Assembly (NCBI GenBank): GCA_027310575.1 | Contig: DAIDAO010000004.1 | Span: 1 to 55,948, forward strand | Direction: 5' to 3' | Origin: a bacterium | Lineage (GTDB): Archaea > Thermoproteota > Nitrososphaeria > Nitrososphaerales > Gagatemarchaeaceae | Length of the DNA: 55,948 nucleotides | In this document: positions 1 to 55,948 of the stretch, one piece after another | Numbering within the stretch: the first letter of the stretch is position 1 | How the letters are laid out: every line of letters starts with the position of its first letter | Notes under the pieces: generated by a model | Databases searched by the model: none | Told to the model about the DNA's origin: nothing | What the model saw: only the letters and a program-made list of their open reading frames with translations | Position numbers and translations under genes: made by a program

Positions 1-26
1 CGACCGTCGCCGCCTTTCAGAGCCCG

Positions 27-1076
27 CTATCGGACGTACAACGCGGCGAATTTCGCGTAGGCCTCGTCGAAGCGCATGGGCTTCGGAGGTGACTTGAAGC
101 CGTAGGCGCAAATCTCTCCCACGGTCCCCAGCCGCCCGACCTTCATGCAGCGGTGGGTCGCCCTGAGGACGTCGAAGAGGACGTTTCCCCCGTTGGCCCC
201 GTCAGACGATTTGAGGTAGATGTCGACGGAGATGCCCGTGTTCATGAATGTGCTGCCCTCGAACCAGAAGTAGCTCGTCCTGTCGTTCCCCATGTAGTCG
301 ACGAAGTCGGTCGTGCCCGCGATGGTCTCGAACTTGTAGGGCACCTCTGACGCGACTGCGGTGGTCTTGACCGCCCGCTTCGCCAGCTTGATCCCCTCGT
401 CTATGGTGTTGAGCGTCTCCGACCCACCTCCGACGTCGAGCTGGTAGCTCTTCGACACCTTGACCCCGCGCTTGACCATCAGGCCGAGCAGGCCCTTGTG
501 GAAGATCGTCCCCCCGAACTGGCTCATCAGGTCGTCCCCGACCAGCGGGAGCTTCGCCTTTGCGAAGTCGGCTGCGAGCCTGTTGTTCCTGAGGACGAGG
601 CTCGGAGTGCAGTTGACGAAGCCGCACCCTGCCTTGAGGGCGGACCTCGCGTACTCTTCGGAAGAAGCGCCGGAGCCTGAGGAGATCAGGTTCACGAGCA
701 TCTCCGCGCCTGACTCTTCCAGCCGCCTGGTGACATCGTCGATGCCTGCTTTCTCGAGCCTCATCCCGCTCAGATGGGGGGCAGCGTCCCCCTTCGATAT
801 GCCCGCGTCGACAACCACCTTGCCCCTGGGGAGGGCCAGGTACCTCCGCGCCACGTTCGGCGGAGCGAAGGCAGCCTTGGACAGCTCAAGCCCGACCTTC
901 CTGGAGTCCACGTCGAAGGCAGCGACCACCTGGATGTCCCCAGGCCTGAGCCCTGCGACGTTAGGATGCCAGAGCCCCCTCCGCTCGTCCCCGGAGTAGA
1001 ACTTCAACCCCTGGAGGAACACCGAAGCCAGGTTCCCGACCCCGGCCAGAGCTATCTTTGCGGCCAACTCCTTCAC
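27..1076 (-). CDS. ino1: Inositol-3-phosphate synthase (MIPS family)
   Basis: Predicted to convert glucose 6-phosphate to inositol 1-phosphate with NAD+, the first step to inositol lipids and inositol solutes. The 349-residue protein opens with a Rossmann motif (GVGNLASVFLQG), followed by the family block GLWHPNVAGLRPGDIQ and a conserved central segment around GDDLMSQFGGT; the C-terminal half contains the YNHLG-like region YMGNDRTSYF. The length fits the short archaeal/actinobacterial form. The GTG start overlaps the stop of the upstream small membrane gene as GTGA, implying translational coupling. The family call is firm; physiological product use is inferred. Confidence 0.87.
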   Translation of the reverse strand: MKELAAKIALAGVGNLASVFLQGLKFYSGDERRGLWHPNVAGLRPGDIQVVAAFDVDSRKVGLELSKAAFAPPNVARRYLALPRGKVVVDAGISKGDAAPHLSGMRLEKAGIDDVTRRLEESGAEMLVNLISSGSGASSEEYARSALKAGCGFVNCTPSLVLRNNRLAADFAKAKLPLVGDDLMSQFGGTIFHKGLLGLMVKRGVKVSKSYQLDVGGGSETLNTIDEGIKLAKRAVKTTAVASEVPYKFETIAGTTDFVDYMGNDRTSYFWFEGSTFMNTGISVDIYLKSSDGANGGNVLFDVLRATHRCMKVGRLGTVGEICAYGFKSPPKPMRFDEAYAKFAALYVR

Positions 1077-1285
1077 TTGAACTTCGCAAACGTCGCGAAG
1101 AGCCCCACGATCGTGAGCAGGGCGCCCAGGGCGTAGTTTATCGTGATTATCTCAGGAGCGATGGACGCCACGGAAGCGTTGGAGTAGGTGTAGTATACCA
1201 TGAGAAGCCCGAACACGAGAACGATCAGGCCGAGGAGCCGGATGAGGGCGTCGACCCTTGACTGCTGCGCGGTGAAAGTGGACAT
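1073..1285 (-). CDS. Small two-helix membrane protein, unknown function
   Basis: A 70-residue protein with two hydrophobic segments (about residues 15-35 and 44-66) separated by a short polar loop, ending in a basic FAKFK tail. No family was recognised. Its stop overlaps the start of the inositol-phosphate synthase gene (GTGA), so the two are probably co-transcribed. The ATG is preceded by a modest AT-rich stretch (about 1313-1325). Coding status rests on the tight coupling and clean hydrophobic pattern. Confidence 0.6.
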   Translation of the reverse strand: MSTFTAQQSRVDALIRLLGLIVLVFGLLMVYYTYSNASVASIAPEIITINYALGALLTIVGLFATFAKFK

Positions 1286-1346
1286 CGGCTGCTTTTCGAG
1301 GCAGAAGGCTCAGGGTATTTAGCGCTTATTCGCGGTGAAAGGGGGG

Positions 1347-2462
1347 TCAGGCGCTCTTCATGAGCTCGAGCTTCTCGGGCAGATACGTGTCGACTATGTA
1401 GCTCAGGCCGTATCGGGCGAAGGCCTCCTGCTCGCTCTTGCGCCTGTACTTGAGGAACGTCTCAAGCTCGTCGTGCCACATCTTCTCCGTGTACCGCGGG
1501 TCCGCCTTGAGCTCGTACAGCCTCTTGATGTCCACTTCTGTCAGCTTGTCTGACGGCAGTTTGTACTTCTGGATGTCGCTCGCCCAGACGCCCAGCCAGA
1601 CGGAGTTGGGGGTGGTGAGCTCGCGCAGGTGCGCGGCGTTGGCTGAGCCCGACTTGATCACCATCGCTATGTGGGCCCCCCATGGGTCGGCGTCGCAGAG
1701 GATCCCGACCGGCAGGCCCAGCTCCTGGTTCAGCCTCCTGATGAGATACCTCGTGGACCTCGGGGGCTGACCCGCAGTGTTGATCAGAAGCGCCTTGTGC
1801 TTCTCGTGGACCCTCTCCTCAGTGAACCTGGTGAAGAGGCCGCCCTTCTCGATGGCCAGGACCATCTCCGCATCCGTGTCCCTGAACTCCGCGGTGGTGA
1901 GCGCAGGGCCTATCATCACGCCGTCGGGGTTTGCCGAGAGGTCGGCCGTCTTCCCCTCGTAGCCTGGGACGGTGTATTCGATGGTCATGTTACCGAAGAT
2001 GGCGCTCCTCTCCTCAGGGTAGATGTTCATCCCTTCGCGCGCCATCTGCATCAACACTTCCAGGTCGGTGATCAGCTCGTCAGACTCCGCCTGGTCCTGG
2101 AACTCGACGTTGAAAGCCTGCGCAGAGTAGAAGACGTCTCTAAGGGTGGAGGTCCTCTTCTCGTCGACGAGCTTCTTCGCGAAGTAGGCGAGCCAGACCA
2201 GCTGGGTGAAGGGCCGGATGTGCTTGATGTTCCCGGACGACTTCTTGACGGTGGTTGGCCCGAGGACGAACTGCTGCAGCTTCTTGTCGTAGACTATGTT
2301 CCTCACGGAGCGGCTGGCGAGGGTGAGGCTCGGGAAGCGGCCCTCGTCAAGGTCTGAGTAGACGGTCCCGCCGAGGTCTCTGAGGAGACCCTGGACCGCG
2401 CTCTGCCTAGTCTCCGCCGTACCTGTCGATCGTTTCTTGCCCTGCTTCTTCTTGGTTGGCAT
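1347..2462 (-). CDS. top6A: DNA topoisomerase VI subunit A (Spo11-like)
   Basis: DNA-cleaving subunit of the archaeal type IIB topoisomerase, which relaxes and decatenates DNA as an A2B2 complex with the ATPase subunit encoded just upstream. Starting at the ATG at 2462 the protein is 371 residues. The active-site tyrosine is Y112 in TLRDVFYSAQAF. The Toprim metal ligands are E205 (LAIEKGG) and D257/D259 (CDADPWG). An upstream in-frame codon at 2492 exists, but the lysine-rich MPTKKK start is more natural. The reading frame overlaps the end of top6B by 56 bases, typical of a coupled pair. Confidence 0.93.
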   Translation of the reverse strand: MPTKKKQGKKRSTGTAETRQSAVQGLLRDLGGTVYSDLDEGRFPSLTLASRSVRNIVYDKKLQQFVLGPTTVKKSSGNIKHIRPFTQLVWLAYFAKKLVDEKRTSTLRDVFYSAQAFNVEFQDQAESDELITDLEVLMQMAREGMNIYPEERSAIFGNMTIEYTVPGYEGKTADLSANPDGVMIGPALTTAEFRDTDAEMVLAIEKGGLFTRFTEERVHEKHKALLINTAGQPPRSTRYLIRRLNQELGLPVGILCDADPWGAHIAMVIKSGSANAAHLRELTTPNSVWLGVWASDIQKYKLPSDKLTEVDIKRLYELKADPRYTEKMWHDELETFLKYRRKSEQEAFARYGLSYIVDTYLPEKLELMKSA

Positions 2463-4051
2463 TTTCGACTCCTTCCGGGGCCCGCTCCTCACGCTCCGGC
2501 TCCTGCTCTGCCTTGGCGGCTTCGTTTTCTTCCACCATCTCGCCGCCTTCCCCTATGAGCGCCCTGTAGCGAGGCAGCTCCTTCTTCCCCGCAAGGTCCG
2601 TCGAGAACTGCGCGATCAGAGGGAGGTACTTGCCGTAGATGTTCATCTTCCTCTGGACCGCTTCCATGCTCCCTTTCTTCGACAGGAAGATCCCCAGGCG
2701 CCTGAGCGCCTCCCTGGCAGCGTTCCTGATCTCCCTCTGTATCTCCGGCCTGTCGGCTATGTACTCCTTCCCGACCGTCTTGTACGGGATGCGCGTCGAA
2801 CAGATGTGGGTTATCACGCCGACGGGGGCTTCGGAGGGGACGTGGTACCTCCGCCAGTCGACCTCCTGGTTCAGCACTTCGAAGCTCACGTCGCTGCTCT
2901 CGTCATAGAGGAGCGGGATCCGGTTGGCGAACCTGAACAGCTTGACGCCTGGCTGGAGGATCTTCCCGCCGTACGCCACTCCCACCTCTACGAGGAAGGG
3001 GAACCCGGAATACGACGACGGGGGCCTGGTCACGACCGTGGAGAACTCGGGCTGCAGCTCCTTGTTGATGCCCGCCATGAGGATCTCTTCGCCGACGGGT
3101 GAGAGGACGGCGGCGTCGGGCTGGAGGAAGTCCGGGAAGCGCTGCAGGGCGTCCACTATCGCGACCACCTGGTTGTTGTTGAGGCGCTTCGGCGGGAGCC
3201 GCGGGCTGATCCCGGCGAACTCGAGGAACTTCGTGGCTATCTTGTCCCCGACCCGGTGGAAGTGTGTGACCATGAAGGTCTTCATGTCGTGGGTCTCTGA
3301 GATTTTGATGATGCGCTTGAGCGCCTCGACGTCTATGCCGTACGGGTGCGGGAGCGTCTCCTTCGGCGCAGGGGGCATCGAAGTCGTCGCCCGCTCGTAG
3401 AACGTCACCAGTCCGTTCGGGTCCACGAAGGTCAGGTTCGCGTAGCTCGCTACCACCGCGGTCTGTTTGAAGTACTCGTTGATCTTCTGCGAAGCCCTGA
3501 GGTAGTCCCCTTCGAGGATGAGGTCTACTCTAGTCCCCGTGGTCCCGTTGGCCTCGGTCCTCTGGCGCTTCAGGACCGTGGGCCTGTTCTCCCCGATGTC
3601 GATGATCATCTGGAACATGTGCTTCCATTTTCCATCGACGGAGGTCGTCACCACGACCGGCCTGTTGGTGGTGATCTGGCCGTAGAGTATGGCCATGGTC
3701 CCGCCCAGGCCGAACATCCCTCTCGACTGCCTGAGGACGTATTTGGAACCGTAGAACACCTTGCCGAAGGCGCTCGGGACGTGCTGAGGCGCCACCCCGG
3801 TCCCGTTGTCTATGACCGTGAGCCGGTACGGCCTGGGGTCAGGTATCTCGCCGTTCGTGGTCTCCGGGATGATCCTCACGTAGATGTCTGGGAGGATCCC
3901 GGCCATCTCGGCGGCGTCGAGCGAGTTCTCCACGAGCTCCCTGACTGCCATGTAGAGCGCTCGGGCGGGGTTGGTGAACCCGGCGAGGTCGCGGTTACGG
4001 TAGAAAGAATTCTGAGGGCGAGATCTCCGCGAAAGTAGTCTTGCTGCTCAG
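2407..4051 (-). CDS. top6B: DNA topoisomerase VI subunit B, 5' end disturbed (+1 base and inserted endonuclease gene)
   Basis: GHKL-ATPase subunit of topoisomerase VI. The Bergerat fold is visible: VRELVENSLDAAE (N-box), VIDNGTGV (G1), GMFGLGG (G2). The family N-terminus, SSKTTFAEISPSEFF followed by YRNRDLAGFTNPARAL, is present, but the two parts lie in different frames: one extra T in the run at 4004-4006 shifts the frame after SEFF. From the first ATG of the long frame (3951) the protein would lack the N-terminal strap and first helix, so that start is unlikely. If the base is an error or a programmed shift, the start is a CTG at 4051, nine bases after a GGAGG box, giving about 547 residues. 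The CTG overlaps the endonuclease stop as CTGA. The alternative is RNA splicing from the upstream duplicate, which is in frame with the body. Confidence 0.8.
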
Positions 4052-4066
4052 ATTACACCACCTCCA
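4011..4066 (-). repeat. Downstream (native-looking) copy of the top6B 5' end
   Basis: Direct repeat of 4982-5037. It encodes SSKTTFAEISPSE and continues as FF, matching the usual TopVIB N-terminus (SPSEFFYRN) better than the upstream copy, but it is one base out of frame with the TopVIB body. The GGAGG box lies inside the last codons of the endonuclease gene. Confidence 0.85.
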
Positions 4067-5022
4067 CTAACCTCGGCGTACCACGTCTTTAGTCGCCTCA
4101 AGGTTTGTTCTCTAGTAAGGCAATCTGCAAAGGCTCCACGGAATCCTGAATCTCTGGCCCTCTCCTGCTCCTTGGATATTCTGAAGAACAGTCGCTGCAG
4201 AGTAGCTTTCTCGCATCCGAACCATAAGGACTCTCCTGCCTTCTTTCTAACTACCTTCACGCCTTGTGAGAACCCGACCGTTCCGATGAAGCGAGAAATT
4301 TCACTCTTCTTCCCGATGACAACCCCGTACTTTGTGACGTTGTTTCCGATTCGCAAAGCGCTGAGCATGATGCCAATCTGAGAGCTGAAAGCAGGATTGG
4401 AACTTGCCAGGACTATTCTGCACTCGACAGTGAAGTTCTTGCTGGCTCGCTTTATCGATACCAACAAGGATCCCTGCGTGTCAGTGACTATTCGCAGAAC
4501 ATTCCTCAGTGTTGACTGCGAACTGAGAATGAAGTCAAGAACATCGTCCCTGAACGTCTTGTCGGGTAATAAGTTGGACAGGTCCTTGGCAATCGCAATG
4601 CTCGAGACGCGTGATGTTAGCTTGTTCCTTCCGATGTTCACGTTACCATATACCTTTTCAACGAGGCCGCTGAAATTGGCGTGCAATAATTCTTGCGTGT
4701 TTGTGAATCCGAAGGAACTGGCATCCGTGTAACCCTCCGTCACAATCATGGTCAAGAGAGAGGCCTTTTCATCGGTCATTGGGCCTCCGCCCATGACCTT
4801 GTACTTCACGAATTGCTCCGACCACTCCGGATGACGAGAGATGAAGACTCTCGTTCCTTCTCCTCTTGTTCGAAGTAATACTTCGAGGGCGAGTAGTCTA
4901 TTCCTAGTAAATGTGTAGGACCGTCCCAATCGAACCGCAATTTCGTCAATCGACATTCCATTTCGGTAAAGCCCAGAGATGTCCGATGGCGAAATCTCTG
5001 CGAAGGTGGTCTTGCTACTCAG
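4048..5022 (-). CDS. LAGLIDADG homing endonuclease fused to a copy of the TopVIB N-terminus
   Basis: A 324-codon open frame. Residues 1-13 (LSSKTTFAEISPS) copy the start of TopVIB. A helix-turn-helix follows (LYRNGMSIDEIAVRLGRS, about 18-35), then two LAGLIDADG-type motifs: LLTMIVTEG (about 89-97) and VLRIVTDTQG (about 175-184). This is the layout of a two-motif monomeric homing endonuclease. There are no intein splice residues, so it is not an intein. No ATG/GTG/TTG exists upstream of M23, which lies inside the helix-turn-helix; a CTG at 5022 follows GGAGG by nine bases and is the apparent start. Base composition is clearly lower in GC than the neighbours, suggesting acquisition by transfer. 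Its stop overlaps the top6B CTG. Confidence 0.8.
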   Translation of the reverse strand: MSSKTTFAEISPSDISGLYRNGMSIDEIAVRLGRSYTFTRNRLLALEVLLRTRGEGTRVFISRHPEWSEQFVKYKVMGGGPMTDEKASLLTMIVTEGYTDASSFGFTNTQELLHANFSGLVEKVYGNVNIGRNKLTSRVSSIAIAKDLSNLLPDKTFRDDVLDFILSSQSTLRNVLRIVTDTQGSLLVSIKRASKNFTVECRIVLASSNPAFSSQIGIMLSALRIGNNVTKYGVVIGKKSEISRFIGTVGFSQGVKVVRKKAGESLWFGCEKATLQRLFFRISKEQERARDSGFRGAFADCLTREQTLRRLKTWYAEVSGGGVI

Positions 5023-5037
5023 TCTTCACCGCCTCCA
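4982..5037 (-). repeat. Upstream copy of the top6B ribosome-binding site and first codons
   Basis: A 56-base segment matching 4011-4066 at 45 of 56 positions by eye. It contains GGAGG, a nine-base spacer, CTG, and codons for SSKTTFAEISPS. The seven differences inside the coding part are all third-position and synonymous. It opens the endonuclease frame. A 7-bp inverted repeat (CAGAGAT...ATCTCTG) straddles the end of the copy. Confidence 0.85.
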
Positions 5038-5160
5038 TTGGCACCGGCATGCCAGCTTCAATTATCCCGTCCGCCCGTGGGGTTCGTAATAAGTCTCCCA
5101 ATTCTCTTTGTCAGATTTCCTCGGAGTCTGCGCCCGCCCCTCGGGTATCGACGTGAACGG

Positions 5161-5169
5161 GATATATGC
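5161..5169 (-). promoter_or_regulatory. Probable TATA box for the endonuclease-top6B-top6A operon
   Basis: On the minus strand this reads GCATATATC at the very end of the KH gene. It is the only strong TATA-like element in the roughly 130 bases before the first duplicated ribosome-binding site. It predicts a leader of about 115 bases, unusual here because most nearby genes look leaderless. A tiny ORF (MPVPMEAVKTE, stop overlapping AGTAGC) lies in this leader. Confidence 0.4.
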
Positions 5170-5768
5170 TAGCGGCCGAGTTTGTCGAGTTTTTCCTCAA
5201 GGGTCTCGGGGGAGGTCCCTTCCCAAAGGAACATCTTCTCCATCTTGCGCTTGGTCCTCGCCTTCTGCAGGGAGTTGTAGACCGTCTTGTGCTGGCTCCC
5301 CGTGGCGAGTGACCTTACAGCCTGCGACGCCAGCTGCACCTCTCCTGCCTCCCCGATTATCGCCACTGTCCGCCCGTAGACTGAGAGGTTGCAGGACGTG
5401 AGCTCCTCTATGACCCTCCTGGACTTGCCTCTGAGGCCGATGACCCGCCCCCTGATCCTTTCGAGCGAGTTGGTGCTCCGCCCGGCGTAGTCGCGCAGGT
5501 CGATGACTTCGAGGGCGGTCCCCTCGTCGAGGAGCCTCCTTGCCCTCTGGGGGGAGAACCCGCGGCCGATGGCCTCGATGACCCTGGTGGCCGAGAATGG
5601 GTCGGTCTTGAGAGCCGAGTCGGCCTTCACTGTCACGAGCCCCTCTCTGCTGTCGACGCTGAGGGTCACCCCCATCTCGCTCTCCAGGAACCGCTTAGTC
5701 GCCCCCTCCTTCCCGATGACAGCGCCCACGCGCTCTATCGGTATCCTCACGACCTGCTCGAAGCTCAT
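5169..5768 (-). CDS. KH-domain ribosome biogenesis protein (Dim2/Pno1/Krr1-like)
   Basis: A 199-residue protein with two KH domains: VGAVIGKEGATK (GKEG loop, about residues 13-24) and GRVIGLRGKSRR (GLRG, about 103-114). The C-terminus is basic. Archaeal Dim2/Pno1 binds the 3' end of 16S rRNA during small-subunit maturation. The ATG overlaps the stop of the Rio1 gene (ATGA), and archaeal Rio1 and Dim2 are commonly adjacent, which supports a shared role in 30S maturation. A longer start at 5789 exists but lies inside rio1. Confidence 0.88.
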   Translation of the reverse strand: MSFEQVVRIPIERVGAVIGKEGATKRFLESEMGVTLSVDSREGLVTVKADSALKTDPFSATRVIEAIGRGFSPQRARRLLDEGTALEVIDLRDYAGRSTNSLERIRGRVIGLRGKSRRVIEELTSCNLSVYGRTVAIIGEAGEVQLASQAVRSLATGSQHKTVYNSLQKARTKRKMEKMFLWEGTSPETLEEKLDKLGR

Positions 5769-6538
5769 TTCGATATCTCCCTGATCCAAGAATCGGCGTC
5801 CTTTGTCGCGATGCCGCGCTTCCTAAAGAACCTCACCATATTGGCCACGTCCCTCCTTAGGAAGTCCTCTGACTGCGGATGGGAGGCGACAACTGCCGAG
5901 CCCATGTCGAAGAGGACCCGCTCCCCTCCCGACTTGAAGACGTTGAACTCCGAGAAGTCCGCGTGCACGAGGCCGGCCTCCTTCCAGAGCCTGCGGATGG
6001 CCCTGAACGTCCACGCGCAGTCGTCCTCGTCCACCTCCGACTCGGCGAAGGTGCGGGCAGGCTCAGGAGGGTTCCCGATGTACTCCATGACGAGGATGTT
6101 CTTGTGGAAGGCGAGGGGCCTGGGGACCCTGACCCCTGCACGGTCGGCCACCTGCAGGTTCTTGAACTCCTTCCTGGTCCAGAGGTAGATGGTGTCCCTG
6201 GACCCAGACGGCAGCCTCCCGAACCTCCTGTCGCCGGCGATGTAGGCGATGCGCTTGCGGAAATCGGAGGCCGATATGAGGTAGATCTTCACCGCGACAG
6301 GCTTGCCTCCGCGGTCCTCGCCGTAGTAGACGCGGGCCTCCTTCCCCGCGTTGACCACCCCGTGCAGCTCCCCCAGGTCCTTCCTTGCGACCAGCTCCTC
6401 GATTGCGAGCAGCGTGGCCTGGTCGAAGACCTCCTCGAGGACCTTCCGCTGGTCCGAGTCCTTCCTCAGGTATCTGCTCTCCCGCTCGTAGCGGAGGAGC
6501 CTCTCTTTCATCTTGCGCGATTCTTCCGGCTCGGCCAC
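5765..6538 (-). CDS. rio1: Rio1-type serine protein kinase/ATPase
   Basis: A 257-residue RIO kinase. Visible features are the ATP loop GVVNAGKEARVYYG (about 60-73), the lysine in VAVKIYLIS (K84), the catalytic loop LVHADFSEFN (about 194-203) and the metal-binding LFDMGSA. Rio1 acts late in 30S maturation. The gene begins with GTG at 6538, about 28 bases from an AT-rich box that, read the other way, also serves grpE. It is translationally coupled to the KH gene. Confidence 0.93.
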   Translation of the reverse strand: MAEPEESRKMKERLLRYERESRYLRKDSDQRKVLEEVFDQATLLAIEELVARKDLGELHGVVNAGKEARVYYGEDRGGKPVAVKIYLISASDFRKRIAYIAGDRRFGRLPSGSRDTIYLWTRKEFKNLQVADRAGVRVPRPLAFHKNILVMEYIGNPPEPARTFAESEVDEDDCAWTFRAIRRLWKEAGLVHADFSEFNVFKSGGERVLFDMGSAVVASHPQSEDFLRRDVANMVRFFRKRGIATKDADSWIREISK

Positions 6539-6557
6539 GCGCCACCCAAAGCGAGGA

Positions 6558-6570
6558 AATTTTTATAGAT
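6558..6570. promoter_or_regulatory. Shared bidirectional TATA element between rio1 and grpE
   Basis: The stretch AAATTTTTATAGA reads as a TATA box on both strands (CTATAAAAA on minus, TTTTTATAG on plus). It is about 28 bp from the rio1 GTG and about 55 bp from the grpE TTG. The intergenic gap is only 82 bp, so the divergent promoters must overlap. Confidence 0.5.
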
Positions 6571-6583
6571 TGGAGGCTGGGCG

Positions 6584-6596
6584 CGGGAAAATCCCG
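6584..6596. promoter_or_regulatory. Palindrome at the predicted grpE transcription start
   Basis: CGGGAAAATCCCG is an inverted repeat with 5-bp arms located about 25 bp after the TATA element, close to the expected transcription start of the heat-shock operon. It could be an operator. No CIRCE-like element is present. The palindrome is short, so chance is possible. Confidence 0.3.
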
Positions 6597-6620
6597 ACCT
6601 GCCTGATGTGATGAGACGAG

Positions 6621-7160
6621 TTGAAAGCTAACGGCGATGAAGAGGCTGAGAAACCCAGGGGCGAAGTGGAGGCGCTGAAGGCTCAGCTGACGCAGGAGAA
6701 GAAGAAGAGCGACGAGCTGCTGAACCGGCTGAAGTACGCGCAGGCAGACCTGGAGAACTACAGGAAGAGGATGGACAAGGAGATGAAGGAGGCCGGCGAG
6801 TCGCTGGCCAGGAACCTGCTGGCGAGGGTGCTCGTGGTGCAGGACGAGCTGGATCTGGCGGCGAAGCAGGCCGAGGGCGAGGGGGACGGGAAGGAGTTCA
6901 GGGAGGGCATAGCGATGGTCAGGAAGAAGCTCGAGGCGGCGCTGGAGTCGGTGGGGGTCGAGAGGGTCGCGGCTGTGGGGATGCCGTTCGACCCGGCAGT
7001 GCACGAAGCGGTGGAGAAGGTTCAGGGCTCGTCGAAGGAGGACCTGGTCGTCGAAGAGGTGCGGCCAGGTTTCATGTTCAGGGGGCAGCTCTTGAGGCCG
7101 AGCATGGTAAAGGTTGAATTGGCCTCGAAGCCGGCCAGGGAGGAGAAGAGAGTTGAGTAG
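6621..7160 (+). CDS. grpE: GrpE nucleotide exchange factor
   Basis: A 179-residue GrpE: a long N-terminal coiled coil (about residues 8-65, including [19 protein letters not shown]) followed by the beta-wing domain with [12 protein letters not shown] and [22 protein letters not shown]. It exchanges ADP for ATP on DnaK. The start codon is TTG. It is first in a grpE-dnaK-dnaJ operon, overlapping dnaK by 8 bases. Confidence 0.95.
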
Positions 7161-9009
7161 CGCGAGGGAGAAGATCCTGGGCATAGACCTTGGCACAACC
7201 AACTCCGCGGCTGCGGTCGTGGAGGCGGGGCGGCCTGTGGTCATACCGAGCGCAGAAGGGGCCACCCCGGCTGGGAAGATGTTCCCCTCGGTCGTCGCCT
7301 ACACCAAGGACGGGCAGCTGCTCGTCGGCGACCCGGCGAGACGCCAGGTCGTGACCAACCCGGATGGCACGGTATTCGAGATCAAGAGGAAGATGGGGAC
7401 AGACTACAGGGTCGGCATCTACGGAAAGGAGTACTCCCCAGAGCAGCTGAGCTCCTACATCCTGCAGAAGATCAAGCACGACGCCGAGGTCTTCCTCGGA
7501 TATCCGGTCAAGAAGGCGGTGATCACTGTCCCGGCCCACTTCAACGACAACCAGCGCCAGTCGACGAAGGACGCGGGGGAGATCGCAGGGCTCGAGGTCG
7601 TCAGGATAATCAACGAGCCGACCGCCGCTTCGCTCGCCTACGGGCTGGACAAGGCGGAGAAGGAGATGAAGATCCTCGTGTTCAGCTTCGGAGGTGGTAC
7701 GCACGACGCCACGATCATGGAGTTCGGGAAGGGGGTCTTCCAGGTCCTTGCCACGTCCGGGGACACCCAGACTGGAGGGACCGACATAGACAAGGCGGTC
7801 ATCCAGGTCCTCCTGCAGGATTTCCTGTCCAGGACGGGCATTGACCTGTCGTCAGACAGGACTGCGATGGCGCGGCTCAAGGAGGCGGCCGAGCAGGCGA
7901 AGATACAGCTCTCGAACCTCACGTCAACGGACGTCGACCTCCCGTTCATCGCGAGCGACCCCGCGGGCCCGAAGAACCTCCACTACACCCTGACCAGGAC
8001 GAAGCTCGAAGAGGTGGCCAGGCCGATAGTCTCCAAGACCGAAGACACGATCAGGAGGGTGATGAGCGAGGCCAAGCTCACGCCGGAGCAGGTCGACAAG
8101 GTGATCCTCATCGGAGGGATGACCAGGATGCCCCTGGTCAGGAAGTTCGTCGAAGACGTGGCAGGGAAGCCGGCAGAGAGAGGGGTGGACCCGATGGAGG
8201 CCGTCGCGATAGGCGCGGCGATCCAGGGCGCGGTCCTCGCAGGGGAGATCAAGGACATACTTCTCCTCGACGTCACGCCGCTCTCCCTCGGGGTGGAGAC
8301 TCTGGGCGGGATCACGGAGCACCTGATCGAGAAGAACGCGACGATCCCCACGAAGAGGAGCAAGACGTTCACCACGGCCGCCGACTTCCAGACAGCCGTG
8401 ACGATACATGTGGTCCAGGGGGAGAGGAGCATGGCAGCGGACAACGTGTCGCTGGGGATGTTCAACCTCGCTGGGATACCCCCTGCGCCGCGCGGAGTCC
8501 CGCAGATCGAAGTGACCTTCGACATCGACGCCAACGGGATTCTCACCGTGACAGCCAAGGACATCGGGACGGGGAAGGAGAACAAGATCACGATCACCGC
8601 GTCGACCAAGCTCTCTAAGGACGAGAAGGAGAGGCTGGTCAAGGAGGCCGAGTCCTTCGCCGAGCAGGACAAGAAGAAGCGCGAGGAGGCGGAGCTCAGG
8701 AACGAGGCGGACTCGATGCTGTACACCGCCGAGAAGACCAAGAGGGACCTGGAAGGGAAGGTCGACAAGGCGAACCTTGACAGGCTGGACGCGGCCGCCC
8801 AGGAGCTGAGGAAGGCCGTCGGGAGCCAGGATTCGGGCCAGATCAGGGAGAAGAACGAGGCCCTGAAGAAGGTCCTTCAGGACGTGGGCGCGTCGGTCTA
8901 CCAGCAGCAGGCTCAGAAGCAGCAGGGCGCGCCAGGGGCGACCGGGGGGACTGGGGACGGCTCGAAGGTCAGCGACGCAGACTACAAGGTAGTGGACGAA
9001 GGGAAGTAG
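7153..9009 (+). CDS. dnaK: Hsp70 chaperone DnaK, with serine at the usual catalytic aspartate
   Basis: An Hsp70 of 618 residues from the TTG at 7153, which overlaps the grpE stop. It has the phosphate-1 loop [13 protein letters not shown], the connector [13 protein letters not shown], adenosine motif [10 protein letters not shown] and the linker [20 protein letters not shown]. The phosphate-2 loop reads [10 protein letters not shown] rather than the usual VxDLGGGTFD, so the aspartate equivalent to D199 of bovine Hsc70, important for ATP hydrolysis, is S178. The lid ends in a glutamine/glycine-rich stretch and a [11 protein letters not shown] tail. Bacterial-type Hsp70 in archaea is widely held to have been acquired laterally. 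Confidence 0.96.
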
Positions 9010-9022
9010 GGGGCTTCGGGCC

Positions 9023-10093
9023 GTGTCTGCGAAGGACTACTACGAAGTACTCGGCGTGCAGAAAGGGGCCACAAAGGAACAGATCAAGGACGCCTACAGG
9101 AAGCTGGCCCTGCAGTTCCACCCGGACAGGAACAAGGCCCCTGAGGCGGAGGCGAGGTTCAAGGAGATCTCGGAGGCGTACGCCGTGCTTTCCGACGACG
9201 AGAAACGCAGGCAGTACGACGCGTACGGGAGGGAGGGGGTCTACCAGCGGTACAGCCAGGAGGACATATTCCGCGGAGTGGACTTCGGCGAGTTCTTCCG
9301 CGGCATGGGCTTCGGGGGCTTCGACGACATATTCTCGCAGTTCTTCGGAGGAGGCGTGTCGCAGCCCAGACGGGGCGAGGACCTGACCTACCACCTCGAG
9401 GTGAACCTGGAAGACATCATCCAAGACTCCGACAGGGAGATAGAGATCCCGCGGAGCGAGGTCTGCCGCACCTGCAACGGCAGCGGCGCGAGGCCGGGGA
9501 GCACCCCCCAGAGGTGCGGGACGTGCGGAGGCACGGGTCAGGTGCAGAAGGTGCAGTCGGCCGGGTTCGCGCGCCTCGTGAGGATCACAGCGTGCAGCAA
9601 GTGCGGAGGGAGGGGGTACATAGTCGACGCGCCCTGCAAGGAGTGCAGGGGGCGGGGGACCGTCGACAGGAAGCGGAGGATACAGATCATGATTCCGGCC
9701 GGGGTCGAGGACGGGCACACCCTCAGGCTGAGGGGGGAAGGGAACGCAGGGCAGGCAGGGGTGCCGCCGGGCGACCTCTACGTCGTGGTGAACGTCGTCC
9801 CTCACAGGGTGTTCGCGAGGAGAGAGAGCGACGTCTACCTGGAGACCAGGGTCGGGGTCGTCCAGGCGATGCTCGGGGCAGAGCTGACTGTACCGACGCT
9901 GTACGGCGACGTCAAGCTGACCGTCCCCCACGGAACCCAGCCAGGGACCGTCTTCAAGATCAAGGGGAAGGGGCTCCCCAGCTACGGCGGGTGGGGGAAG
10001 GGGGACCAGTTCGTCAAGGTGAACGTCGAGGTCCCGAAGAGCCTCAGCGAGCAGCAGAAGGAGCTCCTCAGGAAGTTCGGGGAGCAGCGCTAG
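9023..10093 (+). CDS. dnaJ: Hsp40 co-chaperone DnaJ
   Basis: A 356-residue type I DnaJ. The J domain carries HPD (QFHPDRNK). A Gly/Phe-rich stretch (FGGFDDIFSQFFGGG) follows, then four zinc-finger repeats: CRTCNGSG, CGTCGGTG, CSKCGGRG and CKECRGRG. The substrate-binding C-terminal domain is complete. It stimulates DnaK ATPase. Start is GTG, 13 bases after dnaK. Its TAG shares a palindromic CTAG with the stop of the convergent DUF424 gene. Confidence 0.96.
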   Translation: MSAKDYYEVLGVQKGATKEQIKDAYRKLALQFHPDRNKAPEAEARFKEISEAYAVLSDDEKRRQYDAYGREGVYQRYSQEDIFRGVDFGEFFRGMGFGGFDDIFSQFFGGGVSQPRRGEDLTYHLEVNLEDIIQDSDREIEIPRSEVCRTCNGSGARPGSTPQRCGTCGGTGQVQKVQSAGFARLVRITACSKCGGRGYIVDAPCKECRGRGTVDRKRRIQIMIPAGVEDGHTLRLRGEGNAGQAGVPPGDLYVVVNVVPHRVFARRESDVYLETRVGVVQAMLGAELTVPTLYGDVKLTVPHGTQPGTVFKIKGKGLPSYGGWGKGDQFVKVNVEVPKSLSEQQKELLRKFGEQR

Positions 10094-10410
10094 CCCGAGA
10101 ACTTGTAGATCATCAGGAACGGCACTTCCTGTATCTGGCGTACCGCCTCAGGGGCCCCCACGTTGTTCTCCACAGCGAGGGACACAGACCTCGAACCGGC
10201 CAGGTTGACTATCGAGCAGGTGCGGATGAGCCTCAGCGCCTCCCCCTTGTCCACGACCTCCCCCGAGTAGAAGTCCTTCGAGAGGTGCACCTGCAGCCTC
10301 CCCTCGCTCACGGTCCGCCCCACGAGCTCCTCGTCGCAGATGTTGACCAGGATGGTCCCCCTGAACTCGGCGGTACGGACGGAGAAGCCCCTCGCGTCCC
10401 CGCTAGGCAA
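10090..10410 (-). CDS. DUF424 family protein
   Basis: A protein of about 106 residues matching the archaeal DUF424 pattern: ILVNICDEELVGRTV near the N-terminus, LSKDFYSGE in the middle, and a C-terminal IQEVPFLMIYKF. Function is unknown; archaeal members are often next to translation factors. Here the TTG start overlaps the end of the aIF2-beta gene, implying co-expression. A GTG or internal start is also possible. Confidence 0.75.
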   Translation of the reverse strand: MPSGDARGFSVRTAEFRGTILVNICDEELVGRTVSEGRLQVHLSKDFYSGEVVDKGEALRLIRTCSIVNLAGSRSVSLAVENNVGAPEAVRQIQEVPFLMIYKFSG

Positions 10411-10819
10411 CCTTGGCCACCGACCTCGCGCCGCAGGCTTCGCAGACCATGAACCACATCCGCTTGTCCTTCTCGAGGCGCGTGTCCGGGCTCCCGCAGA
10501 CAGGGCAGATGACCCCCTCCTTGACGTACCGCTGCAGGAGCTGCGAGAAGGAGTCGCGGTCCTTGCGCCCGATGAAGATCGCCCTCTCCCCGTCGAGGGA
10601 CGCGGCCGTGGCGAGCTCCTTCGCGAGGTACATCAGGACCCTGCCGGATTCGCGCCGGAGCCGCTTGGGGAACTCGGCGTAGTTGCGGAAGATCGTCTTG
10701 TTCCCCACCCAGATCACGTCTGGTTCGGGCAGCTCGAGCCTCAGCGCGCCCGACTTCTTTGCGTCCTTGTCCAGGCCCGCCCTCGCCCTTGAAAGCAGCT
10801 CGTCGTACGAACGCGGCAT
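10403..10819 (-). CDS. Translation initiation factor aIF2 subunit beta
   Basis: A 138-residue aIF2-beta from the ATG at 10819 (MPRSYDELLSRA), the family's usual start; a longer frame begins at 10885. The alpha-beta core (VGNKTIFRNYAEF) is followed by the C-terminal zinc ribbon CPVCGSPDTRL...CEACGARS (C-x2-C, C-x2-C). aIF2 delivers Met-tRNAi to the small ribosomal subunit. It diverges from the methylthioadenosine salvage operon. Confidence 0.92.
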   Translation of the reverse strand: MPRSYDELLSRARAGLDKDAKKSGALRLELPEPDVIWVGNKTIFRNYAEFPKRLRRESGRVLMYLAKELATAASLDGERAIFIGRKDRDSFSQLLQRYVKEGVICPVCGSPDTRLEKDKRMWFMVCEACGARSVAKVA

Positions 10820-10917
10820 CGGGCGAATCCCCGGAGTACGGTATTTCAAGTATTCTCGGGCGGGTGAAGCCCTGCGGCTCTTCAAAAGATTAAATCGGAA
10901 ACTGTGAAGGGCGCACC

Positions 10918-11724
10918 GTGAAGCCGAAGGCGGAAATCGGCGTCTTTGGCGGCTCGGGGTTCTACAGCTTCTTCAAGGGGGCCAAGTCTGTCCAGGTGAA
11001 GACGCCGTACGGGATGCCGAGCGGGAGCATCACGCTGTCGGAGATTGGGGAGAGGAAGGTGGCGTTCCTTCCCAGGCACGGCGTGCACCACCAGTACCCG
11101 CCGCACAGGGTGCCGTACCGCGCCAACGTCTTTGCGTTCAAGAGGCTCGGGGTCTCGAGGATCGTCGCGCCGAACGCGGTCGGGAGCCTGAGGGCCGAGA
11201 TAGGGCCCGGGGACCTCGTTTTCTGCGACCAGTTCGTGAACTTCGCTACAGGCAGGGCGGCGACCTTCTACGACGGGCCCGTGACCACGCACGTAGGGAT
11301 GGCGCAGCCGTACTGCCCCCAGATGCGCAGGGTCGCAATAGAGGCGGCGGAGAAGCTCGGGCTCAGGTTCCACAGGACAGGGACGGTCGTTGTCATAGAA
11401 GGCCCGCGCTTCTCGACGACGGCGGAGAGCCGCTTCTTCAGCAGGCAGGGGTGGGACGTGATCAACATGACCCAGTACCCCGAGGTGGTGCTGGCGAGGG
11501 AGCAGGAGCTCTGCTACCTCAACATCTCCCTGGCGACGGACTACGACGCGGGACTGGAGGGGGACCCGAAGGTGAAGCCCGTCTCCCATGCGGAGGTGGT
11601 CAGGGTCTTCGAGAAGAACATGGGGAGCCTGCGGAAGCTCATATTGGAGATCGTGAAGGCGATGCCCGAAGAGCGGACCTGCGACTGCGGCTCGGCCCTG
11701 TCGCACGCGAGGCTGAGCGCCTAG
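10918..11724 (+). CDS. mtnP: Methylthioadenosine phosphorylase (MTAP/PNP family)
   Basis: A 268-residue purine nucleoside phosphorylase-family enzyme. It opens with GVFGGSGFYSF and has PRHGVHHQYPPHRVPYRAN (phosphate/ribose site), IEGPRFSTTAESRFF and NMTQYPEVVLAREQELCY. The C-terminal CDCGSAL with two cysteines recalls the CXC motif of thermophilic archaeal MTAPs. It phosphorolyses 5'-methylthioadenosine to adenine and methylthioribose 1-phosphate. Start is GTG, about 30 bp from the AT-rich box AGATTAAATC. Its stop overlaps the next start as TAGTG. Confidence 0.9.
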   Translation: MKPKAEIGVFGGSGFYSFFKGAKSVQVKTPYGMPSGSITLSEIGERKVAFLPRHGVHHQYPPHRVPYRANVFAFKRLGVSRIVAPNAVGSLRAEIGPGDLVFCDQFVNFATGRAATFYDGPVTTHVGMAQPYCPQMRRVAIEAAEKLGLRFHRTGTVVVIEGPRFSTTAESRFFSRQGWDVINMTQYPEVVLAREQELCYLNISLATDYDAGLEGDPKVKPVSHAEVVRVFEKNMGSLRKLILEIVKAMPEERTCDCGSALSHARLSA

Positions 11725-12254
11725 TGGGGAAGCTCGAGACGGACGTGAAGAGGGCCATCCGGACGATCCCTGACTACCCGAAGAAGGGGGTGCCGTTCAA
11801 GGACCTTACTACCCTCTGGAGGAACGGGAAGCTCACCAGAAGGGTCACGGACGACCTGGCCAGGCGCTGGAAGGGGGAGAAGCTGGACAAGCTGGTCGGG
11901 GTGGAGGCGAGGGGCTTCATAGTCGGGGCTCCGCTCGCGGACAGGCTGGGGGTGGGTTTCGTCCCTGCAAGGAAGGTCGGGAGGCTCCCTGCTTCGAAGA
12001 TCAGCGTGAACTACGAGCTCGAATACGGGCGGCAGGGACTGGAGATGCACACGGACTCGATCTCGAAGGGGGAAAGGGTGCTGGTCGTCGACGACCTCCT
12101 CGCGACTGGGGGGACGTCGAAGGCCGCGGCGACCCTCGTGGAGAAGTTGGGGGGGAAGGTGGTCGGCTTCGCCTTCGTCACCGAGCTCTCTTCGCTCAAG
12201 GGGAGGAAGAAGCTCTCTGGCTACGAGGTCTACTCCATCGCGAAGTATGACTAG
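11724..12254 (+). CDS. apt: Adenine phosphoribosyltransferase
   Basis: A 176-residue type I phosphoribosyltransferase. The PRPP loop is VLVVDDLLATGGTSKAA, preceded by VGVEARGFIVGAPLADRLG, typical of APRT. The GTG start overlaps the stop of the MTAP gene. Sitting directly behind MTAP, it would recycle the adenine released from methylthioadenosine to AMP. Confidence 0.92.
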   Translation: MGKLETDVKRAIRTIPDYPKKGVPFKDLTTLWRNGKLTRRVTDDLARRWKGEKLDKLVGVEARGFIVGAPLADRLGVGFVPARKVGRLPASKISVNYELEYGRQGLEMHTDSISKGERVLVVDDLLATGGTSKAAATLVEKLGGKVVGFAFVTELSSLKGRKKLSGYEVYSIAKYD

Positions 12255-12972
12255 GCCGATAGGGATCGTAACCGGGACCGGGGTCTCGGAGCAGTTCGAC
12301 CTGAGCAGGCCGAGGACGGTCAAGACACGTTTCGGCAGAGCCACTGTGTACGAACCCCGCGAGGGGCGCTACGTCGTGATCCCGAGGCACGGGGCGGCGC
12401 ACCGCTCCCCGCCGCACGGCATCAACTACAGGGCGAACATAGCCGCCCTCGAGGAGCTCGGGGTGAAGGAGGTCATAGCCACGAGCGCCGTTGGTTCGAT
12501 GAACCAGGGGTTCGGGGTCGGCGAGATAGGCCTCGTCGAACAGTTCCTGGACTTCACCAAGCGGAGGCAGACGACGTTCTTCGAGCGGACCGTGGTCCAC
12601 ACGGACATGACCCACCCTTACAGCAGGCGCCTCAACCTGGAGCTGTCCGTCGCCGCGAAGCGGATGGGGATCGGCATCCGTCCCCACCTCGTCTACGTCT
12701 GCGCGGAGGGGCCGAGGTACGAGACCGCGGCCGAGATCAAGATGTACAAGATCCTGGGAGGGGACGTCGTGGGCATGACCGGGGTCCCGGAGGTCGTGCT
12801 GGCGAACGAGAAGAAGCTGGAGTACGCCTCCCTTGTCATAGCCACGAACTGGGCCGCCGGGATGCAGCCCAAGGTGAGCCACGAGGAGGTCCTCAAGGTC
12901 ATGAGGAAGTCCGGGAAGGTCGTCAAACAGTTGATAGAGTCGACGGTGAGTGCCCTGAGGGGAGAGAAATGA
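12247..12972 (+). CDS. Second MTAP/PNP-family phosphorylase
   Basis: A 241-residue paralogue of the first phosphorylase, with GIVTGTGVSEQF, PRHGAAHRSPPHGINYRAN and CAEGPRYETAAEIKMYKILGGDVVGMTGVPEVVLANE. It lacks the C-terminal CDC motif. The substrate could be methylthioadenosine, methylthioinosine, or purine nucleosides from the S-adenosylhomocysteine branch. It overlaps apt by 8 bases and the SAH hydrolase gene by 4 (ATGA). Confidence 0.85.
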   Translation: MTRPIGIVTGTGVSEQFDLSRPRTVKTRFGRATVYEPREGRYVVIPRHGAAHRSPPHGINYRANIAALEELGVKEVIATSAVGSMNQGFGVGEIGLVEQFLDFTKRRQTTFFERTVVHTDMTHPYSRRLNLELSVAAKRMGIGIRPHLVYVCAEGPRYETAAEIKMYKILGGDVVGMTGVPEVVLANEKKLEYASLVIATNWAAGMQPKVSHEEVLKVMRKSGKVVKQLIESTVSALRGEK

Positions 12973-14201
12973 CGAAGGTCGCTGATCCGAAGCTGAGCAG
13001 GGAAGGGGAGAGGAACTTCCTATGGGCGAAGGCGCACATGGGCGCGCTGACGACCCTCGCGGAGAAGTATGCGAAGTCGAAGCCGCTGGAAGGCGTGAAG
13101 CTCGGGGTCTGCCTCCACGTCACCAAGGAGACGTCGGTGCTCATCGACGCCCTCCTCGCCGCGGGCGCAGACGTCAGGCTCGCCGGTGCCAACCCCCTGT
13201 CGACCCAGGACGACATAGCGGCCTACCTTTCGACGAGGACGGAGGTGTGGGCATGGAGGGGGCAGTCTGCGAAAGAGTACGACTGGTGCATAGACCAGGT
13301 CCTCAGGTCGCGCCCTGAGCAGCTGATCGACGACGGCGCTGACATGCACGTCGCGGCCCACGTCTCTCGCGCGAAGGGGATAGTCGGCGGCTCCGAGGAG
13401 ACGACCACGGGCGTGGTCAGGCTGAAGGCGCTGGAAGCCGATGGGAAGCTGACCTATCCGGTGATAGCGGTCAACGACGCGAAGACCAAGTTCATGTTCG
13501 ACAACAGGTACGGGACAGGCCAGAGCACGCTCGACGGAATCATGAGGGCCACCGCCCTCCTGCTCGCAGGCGTGAAGACCGTGGTCGTAGGGTACGGCTG
13601 GGTCGGGAAGGGGGTAGCCATGAGGGCGAGGGGGATGGGGGCGCGAGTGACCGTGGTGGAGGTCGACCCCATCAGCGCGCTCGAGGCCCATCTCGACGGG
13701 TTCGACGTCTCGGACATCGGGGCTGCGGCTCCGCACGGCGAGCTGTTCATAACGACTACAGGGATGAAGGGGGTGATCCCCTACGACGCGGTCGAGAAGA
13801 TGAAGGAAGGAGCGATCCTTGCCAACGCTGGGCACTTCGACGTCGAGATCGATGTGAAGACGATGATATCGAAGGCGAAGGGGGTGAAGGCGGTGAGGCC
13901 AAACGTCGACGAGGTCACGCTCCCCTCAGGAAAGAAGGTGTACCTGATAGGGAAGGGGAGGATAGCGAACCTGGTCGCAGCCGAGGGGCACCCTCCCGAG
14001 GTGATGCAGATGTCGTTCGCCAACCAGATGATGGCGGCCATCCGCATCCACGACGACCACGGGAAGATGCAGAAGCGGGTCTATGGGGTCCCTCGGGAGC
14101 TGGAGGACGAGGTCGCGCGGGCGGCCCTGAAGTCAATGGGGATATCCATAGGGACGCAGACGAGGCAGCAGAAGCAGTACGCGAAGAGCTGGAAGCTGTA
14201 G
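12969..14201 (+). CDS. ahcY: S-adenosylhomocysteine hydrolase
   Basis: A 410-residue NAD-dependent enzyme splitting SAH to adenosine and homocysteine. Family features: AHMGALTTLAEKYA near the start, EETTTGVVRL, YGTGQSTLDGIMRAT, the NAD fold VVVGYGWVGKGVAMRARGMGARVTV, and GHFDVEID. The archaeal form lacks the long C-terminal tail of eukaryotic enzymes, as here. It is the last gene of the coupled salvage operon. Confidence 0.95.
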   Translation: MTKVADPKLSREGERNFLWAKAHMGALTTLAEKYAKSKPLEGVKLGVCLHVTKETSVLIDALLAAGADVRLAGANPLSTQDDIAAYLSTRTEVWAWRGQSAKEYDWCIDQVLRSRPEQLIDDGADMHVAAHVSRAKGIVGGSEETTTGVVRLKALEADGKLTYPVIAVNDAKTKFMFDNRYGTGQSTLDGIMRATALLLAGVKTVVVGYGWVGKGVAMRARGMGARVTVVEVDPISALEAHLDGFDVSDIGAAAPHGELFITTTGMKGVIPYDAVEKMKEGAILANAGHFDVEIDVKTMISKAKGVKAVRPNVDEVTLPSGKKVYLIGKGRIANLVAAEGHPPEVMQMSFANQMMAAIRIHDDHGKMQKRVYGVPRELEDEVARAALKSMGISIGTQTRQQKQYAKSWKL

Positions 14202-14210
14202 CCCCTGGAA

Positions 14211-14218
14211 GGTTTAAG
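14211..14218 (+). promoter_or_regulatory. TATA-like box before metG
   Basis: GTTTAAGA lies about 30 bp before the GTG of metG in a 42-bp gap after ahcY, so metG can be transcribed separately with a very short leader. Confidence 0.45.
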
Positions 14219-14243
14219 ACGGCGCGGAGGGGATTTTCGCTCG

Positions 14244-15905
14244 GTGGATGAGCTCAGCCAGCAAGACGTCATAATCACAGCCGCACTCCCGTACGCGTAT
14301 GACGACCTCCACCTCGGGCACGTGGCTAGCACGCACCTCCCCCCGGACATACTCTACCGCTACCTCAAGCTGAAGGGGAGGAGGGTCATCCAGGTCTGCG
14401 CCTCGGACGACTTCGGCACCCCCATACTCATCGCAGCCGAGAAGCAGGGGAAGGACCCGGCCGAGTACGTCGCCCGCTGGAACGCCAGGTTCAGGGAGGA
14501 CCTGGAGAAGCTCGGGATAGTCTACGACCTGTTCGACAGGACCAGCTCCCCGGAGAACGTGCAGATGGTGCAGAGGTTCTTCACGAAGCTCGACGAGAAC
14601 GGCTACATCTTCGTATCTGAGGTAGACCAGTTCTACTGCGAGTTCGACCGCAAGTACCTCCCGGACAGGTACGTGAAGGGCAAGTGCCCCTACTGCGGGG
14701 CCGAAGAGCAGTACTCGGACGTGTGCGAGAACTGCGGGAGGACGCTGCAGCCCGGGCAGATCCTCGCGCCCCACTGCTCGATCTGCGGGAGGCCGCCGGT
14801 GCTCAGGAAGAGCGCCCACTATTTCTTCAAGCTCTCGGCCTTCGCCAAGAAGCTTGAGGACTGGCTCGTCGGGACCCCAGGGCTCCAGGGGGACGTCAAG
14901 AACTACGTCCTCAACTGGATAAAGGACGGGCTCCAGGACTGGGACATAACCAGGGACATCCCGTGGGGGGTCCCCATCCCGCTCGAGGACGCGCAGGGCA
15001 AGGTGCTGTACGGCTGGTTCGACAACCACCTCTGCTACATCACTACGGCGCTCAAGGCCGCCGGGAAGTCCGGGGAGGAGGGAAGGAGGTACTGGAACGG
15101 GGCGAAGCTCTACCACTTCATCGGGAAGGACATCGTCTACCACCACTACCTGTTCCTCCCGAGCATGAGGATGGGGGAGGGGGAGTACAAGCTCCCCGAC
15201 TACATCCCCACGAGAGGGCACCTGCTCCTGCTGGGGAAGAAGGTGTCGAGGAGCAAGCGGTGGATGATCACTGTGAGGGAGTTCGTCGAGCACTTCCCCC
15301 CTGACTACCTCCGGTTCTACCTGACCAGGATAACGCCCCTGAGCCAGGCGGACTCGAACTTCGACCTGAAGGAGTTCGCCGACAAGATCAACAACGAGCT
15401 CGTGGCGAGCGTCGGGAACTTCGTGTACAGGGCACTGTCGTTCGTGCAGACCAAGCACGGCGGGGTGGTCCCTGAACCGGGGACGCCGGGAGCGGCCGAC
15501 GAGGCGGTCCTGGCAGAGCTGAGATCCGCAGTGAAGGACACTGGGGAGCTCGTAGAGCAGGGGCACTACGACAGGGCCCTCAGAAGGGTCCTCGACTTCT
15601 CTGCTGCGTGCAACCAGTACTTCCAGAAGAAGGCGCCGTGGGAGAACAACGACGACGAGCCGACCGCAGTCTTCTACTCGTGCAACCTCGTCGCCGGGCT
15701 CGCCACCCTGCTCGCTCCCTTCCTGCCCCACAGCTCGCAGAAGATCTGGGACCAGCTGTCGTTCGGCAGGAAGCTGGAGGACTTTGGCTGGGACTCTGCT
15801 GGGGGGCTGAGGGTGGAGGCCGGGAGGAAGATCAGCGAACCCAAGCCCGTGTTCAGGAAGGTGGAAGAAGCGGACCTGGGTAAGGTGCGGGTCCTTCTCG
15901 GGTGA
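14244..15905 (+). CDS. metG: Methionyl-tRNA synthetase
   Basis: A 553-residue class I synthetase. The HIGH motif is HLGH (about residue 23) and the KMSKS loop reads KKVSRSKRW. Two zinc knuckles lie in the connective domain (CPYCGAEE...CENCG; CSICGRPP). FDLKEFADKINNELVASVGNFV starts the anticodon-binding domain. There is no C-terminal EMAP-like tRNA-binding domain. It follows the methionine/SAM salvage operon, a fitting neighbourhood. Start is GTG. The stop abuts that of the convergent ftsZ-like gene. Confidence 0.95.
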   Translation: MDELSQQDVIITAALPYAYDDLHLGHVASTHLPPDILYRYLKLKGRRVIQVCASDDFGTPILIAAEKQGKDPAEYVARWNARFREDLEKLGIVYDLFDRTSSPENVQMVQRFFTKLDENGYIFVSEVDQFYCEFDRKYLPDRYVKGKCPYCGAEEQYSDVCENCGRTLQPGQILAPHCSICGRPPVLRKSAHYFFKLSAFAKKLEDWLVGTPGLQGDVKNYVLNWIKDGLQDWDITRDIPWGVPIPLEDAQGKVLYGWFDNHLCYITTALKAAGKSGEEGRRYWNGAKLYHFIGKDIVYHHYLFLPSMRMGEGEYKLPDYIPTRGHLLLLGKKVSRSKRWMITVREFVEHFPPDYLRFYLTRITPLSQADSNFDLKEFADKINNELVASVGNFVYRALSFVQTKHGGVVPEPGTPGAADEAVLAELRSAVKDTGELVEQGHYDRALRRVLDFSAACNQYFQKKAPWENNDDEPTAVFYSCNLVAGLATLLAPFLPHSSQKIWDQLSFGRKLEDFGWDSAGGLRVEAGRKISEPKPVFRKVEEADLGKVRVLLG

Positions 15906-16928
15906 TCAGTCGCACGGCTGCAGGGCTTCGAGCCCTTCCGGGAGCGCTGCGTCCATCTCGTCGTCGATGACGCGGTCCCCGAGTATCTTCGCTAGCGGGT
16001 CGTAGTCGTCGTACTTCGTCGACCTGAACCCGGAAGCCAGCACGCTCACCTGGAGCTGGGCCGAGCCGCTGTCGTCGACGCCGTACTCGACGTCGACCTC
16101 CTCGTTGTCCATCAGGGAGCCCAGCCTGTCCACGGCCAGCCCCACCTCCCGCGCAGAGAAGGTCGGGTCGCCGTTCAGGCTGACCACTGCGTGGCTCGCC
16201 TCTCTCGTCTCTGCCAGCTTGCCGAGCGAGACGACCGCCCCGGCCAGCGCGTCCTCTGCCTTGTCTTCGGTGCCGCTGCTGGACACGCCCAGGAGGGAGT
16301 AGCCGTCCTGGAGGACGGTCCCGAACAGCTTGTTCAGGCCGAGCGGCTTCGGGTTCCCAGATGAAAGCAGGGAGCCGAGGGCCTTGACCGCCGCCTTGTT
16401 GGCCGAGTCGTACAGGTTCGCCAGCGTGGCGTCTTCGGGGGACGAGCGCATGAGCGTGTCGTTGTCTATCACAACTACGCCTCTGGACGACGCTCTCAGG
16501 CGTCTGAGCGAGACCCCGGCGTAGAACTTCATCTTCTTCTCGAACTCGAACGGCATTACCGCGACCCCGACGGTCGTCGCGCCGCGCTCCTGGGCCAGCG
16601 CCGCTACGAGGGGCGCGAGCCCGCTCCCAGTGGCCCCTCCGAGCCCTGCGACCACGAAGACGAACTTCGACTCGCCGACCGCCTTCCTCACCTTCGCGGC
16701 CGAGCCGAGCGCCAGCCCCCTGACTATGGCCGGGGTGAGCTTCTGGTCGACGGGGGACTCCACCAGTATCGTGTCCTTCTGCTCGACTGTGGAGAAGTCG
16801 CCGCCATCGCAGGAGATGTACACGTACCTGTCCACAAGGAGGGACTTCCTGCTCAGGAGGGAGACGATCTTGATCCCTGCGGATCCGATGCCTATGGCCG
16901 TGACCTCTGCTCGATTATTGACAACCAA
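15906..16928 (-). CDS. Divergent FtsZ/tubulin-family protein
   Basis: A 340-residue protein of the tubulin/FtsZ superfamily. IGIGSAGIKIVS starts the Rossmann-like domain and the phosphate loop is AGLGGATGSGLAPL (canonical FtsZ: GGGTGTG). In the segment aligned with the FtsZ T7 loop (NxDxxD), which supplies the catalytic aspartate to the next subunit, I read GLNKLFGTV, so the aspartates appear to be absent. It may polymerise without normal GTPase turnover. Divergent FtsZ homologues are known in thaumarchaea. The start is TTG, 13 bases after the start site predicted from TTTATT. Confidence 0.8.
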   Translation of the reverse strand: MVVNNRAEVTAIGIGSAGIKIVSLLSRKSLLVDRYVYISCDGGDFSTVEQKDTILVESPVDQKLTPAIVRGLALGSAAKVRKAVGESKFVFVVAGLGGATGSGLAPLVAALAQERGATTVGVAVMPFEFEKKMKFYAGVSLRRLRASSRGVVVIDNDTLMRSSPEDATLANLYDSANKAAVKALGSLLSSGNPKPLGLNKLFGTVLQDGYSLLGVSSSGTEDKAEDALAGAVVSLGKLAETREASHAVVSLNGDPTFSAREVGLAVDRLGSLMDNEEVDVEYGVDDSGSAQLQVSVLASGFRSTKYDDYDPLAKILGDRVIDDEMDAALPEGLEALQPCD

Positions 16929-17036
16929 TTCTGGGGCGCAGACCTAGCTAACCGTTGGAATAAACAAGCCCACTACTCAATATTGTTGACGACGAAGTAG
17001 TATTTGTTTACCCTGCGTCCGATGACGTCTTCCGTC
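16929..17036. promoter_or_regulatory. AT-rich intergenic region upstream of the ftsZ-like gene
   Basis: A 108-bp gap with several AT-rich boxes; on the minus strand GTTTATTCC (about 16962-16970) is a fair TATA box for the ftsZ-like gene, and GTAAACAAATACTAC lies further up. No coding signal is seen. It also carries the end of the MIP18-like transcription unit. Confidence 0.4.
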
Positions 17037-17351
17037 CTATTTTCCCGATCTCGATCCGGCCGCGGCCTCGTTGACGAGCCTGTTGACCAGCTCGTCCATC
17101 ATGTGCCCCGCGCACTCGACCCTGACCGCCTGGACGCCTTCGACCGAGAGCGCCGCTTCCCTGATGCTCCTCCCCGTATCCACAGCTATGGGGCTGTACG
17201 CCGAGAGGGGCTGGAACCTGATCCTTATCGAGCCCGTGGCCATCTCGGAGACCTCGGTGACTATGTTCAGCTCTCCGAGCTTGCGCTTGGTCTCCTCGTC
17301 CACTACATCGCCGAGACGCTCTGTGACGCGCTTGGAAAGCTCGCTGGGCAA
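17037..17351 (-). CDS. MIP18/DUF59-like protein lacking the usual cysteine
   Basis: A 104-residue protein resembling the MIP18 (DUF59, SufT/PaaD-like) fold: ERLGDVVDEETKRKLGELNIVTEV, then an edge-strand segment, then SIREAALSVEGVQAVRVEC. Typical members have a T-x-P-x-CP motif involved in Fe-S cluster work; here that place reads LSAYSPIAV with no cysteine. The role is therefore uncertain. Start is TTG. The AT-rich CATATAGG (about 17380-17390) is a possible TATA box. Confidence 0.6.
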   Translation of the reverse strand: MPSELSKRVTERLGDVVDEETKRKLGELNIVTEVSEMATGSIRIRFQPLSAYSPIAVDTGRSIREAALSVEGVQAVRVECAGHMMDELVNRLVNEAAAGSRSGK

Positions 17352-17394
17352 CCCGAGGCCTCTTGATTTTTTCAGAGCCTATATGACTTTTGGC

Positions 17395-18867
17395 TCACCA
17401 GTGGACGCGGAGGGTCATGGGGTGTGAAGCTTTGACCTCGTCTATCTTCCCGACGCTGGTGTTCTTGGGGACCGGCCCCAGCGTGCCGTCCTTCATCCCC
17501 CTGTAGATCTCAGCCAGCGCGGCGGCGTACTCGTCGAGCATCTCGACCGGCTCCGACTCGGTCGGCTCGAGCATCAGGGCCTCGTGGACGATGAGAGGGA
17601 AGTAGACTGTCGGGGCGTGCATCCCGTAGTCGAGGATCGCCTTCGCCACTGTCAGGGCGGCGCCCGGGAGCTCGCTCTTCACAGAAACGACCGCCTCGTG
17701 CTTCCTGACGAGGCCTCCGCCCTGCGACGCGGGGAAGGCTTCAGGGTCCAAGCTCTTCCACAGGTAGTTGGCCGCAAGGACTGCGAGGGAGGAGACGTCC
17801 GCGAGGCCGCTCGCCCCCAGGAGGCGGATGTAGACGTAGGCCCTCAGAAGGATCGCCGAGTTCCCTACGAACCCCTTCAGGGGCCCGATCGTGTGAGGAA
17901 GCCCGTAGTCGAGACCGTAGACCCCCTTCTTCTTCGCGATCACGGGGACCGGGAGGTAGTCGGCCAGCTTCTTGGCCACGCCCACGGGCCCGGCCCCAGG
18001 GCCCCCGCCGCCGTGGGGGGTCGCGAACGTCTTGTGGAGGTTGAGGTGCACTATGTCGAAGCCCATGTCCCCGGGCCTGGCCCTCCCGAGCAGCGCGTTC
18101 ATGTTGGCCCCGTCGTAGTACATCAGCCCTCCAGCGCTGTGGACTGCCTGGCAGACCTCGGCGACCTCGCCCTCGAACAGCCCGAGGGTGTTGGGGACTG
18201 TGAACATCATCCCCGCTGTCCTGTCAGAGCAGAGGTCCCGCACGGCCGAGGCCCTGACCTGCCCCGACGCGTCGGAGGGTATCTTCACGACCTTGAATCC
18301 TGCCATCGCAGCGCTCGCCGGGTTGGTTCCGTGGGCCGAGTCCGGGACCAGGATCTCGTCCCTCCCCGCTCCTCCGTGCTCCCTCAGGTACTTCCGGATC
18401 ATCAGGACGCCGGCCAGCTCCCCCTGTGCCCCGGCGGCCGTGGACAGGGAGAAGCGGTGCATCCCCGTCACTTCGCTGAGCGACCTTTCCAGCTCGTAGA
18501 AGATCGAGAGGAGCCCCTGCACGGTCTCCGCTGGCTGAAGGGGGTGGGCGTTCTTCATCTGGTCGGCCCCTGCCAGCGCTTCAGAGACCTTGGGGTTGTA
18601 CTTCATGGTGCAGCTCCCGAGCGGGTACATTCCCAGCTCGACCGAGAAGTTCATCTGCGACAGCCGGTTGAAGTGCCTCAGGACCTGGAGCTCGGACAGC
18701 TCTGGGAGGTCGACCGATCCCCGCCGGACGGAGGCGGGGACGAGCGAAGCCGGGTCTGCGAACCGGGACGCCACCTTGGGGTCGGACGGGACCGAGGTGC
18801 CGACCCTCCCCGGCCTGCTCAGCTCGTTGAGCAGGGGCTCGTCCCAGTAGGCCTGCCTGAACTTCAC
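17395..18867 (-). CDS. gcvPB: Glycine dehydrogenase (decarboxylating) subunit 2, P-protein C-terminal half
   Basis: A 490-residue PLP-binding half of the split glycine cleavage P-protein. The Schiff-base lysine is in HLNLHKTFATPHGGGGPGAGPVG. LGSCTMKYNP and the C-terminal AALAEIYRGMKDGTLGPVPKNT are family-typical. With subunit 1 it decarboxylates glycine and passes the aminomethyl group to lipoyl-H protein. It starts with GTG directly after the subunit 1 stop. No gcvT or gcvH is in view. Confidence 0.95.
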   Translation of the reverse strand: MKFRQAYWDEPLLNELSRPGRVGTSVPSDPKVASRFADPASLVPASVRRGSVDLPELSELQVLRHFNRLSQMNFSVELGMYPLGSCTMKYNPKVSEALAGADQMKNAHPLQPAETVQGLLSIFYELERSLSEVTGMHRFSLSTAAGAQGELAGVLMIRKYLREHGGAGRDEILVPDSAHGTNPASAAMAGFKVVKIPSDASGQVRASAVRDLCSDRTAGMMFTVPNTLGLFEGEVAEVCQAVHSAGGLMYYDGANMNALLGRARPGDMGFDIVHLNLHKTFATPHGGGGPGAGPVGVAKKLADYLPVPVIAKKKGVYGLDYGLPHTIGPLKGFVGNSAILLRAYVYIRLLGASGLADVSSLAVLAANYLWKSLDPEAFPASQGGGLVRKHEAVVSVKSELPGAALTVAKAILDYGMHAPTVYFPLIVHEALMLEPTESEPVEMLDEYAAALAEIYRGMKDGTLGPVPKNTSVGKIDEVKASHPMTLRVHW

Positions 18868-20256
18868 CTAGACCGCGCCCTCCAGGGCTTCCGCCAGCCG
18901 GTCGATGTCTTCCGCTGTGTGCACCTCGGTCACGCAGTAGAGCCCCGCTTCTGCGCCGAGGCCATAGCTCCTGCGCAGAGGGTACCCGGCGAGCACCCCC
19001 TTCCTGGCGAGACGCCTGTAGACCGCTTCAGCCTTCGCCTTGCGGTATGAGACTGCGAACTCCTTGAAGAAGGCGCCCCTGAAGTGAGGGGACCTCAGCC
19101 CCTGGATCCGGGAGAGCCGCCTCGCCGCGTAGTGCGAGTTGGAGATGATCGTCTCGCCCAGCCTTCGGAAGCCCTCCTTCCCCAGCAACGAAAGGTAGCT
19201 CGCAGCAGCCACCGCCATGAGCGACTGGTTGGTGCAGACGTTCGACGTAGCCCCCTCCCTGCGTATGTGCTGCTCCCTCGCCTGAAGCACCATCGCGAAG
19301 GCCCTCCTGTTGGGGTCGGCGACCGCGCTCGTGATCCCGATGAGCCTCCCCGGCATGCTCCTGGCGAGCTTGATGTCCCTGACTCCGAAGATCCCCAGGT
19401 GAGGCCCGCCGTAGTTCATAGCTATCCCCAAGGGCTGGCCTTCGCCGACGGCGACGTCGGCGCCGCATGCCCCCGGCTCCCTGACGAGCGAGAGCGAGAT
19501 CGGGTCGACTCCCACCACGGCCAGGCCGCCTGCCCGGTGCACGTCCTCCAGGAGCCCGGGGATCTGGTCTTCGATCACCCCGAAGAAGTTCGGGTTCTCC
19601 ATGTACAGGCAGGCGACGTCGTCCGAGAGCTTCTTCTTCAGGTCGGCTGCGTCCAGCGTCCCCCTGCCAGGGTCGAAGGCCACGCTCTCGAGCTGCAGCC
19701 CCATCGGCTCCGTGTACGTCCGGATGACGTCCACCCTCTGCGAGCCGGCGCTTCCGGCGATCAGGACCCGCTTCCTCCCAGTCACCCTCCCAGCCATCCT
19801 CACGGCCTCCCCCGCTGCCGAGGCCCAGTCGTAGAGCGAGCTGTTGCAGGCCTCCATGCCGAGGAGCTCGCACATCAGGCTCTGGTACTCGAAGAGGGCC
19901 TGCAGCATCCCCTGGGACATCTCAGCCTGGTACGGCGTGTAGGCGGTGTAGAACTCCTGCCGGGAGGTGATCGACTCGACGGCTGCGGGCACGTAGTGCG
20001 GCCAGACGCCGCCCCCGAGGAAGCAGAGGGAGCCCGGCGGGGTCTTGTTCTGGGCGAGCCTGGCCTGGACCTCCCTGCGGACTGCGTATTCGGATCCCCC
20101 CTCTGGAAGATTCAGCCTGCGCTTCAGCCTCAGCTTTGGGGGGATGTCTGAGAACAGGTCGTCCACCGAGGACGCGCCTGCCCTCTGAAGCATGGCGGAG
20201 ACTATCGATTCGTCCAGGTTCGGGAGTAGCGGGTGGCGCGCCCGAGACCTTTGCAT
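18868..20256 (-). CDS. gcvPA: Glycine dehydrogenase (decarboxylating) subunit 1, P-protein N-terminal half
   Basis: A 462-residue partner of the downstream subunit, with FLGGGVWPHYVPAAVESITSR, YTPYQAEMSQGMLQALFEYQ, YGGPHLGIFGVRD and NVCTNQSLMAVAAASYLSLLG. The split P-protein forms an alpha2beta2 complex. The ATG at 20256 lies about 25 bp from an AT-rich element shared with the divergent surface-protein gene. Confidence 0.95.
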   Translation of the reverse strand: MQRSRARHPLLPNLDESIVSAMLQRAGASSVDDLFSDIPPKLRLKRRLNLPEGGSEYAVRREVQARLAQNKTPPGSLCFLGGGVWPHYVPAAVESITSRQEFYTAYTPYQAEMSQGMLQALFEYQSLMCELLGMEACNSSLYDWASAAGEAVRMAGRVTGRKRVLIAGSAGSQRVDVIRTYTEPMGLQLESVAFDPGRGTLDAADLKKKLSDDVACLYMENPNFFGVIEDQIPGLLEDVHRAGGLAVVGVDPISLSLVREPGACGADVAVGEGQPLGIAMNYGGPHLGIFGVRDIKLARSMPGRLIGITSAVADPNRRAFAMVLQAREQHIRREGATSNVCTNQSLMAVAAASYLSLLGKEGFRRLGETIISNSHYAARRLSRIQGLRSPHFRGAFFKEFAVSYRKAKAEAVYRRLARKGVLAGYPLRRSYGLGAEAGLYCVTEVHTAEDIDRLAEALEGAV

Positions 20257-20273
20257 CTTTCATAGGCCGAAAA

Positions 20274-20288
20274 ATGCTTAAAATAAGA
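20274..20288. promoter_or_regulatory. Divergent TATA region gcvPA / surface protein
   Basis: The stretch around GCTTAAAATAAG reads as TATA-like on both strands and is the only AT-rich element in the 57-bp gap. It sits about 25-30 bp from both starts, so both mRNAs are likely leaderless or nearly so. Confidence 0.45.
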
Positions 20289-20313
20289 ACGTAGCGGCGA
20301 GGGCGCATTCGCT

Positions 20314-21990
20314 TTGAAGCGTTCGGTTGCACTCGTTCTCTTGCTCTTGCTGCTGATGGCGGCCCTGCCGGTGCCGTTCACGGCTCACGCCCAGGGCGCA
20401 CCCACGATCTCGGTCAGGAGCACGTACACGCTCGACAGGTACGGCTTCGCGACAGTCAACGAGAGCGTCAGGTTCGCGAACAACGGCTCCGCGTCAGTCC
20501 CCATCCCCAGCCTCACGATAGGCTTCGGGAACCTCACGTCGATGGTGGCGCAGTCGAACCTCACCGGGGCCGGGTTCACTCTGAACGCAGCCTCCGCCGG
20601 GGGGCCGTTCCAGGTGAGCAGCTCAGGCTCCATCCAGGGCGGCGGGAACGCGACGTTCACCCTCAGCGTGCTGCTCGACGGGGTCGTCTCCACGATGAAG
20701 AACGGGAGCCTCCAGGTCATGACGCTCTCGTCCCCTTCCATCGACGCCAAGGTCGACAGCCTCTTCAACGCCGTCAGGATGCCGGCGTCGACCGCCTTCA
20801 ACACCGCCCCCTCGAAGCTCAAGGCCAGCCTCGGAGGGACCAACAACACCTACTGGTCGAGCGCCACAGGGACTACGCCGTCGGCTGTGACCTCGGTGAG
20901 GGTGGTCACGGAATCGAACCTGCAGAACCCGCAGGACTTCAACCCGCTGCGCGTCTTCAGCGCGCAGAGGACGATCACTGTCGCTGCGAACGGGAGCCCG
21001 ACAGTCACGGACACGCTCGAATTCCAGAACATGGGGACCGTGCCTCTGGCGTCGCTCCGCGTGAGCCTCCTCGCGCCGTCGACCACCAAGGTGACCGTGC
21101 TGCCAGGGGCGGGGCCGCGGCTCGTCAACCCCGTGACGCTGCCTCTCCAGAACGGCGCCATACAGCTGGGGTACTTCGCGTCAGGGTATCCGAACCCTGG
21201 CGTCGCAGGCGGGGCCAACTTCACGATATCCTACCAGTACCCGCTGGGGCCGAAGTTCTATTCGACCTCGGGCGGGCAGGTCACTCTGGCGCTCCCTGAC
21301 ACGCCGCCGATCAGGGCGTTCGTCGACTCCTATGCGATCAGCCTTTCCGTCCCACTGGGGACCTCCGCCCCGCGGTCGGCTCCGACCGTGCTTTCGAACG
21401 TGACGCCGTGGCAGGGGGGCGCGACGACGTTCTCCTACGCCCTGGCCTTCGGCTGGGGGGTCGAGGCCGGCGTGCCCGCAGCGTCGGTGATATTCCTCCT
21501 CCTTCTGATAGGGCTCTTCGTCTCCAGGACGACCACCGCGCAGGCGGAAGAGACAGAAGAGGAAGAGTCGTCCACAGAGCTCACCTCGACCATGATCAAG
21601 GCCTTCGAAGAGAAGACGAACCTCATCAACAGCCTGTGGCCGGAGATTGAAGGCAAGGACCCCAACGAGGTGGACAAGGACTACTTCGACGAGCTGCGTG
21701 GGAGGCTCGACACGTTCCGCAGCAGGGCCCTGCAGAGGCTGAACGAGGCCAGGCAGAGGTCATCGAGCCAGAGGTTCTCCGACGTCCTGAACCAGATGCA
21801 GGCGACGGAGAGGGAGGTGGACAGGGCGGCGAAGGACAAGCTGAACCTGTACCAGCAGTACTACATGCGGCAGATGCGGAAGGAGGTGTACGAGAGGCTC
21901 CTCCCGCAGTACACGAAGAGGCTCGAGAAGGCCCTCAATCAGCTTTCGGACGAGCTCCACAACGTGCAGCGGGAAGCGAAGCTCCTGTAA
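20314..21990 (+). CDS. Secreted, membrane-anchored protein with cytoplasmic coiled coil, unknown function
   Basis: A 558-residue type I membrane protein. It has a signal peptide (MKRSVALVLLLLLLMAALPV), about 360 external residues rich in Ser/Thr/Asn with many N-x-S/T sites, one membrane helix (about 388-407, ASVIFLLLLIGLFV), an acidic linker (TEEEESS), and a C-terminal cytoplasmic coiled-coil region (about 440-558). The N-terminal strand pattern (TYTLDRYGFATVNESVRFANNG) recalls ribophorin-like beta domains, but I cannot assign a family. It could link cell surface to a cytoplasmic partner. Start is TTG. Confidence 0.75.
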   Translation: MKRSVALVLLLLLLMAALPVPFTAHAQGAPTISVRSTYTLDRYGFATVNESVRFANNGSASVPIPSLTIGFGNLTSMVAQSNLTGAGFTLNAASAGGPFQVSSSGSIQGGGNATFTLSVLLDGVVSTMKNGSLQVMTLSSPSIDAKVDSLFNAVRMPASTAFNTAPSKLKASLGGTNNTYWSSATGTTPSAVTSVRVVTESNLQNPQDFNPLRVFSAQRTITVAANGSPTVTDTLEFQNMGTVPLASLRVSLLAPSTTKVTVLPGAGPRLVNPVTLPLQNGAIQLGYFASGYPNPGVAGGANFTISYQYPLGPKFYSTSGGQVTLALPDTPPIRAFVDSYAISLSVPLGTSAPRSAPTVLSNVTPWQGGATTFSYALAFGWGVEAGVPAASVIFLLLLIGLFVSRTTTAQAEETEEEESSTELTSTMIKAFEEKTNLINSLWPEIEGKDPNEVDKDYFDELRGRLDTFRSRALQRLNEARQRSSSQRFSDVLNQMQATEREVDRAAKDKLNLYQQYYMRQMRKEVYERLLPQYTKRLEKALNQLSDELHNVQREAKLL

Positions 21991-22049
21991 CAGCCGGCGT
22001 CCGCCGGGGGCACATTTATGAGGCGGAAACCGGCGCGACTGAAACGGAC

Positions 22050-22994
22050 ATGGAAGGGAAGACGGAGAAGCTGGTGATAATCGGGTCGGGCCCCGCAGGG
22101 CTGACCGCGGCCATCTACGGGTGCAGGGCCGACCTGGAGCCGCTGGTCTACATGGGGACCAAGTACGGGGGCCAGCTCATGCTCACGAGCGAGGTGGAGA
22201 ACTTCCCAGGCTTCCCAGACCCGGTCCTCGGGCCTGACCTGATCAACAAGATGAAGTCCCAGGCAGAGAGGCTGGGGGCGAGGCTGGTCCAGGACGACGT
22301 GGTGAGGGTGGACTTCAAGAAGTACCCGTTCGAGGTCTACACCCCCTCCGGGGTCACGAAGGCGCTGTCGGTGATCATAGCTACCGGGGCGAACCCCAGG
22401 CGCCTGAACCTCCCCTCCGAGATGAGGCTGATGGGGAAGGGGGTCTCGAACTGCGCCGTCTGCGACGGCTTCTTCTTCAGGGGGAAGAAGGTCGCGGTGG
22501 TCGGAGGAGGGGACACCGCCATGGAGGAGGCGACGTTCCTGACCAAGTTCGCCTCGTCCGTGCAGGTCATCCACAGGAGGGACGAGCTCAGGGCGAGCGC
22601 TGCGCTGAAGAAGGAGGCGACCGAGAACCCGAAGATCAGCTTCGTCTGGGACTCGGCTGTCACGGACGTCCTCGGCGAGGGGAAGGTCCAGGGGGTGAAG
22701 GTGAGGAACCTGAAGACCGGAGCGGAAAGCACGCTCCAGGTGGACGGGCTCTTCGTCGCGATCGGGTACGACCCTGCCACGGAGGTATTCAGGGGGCAGG
22801 TGGAGCTCGACCAGAAGGGGTACGTCGCGCTGAAGAACGGGACAGAGAGCAGCGTCCCAGGGGTGTTCGTGGCCGGGGACGTGCACGACTTCCGCTACAG
22901 GCAGGCGATAACTGCAGCCGCAGACGGGTGCAAGGCGCTCCTCGACGCGGAGAAGTTCGTGAAGCAGAAACTGGAAGTAACGGTCCCTAGCTGA
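22050..22994 (+). CDS. trxB: Thioredoxin reductase
   Basis: A 314-residue flavoprotein. FAD motif IGSGPAGLTAAIYG, redox pair CAVC in SNCAVCDGFFF, NADPH motif VGGGDTAMEEA, and C-terminal FVAGDVHDFRYRQAITAAADGCKAL. It reduces thioredoxin using NADPH (or possibly another donor). A TATA-like CATTTATGA lies about 35 bp before the ATG. Its 3' end overlaps the convergent amrS gene by 8 bases. Confidence 0.95.
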   Translation: MEGKTEKLVIIGSGPAGLTAAIYGCRADLEPLVYMGTKYGGQLMLTSEVENFPGFPDPVLGPDLINKMKSQAERLGARLVQDDVVRVDFKKYPFEVYTPSGVTKALSVIIATGANPRRLNLPSEMRLMGKGVSNCAVCDGFFFRGKKVAVVGGGDTAMEEATFLTKFASSVQVIHRRDELRASAALKKEATENPKISFVWDSAVTDVLGEGKVQGVKVRNLKTGAESTLQVDGLFVAIGYDPATEVFRGQVELDQKGYVALKNGTESSVPGVFVAGDVHDFRYRQAITAAADGCKALLDAEKFVKQKLEVTVPS

Positions 22995-25281
22995 TCACGG
23001 AGGCGAACCTGTCCTCGGCGAAGGACTTGCTGAGCGGGCCCACTATGGGGGTCTTGTGGCCGCAAGCCCTGCACCTGTTCCCCCCGTCCAGGTTGTATTC
23101 CAGGATCTCGTAGCCGTATCTCTTGATCAGCACCTTCTTGCATCCAGGGCAGTAGGTGCTCTCGTCGGGGTGGCCTGGGACGTTCCCGATGTAGACGTAG
23201 TCGAGCCCGACCTTCCGGCCGACGGCCACGTGCTTCTCGAGGGTCTCGACCGGGGTCCAGGGGAAGTCCATCATCTTGTAGTCGGGGTGGAAGCGGAGGA
23301 AGTGGACCGGGGTCTCGGGGCCGAGGTTGTCGTATACGAACCTGCAGAGCTTCTCCGCAGCCTCGAGGGACTCGCCCACTCTGGGGACGATGAGGTCGGT
23401 GATTTCGATGTGGACCTTCGCCCTGCGCTTGATCTCGAGGAGGCTCTGGAATATCGGGTCTGCGTTCGGGATCGATATGTACTTCCTTACGAAGCCTGTC
23501 TCCCCGCTCCCCTTGAAGTCCACGGTCACGCAGTCGAGAAAGTCGTCCATCATCGCGACGGTCTCTGGGGTATCGTAGCCGTTGGAGACGAAGATGTTGA
23601 AGAGCCCCTTCGACCTGGCGATCCTCCCCACGTCCCTGGCGTACTCCATGAAGATGGTCGGCTGGTTATAGGTGTAGGCCATCCCCTCGCAGCCATAGGA
23701 GAGGGCGCTGTCGACGAGCTCGTCCGGGGTGGCTTCGACCCCCTCGATCTTCCTGAGCTGACTGATGTCAGAATTCTGGCAGTTGCTTACCGCCACGAAG
23801 GAGGAAGTGTAGGAGTGGTCCTCTTCGACCTCCATGTTGTAGACGTAGCCATCGTAATCCTTCTCTCTGACTGATCGGACAGGGACGAGCCAGAGATCAT
23901 CCCTTTCGACAATCTTGGTAGCATGACCAAAGTCAGAGCCCGCTGAACTGCTCACCATCATGCGGGTCATGTAGTCGTTGTGCCGATTGACCGTCCTGCC
24001 CTGGATCTCGTAGTACGGTTCGTTGTTCGAGACATAGAACCTAGGAGACAGCCCGAGCCTGAACATGAGGTACCAAGCGCCAAGCGTGAGGGCCTGCGAA
24101 ACCGACGTCGTCCCCATCCATCTCTTTCCGCGGCTCCCTGTCGAGAAACCGTCGCCCCGCATGTACCCTCTGAGGAACCCGCGGCGCACCTCGTCCGAAC
24201 CGTTGAGGAGGACGAAGTCGGGAACCTTCTTCGTATAACAGTCCGCCCCCATCACGTGATTGAAGAAACTCCCGAGTTCGCTGCTCCCCACCGTGACCCG
24301 AGTGACCGGGCCCTGCGTGATGCGGTAGGGGTTGACCCCGAAGATCCTCCTCAGAAGGTCTTCTGTCCGGGTGATGAGTTCGGCTTCGTGGGCACCGAAC
24401 GAGAAGCAGACTGACCAGCTGTTAGGTCTCGCCGAAAAACGGATGCTTGATCCTTCCGCGGCATAAAGCCCCAGGAGCTCTCCGAACTCCCCGTTGAGGA
24501 CGACCAGACGTAATATCCCCCCTCTTTTCGAACGTTTGAACCTGACATGCCTCTCGTCGAAGACCAAGTCGTCCTGGATCTTTCCAAGCGGACGGGGCCC
24601 CGTCGCTTCCAGCAGAACCATCGCGATGTCTATTTCGGAAGTGACCATGCTTGATTTCGGCTTGGGCACGGCCAGGAAGTCCCCAGTGGCCACCTGGTCC
24701 GCCCTCCGCTTGACCAGTTCCCCTGACTCCCTGTCAGCGACCAAGATATTGTGGTCGGGCGTGCATTCGAGCTCCGGTAGGTAGAATGGCCTGATTCTGA
24801 GCATCTTCCCGGCGTACTTGTGCCGGAACACCTTGTCCACAAATCTCCAGTGGCCGGAGTGCGAAAGCACTCGCGTCGAGTCAGGAAAGGCAACTTCGTC
24901 CGACGAACCGGACGAGTTGTAGATCTGCTCGATTGGGATGATGCCTCTGTCTGTCAGAATCGGAGTCGCCGGGGTGAAGCAGTACGCGCATGCCCAACTG
25001 CAGCCGCTCGTCGCTATAGAGAAGATCTTCGAGCCTGGACGGTAGTGGACCACGGGCTTCTTCTCGATCGGGTCTATGTGCCCGGCCATCACCCTGCCAT
25101 AGACCAGGAGGTAGAGCTTCCCCCCGACCACTCCGCGGACGCCGCAGAAGCCTATCTGCCCTTCCCCGATCTGACAGTTGCGCGCGCAGGCTGTGCACTG
25201 CACCCGGCCGTTGGGGAGCTCCCTGTACAGCTCCGCCTGCCTGCCTGAGGGCTCGGTCAGCCTGGCCCTGATGGACATCAT
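22987..25281 (-). CDS. amrS: AmrS-type radical SAM enzyme (AmmeMemoRadiSam family) interrupted by an intein
   Basis: The 764-residue precursor consists of a 364-residue enzyme plus a 400-residue intein. The enzyme has the N-terminal CTACARNCQIGEGQIGFCGVR block of the AmmeMemoRadiSam family, a radical SAM motif that becomes CSWACAYC after splicing, then YTYNQPTIFMEYA and a C-terminal zinc-ribbon-like CPGCKK...CRACGHKTP. Its partners in other genomes are AMMECR1 and Memo proteins, not seen here; the biochemical role of archaeal members is unsettled. The gene faces the transposon; its likely promoter (CCTTAATGG, about 25302-25310 on minus) is intact. Confidence 0.88.
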   Translation of the reverse strand: MMSIRARLTEPSGRQAELYRELPNGRVQCTACARNCQIGEGQIGFCGVRGVVGGKLYLLVYGRVMAGHIDPIEKKPVVHYRPGSKIFSIATSGCSWACAYCFTPATPILTDRGIIPIEQIYNSSGSSDEVAFPDSTRVLSHSGHWRFVDKVFRHKYAGKMLRIRPFYLPELECTPDHNILVADRESGELVKRRADQVATGDFLAVPKPKSSMVTSEIDIAMVLLEATGPRPLGKIQDDLVFDERHVRFKRSKRGGILRLVVLNGEFGELLGLYAAEGSSIRFSARPNSWSVCFSFGAHEAELITRTEDLLRRIFGVNPYRITQGPVTRVTVGSSELGSFFNHVMGADCYTKKVPDFVLLNGSDEVRRGFLRGYMRGDGFSTGSRGKRWMGTTSVSQALTLGAWYLMFRLGLSPRFYVSNNEPYYEIQGRTVNRHNDYMTRMMVSSSAGSDFGHATKIVERDDLWLVPVRSVREKDYDGYVYNMEVEEDHSYTSSFVAVSNCQNSDISQLRKIEGVEATPDELVDSALSYGCEGMAYTYNQPTIFMEYARDVGRIARSKGLFNIFVSNGYDTPETVAMMDDFLDCVTVDFKGSGETGFVRKYISIPNADPIFQSLLEIKRRAKVHIEITDLIVPRVGESLEAAEKLCRFVYDNLGPETPVHFLRFHPDYKMMDFPWTPVETLEKHVAVGRKVGLDYVYIGNVPGHPDESTYCPGCKKVLIKRYGYEILEYNLDGGNRCRACGHKTPIVGPLSKSFAEDRFASVIS
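23782..24981 (-). other. LAGLIDADG intein in amrS (in frame, 400 residues)
   Basis: Codons 101-500 of amrS. Block A is CFTPATPILTDRGIIPIEQI with Cys1; block B is LECTPDHNILV with the conserved Thr/His; LAGLIDADG motifs are LLGLYAAEGSS and FLRGYMRGDGF; block F/G is DGYVYNMEVEEDHSY...FVAVSN, followed by the extein +1 Cys. The last intein residue is Asn, but the penultimate one is Ser instead of the usual His. The insertion lies between CSWACAY and CQN, i.e. in the cluster motif. Confidence 0.92.
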
Positions 25282-25323
25282 TCCCGTTCAACCGCGCGCT
25301 CGCCATTAAGGTTTCCAGGGCGT

Positions 25324-25331
25324 CTCATGTC
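25324..25331. repeat. Left target-site duplication
   Basis: CTCATGTC, repeated exactly at 30316-30323 immediately outside the other terminal inverted repeat. Eight bases is the duplication length typical of IS6-like and some other DDE elements. Confidence 0.9.
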
Positions 25332-25381
25332 GGTTCTGGTAAGTTGACGGTGGATTCAGGGCGGTGTTAAGGGGCGGTTGA
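25332..25381 (+). repeat. Left terminal inverted repeat
   Basis: The outer 25 bases (25332-25356, beginning GGTTCTGGTAAGTTGACG) match the right end exactly in inverted orientation. After a 7-bp non-matching spacer, TGTTAAG and GCGGTTGA also recur on both sides, giving 41 of 50 matching positions. The two-block structure suggests a cleavage end plus an inner transposase-binding site. Confidence 0.92.
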
Positions 25382-25409
25382 AGGCCTTTCCTTTGAGGTC
25401 ATTAACAAA

Positions 25410-25421
25410 TTCGTCAACGAA
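25410..25421. promoter_or_regulatory. Small palindrome upstream of the methyltransferase gene
   Basis: TTCGTCAACGAA has 5-bp inverted arms and lies about 25 bp before the ATG, just after ATTAACAAAT, the best TATA candidate. It could be an operator for this gene, but is short. Confidence 0.3.
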
Positions 25422-25446
25422 ATCTGTCTTTCCTTCGAATTAGGAG

Positions 25447-27204
25447 ATGGGTCGAGTTTCGTCCCAATCGACCGAATTGCCTCCGCTCGCCCTGCAAGAC
25501 AACGTCCTGTTCTATGGCGACAACCTCGACATACTCAGGCGGTTCATCCCCGACGAATCAATCGACCTAGTCTACCTTGACCCGCCCTTCAACAGCAAGG
25601 CGGACTACAACATACTATTCAAGGAAGTGAGCGGAGAAGAATCGAACGCGCAGATACGCGCCTTCTCTGACTTCTGGCATTGGGACTCGGCGGCCAGAAA
25701 GACCTACGAGTATCTTGTGAGCAATGAGGTAGACAATAGGGTTGCGACAGTCGCAGACTCACTCTATCGGTTACTAGGCAAGAACGACATGACTGCATAT
25801 CTCTTCATGATGGCAATCAGGCTGACGGAGTTACGTCGCGTCTTGAAACCAACAGGGTCGTTGTTCTTGCACTGTGACCCAACCGCAGACAGTTACCTCC
25901 GGATGGTCCTAGATGCGATTTTCAGTCCCAAGGGTTTCATGGGTGAAGTCATTTGGAGAAGAACAACGAGCCATGTCACAAGTCGAAGGTGGGCCCGACT
26001 CCATGATGTCGTCCTAAGCTACGCGAAGGACGAAAGCGCGGTCAAGTTCCACCCACCGAAGTTGCCACCTGACGAAGGTTGGGTTGAACGCGAATACCAC
26101 CATCAGGATTCACGCGGTAGCTACATGGTTGACAACCTCACGGGGGCCGGAACCACTAACGGCCCGAGCGGCATGCCTTGGCGTGGGGTTGACCCTGCGA
26201 AAATAGGAGCAGGGCGTCATTGGCGTTATACTCCGGACAAACTCGACAAACTCGACGCTGATGGAATGATATACTGGCCTGAGCGAGGCCAGTATCCAAA
26301 ACTCAAGGTCTACATGACGGAAGACATGGGCTCGACGGTCGGCGACCTCTGGATAGACAAAGACGTAAAGGGCCTTGGAAGAACTTCTGATGAACGGTTA
26401 GGCTATCCGACTCAGAAGCCGACCGCGTTGCTGGAAAGAATCATTGATTCCTGCTCAGACAAGGGAGACTGGGTCCTCGACCCATTCTGTGGGTGTGGAA
26501 CGGCCATCGACGCGGCCGAAAAGATGCACAGACATTGGGTCGGAATCGACATCACCTATCTTGCAATCAATGTAATCAAACGCCGCATGCGCGACGCGTA
26601 TCCCCGCGCCAAATTCAGGATAGAAGGAGAACCACAAGAACTCGCGGCCGCCCAAGAACTCGCCAAGGACCGTTACCAGTTTCAGTGGTGGGCTTTGTCG
26701 CTGATAGGGGCGAGGCCAGTGGGTTCATCTGTCGGTAGCAGAGAAGGAATGAAGGGAGCCGACGAAGGCATAGATGGGTGGCTCAGATTCGGTGACGGCA
26801 ACGGCCACGTTGAACGTATAGTTGTCCAAGTCAAGAGCGGGCACGTCGGCGTCAAAGACATCAGGGAGCTGCGAGATGTCGTCCAAAGACAGAGAGCGGC
26901 CATAGGCATCTTCATCACGCTCGAAGAGCCCACAAGTGAGATGGTCAAAGAGGAGAGAGCGACGGAACCGTTCAAGCATCCGACGTGGCAACACGAATAC
27001 CCTGCAATTCAGATTCTGACAATCAAGGACATGCTCAGGGGGAAGATGCCGGACATTCCTCCCACAATCAACCCATATCAAGAAGCTCAGGTTTCTAAGA
27101 GAACACCAGAAGGGAAGAACGAAACACTGACCTCTGGCTCGCTACACTCTTTCGAGGTCAAAAGAGACAGAAGAGGAACCGCCGTCCAAGACAGGCTCAG
27201 CTAG
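25447..27204 (+). CDS. DNA methyltransferase fused to a PD-(D/E)XK (Mrr-like) nuclease domain
   Basis: A 585-residue fusion. The methyltransferase part has catalytic motif IV first (LVYLDPPFN, about 42-49) and the SAM motif later (LDPFCGCGTAIDAAEK, about 344-359), with YPTQKP at 320-325; this order marks the beta class, and DPPF suggests N6-adenine (or N4-cytosine) methylation. Residues about 430-530 resemble an Mrr-like nuclease: GIDGWLRF supplies D443 and VVQVKSG the Q-x-K (461-463). One chain could thus modify and cut DNA. Alternatively the nuclease part could be inactive. Its stop shares a CTAG with the convergent AbrB-like gene. AGGAG sits only one base before the ATG. Confidence 0.85.
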   Translation: MGRVSSQSTELPPLALQDNVLFYGDNLDILRRFIPDESIDLVYLDPPFNSKADYNILFKEVSGEESNAQIRAFSDFWHWDSAARKTYEYLVSNEVDNRVATVADSLYRLLGKNDMTAYLFMMAIRLTELRRVLKPTGSLFLHCDPTADSYLRMVLDAIFSPKGFMGEVIWRRTTSHVTSRRWARLHDVVLSYAKDESAVKFHPPKLPPDEGWVEREYHHQDSRGSYMVDNLTGAGTTNGPSGMPWRGVDPAKIGAGRHWRYTPDKLDKLDADGMIYWPERGQYPKLKVYMTEDMGSTVGDLWIDKDVKGLGRTSDERLGYPTQKPTALLERIIDSCSDKGDWVLDPFCGCGTAIDAAEKMHRHWVGIDITYLAINVIKRRMRDAYPRAKFRIEGEPQELAAAQELAKDRYQFQWWALSLIGARPVGSSVGSREGMKGADEGIDGWLRFGDGNGHVERIVVQVKSGHVGVKDIRELRDVVQRQRAAIGIFITLEEPTSEMVKEERATEPFKHPTWQHEYPAIQILTIKDMLRGKMPDIPPTINPYQEAQVSKRTPEGKNETLTSGSLHSFEVKRDRRGTAVQDRLS

Positions 27205-27389
27205 CCATCGGACGCTAGCGATATCTCGGTTCTCGTTCCCTTGATTTTGTAAGTAATCGCGTCGACACCTTCCCCCTTGCCGAGGTGGTCAATCACGGGC
27301 TTGGGAATCGAGGTTGTGTAGTATCCGCTCGTCTCGTTGTGGTGGACGGCGACCGTGAACTCCTTGGCGTCCTTCTTCCACTTGGGCAT
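27201..27389 (-). CDS. AbrB/SpoVT-like small protein
   Basis: A 62-residue protein (start MPKWKKDAKEFTVAVHHN). The segment YYTTSIPKPVIDHLGKGEGVDAITYKIKGTRTEIS resembles the swapped-hairpin AbrB DNA-binding fold (S-I-P-K-x-V-I-x-x-L-G). Such proteins serve as transition-state regulators or antitoxins. Its ATG overlaps the stop of the coiled-coil gene as TGATG, and it is last in the minus-strand transposon operon. A longer frame to 27476 exists, but would overlap its neighbour extensively. Confidence 0.65.
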   Translation of the reverse strand: MPKWKKDAKEFTVAVHHNETSGYYTTSIPKPVIDHLGKGEGVDAITYKIKGTRTEISLASDG

Positions 27390-27748
27390 CAGGGAATCAC
27401 CTTCGCGAGCAGGGCAGTCAGTATTACGAGTATCGAAGTCAGAGCGATGAGTCCGACTGTCAGCCATTGAAGCCACTTCGAGGACTGCTCTAGCCGCTTC
27501 GTGGTCTGGTTAAGGATGCCAAGTTCCAACGAAAGAATCTCCTGTCTCTCTGCCTCAATTCTTAGTGTGATATCATCCAATTCAAGGAACGTTGGGGCGA
27601 GGTCAGGTCTGTTGTCATTCCGAAGGTCGTATAGCGACCTGTTCGGGTGCTTGCTCGCGTTGAGTTCGTTTGTCAGAACTGCTCTCCTCTCTAGCAACCT
27701 CTTGATTTCTGACCTCGACGCTTCTATCCGTGGGTTTGGCTCAATCAT
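27389..27748 (-). CDS. Coiled-coil protein with C-terminal membrane anchor, unknown
   Basis: A 119-residue protein: charged, heptad-rich segment (about residues 8-88) followed by one hydrophobic helix at the C-terminus (WLTVGLIALTSILVILTALLAKVIP). No family recognised. The ATG at 27748 overlaps the transposase stop as ATGA and its own stop overlaps the AbrB-like start. A tail-anchored coiled coil next to an AbrB-like gene is compatible with a toxin-antitoxin or anchoring role, but nothing proves this. Confidence 0.65.
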   Translation of the reverse strand: MIEPNPRIEASRSEIKRLLERRAVLTNELNASKHPNRSLYDLRNDNRPDLAPTFLELDDITLRIEAERQEILSLELGILNQTTKRLEQSSKWLQWLTVGLIALTSILVILTALLAKVIP

Positions 27749-28878
27749 TGGTGCTTCGCCGCGTTCTGTATAATAGTCATCCACTTGTCTTTTCCCTCGA
27801 CCTTGATGCCCGCCCGCTCCGCAGGCGTCTCCCCTTTCAGCCCTTCATGCGGCCTGAGATAGTTGTGGTAAATCTGATACCCCTTCAGGATGGGCGAGTC
27901 CTCCTTCTTGAGTCCTCGAAAGACCTTTTCCCTGTCTCGGACTTCGCCGTTCATCCGTTCCATCTTGTTGTTGTGAACCGTCCCGTCAATCCGGATGTCT
28001 CTGATGTGGTCAGGACTCCGGACTTCTCCGAACTGGCTCCACATCTCCTTCCTCCAAGCCTCGTGGAAGTTGTTCGCTCCGTCGCTGATGAGTGCCTTGG
28101 GCTTCTTCCCCGCTCTCTCGATGGCCTCCCTGAACATGGGCCGCACGTCAGAGGTTCCCTTGTTGTCTGCCACCTGTTGCGATATCCAGAAGCGCGTCTC
28201 GTCGTCCATCATGGCGAAGAGATACTTCATGTTGCCCTTCACCTTCAGGTATAGCTCGTCTGTCCTCCAAGCGTCTCCGAGTTGCGGGGTCAGCTTGTCG
28301 AGGTATCCCTGCATCAGCCCGACATACTTGCGTATCCAGTTCATCACCGAGACGTGCGAGACGTTCACCCCTTGGAGCCTTAGGAACTTCTGGACGTTCC
28401 TGAACGATTCGCCCGTGAAATACAACTGCATGGCCGAGGTTATCGCCTGAGGGCTTGCCCGCATCCTTTCGAAGCCGATGTTCACGCTGAACGTCCTCCG
28501 ACAATCAGCGCACTGGAACCTCTGGATTCCTCCGGCTTTGGTCTTTCTGACCCCGAACTTCCTCAGGTTCTCCGAGCGACAGAATATGCACCCTTGGACG
28601 TTGACAGGGAGAATCCGAATCGGCTCCCTCGCCACGACCTCCCTCAGAGTAAGACTAAGCTCAACGGCGTAGACGTGCTTGCATTTCATCCTTCGATAGA
28701 CGGAATCCGGACACGAACAATACCAACCCAGCTCAGTAGAAACAACCTCATACTCCTTGTCAAGCGTCTGAGAGTGAACCGCATATTGGGTGTCGCTCAC
28801 CCGCCTGACCCAACCCAGCCTGTTGGCGATTTCTCCGCCCTTCAGTTCCCTGAAGTCGTGGAGGGATGGCTCCCTCAT
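27745..28878 (-). CDS. IS6-like DDE transposase with SWIM and zinc-ribbon domains
   Basis: A 377-residue transposase from the ATG at 28878. N-terminal SWIM zinc finger: C54-x-C56...C66-x-H68 (WYCSCPD...MKCKHVY). A zinc ribbon follows (C97-x2-C100...C123-x2-C126), then a helix-turn-helix region (SFRNVQKFLRLQGVNVSHVSVMNWI). The DDE triad is likely D207 (WRTDELYLKVKG), D266 (LISDGANN) and E307 (NNKMERMNGEV). The WRTDELY...KYLFAMMD pattern is IS6-like and fits the 8-bp duplication. A long upstream frame to 29280 crosses the promoter and is not real. It is coupled to ORFs on both sides. Confidence 0.85.
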   Translation of the reverse strand: MREPSLHDFRELKGGEIANRLGWVRRVSDTQYAVHSQTLDKEYEVVSTELGWYCSCPDSVYRRMKCKHVYAVELSLTLREVVAREPIRILPVNVQGCIFCRSENLRKFGVRKTKAGGIQRFQCADCRRTFSVNIGFERMRASPQAITSAMQLYFTGESFRNVQKFLRLQGVNVSHVSVMNWIRKYVGLMQGYLDKLTPQLGDAWRTDELYLKVKGNMKYLFAMMDDETRFWISQQVADNKGTSDVRPMFREAIERAGKKPKALISDGANNFHEAWRKEMWSQFGEVRSPDHIRDIRIDGTVHNNKMERMNGEVRDREKVFRGLKKEDSPILKGYQIYHNYLRPHEGLKGETPAERAGIKVEGKDKWMTIIQNAAKHQ

Positions 28879-28985
28879 CAGTCCCACGACCCGCTCAGGT
28901 CTCGGCGGGCTTCGAGGCTCGAAAGATAGTCCTCGAATCTGTCCGCATCCATCTCCATCCGGAGTTGTTCTCGGCTCATGGTCAT
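28878..28985 (-). CDS. 35-residue ORF coupled upstream of the transposase
   Basis: The ORF begins MTMSREQLRMEMDADRFE and is acidic and helix-prone. It starts about 23 bp after the centre of the TATA box, as expected for a leaderless mRNA, and its TGA overlaps the transposase ATG as TGATG. It may be a leader controlling transposase translation by reinitiation, or a small partner protein. It is short enough to be missed by length-filtered gene finders. Confidence 0.6.
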   Translation of the reverse strand: MTMSREQLRMEMDADRFEDYLSSLEARRDLSGSWD

Positions 28986-28988
28986 CCG

Positions 28989-29002
28989 TATCCACATGGA
29001 TA
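28989..29002. promoter_or_regulatory. Operator-like palindrome, proximal copy
   Basis: TATCCACATGGATA, itself a near palindrome (TATCCA...TGGATA). It lies between the TATA box and the start codon of the 35-codon ORF, where a bound protein would block polymerase. The exact reverse complement is at 29020-29033. Confidence 0.75.
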
Positions 29003-29012
29003 TTATTTATAG
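29003..29012 (-). promoter_or_regulatory. TATA box of the transposase operon
   Basis: On the minus strand CTATAAATAA, a strong archaeal TATA sequence. It is flanked on both sides by the 14-bp palindromes and lies about 23 bp before the first ATG. Confidence 0.75.
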
Positions 29013-29019
29013 GTTGTGG

Positions 29020-29033
29020 TATCCATGTGGATA
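29020..29033. promoter_or_regulatory. Operator-like palindrome, distal copy
   Basis: TATCCATGTGGATA, exact inverted copy of 28989-29002, 17 bases away, on the upstream (BRE) side of the TATA box. A dimer bound at each, or a tetramer at both, would occlude TBP/TFB. Confidence 0.75.
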
Positions 29034-29344
29034 GAGTGAGTTGAACGTCTGAAGGGATGGCGGAAGCGTTATCTCCCCTCGCTCGCACCTCACCGGGGTC
29101 GGACTGTCGCGCCAGCCCAACGCCTCCCACCCGCCACCCTTTCTCCACCTGCGAATGCGGGTCATGGGTCTCTAATAATCCGGTCAACAGAAGAGGCGAC
29201 ATTGTCGGACTCCGTTGGTTTACGCCGATACTGTCTGGCCAATGCGTGAGTTCTCGGCATTGTCGGAAAATCACGTGCAATTCCGACAGTATCGATTCCT
29301 CACTTCCAACGCTTAAATCAACCGAGGGCGCTTTTCACGAGCGC
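29034..29344. other. 311-bp non-coding stretch with nested inverted repeats
   Basis: No convincing gene. Two inverted repeats overlap: CGATACTGTC (29226-29235) with GACAGTATCG (29285-29294), and TGTCGGAA with TTCCGACA (about 29261-29288). ATTGTCGGA also recurs near 29200. CGCTTAAAT at about 29310-29318 is a TATA candidate about 27 bp before the TTG of the regulator gene. The repeats may be operators or an RNA hairpin. Confidence 0.5.
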
Positions 29345-30253
29345 TTGAATGACGAGGAAAGAAGAATCACGTTCTTCGTGAAGGCCTATCGGAGTGGCAG
29401 CTACCGTCCTAGTGATAGGTCGAGACGCGCAGTTCTCCTTGCCCTCCTTACCGAAGGTGAGCAGATGACCTCAAGAAAGTTAGCCGCGAAGTCCGGCGTC
29501 TCCTATTCTGTCGTGTATGACATGATTCCTGACCTTGTCAAGTATGGGTCGCTTAGGCAACTCTCTGTCGCGAAGCGCAAGCACCGTCAGGACTTCGCAT
29601 ACTCTCTCACCGATGATGGCCTTAGCCTTGCCCTCTCTATCGCATACGAAGACAGGGTTCTCGGCATCTCTTACCCCACGCTTCTCCAACGGGTGTTCCA
29701 GACTAGTCCGAAAGATGACCCGCTGGCAATCTTGGTCAACGACGTGATGCTCAATGCAGTCGATAGGGGGATGACCGAGTATGTCCTGCGGTTCCTGCTG
29801 GCCGCAATGAAAGAGGCGGAGGGTTCGGGCGGGGCCGAATGGAAGAAAGCGGGCTTGGGCGCGGTTGAAGTCCTGTTTGAGGAAGAAAAAGCCGTCAAGC
29901 AATGCTACCTTTCAGCCCTTGCCAGCTTGACGACAGAAGACAGGCGGGTCGTGTATCAGTATTACAAGGGCGAAATGGAGCGGCTGATGTTCAGGCTCGC
30001 CAGCAGACTGAAGAGCAGAGAACTGATGCTAGTTGCGGCAGAATCACAGAGAGACCCTGACAACCTGATAGCTCCTTTCGCCTGTAAGAAGTGCGGGTTC
30101 AAGGATTGGAGGAATACGACTTCGATGGAGAGGGTGATGCAAGATGCCTTCACGAAGTCCTATCCTGAATGCCCAAGATGCGGGAGGCCTGTCAAGTCCA
30201 ACAAGTTCAGTCGTGAGGCCAATCTTGGGTTGGTCGCCAGCCTCCTGAGGTGA
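29345..30253 (+). CDS. Winged-helix regulator with C-terminal zinc ribbon
   Basis: A 302-residue protein from a TTG at 29345; the longer open frame upstream (to 29057) is low-complexity and crosses the repeats. A winged helix lies at about residues 23-85 (RAVLLALLTEGEQMTSRKLAAKSGVSYSVVYDMI...YSLTDDGLSLAL). A helical middle follows, then a zinc ribbon, FACKKCGFKD...ECPRCGRP (C-x2-C, C-x2-C). It is the best candidate to bind the palindromes in the transposase promoter. Its stop is 12 bp before the right inner repeat. Confidence 0.75.
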   Translation: MNDEERRITFFVKAYRSGSYRPSDRSRRAVLLALLTEGEQMTSRKLAAKSGVSYSVVYDMIPDLVKYGSLRQLSVAKRKHRQDFAYSLTDDGLSLALSIAYEDRVLGISYPTLLQRVFQTSPKDDPLAILVNDVMLNAVDRGMTEYVLRFLLAAMKEAEGSGGAEWKKAGLGAVEVLFEEEKAVKQCYLSALASLTTEDRRVVYQYYKGEMERLMFRLASRLKSRELMLVAAESQRDPDNLIAPFACKKCGFKDWRNTTSMERVMQDAFTKSYPECPRCGRPVKSNKFSREANLGLVASLLR

Positions 30254-30265
30254 AGCCCGCTCCTG

Positions 30266-30315
30266 TCAACCGCTTCTTAACAGGGAGAACAATCCACCGT
30301 CAACTTACCAGAACC
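30266..30315 (-). repeat. Right terminal inverted repeat
   Basis: Inverted counterpart of 25332-25381; the outer 25 bases (30291-30315) are identical to the left end and the inner GCGGTTGA/TGTTAAG blocks are conserved. Confidence 0.92.
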
Positions 30316-30323
30316 CTCATGTC
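30316..30323. repeat. Right target-site duplication
   Basis: CTCATGTC, identical to 25324-25331. Confidence 0.9.
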
Positions 30324-30339
30324 ATGCCGGCAAACGGTT

Positions 30340-30353
30340 ATAACATATGTTAT
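30340..30353 (+). promoter_or_regulatory. Perfect palindrome overlapping the ZIP gene promoter
   Basis: ATAACATATGTTAT is a perfect 14-bp palindrome. It contains the TATA-like TTATAAC start and lies 24 bp before the ATG of the ZIP transporter. A metal-responsive repressor site is plausible. It lies 16 bp outside the transposon's target duplication. Confidence 0.5.
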
Positions 30354-30377
30354 TAGGGCAGACCCGAGATTCCGTTC

Positions 30378-31163
30378 ATGGTCGATCTCCTGGAACTCGT
30401 GCTGCTCGGCAGCGTCGCGGGCTTCACCATCTTCCTCGGCCTTCCTGTCGCGCTGCTAGGGATCAGCGACAGGACCAGAGGCTTCCTCAACGCCTTCGCC
30501 GTGGGGATACTCCTCTTCCTCATCGTCGACGTCTTCAGCAACGCGTGGTCGATGACGTCGGACGCTGCGGCGTCCGCCTTCCGGAGCGGCGGGTCTGTCC
30601 AGGCCGCGGCCACGGACCTCGTCCTGATGTTCGGTGGCATCACGCTCGGGCTGCTCGGGCTCGTCCTTTACGAGAGGAGTTACATGGGGAAGGGGCAGGA
30701 CGGCGTCGAGCCTGCCAAGATCTCGATGATGACTGCGTTGGGGATCGGGGCGCACAACCTGAGCGAGGGGCTCGCGATAGGCCAGTCGTTCGCATTCGGC
30801 GCAGTGGGGCTCGGCGTGGTCCTCGTGGTGGGATTCGCTGCGCACAACGCCACCGAGGGGTTCGGGATAACCGCACCGCTCACGGGACTGGAACCGAAGC
30901 CGAGGGCGGGCTTCCTGGCGAAGCTCCTGTTCATAGGCGGCGTCCCCACGCTCTTCGGGACCTTGGTAGGTAGCGCGTTCTTCTCACCGGAGGCGTACGT
31001 CTTCTTCCTGGCGCTGGCCGGCGGAGCGCTCGTCTACGTCACTATGCTGATGTTCAACACGGGCCGCAGGCGGTACAGCAGCGGCCTGATGATGTCCGGC
31101 GTCTTCCTCGGCCTCTGTCTGGGTTTCATCACAGACCTGGTCGTCTCGCTCGGCGGGGCTTAG
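30378..31163 (+). CDS. ZIP-family divalent metal transporter
   Basis: A 261-residue integral membrane protein of about eight helices. Helix 4 carries AHNLSEGLAIG and helix 5 AAHNATEGFGI, the paired H-N-x-x-E-G metal-binding signatures of ZIP (ZupT-like) transporters of zinc, iron or manganese. There is no histidine-rich loop. The transposon inserted just upstream without removing the apparent promoter. Confidence 0.9.
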   Translation: MVDLLELVLLGSVAGFTIFLGLPVALLGISDRTRGFLNAFAVGILLFLIVDVFSNAWSMTSDAAASAFRSGGSVQAAATDLVLMFGGITLGLLGLVLYERSYMGKGQDGVEPAKISMMTALGIGAHNLSEGLAIGQSFAFGAVGLGVVLVVGFAAHNATEGFGITAPLTGLEPKPRAGFLAKLLFIGGVPTLFGTLVGSAFFSPEAYVFFLALAGGALVYVTMLMFNTGRRRYSSGLMMSGVFLGLCLGFITDLVVSLGGA

Positions 31164-31188
31164 GGCAACGTCGACGCCAGGCGAGGAC

Positions 31189-32040
31189 TCAGTCGATGCT
31201 GGGCGGCTCGCCCAGCCCCGCGTACACCTTCTGGAGCGCCGCTGAGAGCTCCGCCCGCCTGAACTCCGCCGCTATCCTCGAAGTCGTCTGCTCGAGCCGT
31301 CCGGTGTCCTTCCTCGCTACGTCCCTCTTCAGCCTCTCGAGCTCGTCTATCATCGACGACAGCACTTCGACCGTGAAGGGGTTGTCCGATTGGATATGGC
31401 CGAGGAGCCGCGGGCTCGAGGAGAGGACCGCTTTGCCAAGGTTCAGCTGCGTGGCGGCGAGGGGAGGGGCGAACCTCTCGAATCGTCCCACTCCGACTCC
31501 CTTGGCCACGACAGAAGCGAACGCCATGCTCGTCAGGTGCACCAAGGAAAGTGCGAAGGCCATCATCCTGTCGTGGTCCGAGCTATCGATGCGGACCAGC
31601 CGACCATCCGGGAAGAGCCTCCGAGCGACCGACAAGTCCCTGCTCGTCCCTACCACGCAGATCGTCCCCCGGCTGACCCCGCCCAAGGGCCCGAACAGGG
31701 GATGGACAGACAGGAAGCAGCGTTTCCCTCGGCGCAGCATACTCCGCAGCTCATGAGGGAGACCCCCCTTCACGGATGCCATCTCGACCAGCGTCGCTCC
31801 CACCTCCATAGACGGGAGGACTTCGGCGGCGACGCGGACGATCTCCGCTGTCGGGACAGCGACGAGTACGAAGTCCGCCCCCCGCACAGCGTCCTTGTTC
31901 GACTCGGAGAACCGTAGTCCGGCGGGAAGCCCCCGTCGCCTCAGCCTGTCGGACCCCGCGACCTCGCACCCGTGGTTAAGGAAATATCGCGTGAACAAGG
32001 AGCCCATCCCCCCCGAACAGCCGAGGACCGCGATCTTCAA
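31189..32040 (-). CDS. tyrA: Prephenate/arogenate dehydrogenase (TyrA family)
   Basis: A 283-residue enzyme with an N-terminal dinucleotide fold (MKIAVLGCSGGMGSLFTRYF), VLVAVPTAEIVRVAAEV, FLSVHPLFGP and a helical dimerisation domain. It oxidatively decarboxylates prephenate or arogenate towards tyrosine. TTG start overlaps the upstream fusion gene as TTGA. It is the last gene of the minus-strand aromatic operon. Confidence 0.88.
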   Translation of the reverse strand: MKIAVLGCSGGMGSLFTRYFLNHGCEVAGSDRLRRRGLPAGLRFSESNKDAVRGADFVLVAVPTAEIVRVAAEVLPSMEVGATLVEMASVKGGLPHELRSMLRRGKRCFLSVHPLFGPLGGVSRGTICVVGTSRDLSVARRLFPDGRLVRIDSSDHDRMMAFALSLVHLTSMAFASVVAKGVGVGRFERFAPPLAATQLNLGKAVLSSSPRLLGHIQSDNPFTVEVLSSMIDELERLKRDVARKDTGRLEQTTSRIAAEFRRAELSAALQKVYAGLGEPPSID

Positions 32041-33419
32041 GAAAGGAGTCCGCCCATCCGCCTTATCCCTTCAACGATCGTCCGCTCAGGCTGCCCCAGG
32101 GATATTCTGAAGAACTCTCCGTAGTCGCCGAAGTGGCCCCCCGGGACGACGCTTACTCCGGCGTCCAGAGCCTTCTGGGCGAGGGACTCCGCCGACTCCC
32201 TGCCTCCTCTTATCTTGGGGAACACGTACATGCCGCCGTCCGGCTTGACGAACTCCAGCCCATCGACCGCGTCGAGCTCCCTGCAGGCTGCGTCGACCCT
32301 CCTGCTCATCTCGGCCACGTTCCTCTTGACGTCGTCGTCCGCATCGAGTGCCCTGATTGCACCCCACTGGATGAACTCGGGGACGGAGGTGAACATCAGT
32401 GAGCTCAACCTCGCGACCTTAGATGTAATCTCCTTGGACGAGACGGCGTAGCCGACCCTGAAGCCTGTCATCGCCCATGTCTTGGAGAAGGACGAGGTCA
32501 GGATGAACCTCTTCGGGATGGTATCGAGGACGCTCGGACAGGGTCGGGATGTGTACTCATTGTATATCTCGTCGCTTATCACAGTCAGGTCCCTGCTGTC
32601 TGCCAGCTCCACCGCTTCCCTGAAGAGCTCCTTCGAGACCACACAGCCTGTGGGGTTGTTGGGGTAGCTGAGTACGATCGCCTTCGTGTTCGGTCTGATG
32701 GCTTCTTCGATCTCAGCCACCGAGGGCGACCACCCCCCTTCGATGTCTGCGTGCACAGGGATGGTCCTGGCCCCTAGCTGGTCCAGGGTGGCGCGGTACG
32801 CCGGCCAGTTCGGCTCGGGCACGACAACGCTCTCCCCTTCGCCCACGACTGAAGCAAGCGCGGCATAGACAGCAAATCTCCCGCTAGGCGTGACTGTGAC
32901 CTCACCGTCCGAGGCTTCGAACCCGTGCTTACGGGCAAGGTAGCCGATGAGCGCTTCTCTGAGCTCTGGAATCCCCTGAGACTCTGTGTAGTGGGTCTTG
33001 TGCGCGAAGAGGGCCTCTGAGCATGCTTCGACCACAGAAGGGGGCGGCGCGAAGTCGGGTTCCCCCACGTCCAGCCTGATCAGCTTGACCCCCCTCCGCT
33101 GAAGCTCAAGTGCCTTCGAGAATATCGGGAGGGGAGGGGGCCTGCCGGGGACTCCCTGAACCCGCTTCGACTCTGCGATAAGGGCGTTCAGGATCTTGAG
33201 GCCTGTCCGTCTGTCCAGGTCCACCCTCGCGCACTCCTCGAGAACCTGCACGACGAGCCCGTCCTCCACTCGTTCGTCCTCCATCGGAAGCGAACCTAGC
33301 TGCTTGAGCGCTCCGATCTCCTTCGCGAGCTCGTTCCTCCTCCCTGCGAGTTCGATGATCTTCATCGTGACTTCAGCAACCTGCGCCCTCAGCTCTGCCA
33401 ATTCCTTCTCGCCGCTCAG
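32037..33419 (-). CDS. Chorismate mutase (AroQ)-aminotransferase fusion
   Basis: A 460-residue fusion. Residues about 1-90 are an AroQ chorismate mutase (LAELRAQVAEVTMKIIELAGRRNELAKEIGALKQ); the rest is a class I aminotransferase with YPNNPTGC, SDEIYNEY and Schiff-base lysine in SSFSKTWAMTGFRVGY. The fusion suggests the aminotransferase acts on prephenate or its keto-acid products. A CTG at 33419 overlapping the aroC stop (CTGA) gives the family-like start SGEKELAEL; a TTG at 33401 is the conventional alternative. The gene lies between aroC and tyrA. Confidence 0.9.
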   Translation of the reverse strand: MSGEKELAELRAQVAEVTMKIIELAGRRNELAKEIGALKQLGSLPMEDERVEDGLVVQVLEECARVDLDRRTGLKILNALIAESKRVQGVPGRPPPLPIFSKALELQRRGVKLIRLDVGEPDFAPPPSVVEACSEALFAHKTHYTESQGIPELREALIGYLARKHGFEASDGEVTVTPSGRFAVYAALASVVGEGESVVVPEPNWPAYRATLDQLGARTIPVHADIEGGWSPSVAEIEEAIRPNTKAIVLSYPNNPTGCVVSKELFREAVELADSRDLTVISDEIYNEYTSRPCPSVLDTIPKRFILTSSFSKTWAMTGFRVGYAVSSKEITSKVARLSSLMFTSVPEFIQWGAIRALDADDDVKRNVAEMSRRVDAACRELDAVDGLEFVKPDGGMYVFPKIRGGRESAESLAQKALDAGVSVVPGGHFGDYGEFFRISLGQPERTIVEGIRRMGGLLS

Positions 33420-34528
33420 TCCACATCACGCTTTCGGAGTACTGGAGAAATCGCTCCCGCCCTGAGCGCATAATCCGCCAGGACGAGGGCCGTGACGCTT
33501 TCCACCACCGGGACCGCACGGGGGACCACCGTCGGGTCGTGCCTGCCTGGTACCACGAGATCCACCTCGCTCCCGGACTTCAGGTCCACCGTCTTCTGCT
33601 TGGACGCAATCGACGAAGCAGGCTTGAACACGACCCTGTAGACGATTGGCATCCCTGTAGACAGACCCCCGACAATGCCGCCGGCGTTGTTCGTCCTGTT
33701 GGCCACCTTCCCGCCGTCGAAGAAGTACTCGTCGTTGTTCTCCAGGCCCGTCAGCCGGGCAGCAGAGAAGCCAGAACCGAATTCGACCCCCTTGACCGCC
33801 GGAATCGATAGAGCCGCCCTTGCAAGGTCCGAATCCAACGACCCGAATACAGGCTCCCCCAGCCCCAGGGGGACGCCCGACGCGACGCACTCTATGATCC
33901 CCCCGAGGCTGTTCCCTTTTCCTCGGGTCGTGATGATCTTGCTCTTCATCTCTTCTGCGGCATCAGGAGTGGGGGCCCTTGCTTCATTCAGATACCTGTT
34001 CTTCGCCGCGTCCTCCAGCGTAAACCCCCTGGCGCGTATCCCTCCGATCTCCAGTGAGTAGGCAACTATCTCTACGCCAAGCGCCTCTCGGAGGAGCTTC
34101 TTCGCTATCGCACCCCCCATCACGAACGAGGCGGTTATCCTCCCGGAGAATCTGCCTCCTCCTCTGTAGTCATTGAAGCCACCGTACTTGACCTTCGCCA
34201 CGTAGTCTGCGTGGCCCGGCCTAGGGGTGGCGGCGAGCGCTTCGTAGGGCCTCGAGTCTTTGTCGGCATTCCTGATCATCATGGCCACGGGCGCCCCGGT
34301 CGTCCGCCCGTTGAAGACCCCTGACAGTATCTCGACCCTGTCATCTTCCGTCCTCTGAGTGGTCACTATCGACTGCCCCGGCTTCCTAAGGTCGAGCTCT
34401 CTCTGGATGTCCTCTTCAGCCAGAACCAGACCGGCGGGACACCCATCGACCACTGCGCCAACACACCTTCCGTGGCTCTCGCCGAAGGTCATCAGCAGGA
34501 ACCTTTCTCCTATGATGTTCCCACTCAC
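33416..34528 (-). CDS. aroC: Chorismate synthase
   Basis: A 370-residue FMN-dependent lyase forming chorismate from EPSP. Signatures: TFGESHGRCVGAVVDGCPAG, RPGHADYVAKVKYG, DYRGGGRFSGRITA and NNAGGIVGGLSTGMPI. The GTG start overlaps the aroA stop (GTGA). Confidence 0.95.
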   Translation of the reverse strand: MSGNIIGERFLLMTFGESHGRCVGAVVDGCPAGLVLAEEDIQRELDLRKPGQSIVTTQRTEDDRVEILSGVFNGRTTGAPVAMMIRNADKDSRPYEALAATPRPGHADYVAKVKYGGFNDYRGGGRFSGRITASFVMGGAIAKKLLREALGVEIVAYSLEIGGIRARGFTLEDAAKNRYLNEARAPTPDAAEEMKSKIITTRGKGNSLGGIIECVASGVPLGLGEPVFGSLDSDLARAALSIPAVKGVEFGSGFSAARLTGLENNDEYFFDGGKVANRTNNAGGIVGGLSTGMPIVYRVVFKPASSIASKQKTVDLKSGSEVDLVVPGRHDPTVVPRAVPVVESVTALVLADYALRAGAISPVLRKRDVD

Positions 34529-35823
34529 GCACCCATCACCTTCGCGCCCAGTTTCTTCAAGTCGTCAAGGAAGGATGGGTACGAGACGTCCAGGCTCTCC
34601 ACGCCTGTGACCCGGACCGATCCCGGAGCGAGCAACGACGCAAGAGAGAACGCCATGAACATCCGGTGGTCGTCGTGCGCGTCCAAGACCGCCGGCCCGA
34701 CCTCCCGAGGCCTCACCGCCCTCAGCCCGTCCTCCTTCTCCTCGACCCGTGCCCCCAGCTTGCGCAACCCTTCGACTGCGACCCCGATCCGGTCGCTCTC
34801 CTTGAATCTCGCGTGGGCAACCCCCCTTATCTCGACCGGGCTGTCGCATTTCAAGGAAAGGACTGACAGGATCGGGAGGAGGTCAGGGGAGTCTGCCAGA
34901 TTGAATTCTCCACCCCCCAGCAGTTCTCCGTCAGCCCGCACCCTTACCGAGTCCTTGCGGACGTCGAGCCTGACCCCCAGCCTCCGGAAGAGCTCCAACG
35001 CGGCGAGGTCCCCCTGAGGCAGGGACGAGGTCAGCCCGGAGAGCTCGACGTCCCCTCCAGCGAATGCCACTGCGGCCATCACGAAGGCAGCTGAGCCGAA
35101 GTCTCCGGGGATTGCGAAGTCTCCCGGTTTGTACTCCTGCCCGCCTCTGACTCTGAACTCGGATGTACCCTCCCTCTGGATTTCGATCCCATGGAGTGCC
35201 GAGAGGCGGAGGGTGGCTTCGACGTATGGGCGGGAGACCATGTTCGAAATCCGAAGCGAGGTGTCACTCCTCGCGAGAGGGGCAGCGATGAGGATAGATG
35301 ATACGAACTGCGATGATACGTCCCCCCTCATCTCTACACCGCCCCCCTCCATCCCTCCCTCGCCGACGACTATCGGGGCGCACCCGTTCCCGAGCGTGGA
35401 TTGTGCCCTCGCCCCGAGCCCGGCGAGCGCGTCCAAGAGGCCCTGCATCGGCCTGCGCCTGATGCTAGCGTCCCCTGTCAGCACGGCGTAGCCCCGGCGG
35501 GGGAGGGCGAATACGGACGTCATGAACCTGAGCGTAGTCCCGGAGTTCTCGACGTTCACCACATCTTCAGGAACGCGTGGCTCGGCCCCTGCGACGGTCA
35601 GGCGCGCCTTATCTGTCTCGAACTGCGCTCCCATCGCCCTGCACGCGTTGATCGTGGCGACTGTGTCCCTCGAAACGAGGTGGTTGTAGACCCGGCTCTC
35701 GCCCTGGGAGAGGCAGGCTGTTATGATTGCTCGATGAGTGTAGCTCTTGCTGGGGGGGACCTCGACCCTCCCGGCGAGTCCGCCATCGGCGGAGAGCGAC
35801 ACGCTAGGGCCCAAGTGAAGCAC
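34525..35823 (-). CDS. aroA: 3-phosphoshikimate 1-carboxyvinyltransferase (EPSP synthase)
   Basis: A 432-residue enzyme joining shikimate 3-phosphate and PEP. Motifs: VPPSKSYTHRAIITACLSQGES, NSGTTLRFMTSVFAL, LTGDASIRRRPM, RFKESDRIG and DAHDDHRMFMAFSLA. A GTG at 35823 overlaps the shikimate kinase gene by 20 bases; a TTG nine bases later or a GTG at 35799 are possible starts. Confidence 0.95.
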   Translation of the reverse strand: MLHLGPSVSLSADGGLAGRVEVPPSKSYTHRAIITACLSQGESRVYNHLVSRDTVATINACRAMGAQFETDKARLTVAGAEPRVPEDVVNVENSGTTLRFMTSVFALPRRGYAVLTGDASIRRRPMQGLLDALAGLGARAQSTLGNGCAPIVVGEGGMEGGGVEMRGDVSSQFVSSILIAAPLARSDTSLRISNMVSRPYVEATLRLSALHGIEIQREGTSEFRVRGGQEYKPGDFAIPGDFGSAAFVMAAVAFAGGDVELSGLTSSLPQGDLAALELFRRLGVRLDVRKDSVRVRADGELLGGGEFNLADSPDLLPILSVLSLKCDSPVEIRGVAHARFKESDRIGVAVEGLRKLGARVEEKEDGLRAVRPREVGPAVLDAHDDHRMFMAFSLASLLAPGSVRVTGVESLDVSYPSFLDDLKKLGAKVMGA

Positions 35824-36673
35824 CTCTGTCGCTAGTCTCCGTCCTGATCAGGGTGGCTCCGTCGCTGCCCCACCGGGCGGCGAGCGGCTCCATCTCATCG
35901 CGCCCGTTGAAGACCGCGGCCGTCGCAGGTCCGGTCCCGGATAGGCCGGATCCCAAGGCGCCCTCTCTGACCGCCTCAAATGACTCGTAGGGGGAGTAGC
36001 CGTAGATCGTGGAATACAGGAGACCGTTGAGCGTCATGGCCTCCCAAAGCTTCCCTCGGGCTCCAGTCTCGAAGATCGACGCCGCGAGCTGGGAGAACTG
36101 CCTGACCCGGGCCAGCGGGACATCACCCCTTCTGCTCTTGGCTTTGGGGACGCGAATCATGACAGGCTTGGGCGTCCCCAGCCGGGCAGAGGAGACCACC
36201 CTTCCAGTGGCGTTGTCCGCCGAGTTCACCCCGCCGATGAGGCAGGAGGCCGCGTCATCAGTCGCCCCGGTCACACTGACGCCAGCGGCGAGCGAGGCAG
36301 ACGCGCTGCACTTCAAGACATCGGCTGGCCCGAGCCTCTCCCCGAGGGCCGAGAGAACGGCAAGCACTATCGCCACAGAGGAGGAAGAAGACGTCTTGAG
36401 CCCAACGCCGACAGGCGCGGCGGTCCAAGTGTCAATGGACCCGGAGTACGACCTCGGATCCCTCCCCGTAGCCCTCACCGCGGCTTTCGCGGTCAGCACG
36501 GCGAGAGCAGGAGCGGCCCTCCTACCGTTCATTCCCACCCTCCACCCGCCCTCGTGCTCAAGCAGCTCGACCCTGGCAGTCGTGGGGAGCTTGACCGCTA
36601 CTGTCGTCCCCTTGCCGCAGGCCAGGGCGTTGACCACGCTGATGGCCCCCATCGCCCTCGCTTCCCCAATCAA
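35804..36673 (-). CDS. aroK: Shikimate kinase, archaeal GHMP type
   Basis: A 289-residue GHMP-superfamily kinase, unrelated to bacterial AroK. It starts with GEARAMGAISVVNALACGKG and has the ATP loop GVGLKTSSSSSVAIVLAVLSAL and a C-terminal GSGLSGTGPATAAVF. The TTG at 36673 overlaps the aroE stop as TTGA and gives the expected N-terminus LIGEARAMGA; the longer frame to 36805 lies inside aroE. It phosphorylates shikimate. Confidence 0.92.
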   Translation of the reverse strand: MIGEARAMGAISVVNALACGKGTTVAVKLPTTARVELLEHEGGWRVGMNGRRAAPALAVLTAKAAVRATGRDPRSYSGSIDTWTAAPVGVGLKTSSSSSVAIVLAVLSALGERLGPADVLKCSASASLAAGVSVTGATDDAASCLIGGVNSADNATGRVVSSARLGTPKPVMIRVPKAKSRRGDVPLARVRQFSQLAASIFETGARGKLWEAMTLNGLLYSTIYGYSPYESFEAVREGALGSGLSGTGPATAAVFNGRDEMEPLAARWGSDGATLIRTETSDRGASLGP

Positions 36674-37506
36674 TCCGCCGACACCCCCAATGACCTGAAC
36701 AATGACGACTTCATTGCCTCTAGCGGAGCGCTGCGTCCGGTCCATAGCTCCAAGGACCTCAGGCCCTGATGGAGCAGCATCTCGTGTCCGTATATGACCT
36801 GGCATCCCAGCCTCCTCGCCCGCCTTATCAGGTCCGTCTCAACCGGAGCGTATACCGCGTCGAAGACAATGGGTCGTGCCGCCAGGAGCATCGACACTCG
36901 TGTCTCAAGAGGTATCCCACGTGCACCTGCCGGGGACGCGTTGAACAGCATCTCTGGCGCCCATGGCCGTCCTTCTTCGTCCGAATCGAACTCTATACTC
37001 ATCGACGGGAACGCGGCCCTCATCGATTCAATGAAGCCGCGGGCCCGGGCGGGCTCCCTTGAGAGGACGGTGATTTCGGCGCATCCAATCGTGCTCATCG
37101 CCTTGCAGAAGGCCCTCGCCGCTCCGCCCGTCCCGACGACCACTGCCCGGCGTATCGCCGCCAGATTCCTTTCAGCGATGGGTCCGAGTATCCCGTCGAC
37201 GTCCGTGTTGTACCCTACGTAGCCGTCCGCGTCCCTCTGCAGGGTGTTCACTGCCCCGATCTCCGCAGCTGCCCCCTCGAGCGAATCGAGGAACCGAATG
37301 ATGGAGGACTTGTGAGGGATCGTGACGTTTGCACCCTTCACTCCAGACTCTCTGATCGCGGCGAAGGCCTTCCTGAGCTCGGGAGCCTGCACGCTGGACG
37401 GTTCGTAGGTGGCGTCGAGCCCGAGTTCCATCATCGCCGCGTTCATCATCTGCGGGGTGGGCGAGTTGGAGACGTTTCCACCCAGGAGCACGTACCGGTC
37501 AGGCAT
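36670..37506 (-). CDS. aroE: Shikimate dehydrogenase
   Basis: A 278-residue NADP enzyme reducing 3-dehydroshikimate. Features are NSPTPQMMNAAM near the start, NVTIPHKSSIIRFLDS with the catalytic lysine, NTDVDGI and VVVGTGGAARAFCKAM. The ATG at 37506 lies in the last codons of aroD (8-base overlap). Confidence 0.93.
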   Translation of the reverse strand: MPDRYVLLGGNVSNSPTPQMMNAAMMELGLDATYEPSSVQAPELRKAFAAIRESGVKGANVTIPHKSSIIRFLDSLEGAAAEIGAVNTLQRDADGYVGYNTDVDGILGPIAERNLAAIRRAVVVGTGGAARAFCKAMSTIGCAEITVLSREPARARGFIESMRAAFPSMSIEFDSDEEGRPWAPEMLFNASPAGARGIPLETRVSMLLAARPIVFDAVYAPVETDLIRRARRLGCQVIYGHEMLLHQGLRSLELWTGRSAPLEAMKSSLFRSLGVSAD

Positions 37507-38182
37507 TGCCAAGGTACCTCCTCATGGTGAGCGCGAGATCCAGTGGGAGCTGACCGGAGGCGGTTGGCTCGTCGTTGAGCGACGCGTAGGTGATGGGGGA
37601 CCCCCGCTCCAACGCCATCACCCTGGAGAGTATGCCTAGCGTACCCATGCAGAAGGCGATGGGGGGCGGCGACCACTCGTCGTAGAGGGAAAGGACGGTG
37701 AGATTGTCGGCCGGATCCGTCGCGGCGGTGACGACCTTCACGATGCCGCCGTACGACGCGGCTCTCCTCATGATCGAAATGAGCATCCTCCTTTCCCCCG
37801 TCCCCCGAGTGTCGTGCCAAGAGACTATGCGCGCAGGCCCGGCCGGAACTGCGTCCAGGCCCGCTTCGAGTGTCCGGAGCTCCACGTCCAGATAGGCGGG
37901 TCTTAGTCGCGCGAGCCCGCGCAGCAGCTCGAGCCGCCCGGCTTCGTCTCCGTCGAAACCGCCGCCTTCAGGAACCGGACGGACTGTGACCACCGAGCGG
38001 GACATGAACTTCGACAGGTCGTCCTTGACGTCCCCGAGCCTCGGCGACTCCAGCAGGTCTATCCTGAACTCTACAAGGTCTGTGCCCCGAGAGATCGCCT
38101 CAGCGGCCCTCCTGGCGAGTTCTGAGGTCGTCCGGCCTGAGAGGGACGTGCAGATTCTGGTTTGGACCTTCGACGAACGCAG
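37499..38182 (-). CDS. aroD: 3-dehydroquinate dehydratase, type I (start unresolved)
   Basis: A Schiff-base type I dehydroquinase. The first ATG of the frame (38005) would cut off conserved sequence: upstream in frame I read TRICTSLSGRTTSELARRA and GTDLVEFRIDLLES, containing the active-site Glu/Arg of the family, followed by VTVRPVPEGGGFDGDE. No ATG, GTG or TTG precedes this part. A CTG at 38182 gives 227 residues, the normal length; a CTG near 38255 is also possible. TATA-like boxes lie at 38222-38228 and 38285-38292. It is the first gene of the minus operon aroD-E-K-A-C-(CM-AT)-tyrA. Confidence 0.82.
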   Translation of the reverse strand: MRSSKVQTRICTSLSGRTTSELARRAAEAISRGTDLVEFRIDLLESPRLGDVKDDLSKFMSRSVVTVRPVPEGGGFDGDEAGRLELLRGLARLRPAYLDVELRTLEAGLDAVPAGPARIVSWHDTRGTGERRMLISIMRRAASYGGIVKVVTAATDPADNLTVLSLYDEWSPPPIAFCMGTLGILSRVMALERGSPITYASLNDEPTASGQLPLDLALTMRRYLGNA

Positions 38183-38582
38183 AGCTCTAGAAGAACCTTC
38201 GGCTCCGCTGGTGGAGCCGCTGATAAACTGAATCGCCCCTGGTTCGAAGCTCCATTCCAGCTCGGATTCGTGTCCGGCCGGAGGATATTTAGACTTTGCA
38301 GCTTCGGACCGAAGTCGCGAAGCCGCAGAAGGCCGAAGGACGGGTCAGGTCGCGAGGATTCACCGCGGCGTTTAAATCCCGCATGGAAAGGAAGGGGTCG
38401 GTCAACCGTGATGTCCAGCCGATATCGTGGGCCCTCTGCGGGCGCGACCGCCGGTTCACCGTAAGGATTCTACGCCTGAAAGACGAAGATACTAACGGAA
38501 GACCTGAAGCTATCGCTGGCTTCGTCGGTCGGCCTGTGCAGCGGCGTGCCGTTCGCGAAGCTGAGTCGGGTCCGAGAGTTCC
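38183..38582. promoter_or_regulatory. 400-bp divergent control region of the two aromatic operons
   Basis: It lies between aroD (minus) and DAHP synthase (plus). It holds TATA-like boxes on minus (38222-38228, 38285-38292) and CGTTTAAATC on plus (38370-38379). The last implies a leader of about 180 bases for DAHP synthase, long for this genome. CTTCGGACCGAAG at about 38302-38314 forms a 5-bp-arm hairpin within a larger GCTTCG...CGAAGC repeat. An open frame at 38296-38586 shows no recognisable protein. I see no known riboswitch. Confidence 0.45.
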
Positions 38583-39653
38583 ATGAGCGTCGTCATGAAG
38601 CCGACTGCGACGAGGGCCCAGCTTGATGAGGTGATTCGCAAGATCGAGTCGTCGGGGCTCCGGGCTGACGTCTCTTCGGGAGAGTTCCAGACGGTCATTG
38701 GGGTCATCGGCGACGAGAAGAGGCTGGACTTCGACCAAGTCAAGCTGATGCCCGGGGTCCATGACGCAATCAGGATCCAGGTCCCCTACAGGCTGGTGAG
38801 CCGGAGCTACATCCCCAAGGACGTGGTCGTGAAGGTCCGCGGCGTCTCCATCGGCGGGAACAATCCGCCCGTCTACATGTGCGGCCCGTGCTCCGTAGAG
38901 AGTTACGAGCAGGTCCATCGGATAGGCAAGCAGGTCATGGAGGCCGGAGCGCACATCCTCAGGGGAGGGGCCTACAAGCCGAGAACTTCAGTGCACTCGT
39001 TCCAAGGGCTGGGACTCCAGGGCCTGGAATATCTGCATCAGGCTGGGAAGGACCTCGGGCTCCCTACGGTGACCGAAGCCAGAAGTGAGGCGGATGTGGA
39101 GAAGGTGGCCAAGTACGCAGACATCATCCAGATCGGAGCCAGGAACATGTTCAACCAGGACCTGATCGAAGCGGCCGCTAGGACGGGCAAGCCAATCCTC
39201 TTCAAGCGGAGCTTCGCGGCCCAAGTGGACGAGTACCTGAGCTTCGCCGAGAGGATAGTCGCGAACAAGAATCGGAACATCCTGCTCTGCGAGCGCGGCA
39301 TCACCCCGCTCGGGGGGTCGTTCAAGCCGCAGACGAGGTTTTCTCTTGACCTCAACGCCGTCCCCGTCCTGAGGCGCGAGACCCCCTTCCCGGTCGTCGC
39401 TGACCCGAGCCATGGGACGGGGAGACGAGACCTAGTCCCGCCGATGAGTAGGGCCGCAATCGCGGCGGGGGCCCACGGCCTCATGATTGAGGTACACGAC
39501 AGGCCCCAGGAGGTCCTCAGCGACGGGGCGCAGGCGCTGCTGCCGCACCAGCTCAAGGGCATCGTCGACACCTGCAACCGCCTGTACAAGACGATCAGCG
39601 AAAGCGAGGTTCCGTTCTCGAGCGACATCGCAAATGGGAACGGCCAGGGTTAG
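38583..39653 (+). CDS. aroF: 3-deoxy-7-phosphoheptulonate (DAHP) synthase
   Basis: A 356-residue DAHP synthase of the AroF/Thermotoga type. An N-terminal ferredoxin-like regulatory domain (VVMKPTATRAQLDEVIRKIESSG) precedes the barrel with MCGPCSVES, RGGAYKPRTSVHSFQGLG, IGARNMFNQ, KRSFAAQVDEYLSFAE and DPSHGTGRRDLV. It condenses PEP and erythrose 4-phosphate. The N-terminal domain in relatives mediates feedback inhibition. Most euryarchaea lack this bacterial route. Confidence 0.95.
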   Translation: MSVVMKPTATRAQLDEVIRKIESSGLRADVSSGEFQTVIGVIGDEKRLDFDQVKLMPGVHDAIRIQVPYRLVSRSYIPKDVVVKVRGVSIGGNNPPVYMCGPCSVESYEQVHRIGKQVMEAGAHILRGGAYKPRTSVHSFQGLGLQGLEYLHQAGKDLGLPTVTEARSEADVEKVAKYADIIQIGARNMFNQDLIEAAARTGKPILFKRSFAAQVDEYLSFAERIVANKNRNILLCERGITPLGGSFKPQTRFSLDLNAVPVLRRETPFPVVADPSHGTGRRDLVPPMSRAAIAAGAHGLMIEVHDRPQEVLSDGAQALLPHQLKGIVDTCNRLYKTISESEVPFSSDIANGNGQG

Positions 39654-40755
39654 GGTAACGCTGTCCCCTCGCCGCGACAGGAGCTATGACATCCTGGTCC
39701 GCGAAGGGCTGCTTGACGGGCTGGCTGACGCAACCGGCCTGCTGGAGGACGCGACCTCGGTATTCATAGTGACAGATTCGAACGTCGCCAGGATATACGC
39801 CCCCCAGGTCAAAGAGGGGCTCTCGAGGCCGGGACGGACGGCCGAGGTCGTTGTGTTCCCGTCGGGGGAGGCGAACAAGAACATCGAGACCGCATGGTCG
39901 CTGGCCTCGAGCCTCAGCGGCCTGGGCGCGGACCGGAGCAGCGTCCTAATCGCTCTTGGTGGCGGAGTGGCAGGCGACCTGACCGGCTTCGTCGCGTCTG
40001 TCTTCAAGCGCGGAATCGGCTACGTGCAGGTCCCGACCACCCTCCTCGCCCAGGTGGACAGCAGCATAGGGGGGAAGACAGGGATAGACGCACCCTGGGG
40101 GAAGAACCAGGTCGGAACATTCCACCAGCCCCTCGGCGTCCTGACTGACCCGCTGGCCCTGAACACTCTGCCTAGGGCCGAGATGCTGAACGGGTTCGCC
40201 GAGGTCGTCAAGTGTTCAATCGTGGCAGACAGGAAAATGTTCGAGGAGGCGTCAGCCACGGCCGACCCTGGGGCCGCCATCTCGACAGAACTTATACTTC
40301 ACGCGTGCAAGATAAAGGCAGAGATAGTATCGAAAGACGAGGAAGAGACCAATCTGCGGGCCGTCCTGAACTTCGGCCACACGGTCGGCCATGCCCTGGA
40401 GAGCGCGTCGAACTACCGCCTGAGCCATGGGTCATGTGTATTCCTCGGGATGCTGGCAGAGGGGTGGATCGCGTCCCGCCTCGGGATCCTCGACAGGGGC
40501 GAGCTCGAAAGGCTGGAGGGCTTCTTGGTCCCGTTGACGGATAGCCTCGAAGGGCCGGAGCCATTCGACAAGCCGCGACTCCTGCGTTTCGCCCTCGCCG
40601 ACAAGAAGTCCGCTGCCTCGACCATCAGGATGAGCTTGCCGGCGAGAATAGGCAAGATGCACGCAACGGAGGATGGGAGCTACAGGATCCCGGTGGACAA
40701 GGAAACCTTCGGCGCCTCCCTTGACTATCTCAGGCGCGTTACGACTCGAGGCTGA
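39634..40755 (+). CDS. aroB: 3-dehydroquinate synthase
   Basis: A 373-residue NAD/metal-dependent cyclase. Signatures: GGGVAGDLTGFVASVFKRG, PTTLLAQVDSSIGGKTGID, KNQVGTFHQP and NFGHTVGHALE. The ATG at 39634 overlaps the end of DAHP synthase by 20 bases. It completes the first two shikimate steps on the plus strand, diverging from the other five. Confidence 0.95.
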   Translation: MGTARVRVTLSPRRDRSYDILVREGLLDGLADATGLLEDATSVFIVTDSNVARIYAPQVKEGLSRPGRTAEVVVFPSGEANKNIETAWSLASSLSGLGADRSSVLIALGGGVAGDLTGFVASVFKRGIGYVQVPTTLLAQVDSSIGGKTGIDAPWGKNQVGTFHQPLGVLTDPLALNTLPRAEMLNGFAEVVKCSIVADRKMFEEASATADPGAAISTELILHACKIKAEIVSKDEEETNLRAVLNFGHTVGHALESASNYRLSHGSCVFLGMLAEGWIASRLGILDRGELERLEGFLVPLTDSLEGPEPFDKPRLLRFALADKKSAASTIRMSLPARIGKMHATEDGSYRIPVDKETFGASLDYLRRVTTRG

Positions 40756-40819
40756 GCCGGTCTGACTCGTCGGAGCGGTCTCGTCCCTCCGATCAGCGAT
40801 TCCTGCGGGCCACATGCCA

Positions 40820-40896
40820 TGGTAGCCCGGCCTGGATTCGAACCAGGGTCGAAGGCTCCAAAGGCCTCCATCCTTGACCGACTAGACGACCGGGCT
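40820..40896 (-). tRNA. tRNA-Gln (anticodon TTG)
   Basis: Acceptor stem AGCCCGG/CCGGGCT, then discriminator A and an encoded CCA. The anticodon stem GAGGC/GCCTT closes the loop CTTTGGA, giving anticodon TTG; the T arm is CCTGG-TTCGAAT-CCAGG. The first pair is A1-U72, typical of archaeal tRNA-Gln that is charged with glutamate and amidated by GatDE. No intron is seen. Confidence 0.93.
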
Positions 40897-40924
40897 GCAG
40901 GTAGGCGGACGAGCCGATGGTGAT

Positions 40925-41977
40925 TTAGGCTTGATTGGCTGCCCGCTCGACGAACCGAGCTATCTTGGGGACTGGGTCTTCCATAGAGGCGAGGACGCGC
41001 TTGGCTTTCTTGGCGTATCCTGCCCTGAACGAATCCGCAAGGGAACGCCTCGTGTGGGAGACCAGCGCCGACGGGGTGAGGGCCTTGGCCAGGAGCCCGA
41101 CCGACTGCAGGTAGCGGTCTGTGTAAAGGGAGCCCTGGAAGGCTGATATCGTTGGCACGCCCATCAGCGCTGCCTCGGCGTTCATCGTCCCTCCCATCCC
41201 GACGAAGAGGTCGGTCGCCGCGAGGAGGCCGTATCCGCTCACGACCTCGTCCGGCACTATGAGCCTGGACCCGAACTTGCTCTTGATCTCCTCGACCTGG
41301 AAGTCGTATCTGCAGAGCGCGACGATGTTGGCGTCAGGGAATTCCTCCAGAAGCGAGCCTAGCAGCTTGTCGGTCCAGGTCATGTCGGCTCCCGCAAGGT
41401 AGGGCGCATCGCTCTCCTGGACCCTCACAGTGATCGTCTTCCTGCCCCTGTCGAGCCTAGGGACCGGGCCCGCGATCGGGTCCCTCTTGAGCCAGACAGC
41501 GGCATCGAGCGCGCGGTAGGTGGTGACCTGCTTCTTCTGGATCCCGAACCGCTCCCACGCGCTGTACGGGATGACCCACGGGCATAGGAGGCGGTAGCTC
41601 AGGGGGATGGAGAGCCTGCCGGCGACCTCGGAGTGAGGCGAGTCGTTGACAGCCACGTGCCTGACCCCCAGCCCGAACGCGACCCGGGCGCAGACCGCCG
41701 AAGCTATGGAGACGGCCACGGAAGGGCGGAAGCCCCTGACGATGGGTATCATCTCCTCCTGGCGCCTCGTCGCCGCAAGGAGCTGCTCCTCCTGGCCCTT
41801 CGTCCCCCTGTCCCCCACGTACTTCAGGTCCAGCCCGGCCCTCTCGGCCAAGGGCCCGACCTCGCGGTACCTGCGGGAAGTGGCGAGGACCTCGGCCCCT
41901 GAGGATCTCAGCTCGTCGATTATCGGCCCGAAGAAGAGGACCTGTTTCGGAGTCAATATGTCAAACCACGCCCGCAC
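40925..41977 (-). CDS. DUF354-family glycosyltransferase-like protein
   Basis: A 350-residue protein matching DUF354: WFDILTPKQVLFFGPIIDELRSSG at the start, a glycosyltransferase-B-like second half (DLFVGMGGTMNAEAALMGVPTISAF). Members resemble UDP-GlcNAc 2-epimerase/MurG folds and are suspected glycan enzymes; the substrate is unknown. GTG start. Its position near envelope genes fits such a role. Confidence 0.75.
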   Translation of the reverse strand: MRAWFDILTPKQVLFFGPIIDELRSSGAEVLATSRRYREVGPLAERAGLDLKYVGDRGTKGQEEQLLAATRRQEEMIPIVRGFRPSVAVSIASAVCARVAFGLGVRHVAVNDSPHSEVAGRLSIPLSYRLLCPWVIPYSAWERFGIQKKQVTTYRALDAAVWLKRDPIAGPVPRLDRGRKTITVRVQESDAPYLAGADMTWTDKLLGSLLEEFPDANIVALCRYDFQVEEIKSKFGSRLIVPDEVVSGYGLLAATDLFVGMGGTMNAEAALMGVPTISAFQGSLYTDRYLQSVGLLAKALTPSALVSHTRRSLADSFRAGYAKKAKRVLASMEDPVPKIARFVERAANQA

Positions 41978-42097
41978 AGTGTCACGCTCCTCGCGTTAGT
42001 CGACCTCCCGCCATCATACAAATCCGTTTGCCTCCCTTGCTTCGGCGTCCGCGCTTCAAAGTATAATACCGAACCACCTCGGAGGCACGAGGAGCTT

Positions 42098-43228
42098 TTG
42101 CCAAAGATCAAGGTCGCGATGTACGGGCTGACAAGCGAGGCCTACAGGCTCGCCGCAGACCTTGTCGACAAGGCCCAGATCACCATCGTCGACGAGACCC
42201 TGCAGATGGCCATGGACCTCGACCCGGCCTTCCTCAAGAAGAACCCGAACCTCCAGGACGTGATGGCAGAGGAGCCGCTGCTCAGCGTCAAGCCCCTGGA
42301 GCAGGTTCTGGGGGAGGCGCAGGTCATCTTCTTCACGCCCAGGCTCAGGCGGCCTTCGGACGAGACGCTCATCGAAGCGGGGACCAAGCTCAGGGACCTG
42401 GCGAGGTACCTTTCGAAGGGCGTGACCCTGGTCAACTCCCTCCCCACCGGTCCCGGCGGGAACTCGGAGAACATCATGCTGGTCGAGAAGCAGACGGGGC
42501 TTCAGGTCGGCTCGACGATCACGTATTCCTACATGCCCCTGAGGCCGAGGGACCCGAAGCCCGCGGTCGTGTCTGCCGCAGGCCTGATGGAGAAGGGGGC
42601 GCTCCAGCTGCTCGGCTTCGTCCCGAATTCACAGAACGTCTTCTCCGCCGAGCTCGAGTACGCGTCAGGGGTCATGGAGACTGCGGTCTCTTCGGTCACG
42701 GAGATCGAGATGGCGAGGAGGGCGAGGGAGGCCAAGGTGTCCATCCAGAGGCCGTCGAGCGCCTACCTGGACGAGTTCTCGAAGTTCCTCTACGAGCTGA
42801 AGGCGATCCAGTCGAGCGAGGAGACTGGGGAGTCGATCTCGTACCTCGCAGGCGCGGCCCTGAAGAGCTTCGACAACTACGTGAGGTACGTGGTCGACGA
42901 GACGCGGGAGGTGCTGAAGGAGAAGCAGCTGAAGGCGAGCAGGACGAAGATATCGCTGCTATGGAACCTTGACAAGTACGAGATGCGCGGTGAGAGGCTG
43001 CAGGTCGCGGAGAGCATCCAGCAGAGGCTGCGTGACTACGTGACCGACGTCGACGTGGTCTCGCGTCCGAAGGGGAGAGGAGGGGCTGAGCTCCTCGACC
43101 CGCTCAAGCACAACGTGGTGATAGTCTGCTCGAAGGACGACTTGGACGTGATGAAGCAGGCCAGGAAAGAGCAGAGGAGCGTCGAGACCACGGTCCTGTC
43201 CGCCACCCCCGCGCTGACCCGTGACTAG
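42098..43228 (+). CDS. Rossmann-fold protein resembling the N-terminal half of UDP-sugar dehydrogenases
   Basis: A 376-residue protein. KIKVAMYGLTSEAYRLAADLVDKAQITIVDE resembles the NAD-binding start of UDP-glucose/ManNAc dehydrogenases, and ARYLSKGVTLVNSLPTGPGGNSENIMLVEKQTG parallels their second strand block. The catalytic cysteine motif (GGxCxP-like) is not visible. The middle is helical and the C-terminus is different. Function unknown; it could be a regulatory or pseudo-enzyme relative. TTG start; AAGTATAATACC lies about 35 bp upstream. Confidence 0.6.
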   Translation: MPKIKVAMYGLTSEAYRLAADLVDKAQITIVDETLQMAMDLDPAFLKKNPNLQDVMAEEPLLSVKPLEQVLGEAQVIFFTPRLRRPSDETLIEAGTKLRDLARYLSKGVTLVNSLPTGPGGNSENIMLVEKQTGLQVGSTITYSYMPLRPRDPKPAVVSAAGLMEKGALQLLGFVPNSQNVFSAELEYASGVMETAVSSVTEIEMARRAREAKVSIQRPSSAYLDEFSKFLYELKAIQSSEETGESISYLAGAALKSFDNYVRYVVDETREVLKEKQLKASRTKISLLWNLDKYEMRGERLQVAESIQQRLRDYVTDVDVVSRPKGRGGAELLDPLKHNVVIVCSKDDLDVMKQARKEQRSVETTVLSATPALTRD

Positions 43229-43231
43229 CCT

Positions 43232-43708
43232 TCAGTTGATCCTGTTCTGGCTGACGTAGAGGCTCCCCCCCTGGACCACCACGCCGTACTCCGCGAGAGG
43301 GGCGGGCGGGGGGCCTCCCTGGACCGACCCGTCCGCCGGGCTGAAGTAGCCTGCATGGCACGGGCAGTAGAGGGACGAGCCCGTGAATTCTACCGCGCAG
43401 CCGGCGTGGGTGCAGATGGCGCTGAACGCGCGCCACTGGCCGCTGAAATCGACCAAGATCGACGAGCCCCCCGTGGGGTGGTTGAAGTACGCGGAAGACT
43501 TCCCGGAAAGCGCGGAGACCGGGGCCACATAGAGGTACCCGGAAGGCGCCTGCAGGGACTGGGTCTGGGTCCCCCCTCCTATCGTCTGGGTGATCCCCGC
43601 CGGAGACTGCGAGTCCAGCTTGGACACGGCTTCGAAGAAGGAGAGTGCGCCTATGGCGCCGAAGACCGCCACAAGTGACGCCCTTCTGATGAACTCCCGC
43701 CTATCCGT
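43232..43708 (-). CDS. Rieske [2Fe-2S] protein with Tat-type signal
   Basis: Cluster ligands are in CTHAGC and CPCHAGYF, a classic Rieske pair. Upstream of the first conventional start (GTG at 43672) the frame encodes TDRREFIRRASL directly before the hydrophobic VAVFGAIGALSFF, a strong twin-arginine signal, so translation should begin earlier. No ATG/GTG/TTG exists in that frame; I place the limit at the ACG at 43708 (GAGGTGAGGG lies just before). A non-standard start or a sequence indel is possible. It follows a di-heme-like membrane protein, so membrane electron transfer is likely. Confidence 0.82.
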   Translation of the reverse strand, partial: TDRREFIRRASLVAVFGAIGALSFFEAVSKLDSQSPAGITQTIGGGTQTQSLQAPSGYLYVAPVSALSGKSSAYFNHPTGGSSILVDFSGQWRAFSAICTHAGCAVEFTGSSLYCPCHAGYFSPADGSVQGGPPPAPLAEYGVVVQGGSLYVSQNRIN

Positions 43709-43715
43709 CGGACCC

Positions 43716-44192
43716 TCACCTCGGCCTCGCGCGCATCTTCCTGATGTTGTAGGAGGCGCTGACCAGGGCGACAGCCCCGGACGCCAGGAGCGCAGGGACC
43801 GAGACGACTGGGGGGAGGGTGGCCCCGGACGCGGCCGCGTGGACGACCACCAGAGACACGACGGCGACCGCGAGCGAACCGTGGAGGAAGAAAGAGTCCT
43901 TGTTCCGTTCCAGAAAACCGACCCCGGTGGCCCAGAGGATGACGCCGAGGGTGAACGCGCCGTAGCCGAGGTCCACGGCCACGGTTATCGGCGGAGAGAA
44001 GAGCAGAGCGATGTGCGCCGCCAGGAGGACGGCGGCCAGCACAGAGACGACAATGTGGATGGTCCTGAGGGGCTCGACGCCCCCCAGGGCCGTTACCAGC
44101 TTGGCCCTGAATGCCATTATGGCCGCAGACGCACCCACGAAAGCCAGCGCGGCGAACCCCGTGATGTCGCCGAGGACGATTGACGGGAGCAT
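43716..44192 (-). CDS. Membrane protein with two bis-histidine helices, probable b-type cytochrome
   Basis: A 158-residue protein with five hydrophobic helices. Two of them carry histidine pairs with the same spacing (IHIVVSVLAAVLLAAHIAL and FLHGSLAVAVVSLVVVHAA), as in helices that hold two stacked b hemes. No sequence-family match was recognised. It sits between a small secreted acidic protein and a Rieske protein in one operon, suggesting a compact quinol or metal electron-transfer unit. Confidence 0.6.
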   Translation of the reverse strand: MLPSIVLGDITGFAALAFVGASAAIMAFRAKLVTALGGVEPLRTIHIVVSVLAAVLLAAHIALLFSPPITVAVDLGYGAFTLGVILWATGVGFLERNKDSFFLHGSLAVAVVSLVVVHAAASGATLPPVVSVPALLASGAVALVSASYNIRKMRARPR

Positions 44193-44205
44193 CGGTCAGC
44201 TCCGA

Positions 44206-44424
44206 CTAGCTGTCGAAGCCCGAGCCGCCGTCGTCGTCTCCGCTTCCTGTCGAGGCGGGCGGCGGCGTCAGGAGGGTGCTGTTGGTGCCTGCGCCCTGAG
44301 GCGTGTACGTGCCCGTCGACTGGGCAGGGGCCGCTGCGACGTGGGGGCTCGCGAACACGACGAAGGCCAGGACTCCGCCCACCACAAGGAGGGCGGCCAG
44401 AGAGACCACGGATAGCCTGTGCAT
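44206..44424 (-). CDS. Small secreted protein with Asp-rich C-terminus
   Basis: A 72-residue protein from the ATG at 44424: hydrophobic signal/anchor (SVVSLAALLVVGGVLAFVVFAS), Thr/Pro-rich middle, and GSGDDDGGSGFDS at the end. No family. AATTATAAC (about 44449-44457 on minus) lies about 29 bp upstream, so the mRNA is leaderless. It is first in the operon with the di-heme-like and Rieske genes. Confidence 0.6.
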   Translation of the reverse strand: MHRLSVVSLAALLVVGGVLAFVVFASPHVAAAPAQSTGTYTPQGAGTNSTLLTPPPASTGSGDDDGGSGFDS

Positions 44425-44578
44425 TTCGGCCTCCCTGGGAGTCGTGCGGGTTATAATTCGACGCGGTTGAAAACCGGGGGAGCCGGATTTCAAGACGGTT
44501 GAAGAGAAGCTCGCCTGATACAACCGCTCCACGGATTGGACAACCCCTAAATCGAATGGGATACGGGGTGCGCATTGG

Positions 44579-45517
44579 ATGCCGCGAATAGGCGTCATAG
44601 GGACAGGTGGGTGGGGGAAGAACCACGTCCGCGTGCTGAACGAGCTGCAGGCGCTGGCGGCGGTCTGCGACATGAACAAGGAAAGGGCGGACGCGTTCTC
44701 GAAGAACTTCCACGTCCCAGGCTACTCGTCCCTTGACGAGATGCTGAAGAAGGAGAAGCTGGACGCGGTCACCATATGCACCCCAGCTTCGACTCACTTC
44801 GCGATGGCGTCCAAGACCCTGGCCGCAGGGCTCAACACGTTCGTCGAGAAGCCGATGACGACGACCGTGAAGGACGGGGAGAGCCTCATCGAGACTGCGA
44901 AGAGCGCCAACAGGGCGCTGACCGTGGGGTTCATCGAGCGGTTCAACCCCCCGATCACTGCGCTGAAGCAGATGATATCCGAGGGGAAGATGGGGGAGCC
45001 CATCCTTCTGGAGTTCCACAGGGAGAACAGGCGGGGGGAGAACATCAGCGACGTGGGGATAGTGAAGGACGCGTCGATACACGACATCGACACCGCCTGC
45101 TGGCTCTTCGGGGAGGTGCCGAAGGTGATCTACGCCAGGGTCGGCGTGATGTACGTGCCGCTCGAGCACGAAGACTTCGCAGCCATCCTGCTCGGCTTCT
45201 CCGGGCAGAAGACCGCCTTCCTGGTGACGAACTGGATCACCCCGAACCGCGTGAGGACGCTGAGCGCGGTCTTTTCGGGCGGGGTCGTGGACGTGGACTT
45301 CGTGACGCAGAAGACGAGCATCCACGAGGGGGCGGCCACGACCGTGCCCACGAGGCCTTTTCAGGAGCCGCTGATGCTGGAGCTCAGAGAGTTCGTGGCA
45401 GCGATCGAGGAGAAGAGGCAGCCCCTTGTGACAGGGAGGGACGGGCTCAACGTGACGAGGATCGCCGAGGCGGTGCTCGCCTCCAGCTCCTCAGGGACCC
45501 CGATCTATCTTGGGTGA
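44579..45517 (+). CDS. Gfo/Idh/MocA-family sugar oxidoreductase
   Basis: A 312-residue NAD(P)-dependent dehydrogenase. GVIGTGGWGKNHVRVLNEL is the dinucleotide fold, EKPMTTT holds the catalytic lysine, and GIVKDASIHDIDTACWLFG is the active-site helix. Followed at once by a hexapeptide acetyltransferase, it resembles the WlbA/WlbB pair that makes 2,3-diacetamido uronic acid nucleotides for surface glycans. Confidence 0.85.
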   Translation: MPRIGVIGTGGWGKNHVRVLNELQALAAVCDMNKERADAFSKNFHVPGYSSLDEMLKKEKLDAVTICTPASTHFAMASKTLAAGLNTFVEKPMTTTVKDGESLIETAKSANRALTVGFIERFNPPITALKQMISEGKMGEPILLEFHRENRRGENISDVGIVKDASIHDIDTACWLFGEVPKVIYARVGVMYVPLEHEDFAAILLGFSGQKTAFLVTNWITPNRVRTLSAVFSGGVVDVDFVTQKTSIHEGAATTVPTRPFQEPLMLELREFVAAIEEKRQPLVTGRDGLNVTRIAEAVLASSSSGTPIYLG

Positions 45518-46013
45518 GAAGGTGAAGGTCACGAACTTCGTGGCTAAGGACGCAAGGCTCGGCAAGAACGTCCGGATCTGGCACTACGCGTACGTGGGCA
45601 GCGGGACCGTGATCGGGGACGACGTGAAGATAGGTTCCCTCGCCCACGTCGACTACAACGTCAAGATCGGAAGCGGGACGATGATCGAAGGCAGCGTCTA
45701 CATCCCCCCGATGTCGAGGATCGGGAAGAACGTCTTCATCGGGCCTGCCGCTGTCCTGACCAACGACCCATATCCTCCGAGCAAGAGGATGATCGGGGTC
45801 ACCATCGAGGACGGGGCCGTGATCGGCGCGAGGGCAGTCATCAGGGCCGGGGTGACCGTGGGGAAGAGGAGCGTGGTGGCCATGGGCGCCGTTGTGACCA
45901 AGGACGTCCCGCCCGGGAAGGTCGTGATGGGGGTCCCCGCGCGCGTCAAGTACGACAGGAAGGAGTTCGACGCTAAGATGAAGGCCTGGGAAGAGTCCGG
46001 GTCTTTGACCTGA
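45510..46013 (+). CDS. Left-handed beta-helix (hexapeptide) acyltransferase
   Basis: A 167-residue protein of repeated [LIV]-G-x4 units (ARLGKNVRIW, VIGDDVKIG, RIGKNVFIG, VIGARAVIRAGVTVG), ending VMGVPARVKY. It is a WlbB/WbpD-like N-acetyltransferase by context, probably acetylating a 3-amino sugar nucleotide. TTG start at 45510 overlaps the dehydrogenase gene; a GTG at 45522 is possible. Confidence 0.85.
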   Translation: MGEKVKVTNFVAKDARLGKNVRIWHYAYVGSGTVIGDDVKIGSLAHVDYNVKIGSGTMIEGSVYIPPMSRIGKNVFIGPAAVLTNDPYPPSKRMIGVTIEDGAVIGARAVIRAGVTVGKRSVVAMGAVVTKDVPPGKVVMGVPARVKYDRKEFDAKMKAWEESGSLT

Positions 46014-46224
46014 CGTAGAGCCTGGTCAACCCGATCATGACGACGAACCAGAGGATCCCGAGCCCGGCGATCAGGAGCAGCTTCACAAGCGCCAGGCCCG
46101 TATACTCGGCCGGGTTGCGCGGAATCGGGCCGAGCGGGACGACGAAGTCGAAGAAGAGGTAGGTCTCCGCTATGATGAGGAGGAAGGCCGCGGCCTCTAT
46201 GACGAAGACGGGGGCGAGCTTCAT
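45973..46224 (-). CDS. Small two-helix membrane protein
   Basis: An 83-residue protein with hydrophobic segments at about residues 5-30 and 43-68 and a basic tail. The ATG lies one base after the stop of the GT4 gene upstream, so it is an operon partner, perhaps an accessory subunit of that enzyme. It overlaps the convergent acyltransferase gene by 41 bases. No family recognised. Confidence 0.5.
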   Translation of the reverse strand: MKLAPVFVIEAAAFLLIIAETYLFFDFVVPLGPIPRNPAEYTGLALVKLLLIAGLGILWFVVMIGLTRLYVRSKTRTLPRPSS

Positions 46225-46225
46225 G

Positions 46226-47266
46226 CTAGACCACCCACGTCAGCACGGAGATCGCGACCGAGAAGACGAAGGCCACGACGGTCAGGTAGACGATGTTCTT
46301 CACCAGGTCCCTCTCTGAAAGAGGACCGTCGAGGAGCAGGAGCCTCACCAGCGTGCTCGGCGCCCCCGCTTCATAGGATGCGTACAGCAGGCCGTCCTTG
46401 CCGATGTAGGTGGGCCTCGACGCCATCTTCCTCCGCTCCACGAAGCCGCGGACGCTCGACAGAGTGTAGAATGAATTGAGGATCGCGGGGACTATCGCTA
46501 TCATGGCCGCCACCTCCACGCCGCCGGCTATCGCCAGGCCTGCGAACATCGCCCCGAACATGAGGGAGCCGCTGTCGCCGTCGAAGGCCCTCGAGGGGTA
46601 GCGGTTGAAGACCAGGAAGGCCGCGGCGACTCCGACCAGCGGGAGTACCGAGGCGACCCGGGCGAGCGCGAAGCCAGGCGTGAAGACGTAGTGCAGCACG
46701 ACGCCGATGAGCAGCGCCGCAGACGTGAGGAGCGTGAACCAGGAGATCTCGCCGTTGAATGCGTCCATCATGTTGAAGGCGTTGGCCACCACTGGAAAGG
46801 CCGCTATCGCGAGGACGGTATAGATCGTGAAGTGGGGGCTGGTGTCCCCCAGGATGGGGAGCGTGAGCTCAGGCCGGTAGAGGTCGGTGCTGATGACGGC
46901 CAGGCTGACGAATGCGAGGCCTGCGGCGACCAGCAGCAGCGGCTTGGTCTTCCCGCCGAGCACGTAGAGGTCATCCCACAGCCCGACGACGAACGCTACG
47001 CTGGTCCCAAGGACGACGGCGACGGGCACCCAGGAGTGGAGTCCGACGGCCACCACGAGCTCGCCCGCGAGCGCGGCCAGGAAGAGGACCGGGCCTGCCG
47101 GCTCCGGGACCTTCGCGGGAGGGCTCTTGTGGACGTCGTCCGACACCCGCCCGACCCTTGCGAGAAACCCGAGGAATCGAGGGAGCCCCAGGAGGAGCAG
47201 CACGAATGGGGCCGCGAATGAGAGCAGCAGGACGCCGACGTCGGCCAGCCCCAGAGGCAACGGCAC
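46226..47266 (-). CDS. Polyprenyl/dolichyl-phosphate GlcNAc-1-phosphate transferase (MraY/WecA/ALG7 family)
   Basis: A 346-residue polytopic enzyme. Family motifs: DDVHKSPPAKVPEPAGP, VVGLWDDLYVLGGKTKP (metal Asp pair), NAFNMMDAFNGE and FNRYPSRAFDGDSGSLMFG. It starts lipid-linked glycan assembly, as AglH does in archaeal N-glycosylation. TTG start; adjacent glycan genes agree. Confidence 0.9.
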   Translation of the reverse strand: MPLPLGLADVGVLLLSFAAPFVLLLLGLPRFLGFLARVGRVSDDVHKSPPAKVPEPAGPVLFLAALAGELVVAVGLHSWVPVAVVLGTSVAFVVGLWDDLYVLGGKTKPLLLVAAGLAFVSLAVISTDLYRPELTLPILGDTSPHFTIYTVLAIAAFPVVANAFNMMDAFNGEISWFTLLTSAALLIGVVLHYVFTPGFALARVASVLPLVGVAAAFLVFNRYPSRAFDGDSGSLMFGAMFAGLAIAGGVEVAAMIAIVPAILNSFYTLSSVRGFVERRKMASRPTYIGKDGLLYASYEAGAPSTLVRLLLLDGPLSERDLVKNIVYLTVVAFVFSVAISVLTWVV

Positions 47267-47357
47267 AGGCCGGCGAATTCTTTCTCATTAAACGGTTTCC
47301 GGAGACGCGTTCCACCGCTTCAATGTTAAATAATGCCGTTGAGCGACCGTTCATTCG

Positions 47358-47651
47358 ATGAATGTAAGGGACTTGCGTGACGGCATGAGAAGGGTCGACG
47401 CCGAAGGGGAGATTGCCGAGATGGCGGAGCCGCGGACGGTCAACCTGAGGACCGGGGGCGAGGCCAGGGTCGCGGACTGCATGCTGAAGGACGACAGCGG
47501 CCAGATCAAGCTCTCGCTCTGGGACGACCAGATCGACATGGTGAAGCAGGGCTCGAAGGTGAGGGTGACCAACGGGTACACCAATAGCTTCAGAGGGGAG
47601 CTGCGCCTCAACGTTGGCAGGTACGGAAAGCTCGAGGTCCTCGAGAGCTAA
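47358..47651 (+). CDS. OB-fold single-stranded DNA-binding protein (RPA/SSB-like)
   Basis: A 97-residue single OB fold: VDAEGEIAEMAEPRTVNLRTGGEARVADCMLKDDSGQIKLSLWDDQ...GSKVRVTNGYTNSFRGELRLNVG. This is the pattern of crenarchaeal/thaumarchaeal SSB-type OB domains; it lacks the acidic tail. TGTTAAATAA lies about 28 bp before the ATG, so the mRNA is probably leaderless. Confidence 0.85.
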   Translation: MNVRDLRDGMRRVDAEGEIAEMAEPRTVNLRTGGEARVADCMLKDDSGQIKLSLWDDQIDMVKQGSKVRVTNGYTNSFRGELRLNVGRYGKLEVLES

Positions 47652-47693
47652 AGGTTCTATAACGACAGACCTCGACTGAACCAGCGAAAGCCA

Positions 47694-48203
47694 TTGGGCA
47701 CCGGGGGGCTCTTCCTGAGGAGGCTCAGGGCAAAGGTAGCCGATGAGCCGACTGGGTTCGTCTGGGTCGAGCAGGGGAAGCTTGCCGGGTCGGGCTATCC
47801 GTCGTCGAGAAGTCAGGTGGAATGGCTCGTAAAGTCCGGCATACGGAGCATCCTGACGCTGACCGAAGAGCCCCTTCCCGAAGAATGGACGACCGGCTTT
47901 GAACTGGTGACAGGCCATGTCGCCATGAAGGACCATCAGGCGCCTGACCCGGAGTGCTTGGGAATGGCTGTCGATTTCCTAGCGGGAGAGGTTGGGAGGG
48001 ACAGACCCGTGCTTGTCCACTGCCTTGCTGGAGAAGGGCGGACCGGATGCGTGCTCGCAGCTTACCTCGTCAGGGAAAGGGGGATGGGCGCAGAAGAGGC
48101 CCTCAAGGTAGTGAGAGAATCGAAACCCGAGTTCGTCGAGCAGAAGCAGGAAGGGGCAATCTGCAGCTTTGCCTCAATAATCAAGCGAAGTCGCCCGCTG
48201 TGA
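47694..48203 (+). CDS. Dual-specificity protein phosphatase-like enzyme
   Basis: A 169-residue protein with the C-x5-R phosphatase loop in VLVHCLAGEGRTGCVLAAYL and an upstream general-acid candidate in KDHQAPDPE. The substrate may be a phosphoprotein or a phospholipid/inositide. TTG start; about 37 bp before the glycosyltransferase gene, possibly co-transcribed. Confidence 0.85.
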   Translation: MGTGGLFLRRLRAKVADEPTGFVWVEQGKLAGSGYPSSRSQVEWLVKSGIRSILTLTEEPLPEEWTTGFELVTGHVAMKDHQAPDPECLGMAVDFLAGEVGRDRPVLVHCLAGEGRTGCVLAAYLVRERGMGAEEALKVVRESKPEFVEQKQEGAICSFASIIKRSRPL

Positions 48204-48239
48204 AGGGTCAAAAGAGTCCTTTCTGGCAGAAGTGGAAGC

Positions 48240-50015
48240 TTGCGAAGGCTGCTCCTGGTCTCGGTGTCGCTGCTGTTGCTGGCCGCGCCCCTGCAGGCTA
48301 GTGCGGCTGGATGCGGGATAAACGTCAGCGTCCAGCCAGGCATAGTCAACTATCCAGCCCAGTCTCTGCCGGGACGTGGATCTCCGTCCTTCGGCGAGCG
48401 TGTCGACATCAATTACTCTTCCGCGTATCTCAACAGGACAATAACACTGCAGTATCTCAGCGGCTCGGTCTGGTACTACGCGCAGAATCTGACAGGTAAC
48501 GCTGTAGGCTTCACGAGGACCTTTTTCGGTCTAGAGACCCCCGGCGCGGAGTTCGGGAACAACTCCGTGCGGGCAGTCAGCGGAGGATGCGTGTCGAATG
48601 TGGCTTCGTACACCGTCCGGGCAGATCCGTCGGCCGCCTCATGGACGGTAGCGACGTACGCCCTGCTGGCTCTCGGCGCCGCGCTCTTCGCCCTCGCAGG
48701 ATGGAAGCTGAGCAAGAAGTGGTTCCTCGTCATGGCGGCACTAGTGTACCTTGCACTCGCTCCATTTACAGGCCAGCGGTACGACCTTTACTTCCTGATA
48801 AGCTCTGGAATAAGGCTGCTTCAGCATGTCAACCCCTTCTATGCCGGCTCTCCACCGGTATACCCTGGAGCGTACAAGTGGGCATTCCTGCCTCTGTATG
48901 TCCCCTACAGCTCCCTGTCGTTCCTGATGTATCAGCTCTTCACAGGAGCGGCTCTGCCCTCCGTTTCTGCGCTCACCCAGCCTTCCTGGTACACGTCAAT
49001 GTTCGACGTCTGGCAGTCCTTCGTCAACCCGTCCCTCCCCGTGCTCGTCTTCCTGCTCAAGCTCCCCATCGTCCTTTCGACAGTGCTTACGGGATTCCTG
49101 CTTCAGAGGATGACCGGGAGCCGCTTGGCAGGTGTCGCTTGGCTGGCCAACCCGCTTGTCATACTCGTCGGCGCCGTCTGGGGTGCAATCGATCCCATAG
49201 CCACTCTTCTTGCTGTCGCTGCAATCTACATGTTCAACAAGGGGAAGACATACCATGCCTACACGCTTGCTTCGTTCGGCGCTGCTGCCAAGATCTGGCC
49301 GGCTCTCCTAATCCCCCTCTTCCTAGCCGTAGAGGCGCGGCGAGACGGGTTCAGAGCTCTCAGGCCTTTCCTGGCTACCTTGCCAGCGGTGGCACTGACC
49401 GTATTCCTGTATGCGGTGGCAGGTAATCTTGCGAGCGACCTATACGTGCTTGTGTATGCCAGAGCCGTCCCGACATTCTATGGGCTCCTTTCCGTCAACG
49501 GTCTGACTTGGCAGCAGATACTGCTCTACCTCCAATCGCCGGCATACCCCATCTTCCTATGGATCGGAGTCCCGGCTTATGCCGCAATCGTCGCGTGGGT
49601 GTACTACAGCAGGACCGCAGACATGGTCAAGTGGGGGGCAGTGTCCGTGCTCGTATTCTTTCTGACGTACAACTATGTGAATCCCCAGTACTTCGTCTGG
49701 ATCCTCCCCCTGCTCATACTCGAGAGGAGAAGGGTGGCTGTAGCCGTCTTCAGCATTCTTCCCATGGTCTACGTGTTCTTGAGCTACGACCTGTTCTACT
49801 TCATATCGCCAGCCATCCTTCCCAACGAATTCGTTCTCGGGTCCTCGGTGCTCGATCAACTGAAGGTGATCGCCTTCACCCAGTCTGTCGTACCATACCT
49901 TTTCATCACCGCAGCACTTCCTACAGCGGCGTACGTGGTGCTGCTTGCAGAAGAACTCAGGCCCCGCCTCTGGAGAAGAAATGAGGAGTCTCAGCAGGTC
50001 CAGCCCTCTGTCTGA
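48240..50015 (+). CDS. GT-C type polyprenyl-sugar glycosyltransferase with an N-terminal secreted domain
   Basis: A 591-residue membrane protein: signal peptide, about 110 external residues with N-glycosylation sites and Cys pairs, then about ten helices of a mannosyltransferase-like (GT87/DUF2029-like) fold. GQRYDLYFLISSGIRLLQHVNPFYAG in the first membrane loop and YNYVNPQYFVWILPLLILERR near the end are family-typical. It probably uses lipid-linked sugars at the outer face. TTG or later starts are possible. Confidence 0.75.
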   Translation: MRRLLLVSVSLLLLAAPLQASAAGCGINVSVQPGIVNYPAQSLPGRGSPSFGERVDINYSSAYLNRTITLQYLSGSVWYYAQNLTGNAVGFTRTFFGLETPGAEFGNNSVRAVSGGCVSNVASYTVRADPSAASWTVATYALLALGAALFALAGWKLSKKWFLVMAALVYLALAPFTGQRYDLYFLISSGIRLLQHVNPFYAGSPPVYPGAYKWAFLPLYVPYSSLSFLMYQLFTGAALPSVSALTQPSWYTSMFDVWQSFVNPSLPVLVFLLKLPIVLSTVLTGFLLQRMTGSRLAGVAWLANPLVILVGAVWGAIDPIATLLAVAAIYMFNKGKTYHAYTLASFGAAAKIWPALLIPLFLAVEARRDGFRALRPFLATLPAVALTVFLYAVAGNLASDLYVLVYARAVPTFYGLLSVNGLTWQQILLYLQSPAYPIFLWIGVPAYAAIVAWVYYSRTADMVKWGAVSVLVFFLTYNYVNPQYFVWILPLLILERRRVAVAVFSILPMVYVFLSYDLFYFISPAILPNEFVLGSSVLDQLKVIAFTQSVVPYLFITAALPTAAYVVLLAEELRPRLWRRNEESQQVQPSV

Positions 50016-50712
50016 CTTCGAAGAGCACGACTACTCGGCCCTATGGAGGGGGAAACAGCTCGAAGACGCCGCCCAGAAGCACTTGGTCAGAAGCTGGCTC
50101 GAGGGAGACACCTGCGTGGAGCTGGGCGGGGGGTTCGGACGGCTCACCCAACTGCTCGAATCCAAGTTCTCAAACGTCGTAATGCTGGAGTTCGCAAATC
50201 GGAACATATCGATGGCCAGGCGGCGGCTCAGGAACTCGCAGTTGGTCAGGACTGACGTCTCCCACCTCCCGCTTCAGGAGAACCTTTTCGACTGCGCCGT
50301 GATGGTGAGGGTGATTCACCTCCTCCCTGATCCAGCGGGGGTCATGATGGAGATCCAGCGTGTGGTCCGAGACAGAGGGACAGTGATAATCAGTGTGCCG
50401 AACCTTCAGATGAACAGACTCTCCTGGGGGCTCAAGGAGAAGCTCCTTCCGAAGTCGATGAGGAACAGGACGCAGACGTATGGCCATGCTGCTTGGCCGT
50501 TCGACGAGAGGCCGCTCTTCCTCCCTCACAGGGGGTTCGTGCCCGCGTCTTTCAAGGCCGAGGGAAGGCGGGGGACGGGCCTATTTGACAACTATCTGGG
50601 GAAGATGCTTGGCGGGATGAGGGGCCTGTACCTAGTCGACGTCGCGACCTCTCCGCTGTGGTTCCTGAAGCTCGATGTGTTCCTGAAATTCAGGGTCTTG
50701 AAGGCGGAATGA
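49981..50712 (+). CDS. SAM-dependent class I methyltransferase
   Basis: A 243-residue enzyme; motif I is CVELGGGFGRLTQ, then VVMLEFANRNISMARRRL, RTDVSHLPLQENLFDCAVMVRVIHLLPDP. It resembles type-11 methyltransferases. The ATG at 49981 lies in the last codons of the glycosyltransferase gene, so both are coupled and a glycan or lipid target is plausible. Confidence 0.85.
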   Translation: MRSLSRSSPLSDFEEHDYSALWRGKQLEDAAQKHLVRSWLEGDTCVELGGGFGRLTQLLESKFSNVVMLEFANRNISMARRRLRNSQLVRTDVSHLPLQENLFDCAVMVRVIHLLPDPAGVMMEIQRVVRDRGTVIISVPNLQMNRLSWGLKEKLLPKSMRNRTQTYGHAAWPFDERPLFLPHRGFVPASFKAEGRRGTGLFDNYLGKMLGGMRGLYLVDVATSPLWFLKLDVFLKFRVLKAE

Positions 50713-50728
50713 ATATCGAGGAAAGCGA

Positions 50729-51919
50729 TCAAACTCCGCTCTGGTTCGTGGGTCGCTCCGCCTTCGTGTACAGGGCCAGAAAGTGGTCTCCCAGCCAGCT
50801 CCAAGGGAAGGTGCCTTCCACCGCAAGATCAGCCCATTGGAAGAGCCGTGTGAGCCGGACAGGAGGGAGGTACCTCGTGAGGTTCGAAGGTGGAAGGAAG
50901 ATTCCGACGCCACGAACCGCCCTCAGCTTGAACATCCCAGCCAGGAGCTCCGACAAAGACCTCACTGAATACGCGTTGGTGGACACGCAGAACCTCGACT
51001 TCCCCACCGGAACGGGATTCCGTAGCCTGGCCAGCGCCATGGAGGGATTGGCCTTCAGGGTGTAGCCGAGTATCTCATAAAGACAGAACTTGTTCCAAAC
51101 GCCAAGGACGAGTTCCCCGCCGTCCGATATCACCGAATGAAGGTTACTGAAGAACTCGGGGAGCCTCGGCTCGGTATTTACTGCGCCGTAAGTGGAGTAT
51201 GCGCCGTCCACCTGAGACACTCCGAGCTGATCGAGCCTCTCTCTGATTTGGTACGGGCGGCAGTGTATCGGTATCACCATGTCGGCCACGGAGGCAGCCT
51301 TCGCATGTGCCCGCAACACTTCCAGCATCTTTGAAGATATATCGACCGCGACCACCCTGATTCCCATCTTTGCTATGCTGATGGTCTCCGTGCCTGTTCC
51401 GCATCCGACCTCCAGAACAGTCTGCCCCCTGCGAAAGACGCTCGCCATCGCACTCACCGACCTGTTCCTTAGCCACATGTTGATTGGGTTGCCGAAGATG
51501 TGGCGATCGTAATCAGAGGCGACGCCGTCGAATGCTGCTTCAAGGTCTCCGTAGACCAACTCGTTGTAGTCTACGCTCTGCTTGCCACCCACTGGCTCGA
51601 TCTCGACGTATTCGGTCTGGCCCCAATATCGGCTCCTTATCGTCGCGCGGCCGTATTTCCTGGTGAAGACCGCGAGTAGCGGGTCGTCGAGACCACGGAC
51701 ACGCGCGACCTTGGCGTTCCCCTCGAATACGCCCCCCTCGGAAAGCACTCGGACTCTGGGGTTCGTCAGGACATTCGAGACCCAGTCCGGGGGGGCGCCC
51801 CTTTGAGGGAACACTATCACCTTCCCGTCGACGGTGATGAACCTCAAGATGACCTGATGGGGGCTGCCGCTGCGCCTCCCCTTCGTTTCGAGCCTCAGGT
51901 AGCTCCCAGGCGAAGACAT
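50729..51919 (-). CDS. DUF385 (F420/Ddn-like) split barrel fused to a SAM methyltransferase
   Basis: A 396-residue fusion. Residues about 1-115 (YLRLETKGRRSGSPHQVILRF...VFPQRGAPPDWVSNVLTNPRVRV) match deazaflavin-dependent nitroreductase-like split barrels. Residues about 125-390 are a class I methyltransferase (VLEVGCGTGTETISIAKMGIRVVAVDIS; VDGAYSTYGAVN). One chain may reduce and methylate the same substrate, possibly a lipid or quinone-like molecule. TCTTAACC lies about 28 bp upstream of the ATG. Confidence 0.82.
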   Translation of the reverse strand: MSSPGSYLRLETKGRRSGSPHQVILRFITVDGKVIVFPQRGAPPDWVSNVLTNPRVRVLSEGGVFEGNAKVARVRGLDDPLLAVFTRKYGRATIRSRYWGQTEYVEIEPVGGKQSVDYNELVYGDLEAAFDGVASDYDRHIFGNPINMWLRNRSVSAMASVFRRGQTVLEVGCGTGTETISIAKMGIRVVAVDISSKMLEVLRAHAKAASVADMVIPIHCRPYQIRERLDQLGVSQVDGAYSTYGAVNTEPRLPEFFSNLHSVISDGGELVLGVWNKFCLYEILGYTLKANPSMALARLRNPVPVGKSRFCVSTNAYSVRSLSELLAGMFKLRAVRGVGIFLPPSNLTRYLPPVRLTRLFQWADLAVEGTFPWSWLGDHFLALYTKAERPTNQSGV

Positions 51920-52013
51920 GGCGGTTCGCTACAGTCTGCGGGAGGGTTAAGACATTCCCTCTTGCGCTCCTGCCGAAGACAGACGCCGGCGCAACGGGAA
52001 CGAATCTGCGGCT

Positions 52014-53582
52014 CTAGAAGTCAGCCTGTCCCCCCTGCGCCATGCTCTGCTTGAGCCCGAGGTAGAGTACGAACGAGTATCCAAGAAGATAGACGAAGAG
52101 TATCGGAAGGATGCCTAGATTATTGGTGTGTACAGCCCAGGCGCACGCCGCGGAAGCGAGGGCCACGGCGCCCGCTTCGAGCACGGAAGTCCTGCCCAGA
52201 GAGATCTGGTACTTTTTTCCTTTCCAGGACTCTCCGCCGCGTTCAATTGCGTACTTTGGAGTTCTGGAGAAGGTCCCCGTCTGGCGCGAGAAGAGGCCAC
52301 CGAGCGCATGGACCGAGTTGCTGATGCTTATCCCATATCCGAGCACAAAGAGCGTCGCTATCTGCTTGATGTTGTCGAGCAGCCCCAGCTTCTGTATCCT
52401 CACCGCTTGGGCGCAGAAGAGCAGGACGGACACGGTGGAGACAAAGACGAGTCCCGAAAAGACAATCCAGGGTACGACTTGAAACGTCAGCATGGCGGGA
52501 GCGGACCCGTTGCTCCCCAGGCCTATCGGAATCGCGACGGTCACTGCATAGCGGATGACATCGACTGACATGAAGTCTGCAACCACCGCCAGTAGGAACG
52601 ACGCGATCATGAGCGGGTGAACGAGATAGTAGGTCAGGTGTATTCCCGCCTCAAGCTTCTGACGGAACGAGAGGTCTTTCGAAGTCGTGATCCGGCCGAG
52701 CAGCTTTTTCGCTGTCTGCAAAGAGCCCCTGGCCCATCTCCCCTGCTGTCGCTTCAGGCCTGCAATTGTCGGAGGCAACTCTGCAGGCACCACCAGGTCG
52801 CTCAGGTAGACGCCTCCGTACCCTTGGAGCTGGAGCCGGTAGCTTAGGTCCAGGTCTTCCGCAAGGGTATTCGGGTCCCATCCGCCTGCCTCCCTGATGG
52901 CGTCGGCTCTTAGGACGCCCGCACTTCCGTTGAAGTTCATCAGGTAGCCGCTGGCATTCCTTCCCTGCTGTTCGAGGAGGAAGTGGGCGTCCACGCCTAT
53001 GGCTATGGACCGTGTCACCAAGTTGTGGTTGCGGTCGAGGTGCCCCCATTTGGCCTGTACAAAGCCGACTTTGGCGTCGCTCTCCAGGATGGGGATTGTT
53101 CTTTCCAAGAAGTCTGCAGGGAGGACGAAGTCTGCGTCGAAGACTGCTACGTATTTTTCAGTGGTCTCGGTGAGCGCGGCCTGGAGAGCTCCCGCCTTGA
53201 ACCCCTGGCGGCTCCCTCGTCTGATGACCTTGAACCTGTATCCCTGAGAGGAGAACACGGTCACCAACCTGTCTATTTCCGAGCTAGTTTCATCGGTCGA
53301 GTCGTCCAAGACGTAGATCCGCACCAGATCTATTCCGTAGCTCTTCGCTGCCTCCACGCAAGAGTGCAGAAGCCTTGCCACAACGTAGACCTCGTTGTAG
53401 ATTGGAAGCTGGATTGCAACCGTCGGGCGGGTGACAAGAGCGGATGACGAAACTAGCCTGTATTTCCTTGACCGGACCGTAAGATGCAGGGTGTTGAGCC
53501 CGTACAGAAGGAAGGCGAAGCTGAGCAATACAGAAGCGAACAGGAGCACGCTTACCGGCGAAGGGACAGTGAGCCAAACCAA
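52014..53582 (-). CDS. Processive family 2 glycosyltransferase (cellulose synthase-like)
   Basis: A 522-residue membrane enzyme. Catalytic D,D,D,QxxRW: DDST, FDADF, AEDLDLSYRL, and QQGRWARGS. One helix at the N-terminus and about five after the catalytic domain. It makes or translocates a surface polysaccharide or glycolipid. The only in-frame start is a TTG, 24 bp after the nucleotidyltransferase-like gene. It is last in the minus operon running from 55742. Confidence 0.88.
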   Translation of the reverse strand: MVWLTVPSPVSVLLFASVLLSFAFLLYGLNTLHLTVRSRKYRLVSSSALVTRPTVAIQLPIYNEVYVVARLLHSCVEAAKSYGIDLVRIYVLDDSTDETSSEIDRLVTVFSSQGYRFKVIRRGSRQGFKAGALQAALTETTEKYVAVFDADFVLPADFLERTIPILESDAKVGFVQAKWGHLDRNHNLVTRSIAIGVDAHFLLEQQGRNASGYLMNFNGSAGVLRADAIREAGGWDPNTLAEDLDLSYRLQLQGYGGVYLSDLVVPAELPPTIAGLKRQQGRWARGSLQTAKKLLGRITTSKDLSFRQKLEAGIHLTYYLVHPLMIASFLLAVVADFMSVDVIRYAVTVAIPIGLGSNGSAPAMLTFQVVPWIVFSGLVFVSTVSVLLFCAQAVRIQKLGLLDNIKQIATLFVLGYGISISNSVHALGGLFSRQTGTFSRTPKYAIERGGESWKGKKYQISLGRTSVLEAGAVALASAACAWAVHTNNLGILPILFVYLLGYSFVLYLGLKQSMAQGGQADF

Positions 53583-53605
53583 AGGGAACCACCATGAGCG
53601 ACCCG

Positions 53606-54538
53606 CTACGGCCTGGCGGGGCTCTCTTTGGAGCCATTGAGCATGGCTCTCCCATATTCACCTCGCAGGGATGAATAGTACCCGGATTCGTAGATGAGAT
53701 GATCTTCTCCGTGACGCAACACGAAGACGTCCTCTCCCCTCCCGCCGGCCCTCAATCTCCGGTTCAGGAGGGCAGCCTTGAGCCGCATGTAACGCCCTAC
53801 CGACGCAAGGAGTAGGCTGTTCAGGACGCGGTCCCACGGCGAAGGCTCGGAACCAGGCCCGGCCGTCCTCCCGGCGCTCATGATTCCATCGTACGCCAGG
53901 GGATAGAATCCTGAAATCCAACGGGCGGAGCCTACGAGAGAGCGGTACACATCAGATCCCCTGAGGACCTTCGCCTCAATCGCGTCTCTGGCGAACAGCG
54001 GATTGCGTTCAGAAGCGAAGCTCGAGAGCGCGAACTCTTCGTCCATGATGCAACTCAAGCAGATCCTTGGGGCGCTCCTATTCGCGATTGCGAAAGCGCG
54101 GGCCATAAGAAGGCCCTGGGTGATGGATACCCACATCCTTCCCTTCGGGGCCACACAGAAGAAATCGAGGTCCTTGGACCGGGATGCAGAACCGTATGAA
54201 GTGGATCCGCTGACAGCCAGCATCTCGAAGGGACTTGACCGGAGGAAGGATAGGAATCGGGTGGCGTACTTCAGGTTGACCTGCGCTCTCTTCCTGCTCC
54301 TGGCCTCAAGCTCCACCATTAGCAGGTCGTCCTTGCCGCGCTCTGTGAGGTAACCTTCCCTCAGCTCAAACCTCGAGTTGAGTGCAGGGATTGAACCTAT
54401 CGCCTCCGCCAGTTCGGACTCGGATGCGCGCTCGTCTAGCAGGTGGCCAAGCTCCTGGACCGAAACGAGCGAGCCGCTGCGCTTAGCCGCCCTGTGAAGC
54501 ATGGTGATCCTGTCTGCAATCTCGTGCGAGAGCGTCAT
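53606..54538 (-). CDS. Nucleotidyltransferase-superfamily protein
   Basis: A 310-residue protein with a helical N-terminus and the pol-beta nucleotidyltransferase motif SGSTSYGSASRSKDLDFF (G-S-x(n)-D-x-D, about residues 109-126). The C-terminus is unassigned. The role is unknown; it lies between two glycosyltransferases and overlaps the upstream one (ATGA), so envelope glycan work is likely. Confidence 0.65.
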   Translation of the reverse strand: MTLSHEIADRITMLHRAAKRSGSLVSVQELGHLLDERASESELAEAIGSIPALNSRFELREGYLTERGKDDLLMVELEARSRKRAQVNLKYATRFLSFLRSSPFEMLAVSGSTSYGSASRSKDLDFFCVAPKGRMWVSITQGLLMARAFAIANRSAPRICLSCIMDEEFALSSFASERNPLFARDAIEAKVLRGSDVYRSLVGSARWISGFYPLAYDGIMSAGRTAGPGSEPSPWDRVLNSLLLASVGRYMRLKAALLNRRLRAGGRGEDVFVLRHGEDHLIYESGYYSSLRGEYGRAMLNGSKESPARP

Positions 54539-55464
54539 GAGAAGCGCCTCCAGATGGCATGCTTCTTCGTGGAGATCATGCAGTCGCTGATAGACAGGAG
54601 GGCAGCAGAGATCTCGGTCACGAAGGCGATTGGAAGGGCAAGGAGGAACCGAGGGTTCTTGGCGAGGATTCGCACAACGAGCCTTACTCCTACCTTTGGA
54701 GAGAGAAGCACTAGCGACTCTATCGTCTTAGGGGGGCTGCCGGCCTTTCGCCATACCTGCACGTGCCCGAAGAGCACGCGCCTGCGTTGGGCTATCAGGT
54801 CGGACACCCTGGATGGGGTCTCGATGTGCACCTTAGCGGAGTCAGTGAACTTCACGGAGTACCCCTTCCTCCTTGCCGTCTGTGCGAGGTAAGCGCCGTC
54901 GTTCACTAGACCGTTTGGCAGCATGCCGATGGCCGACAGCCTGAATGCGACGAGCTCCTCGCTCGCATGGTTCGACAAGCCCATGTGATTGAGCAGTCGG
55001 GAGCTTTCGTTGTGGGTGTTCCAAATCATGTCAACCAGCAGGGAAGACACCCCCTTCCCGTGTTCGACCACTGGCGTTGCTGAAACGGCGCCGATGTGGG
55101 GGTCTGCCCGAATGATGGAGAGCAGGCGCGCCATCGCCCCCGGCTCCGGCGACGCGTCTGCATTCGCCATGACCACGAATTCCCCGCGGGCCCTTGTCAG
55201 AATCTTGTTGACCGCGTCTGCCTTGCCTCGCCGCTCCTCTTCGATCAAGACCCGGACACGGCTGTCTCGAGCCTCCAATTCCCTTAGAGCCGATCCAACG
55301 GATTCGGGGCACTCGCTTGCGACGACGACCAGCCTGAGCAGCCGAACACGATTCGCCTCGGCTTCTGCTATCAGGGAGGGAACAAGCCTCACGACGGAAT
55401 CTGAGGGTCCAGTGGTGCAGATGCCCGCCGTGAAGCCGGTGTATGACGCCTCTTGACGTGTCAT
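54535..55464 (-). CDS. Family 2 glycosyltransferase
   Basis: A 309-residue GT-A enzyme: GICTTGPSDSVVRLVPSLI at the start, EERRGKADAVNKILTRARGEFVVMANADASPEPGAM (the D-x-D region), and a C-terminal pair of hydrophobic helices (LLALPIAFVTEISAALLSI). It is coupled on both sides by 4-base overlaps. Confidence 0.85.
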   Translation of the reverse strand: MTRQEASYTGFTAGICTTGPSDSVVRLVPSLIAEAEANRVRLLRLVVVASECPESVGSALRELEARDSRVRVLIEEERRGKADAVNKILTRARGEFVVMANADASPEPGAMARLLSIIRADPHIGAVSATPVVEHGKGVSSLLVDMIWNTHNESSRLLNHMGLSNHASEELVAFRLSAIGMLPNGLVNDGAYLAQTARRKGYSVKFTDSAKVHIETPSRVSDLIAQRRRVLFGHVQVWRKAGSPPKTIESLVLLSPKVGVRLVVRILAKNPRFLLALPIAFVTEISAALLSISDCMISTKKHAIWRRFS

Positions 55465-55742
55465 AGTGTTGTTCTCAGGAGGGCTACGACCCCGACGAAC
55501 TCGAAGGTGGCCATGGTGACCATGGACGGCACTACGTCGTCCCCGATGTATCCCCCGAAGAGGACGTACGAAATCGCAGTCCCTGCGCTCTGAAAAAGAA
55601 GCAGGAGCGAGAAGATGGTCAGCCCAATCGGATACTTGGCCTTCGTTGACATCGCGGTCCTTCCGTACACGTACGAGAGAAAGCCGAAGAGAACCGCGTC
55701 GACCGAGTACAAGATCACTGCCAGCGCGAACAGTGGGGTCAC
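55461..55742 (-). CDS. Small three-helix membrane protein
   Basis: A 93-residue protein with three hydrophobic segments, beginning MTPLFALAVILYSVDAVLFG. No family recognised. GTG start about 25 bp from GCTTAAAC, making it the first, leaderless gene of the four-gene glycan operon. Confidence 0.6.
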   Translation of the reverse strand: MTPLFALAVILYSVDAVLFGFLSYVYGRTAMSTKAKYPIGLTIFSLLLLFQSAGTAISYVLFGGYIGDDVVPSMVTMATFEFVGVVALLRTTL

Positions 55743-55859
55743 GAGGCGTTTTCGCTCCTTTTCCGTTTAAGCATATTTCAGAATCTCACCATAATCGGCG
55801 GCTGGCTCTCAGTGTCAAGGCGAAGTCGCGTGAGACAGTACAGGCTTATCCAGATGCGT

Positions 55860-55948
55860 TCAGGCGCGCCTGGCACGCCTTACGGCTATGTACGAAGCCA
55901 CGACCGCAAAGGTGATCGCGACCACGAGCGCCCCCTCGAATGGGAATT
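55860..55948 (-). CDS. 3' end of a membrane-anchored protein (runs off the window)
   Basis: Only the last 28 codons are visible: a hydrophobic helix (EGALVVAITFAVVASYIAV) followed by the basic RRARRA end. This is the shape of a C-terminal membrane anchor, possibly of a sortase-like CTERM protein, but the signal motif is off the edge. The gap 55743-55859 holds only the divergent-side promoter sequence of the preceding operon. Confidence 0.5.
   Translation of the reverse strand, partial: FPFEGALVVAITFAVVASYIAVRRARRA

Follow-up and report, generated by a model that had tools for sequence, protein, structure and literature searches.

The 55,948-nt window analysed here contains a complete unit transposon with a single transposase, as shown by its terminal inverted repeats (TIR), target-site duplication (TSD) and empty site. 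The window is forward-strand DNA of contig DAIDAO010000004.1 (assembly GCA_027310575.1) from a member of the Gagatemarchaeaceae (Nitrososphaerales, Nitrososphaeria, Thermoproteota, Archaea). The element belongs to a family of unit transposons that is widespread in Nitrososphaeria and whose copies almost all differ in cargo, establishing cargo replacement across the family. A single joint interpretation is likely, namely a unit-transposon family related to IS6 with swapped cargo and element-borne control.

Boundaries and empty sites

The element comprises 4,984 bp (25332-30315) between a 25-bp perfect TIR and an exact 8-bp duplication (Table 1). The TIR, GGTTCTGGTAAGTTGACGGTGGATT, has zero mismatches, and the ends begin with GGTTCTG (GG start, G at position 7) adjacent to the 8-bp TSD CTCATGTC. 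Complementarity of the TIR arms is 78% across 63 nt, corresponding to the inner block of the original prediction, which had defined the ends by inverted repeat, inner block and duplication. That claim held in the sequence and against the swapped-flank control described below. The predicted set of six genes, from methyltransferase-nuclease fusion through winged-helix regulator, was also found as described, and the TIR, TSD and empty site upheld the claim of a unit element with one transposase. A compound or pseudo-compound IS transposon was ruled out by the presence of one transposase between a single pair of inverted ends, with no two IS copies around the cargo. A casposon was ruled out by the absence of Cas1 among the element proteins in Pfam and NCBIfam scans.

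An empty site joining amrS to the ZIP gene, which had been suggested as a check, was found in 12 related genomes where the two genes adjoin without the element. The gap is 138 bp in L191, 119 bp in L196, approximately 100-220 bp in most of the others and approximately 1 kb in L197. The search for further copies, likewise suggested, revealed no second exact copy in the same genome and did reveal related elements with other cargo and TSDs; at least two further complete family elements with other cargo (L056 and L058) are in that genome. Movement of the element has not been observed, and every genome used is an assembly, in many cases a MAG.

Table 1. Features of the element and the basis of each assignment.
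Feature	Position	Strand	Basis
TSD CTCATGTC, left copy	25324..25331	none	exact 8-bp repeat
Left TIR, 25 bp perfect	25332..25356	+	arm reaches ~25381
Cargo: DNA methyltransferase fused to Mrr-type nuclease domain, 585 aa	25447..27204	+	Pfam, motifs
AbrB-like 62-aa regulator (MPKWKKDAKEFTV...)	27201..27389	-	16-member family alignment, fold model
131-aa protein: charged/coiled N-terminal part, one C-terminal hydrophobic segment	27389..27784	-	sequence
Transposase, 377 aa	27745..28878	-	Pfam/NCBIfam; conservation over 116 relatives
Micro-ORF MSREQLRMEMDADRFEDYLSSLEARRDLSGSWD, stop overlapping transposase ATG	28878..28979	-	conservation in relatives
Putative operator half-site TATCCACATGGATA	28989..29002	none	sequence comparison
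TATA-box-like CTATAAATA of micro-ORF/transposase promoter	29004..29012	-	between operator half-sites
Putative operator half-site TATCCATGTGGATA, inverted copy	29020..29033	none	sequence comparison
Repeats preceding winged-helix gene	29200..29294	none	sequence
Divergent winged-helix regulator with C-terminal CxxC pairs, ~302 aa from TTG	29345..30253	+	weak HTH matches
Right TIR, 25 bp perfect	30291..30315	-	sequence
TSD CTCATGTC, right copy	30316..30323	none	exact 8-bp repeat

Transposase and family

The transposase contains SWIM residues (C54, C56, C66, H68), a zinc ribbon (C97, C100, C123, C126) and an IS240-type domain with the DDE residues D207, D266 and E307 followed by R314 (K/R at E+7). 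The SWIM, zinc and DDE residues are near-invariant among 116 transposases, with D207, D266, E307 and R314 each retained in 97-100%. The score against the NCBIfam IS6 model NF033587 was 101.1 bits, below the cut-off of 125. With its SWIM, zinc ribbon and IS6-like DDE domains, the transposase is a relative of IS6 and not a canonical member. The micro-ORF is retained in at least six relatives (L045, L050, L053, L054, L058 and L062). No transposase relatives were found in viral contigs and there is, therefore, no evidence of viruses carrying such elements.

Transposase relatives were present in 109 of 400 genomes of the class Nitrososphaeria. Matching ends with an exact target duplication were detected at 82 of the 130 loci examined, compared with 1 of 386 swapped-flank controls; at the stringency of the window element (S>=30) the counts were 40 of 130 real loci and 0 of 386 controls. 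The set of accepted elements numbered 81, the end calls in L158, L076 and L081 having been left out; for elements whose end scores are low (18-21), the restriction-modification (R-M) element L052 among them, the boundaries are less certain. Tandem arrays occur as well, L128 being an example. Accepted elements range from 1.9 to 6.9 kb (median 3,067 bp), 77 of the 81 contain a passenger ORF of >=100 aa, and no bare version <1.8 kb occurs among them. A strong target-site preference was not found in the 8-bp duplications of the family, which show no strong consensus beyond recurring TGTTTTAG/CTAAAACA-like sites. This large family with swapped cargo was beyond what the original prediction could see.

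Cargo

The fusion protein of the window element matches Pfam N6_N4_Mtase (PF01555, 6e-37) and Mrr_cat (2.1e-9). Catalytic and SAM-binding methyltransferase motifs are present (DPPF at residue 45, DPFCGCGT at 345), as are the nuclease motifs GxDxGID at 437 and VVQVK at 459, with the D and QxK residues inside the Mrr_cat match. The nuclease part also partly matches Pfam NA-iREase1, a family of inactive nucleases. At E<=1e-15 no PF01555 match other than the fusion exists in the host genome, and full-length homologues with ~44% identity over ~89% of the chain are carried by rhizobial plasmids. The evidence leans modestly towards a single-chain R-M-like enzyme, an interpretation drawn from sequence alone in which methylation, cleavage and restriction activity are all inferred. 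The protein resembles fused methyltransferase-nuclease single-chain R-M enzymes in combining N6_N4_Mtase and an Mrr-type nuclease in one chain but differs in being carried as cargo by an archaeal transposon of 5 kb.

DNA methyltransferase (MTase) or R-M cargo was identified in 11 of the 81 elements, the types being MTase+ThaI, MTase+Tsp45I, HSDR_N-MTase-TaqI_C, N6_Mtase+HsdS, MTase-HNH, D12+HNH and two MTase-Mrr fusions; in the second MTase-Mrr element, L069, the fusion is broken into two frames. R-M cargo is found repeatedly, in different branches of the family, the R-M label requiring 12 changes on the transposase tree for 12 elements. Pairs of elements 75-85% identical in transposase DNA have only the transposase plus adjoining or end sequence in common, and their cargo differs. 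Among the other passengers are a Fic protein, an AbiV-type HEPN protein and pairs resembling HicA/HicB, the last identified by reading the sequence. Most passengers have no recognised function; defence is, thus, one of many kinds of cargo.

Regulators and putative operators

In approximately 73 of the 81 elements, a gene for a small protein of DNA-binding type lies divergent to that of the transposase; in the window element and L045 the AbrB gene is downstream of the transposase and not divergent. The predicted model of the AbrB-like protein is beta-beta-alpha-beta-beta (pLDDT 82.6), with MazE followed by VapB and AbrB as top Foldseek matches, all non-significant (E>1). Pfam MazE matches 12 of 73 element regulators, and the AbrB-family profile found no match in PDB sequences. 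The AbrB-like identity is, thus, a prediction resting on a modelled fold with non-significant Foldseek E-values. No Pfam match was obtained for the 131-aa protein.

The putative operator pair (TATCCACATGGATA/TATCCATGTGGATA), a TATCCAC-N-TGGATA palindrome, shows compensating changes in L045 and L046, and the TATA-box-like CTATAAATA sits ~25-30 bp ahead of the micro-ORF ATG. The operator palindrome occurs upstream of the transposase in 16 of 22 cases with class-A AbrB compared with 0 of 94 without. When only phylogenetically independent pairs are counted, the link holds by about 9 to 0 (p about 0.004). For class B, the corresponding operator was found in 5 of 5 with the regulator and 1 of 111 without. 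An initial class-B test found no such link, its sequence pattern having overlooked members; the pattern was then redefined after the data had been seen, giving 5/5, and the class-B result is for that reason weaker than that for class A. Between the first and final test the class-A pattern, too, was broadened to take in TRWKK members. These results show that regulator class predicts operator sequence at the transposase promoter as an association; binding and repression are inferred, there being no binding data. Since its class predicts the palindrome at this promoter, the AbrB-like protein is the first candidate for control of the window element, with repression again an inference.

The winged-helix protein has weak HTH matches of the TrmB/IclR/MarR type (Pfam/NCBIfam); the TTG start was read from sequence, and the open frame extends up to 29057. 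A role as conserved core regulator was rejected because only L136 among the elements has a homologue. The repeats ahead of the gene (CATTGTCGGA at 29200-29209 and 29258-29267; CGATACTGTC/GACAGTATCG at 29226-29235 and 29285-29294) may constitute a second operator, a function that is inferred. The original claim that the element has its own control circuit is supported, with the AbrB-like protein rather than mainly the winged-helix protein as first candidate.

Proposed mechanism

Established by the data are the element's ends, its target duplication and the empty site, as well as the existence of a family, the replacement of cargo within it, the catalytic signatures and the link between regulator class and operator sequence. 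In the mechanism proposed, the transposase would bind the GGTTCTG-type ends, presumably by means of the SWIM, zinc-ribbon and HTH regions, and would insert the whole element with production of the 8-bp target duplication. The stable module would consist of transposase, often with micro-ORF, and ends, with regulator and passenger genes exchanged over evolution by a recombination route that is inferred. Transposition would be held low by the element-encoded small DNA-binding repressor; in the window element the AbrB-like protein would act on the paired palindromes on either side of the TATA box that serves the micro-ORF/transposase operon, and the divergent winged-helix protein would be a second regulator. 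The passenger, a one-polypeptide R-M-like enzyme, would methylate resident DNA and restrict unmodified incoming DNA, thereby protecting the carrier and penalising loss of the element. The claim of modification/restriction-type cargo held at the level of sequence (both active-site signatures, recurrence of R-M cargo in the family), and the further claim that cargo protects element or host remains an inference.

Alternative interpretations

It could be argued that a simple IS6-like insertion sequence landed beside host genes or was joined to them later, in which case the cargo would be host DNA and the far repeat either part of another IS or due to chance. Canonical IS6 is indeed a single gene of ~0.8 kb and pseudo-compound structures are frequent for IS6 (PMC7986276). 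However, one transposase lies between the ends, the exact TSD is at the outermost ends, the similar behaviour of so many loci relative to controls and the lack of a bare version in the set point the other way, and the reading is contradicted by the empty site, amrS and ZIP adjoining without any cargo in the 12 relatives. Host DNA is, thus, all but excluded.

The two remaining alternatives accept a unit transposon and concern its cargo. The methyltransferase-nuclease may be a selfish addiction module, with HicAB-like, Fic and AbiV cargo serving as toxin-antitoxin in the same role. This reading is possible, being supported by the occurrence of such cargo; Type II R-M systems can serve as addiction modules. 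Against it, a fused MTase-nuclease would dilute both activities together, which is inferred to make it less effective for addiction than two separate genes would be, and much cargo is neither R-M nor toxin-antitoxin. Alternatively, the methyltransferase may serve the transposon, methylated ends or promoters tuning transposition and the nuclease domain being inactive or minor. Dam methylation regulates some bacterial transposons, and the partial match to NA-iREase1 is in favour. The reading is nonetheless unlikely: the nuclease D and QxK residues are present, and most family members lack this MTase and have unrelated R-M types instead, several with recognised restriction enzymes (ThaI, Tsp45I), which places the MTase outside the transposition core. 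A unit transposon with an R-M-like passenger remains the preferred reading.

Relation to known elements and significance

The family shares with IS6/IS26, including archaeal and clostridial long members, the IS240/IS6-type DDE with E+7 R, GG ends with G7 and 8-bp TSD (PMC7986276, PMC6807381). It differs in the SWIM and zinc-ribbon N-terminal part of the archaeal member, in the sub-threshold NCBIfam score of the window transposase, and in elements of 1.9-6.9 kb with passengers, whereas IS6 elements have a single ORF in ~0.7-1.8 kb (typically ~0.8 kb); an IS6 review records a single passenger-carrying member, ISDsp3 (PMC7986276). One set of ends, internal passengers and defence genes among the cargo are shared with tIS/unit transposons such as Tn3 and Tn7-like elements (Tn7-like: PMC8649781). 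Unlike Tn3/Tn7-like elements, those studied here are much smaller and archaeal, with a single transposase, different cargo in almost every copy and their own swappable regulator-operator pair. The host group is that of the thaumarchaeal integrated elements (proviruses, casposons, ICE, cryptic elements and IS-like transposons; PMC6563490), among which R-M genes were shown in cryptic elements and IS-like transposons typically have 1-2 genes (PMC6563490). That 2019 survey, the most thorough one of thaumarchaeal mobile DNA located in the literature search, stated that passenger-carrying composite DNA transposons, common in bacteria, were undetected in archaea (PMC6563490); in contrast, many archaeal passenger-carrying elements with defined ends are now shown. 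The original claim that no such element is known to be described stands for the literature searched, in which no description of this transposon family was found; IS databases were outside that search.

A bolder reading, as likely to fail as to be borne out, is that the family is an unrecognised class of archaeal passenger-carrying DNA transposons, abundant in Nitrososphaeria including complete genomes, and acts as a fast exchange system in which a fixed transposase core is combined with interchangeable regulator-operator pairs and small defence systems, some in tandem at one 8-bp site. If this joint proposal were true, the elements would be a main carrier of small R-M and anti-virus genes in these archaea, and undiscovered defence genes would be over-represented among their unknown passengers. 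The elements are short, clearly bounded places for finding new archaeal defence genes. Their small repressor-operator pairs form a natural collection for use in archaeal genetics, and the family lets one ask how closely related transposons swap cargo.

Ends and insertion site of the window element

The perfect 25-bp inverted repeat and the exact 8-bp duplication of the original prediction held when the window sequence was examined. The repeat is enclosed in arms of 63 nt that are 78% complementary, and the target duplication CTCATGTC flanks the element at both sides. The G+C content is 54% within the element versus 62% across the remaining window, and the end sequence is present in the host genome solely as this one pair. 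Empty amrS-ZIP sites, proposed as a check on the original prediction, were found in 12 genomes. The ZIP gene was looked for in 60 relatives, and in 12 of those bearing it the start of amrS adjoins ZIP with no element between. The gap is 138 bp in locus L191, 119 bp in L196, ∼100-220 bp in most others and ∼1 kb in L197, results indicating that insertion occurred in a short divergent promoter region. The empty sites whose sequence was inspected retain motifs that resemble ATAACATATGTTAT and GCCATTAAG and are found on either side of the insertion.

Coordinates and gene content of features in the window and in loci (L) fetched from related genomes (coordinates local to each locus)
Locus	Coordinates	Feature	Remarks
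Window	25332-30315	Complete element	4,984 bp; perfect 25-bp inverted repeat at ends
Window	22987-25281	amrS-like radical SAM gene	Split by intein with LAGLIDADG domain
Window	28878-28979	Micro-ORF, 28-33 aa (M[ST]xEQxRxEM...)	Immediately 5' of transposase; conserved in window's clade
L070	3559-6384	Related transposase	TGTACACTG-like ends
L081	1695-14227	Related transposase	TGTACACTG-like ends; 12.5-kb span, CAAAAATG duplication
L128	7643-16949	Tandem array	Three elements and start of fourth; identical TGTTTCGA spacers
L144	3344-11218	Tandem array	Two elements; TGTTTTAG spacer
L144	4609-4821	70-75 aa family (KGKxYLYY...)	Coiled C-terminal end
L156	8192-8419	70-75 aa family	As above
L159	4993-5214	70-75 aa family	As above
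L160	7978-8202	70-75 aa family	As above
L105	10450-11259	Ntn-hydrolase-looking passenger	Class-B AbrB in element
L108	7321-8247	Ntn-hydrolase-looking passenger, related	Class-B AbrB in element
L144	7975-8787	Ntn-hydrolase-looking passenger, related	Class-B AbrB in element
Window, L069		MTase-Mrr	L069 fusion split by frame break
L052		MTase + Tsp45I	
L066		MTase + ThaI	
L046		HSDR_N-MTase-TaqI_C	
L126		D12 + HNH	
L144		N6_Mtase + HsdS	
L156		MTase-HNH + DUF5131	
L159, L166, L171		Further methyltransferase or R-M elements	Counted in the 11

A family of passenger-carrying transposons

Relatives of the transposase were found in 34 of 61 near genomes, in 109 of the 400 class genomes and in a small number of records from Bathyarchaeota and other archaea. 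Approximately 120 loci were fetched and scored (S) for paired ends and an exact target duplication, both being required, with controls combining left and right flanks from different loci (n = 386). At S≥18, 82 of 130 transposase genes qualified versus 1 of 386 controls; at S≥30 the counts were 40 of 130 and 0 of 386. The bounds of elements scoring 18-21 may be wrong in single cases. The 81 accepted elements span 1,855-6,928 bp (median 3,067), with no bare element under 1.8 kb seen among them, and passenger ORFs of 100 aa or more are present in 77. The ends and duplications show that the accepted elements have complete unit-transposon structure; transposition itself is inferred. Some elements sit in one-contig genomes (e.g. 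G005, G175 and G184), so assembly alone does not account for the family. Many of the genomes were assembled from metagenomes, and the loci were picked from the best transposase matches; thus, the counts describe the sample and not the class.

In a 2019 survey of thaumarchaeal mobile elements, IS-like transposons typically had one or two genes and composite DNA transposons with passenger genes were undetected in archaea (PMC6563490). We rate the family as passenger-carrying DNA transposons, a known kind, occurring in archaea, for which that survey stated that none had been detected. No later description was found in the open-access literature searched, to which the claim of novelty is limited; IS databases and subscription papers were not covered. 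The L070 and L081 transposases are associated with different ends and may represent a sister group of larger elements.

Transposase

The window transposase (377 aa) contains SWIM, zinc ribbon and IS240/IS6-type DDE domains. Across 116 relatives, conservation is 97-100% at the cysteines and histidine of SWIM, at the zinc ribbon's four cysteines and at D207, D266 and E307. The score against the IS6 model was 101 bits, under the cut-off of 125, and the protein is therefore called a relative and not a member of IS6. In published reviews, IS6 elements are ∼0.8 kb with one gene, clostridial IS6 clades have zinc-finger extensions and ISDsp3 is one passenger-bearing member (PMC7986276). The elements of the present family are larger and mostly carry passengers. 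Harmer and Hall argued for excluding even the simple archaeal ISs from IS6 (PMC6807381).

Passenger genes

The passenger of the window element is a fusion in which an N6/N4 DNA methyltransferase, with DPPF and DPFCGCGT motifs, is joined to a nuclease domain of Mrr type that has the D and QxK residues. At E≤1e-15, the genome contains no other PF01555 match. Homologues of the fusion on rhizobial plasmids (∼89% coverage, ∼44% identity) indicate that the protein type is already known and that the gene was likely acquired by horizontal transfer, an inference from these homologues. Methylation and restriction by the fusion, and benefit to the host, are inferred from cargo identity without activity data.

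Methyltransferase or restriction-modification (R-M) genes were present in 11 of the 81 elements; further type I/IIG-like genes in L076, L078 and L081 were left out. The density of PF01555 was ∼22-26 per Mb in element DNA (6-7 in 273 kb) versus ∼0.8 per Mb across a set of 41 related genomes (∼62 Mb, 52 rows), a 25-30-fold excess that is crude since thresholds and genome sets differ. Other cargo includes AbiV-type HEPN, Fic, AAA ATPase and proteasome-like Ntn proteins (with PF00227 matches) and HicA/HicB-like pairs read from sequence; the majority of passengers have no assigned function. A simple hydropathy count, for which no background was computed, predicted that 44 of 81 elements have a membrane segment in a passenger ORF of 100 aa or more.

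Regulators and operators

A small DNA-binding-type protein is encoded divergently from the transposase in ∼73 of 81 elements, as read from the gene listing with the winged-helix genes of the window and L136 included. The types are AbrB-like, ribbon-helix-helix, zinc-ribbon, winged-helix and an unknown 70-75 aa family, the last mostly within R-M-carrying elements. Pfam recognised only about a third of 73 submitted regulators (MazE 12, RHH_1 9 and several zinc ribbons), a set including two downstream AbrB genes, those of the window and L045, that are not divergent; the remainder were therefore classified by sequence pattern and position.

Upstream of the transposase, 31 of 81 elements have inverted repeats of at least 10 bp, compared with 2 of 81 shuffled sequences. 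The TATA-like box of the micro-ORF/transposase promoter in the window lies between TATCCACATGGATA and an inverted copy of it, and the pair recurs with compensating changes in the two nearest relatives. Two sequence classes of AbrB-like regulator, A and B, were paired with sites. Class-A AbrB and TATCYACGTRGATA, matched at 12 of 14 or better, occur together in 16 of 22 elements and the site is in 0 of 94 elements without class-A AbrB; pairs independent on the tree gave ∼9 to 0 (median p 0.004). Class-B AbrB (KLQK...) occurs with TTAGGYACCTAA in 5 of 5 versus 1 of 111, the pattern having been set after inspection of the data. The structural model of class A follows the strand order of AbrB; MazE, VapB and AbrB are among its closest PDB neighbours, with E-values that are not significant. 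In the window and L045, the AbrB gene follows the transposase gene in the same orientation, a position from which the product would act as negative feedback, an inference without binding data.

Cargo replacement and tandem arrays

In a tree of 116 transposases, obtained by a quick method and having some long branches, the 12 R-M elements require 12 changes of the R-M label, as many as are possible. In element pairs with transposase DNA 75-85% identical, the shared part is the transposase, extended at most by adjoining sequence or the final 70-80 bp, with no DNA similarity detectable in the remainder. One route of cargo exchange would be insertion of an element beside an earlier one followed by use of the outer ends, which is inferred. 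The tandem arrays of L128 and L144 consist of different elements of the family with one identical 8-bp spacer each, insertion being precisely at the boundary of an existing element. The target duplication TGTTTTAG/CTAAAACA, or one near it, recurs in different genomes (L136, L144, L145 and L133), and this type of site is possibly a hot spot.

Follow-up and report, generated by a model that had tools for sequence, protein, structure and literature searches.

The stretch analysed, called the window throughout (55,948 nucleotides, G000:C47), is one of the 61 contigs that make up a 1.58 Mb genome. Three open reading frames on its minus strand were read in the order small protein, membrane protein, and Rieske protein, and on the opposite strand a long frame terminates at 43228, leaving a distance of three bases to the Rieske stop codon. 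The genes and features are as follows.

44206..44424, minus strand: small one-helix protein of 72 aa (open reading frame with ATG start), an N-terminal hydrophobic helix followed by an S/T/P-rich tail
43716..44192, minus strand: five-helix membrane protein of 158 aa, probable two-heme b-type cytochrome (open reading frame, conserved histidines, AlphaFold model, and weak family matches)
44055..44057, minus strand: His46 on helix 2, predicted inner-side heme ligand (conservation and charge count)
44013..44015, minus strand: His60 on helix 2, predicted outer-side heme ligand (conservation and charge count)
43881..43883, minus strand: His104 on helix 4, predicted inner-side heme ligand (conservation and charge count)
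43839..43841, minus strand: His118 on helix 4, predicted outer-side heme ligand (conservation and charge count)
43716..43722, minus strand: GAGGTGA, ribosome-binding-like, 7 nt before the ACG codon and overlapping the membrane-gene stop codon (read by eye, unscored)
43706..43708, minus strand: ACG codon at the usual start-codon place of the relatives (ATG, GTG, or TTG there in 12 of 17 loci)
43232..43708, minus strand: Tat-type Rieske [2Fe-2S] protein of 158 aa counted from the ACG codon, an RR signal-anchor followed by a Rieske domain (PF00355, 2.2e-10)
43355..43414, minus strand: Rieske cluster motif CTHAGC...CPCH, with ligands C99, H101, C115, and H118 (ACG as codon 1) and disulfide pair C104/C117

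The Rieske frame contains no ATG, GTG, or TTG before its RR motif; at four of the 17 loci compared, a canonical start was found within four codons of the start place. The ACG is either a rare start codon or an assembly error.

The window membrane protein matched 13 of 61 related genomes (16 places). Among 400 genomes of the order, profile A1 matched 22, at 28 places, and among 398 genomes drawn from the phylum it matched the window's own genome only. A scan of the GTDB genome collection, which was narrow in that one peptide pattern served as the query, returned 12 named loci, 11 of them in records titled Thaumarchaeota, Nitrososphaerota, or "archaeon" MAGs; by length, 10 of the 12 were the same contigs as loci with G handles, and the merged set comprised 30 loci. 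Viral contigs scanned with the window membrane protein, a search that detects close relatives only, gave no match. The AcS and SubAcS records among the homologues are presumably Gagatemarchaeaceae. One record (L044, palsa_1115) is titled Deltaproteobacteria, a label that is probably wrong; the genes surrounding the locus appeared archaeal by eye (TrmB-like regulator and CdvB-like protein).

The Rieske gene starts at most 60 nt from the end of the membrane-gene match in 18 of the 30 loci, and the small gene lies just upstream in 16 of these 18, so the three-gene unit given in the preliminary description recurs in the same order in related archaea. G143a and G003b have the Rieske gene and lack the small gene. 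The Rieske gene lies 2.5 kb downstream of the membrane gene at one locus (palsa_1115), no neighboring Rieske gene was present at nine, and a contig end falls inside the membrane gene at two (G029 and G058b). Two loci (G011 and G019) were identical to each other, and G016a and G028 were nearly identical.

A Rieske profile search identified full-length module-type Rieske proteins (at least 227 bits) in 12 of the 61 genomes (14 places). Every one of the 12 is among the 13 genomes that have the membrane protein, and the remaining one is G029, where the locus is cut by the contig end. The best match in the other 48 genomes scored 110 bits (G027), followed by matches of 83 bits or less. The G027 match (L122, G027:C73:16507-16704) is a C-terminal Rieske remnant without a signal peptide, found in a genome without a membrane-protein match and sitting, by eye, behind ABC-transporter-like genes. 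Distances among the membrane proteins and among the Rieske proteins were correlated over 17 loci (Mantel r of 0.65, 0 of 2000 permutations), which shared descent alone can produce. The three-gene unit was confirmed as real and more than a set of chance open reading frames by its recurrence in relatives, the conserved histidines, and the co-occurrence of the two main genes across the 61 genomes; the chance explanation was ruled out by the conservation in relatives.

The membrane proteins were aligned (A3, 26 of the 30 proteins) after excluding G029 and G058b, which are truncated, as well as one member from each pair of duplicates. The preliminary description had described a five-helix protein with equally spaced histidine pairs and had let its case depend on their conservation in homologues; the spacing is 14 residues within each pair (46/60 and 104/118), and all four histidines were kept in 26 of 26 rows, as were G12, P68, G76, Y77, and G90.

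Its statement that the membrane protein lacks a recognized family is nearly correct: the window protein scored above the threshold of no Pfam family, but its relatives did match known families. At E values up to 10, DUF4405 and Ni_hydr_CYTB each matched 12 of the 26 members (best 2e-5 and 6.6e-4, respectively), Ferric_reduct matched six (best 0.055), DUF202 five, and DUF2070 four, with further families also represented. The commonest matches were thus models of two-heme proteins, and we place DUF4405, Ni_hydr_CYTB, and Ferric_reduct in the Pfam clan of two-heme cytochromes. One relative (G148) passed the DUF4405 (PF14358) cut-off with 29.4 against 26.7 bits, G019 and G143 matched below it, and the window protein gave no DUF4405 match at an E value of 10. 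Ferric_reduct (PF01794) scores were 8.6 bits for the window protein and 14 bits for the best member, under the cut-off of 28. In the members that were scored, the stretches aligned to the models of DUF4405, cytochrome b561 (PF01292), and ferric reductase (FRD) include histidine-bearing helices, and those aligned to DUF4405 and b561 cover helices 1-2 with the first histidine pair. As a cytochrome b relative was present in 17 of the 20 DUF4405 loci examined, DUF4405 cannot tell these families apart. Among NCBIfam models, the b-type hydrogenase cytochrome TIGR02125 was one of the most shared (two of 26 members at 0.0089), and the others were scattered.

The AlphaFold model of the window protein (pLDDT 70, pTM 0.58), which contains no heme, is made up of five long helices, with a short additional helix between the first two (residues 3-27, 29-36, 39-64, 71-97, 101-123, and 128-154); the model of a relative's membrane protein reached a pLDDT of 72 and a pTM of 0.61. 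Foldseek with the two models gave no match at 0.001, and the membrane-family profile matched no PDB sequence at an E value of 10. In VIA-align 2, the window model aligned with cytochrome b561 (4o7g; Z 8.7, rmsd 4.5, 146 residues aligned), Dcytb (5zle; Z 8.1, rmsd 4.7 over 149), and SpNOX (8qt6; Z 7.7, rmsd 5.6 over 150), and SpNOX, NOX5, STEAP1, and cytochrome b6 accounted for 9 of the 50 rows listed for the relative's model (Z 5.5-7.1). All of these rows lie within the noise band stated for helical bundles, and in each list unrelated proteins scored higher (up to Z 9.9 and 9.6, respectively), so the fold comparison is not significant. Local hhalign of the family gave weak matches to FRD (E of 0.0045, 66 columns), one kind of cytochrome b (cytB1; 0.019, 69 columns), and a second kind (cytB2; 0.097), compared with 0.23-0.35 for reversed controls. 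The FRD set came from five of eight loci, and the cytB2 set of 13 rows included one non-gene frame of L111. The FRD match pairs family helices 1-2 with FRD helices 4-5 and does not cover the full helix set.

From these sequence features, the five-helix protein is probably a two-heme b-type cytochrome. A heme-free protein, whose histidines would form an ion or metal path while the Rieske partner plays another role, agrees with the subthreshold scores of the window protein and with the DUF202 and DUF2070 matches of some members. We regard it as very improbable, given two histidine pairs at heme spacing that are invariant in the family, a redox protein as the partner, and family matches that cover histidine-bearing helices.

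The orientation of the histidine pairs was predicted from the distribution of charged residues. The mean number of K and R in the 26 rows was 5.8 in the loop between helices 1 and 2, 1.9 in the loop between helices 3 and 4, and 3.6 at the C-terminus, compared with 0.04, 0.0, and 0.27 in the outer segments. In 26 of 26 rows, 3-13 K/R occur in the loop joining helices 1 and 2 and none in that joining helices 2 and 3, which places H46/H104 inside and H60/H118 outside as a prediction. Within 16 residues, the mean K and R count was 4.3 and 1.9 before the first histidine of the two pairs and 0 and 0.27 after the second. The helix-5 pair of the five local FRD relatives showed the same pattern (3-4 before and 0-1 after). 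In contrast, the helix-B pair of cytochrome b had 1-2 before and 3 after (five of five cytB1) or 1 and 4 (12 of 12 genuine cytB2), and the window genome's own cytochrome b had 2 and 3. The helix-D pair of cytochrome b gave a tie (1 before and 1 after in five of five cytB1), and a search by spacing did not find it in cytB2; because of this tie, helix B alone locally supports an orientation opposite to that of cytochrome b, whose first histidines face outward. In the module, the first histidine of each pair is thus predicted to be inside, like that of the ferric reductase and NOX proteins and opposite to that of cytochrome b. In NOX2, His101 and His209 lie near the cytoplasm according to PMC3591440.

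The preliminary description had likened the module to a stripped-down bc-type unit. Such a miniature quinol oxidase would have an outer-face quinol site between the Rieske protein and the outer heme and would bifurcate electrons. It would use the same cofactor set if hemes are bound, the histidine pairs are 14 apart on two helices as they are on cytochrome b helix B, and the relative's model aligned with cytochrome b6 beside NOX (Z 5.5-6.5, 117-123 residues, rmsd 4.3-4.9), a comparison that is not significant. The main argument against it is the predicted orientation, which is inside-out relative to the textbook orientation of cytochrome b. In addition, a protein of 158 aa lacks the second half with the Qo-site motif, and the genome holds a separate cytochrome b (PEWY) with a Rieske protein. 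The bc-type reading was rejected on orientation, size, and the separate cytochrome b, and we consider it distinctly unlikely. As for cytochrome b in the order as a whole, two kinds were observed (L103-L121), with 48-51% identity to that of the window genome at 4 loci and 25-29% at 12 loci, together with a fragment of 33% identity.

The Rieske protein bears on the same question. Its Tat type, as described previously, agrees with its RR motif (DRREFIRR preceding the hydrophobic stretch). The Pfam Rieske model (PF00355) scored 40.7 bits against a cut-off of 20.3, and PDB Rieske chains matched the protein with a best value of 5.9e-13. In the alignment of 17 Rieske proteins (A5, one of each duplicate pair omitted), all 17 rows have the RR pair as well as all four ligands of the cluster (CxH..C...CxCH motif), and the disulfide cysteines were kept in 16 of 17. 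The exception is the palsa_1115 Rieske protein (L044, 10964-11599), in which both disulfide cysteines are lost (CTHRPY and CPLH) and the cluster ligands are kept. Bovine numbering was placed on the module Rieske protein through the CPCH motif, which we assume to be the correct anchor, and the counterparts of Ser163 and Tyr165 were Gly/Ala and Phe, respectively, in 17 of 17 rows. PMC12445004 counts the disulfide among the features of high-potential Rieske proteins and describes Ser163 and Tyr165 as forming hydrogen bonds to the cluster in these proteins; the change of Tyr165 to Phe is said in PMC10715153, for another group, to lower bc1 activity. The kept disulfide would therefore suit a miniature bc unit, while the missing Ser and Tyr counterparts speak against it. 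The window genome's own bc-type Rieske protein reads CPCHGSIY, and the potential of the module Rieske protein is predicted to be below that of this protein.

Of 15 small proteins, 12 have an S-L-L-T-like stretch in the tail. The window tail ends in DDDGG...D and has four Asp and no His, while some relatives have His runs in addition or instead and the G178a tail contains no D/E; the earlier label of an Asp-rich protein is too strong. In seven homologues, the membrane protein has an N-terminal extension, and no Rieske gene lies close by (one-gene form). Searching with the small-protein helix by hmmsearch gave a single match above all shuffles (G143b), and an ungapped matrix was built instead from 14 of the 15 small proteins (G103, with a one-residue insertion, was omitted); its register and weights and the one-gene start codons were chosen by hand. 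Four one-gene forms scored highly, all at one offset (G148, p of 0.0002; G178b, 0.0006; G143b, 0.0008; G162, 0.005; 5000 shuffles each), and in the other three the resemblance failed (G132, 0.026; G036b, 0.055; G127, 0.088), with p values that are not independent because the sequences are related. None of 146 other hydrophobic N-termini reached the lowest of the four high-scoring forms; the control set had comprised 147, and the one that exceeded the threshold was the small protein of G010 in a version that begins at an earlier start codon.

Because the N-terminal helix of the one-gene form resembles the small-protein helix in four of seven cases, we read the two forms as the outcome of a gene split or fusion, with six helices in total and the histidines on helices 3 and 5. 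The one-gene form fits this arrangement, and the window form does so on condition that helix 1 comes from the small protein. The preliminary description had offered the small protein as a secreted acceptor partner; it may be better seen as a one-helix subunit. The three one-gene genomes checked for it (G036, G143, and G178) also have the module Rieske gene at a second locus with its own membrane protein. The existence of a one-gene form without a Rieske gene suggests a heme protein able to serve other outlets.

To characterize the surroundings of the module, 253 frames of at least 80 aa within 6 kb of the 17 Rieske-bearing loci were clustered, and the families were judged by eye. Flank lengths varied (minimum of 821 bases), and the longest overlapping frame was kept, so that some genes were missed; the membrane gene was recovered in its own cluster at 12 of the 17 loci. 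No donor or acceptor gene recurred in these flanks. The closely related G000, G001, G018, and G019 have flanks in common. In four loci (G003b, G143a, G178a, and L044), a winged-helix-like regulator lies near the module; a small membrane protein (~100-131 aa) weakly similar to DUF5985/DUF7521 lies near it in G103, G143a, and L044 and, by eye, in G003b, and two further families recur in four and three loci at differing distances. A fused membrane-Rieske protein adjoins the module in four loci (G058, G103, G178a, and L044). The window genome also has such a fused form (L093; C14, Rieske match 1459-1791). By eye, the fused form consists of about four N-terminal membrane helices and a Rieske domain of the CTHVCCQ type, resembling the dual Sec/Tat Rieske proteins of PMC5449189. 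In the window genome, cupredoxin domains were matched seven times and heme-copper oxidases twice.

The flanks also bear on whether electrons move inward or to metals, with an outer donor being oxidized or a metal being reduced via the Rieske protein and the hemes and the small-protein tail binding metal. The ferric-reductase-like orientation would suit this reading, as would tails with Asp and, in several relatives, His. We give it a low probability: by eye, neither a flavin/NAD(P)H enzyme nor a family of metal transporters recurred in the 17 flanks, and the absence of His from the window tail and of acidic residues from that of G178a also weighs against it.

We therefore favor, with a probability of about 0.6, a split transmembrane conduit that would carry electrons through two hemes to an external Rieske partner. 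Gene order, conservation, co-occurrence, charge topology, and the resemblance of the small helix to some one-gene N-termini were computed; we infer heme binding, complex formation, the electron direction, the donor, the acceptor, and the substrates. The heme-copper oxidase and cupredoxin-domain matches of the window genome count in favor of this reading. Counting against it are the subthreshold scores of the window protein, the weak fold and profile comparisons, the nine loci without a neighboring Rieske gene, the two that lack the small gene, the three one-gene forms in which the helix resemblance fails, and flanks in which no donor or acceptor gene recurs. Two b hemes would be stacked between helices 2 and 4, the inner one bound by H46/H104 and the outer one by H60/H118. 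The small protein would provide a sixth helix on the N-terminal side, its tail with Asp and, in some relatives, His lying outside. Electrons from the quinol pool or the inner face would move across the membrane via the two hemes to the Tat-exported Rieske cluster on the outer face and then to an external acceptor, such as a cupredoxin. Such a layout would be like that of MsrQ/MsrP, with the Rieske protein replacing MsrP. A more far-reaching proposal, that the module represents a self-standing class of quinol:acceptor oxidoreductase in which a dihaem cytochrome of ferric-reductase orientation takes its first helix from a metal-tailed subunit and works with a Rieske protein, is tentative and rather unlikely.

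If quinol electrons do reach the outer face without a complex III core, the module would form a minimal respiratory branch in these relatives of the Nitrososphaerota, whose electron transport is little described, and would be a further quinol-to-outside route beside bc complexes and Alternative Complex III. It would also provide an example of a ferric-reductase-like protein whose Rieske partner is a separate protein, and of a heme protein that occurs in one-gene and split forms. The main text of the Gagatemarchaeaceae family paper (PMC10640624) contains no mention of Rieske, b561, complex III, or bc1, and a search of open-licence papers showed no description of an archaeal Rieske/b561/DUF4405 unit in the titles and opening lines of abstracts that were listed.

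Beside the DUF4405 and cytochrome b561 models discussed above, four known systems can be compared with the module. Cytochrome bc1/b6f shares the dihaem-type helix pairs and the Rieske partner and differs in the predicted orientation and in possessing the Qo half. The ferric reductase superfamily (NOX, FRE, and STEAP) likewise carries two histidines on each of two helices with the first on the cytoplasmic side, as described for NOX2 in PMC3591440; its six helices are matched only when the small-protein helix is counted, and the module lacks the flavin/NADPH domain and scores under the PF01794 cut-off. Actinobacterial polytopic Rieske proteins (dual Sec/Tat) similarly combine membrane helices with a Tat-inserted Rieske domain, but PMC5449189 describes three transmembrane segments on the Rieske polypeptide itself within bc complexes, whereas the five-helix protein of the module is separate. 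MsrP/MsrQ (YedY/YedZ), together with the fused Sco3746 family, likewise pairs a small heme-b membrane protein with a Tat-exported redox protein according to the same paper (PMC5449189). The two pairs are distinguished by their exported partner, which is a molybdenum enzyme in MsrP and a Rieske protein in the module, and by their histidines: the first His is replaced by Arg in YedZ proteins (PMC3591440), whereas all four are kept in the membrane protein of the module.
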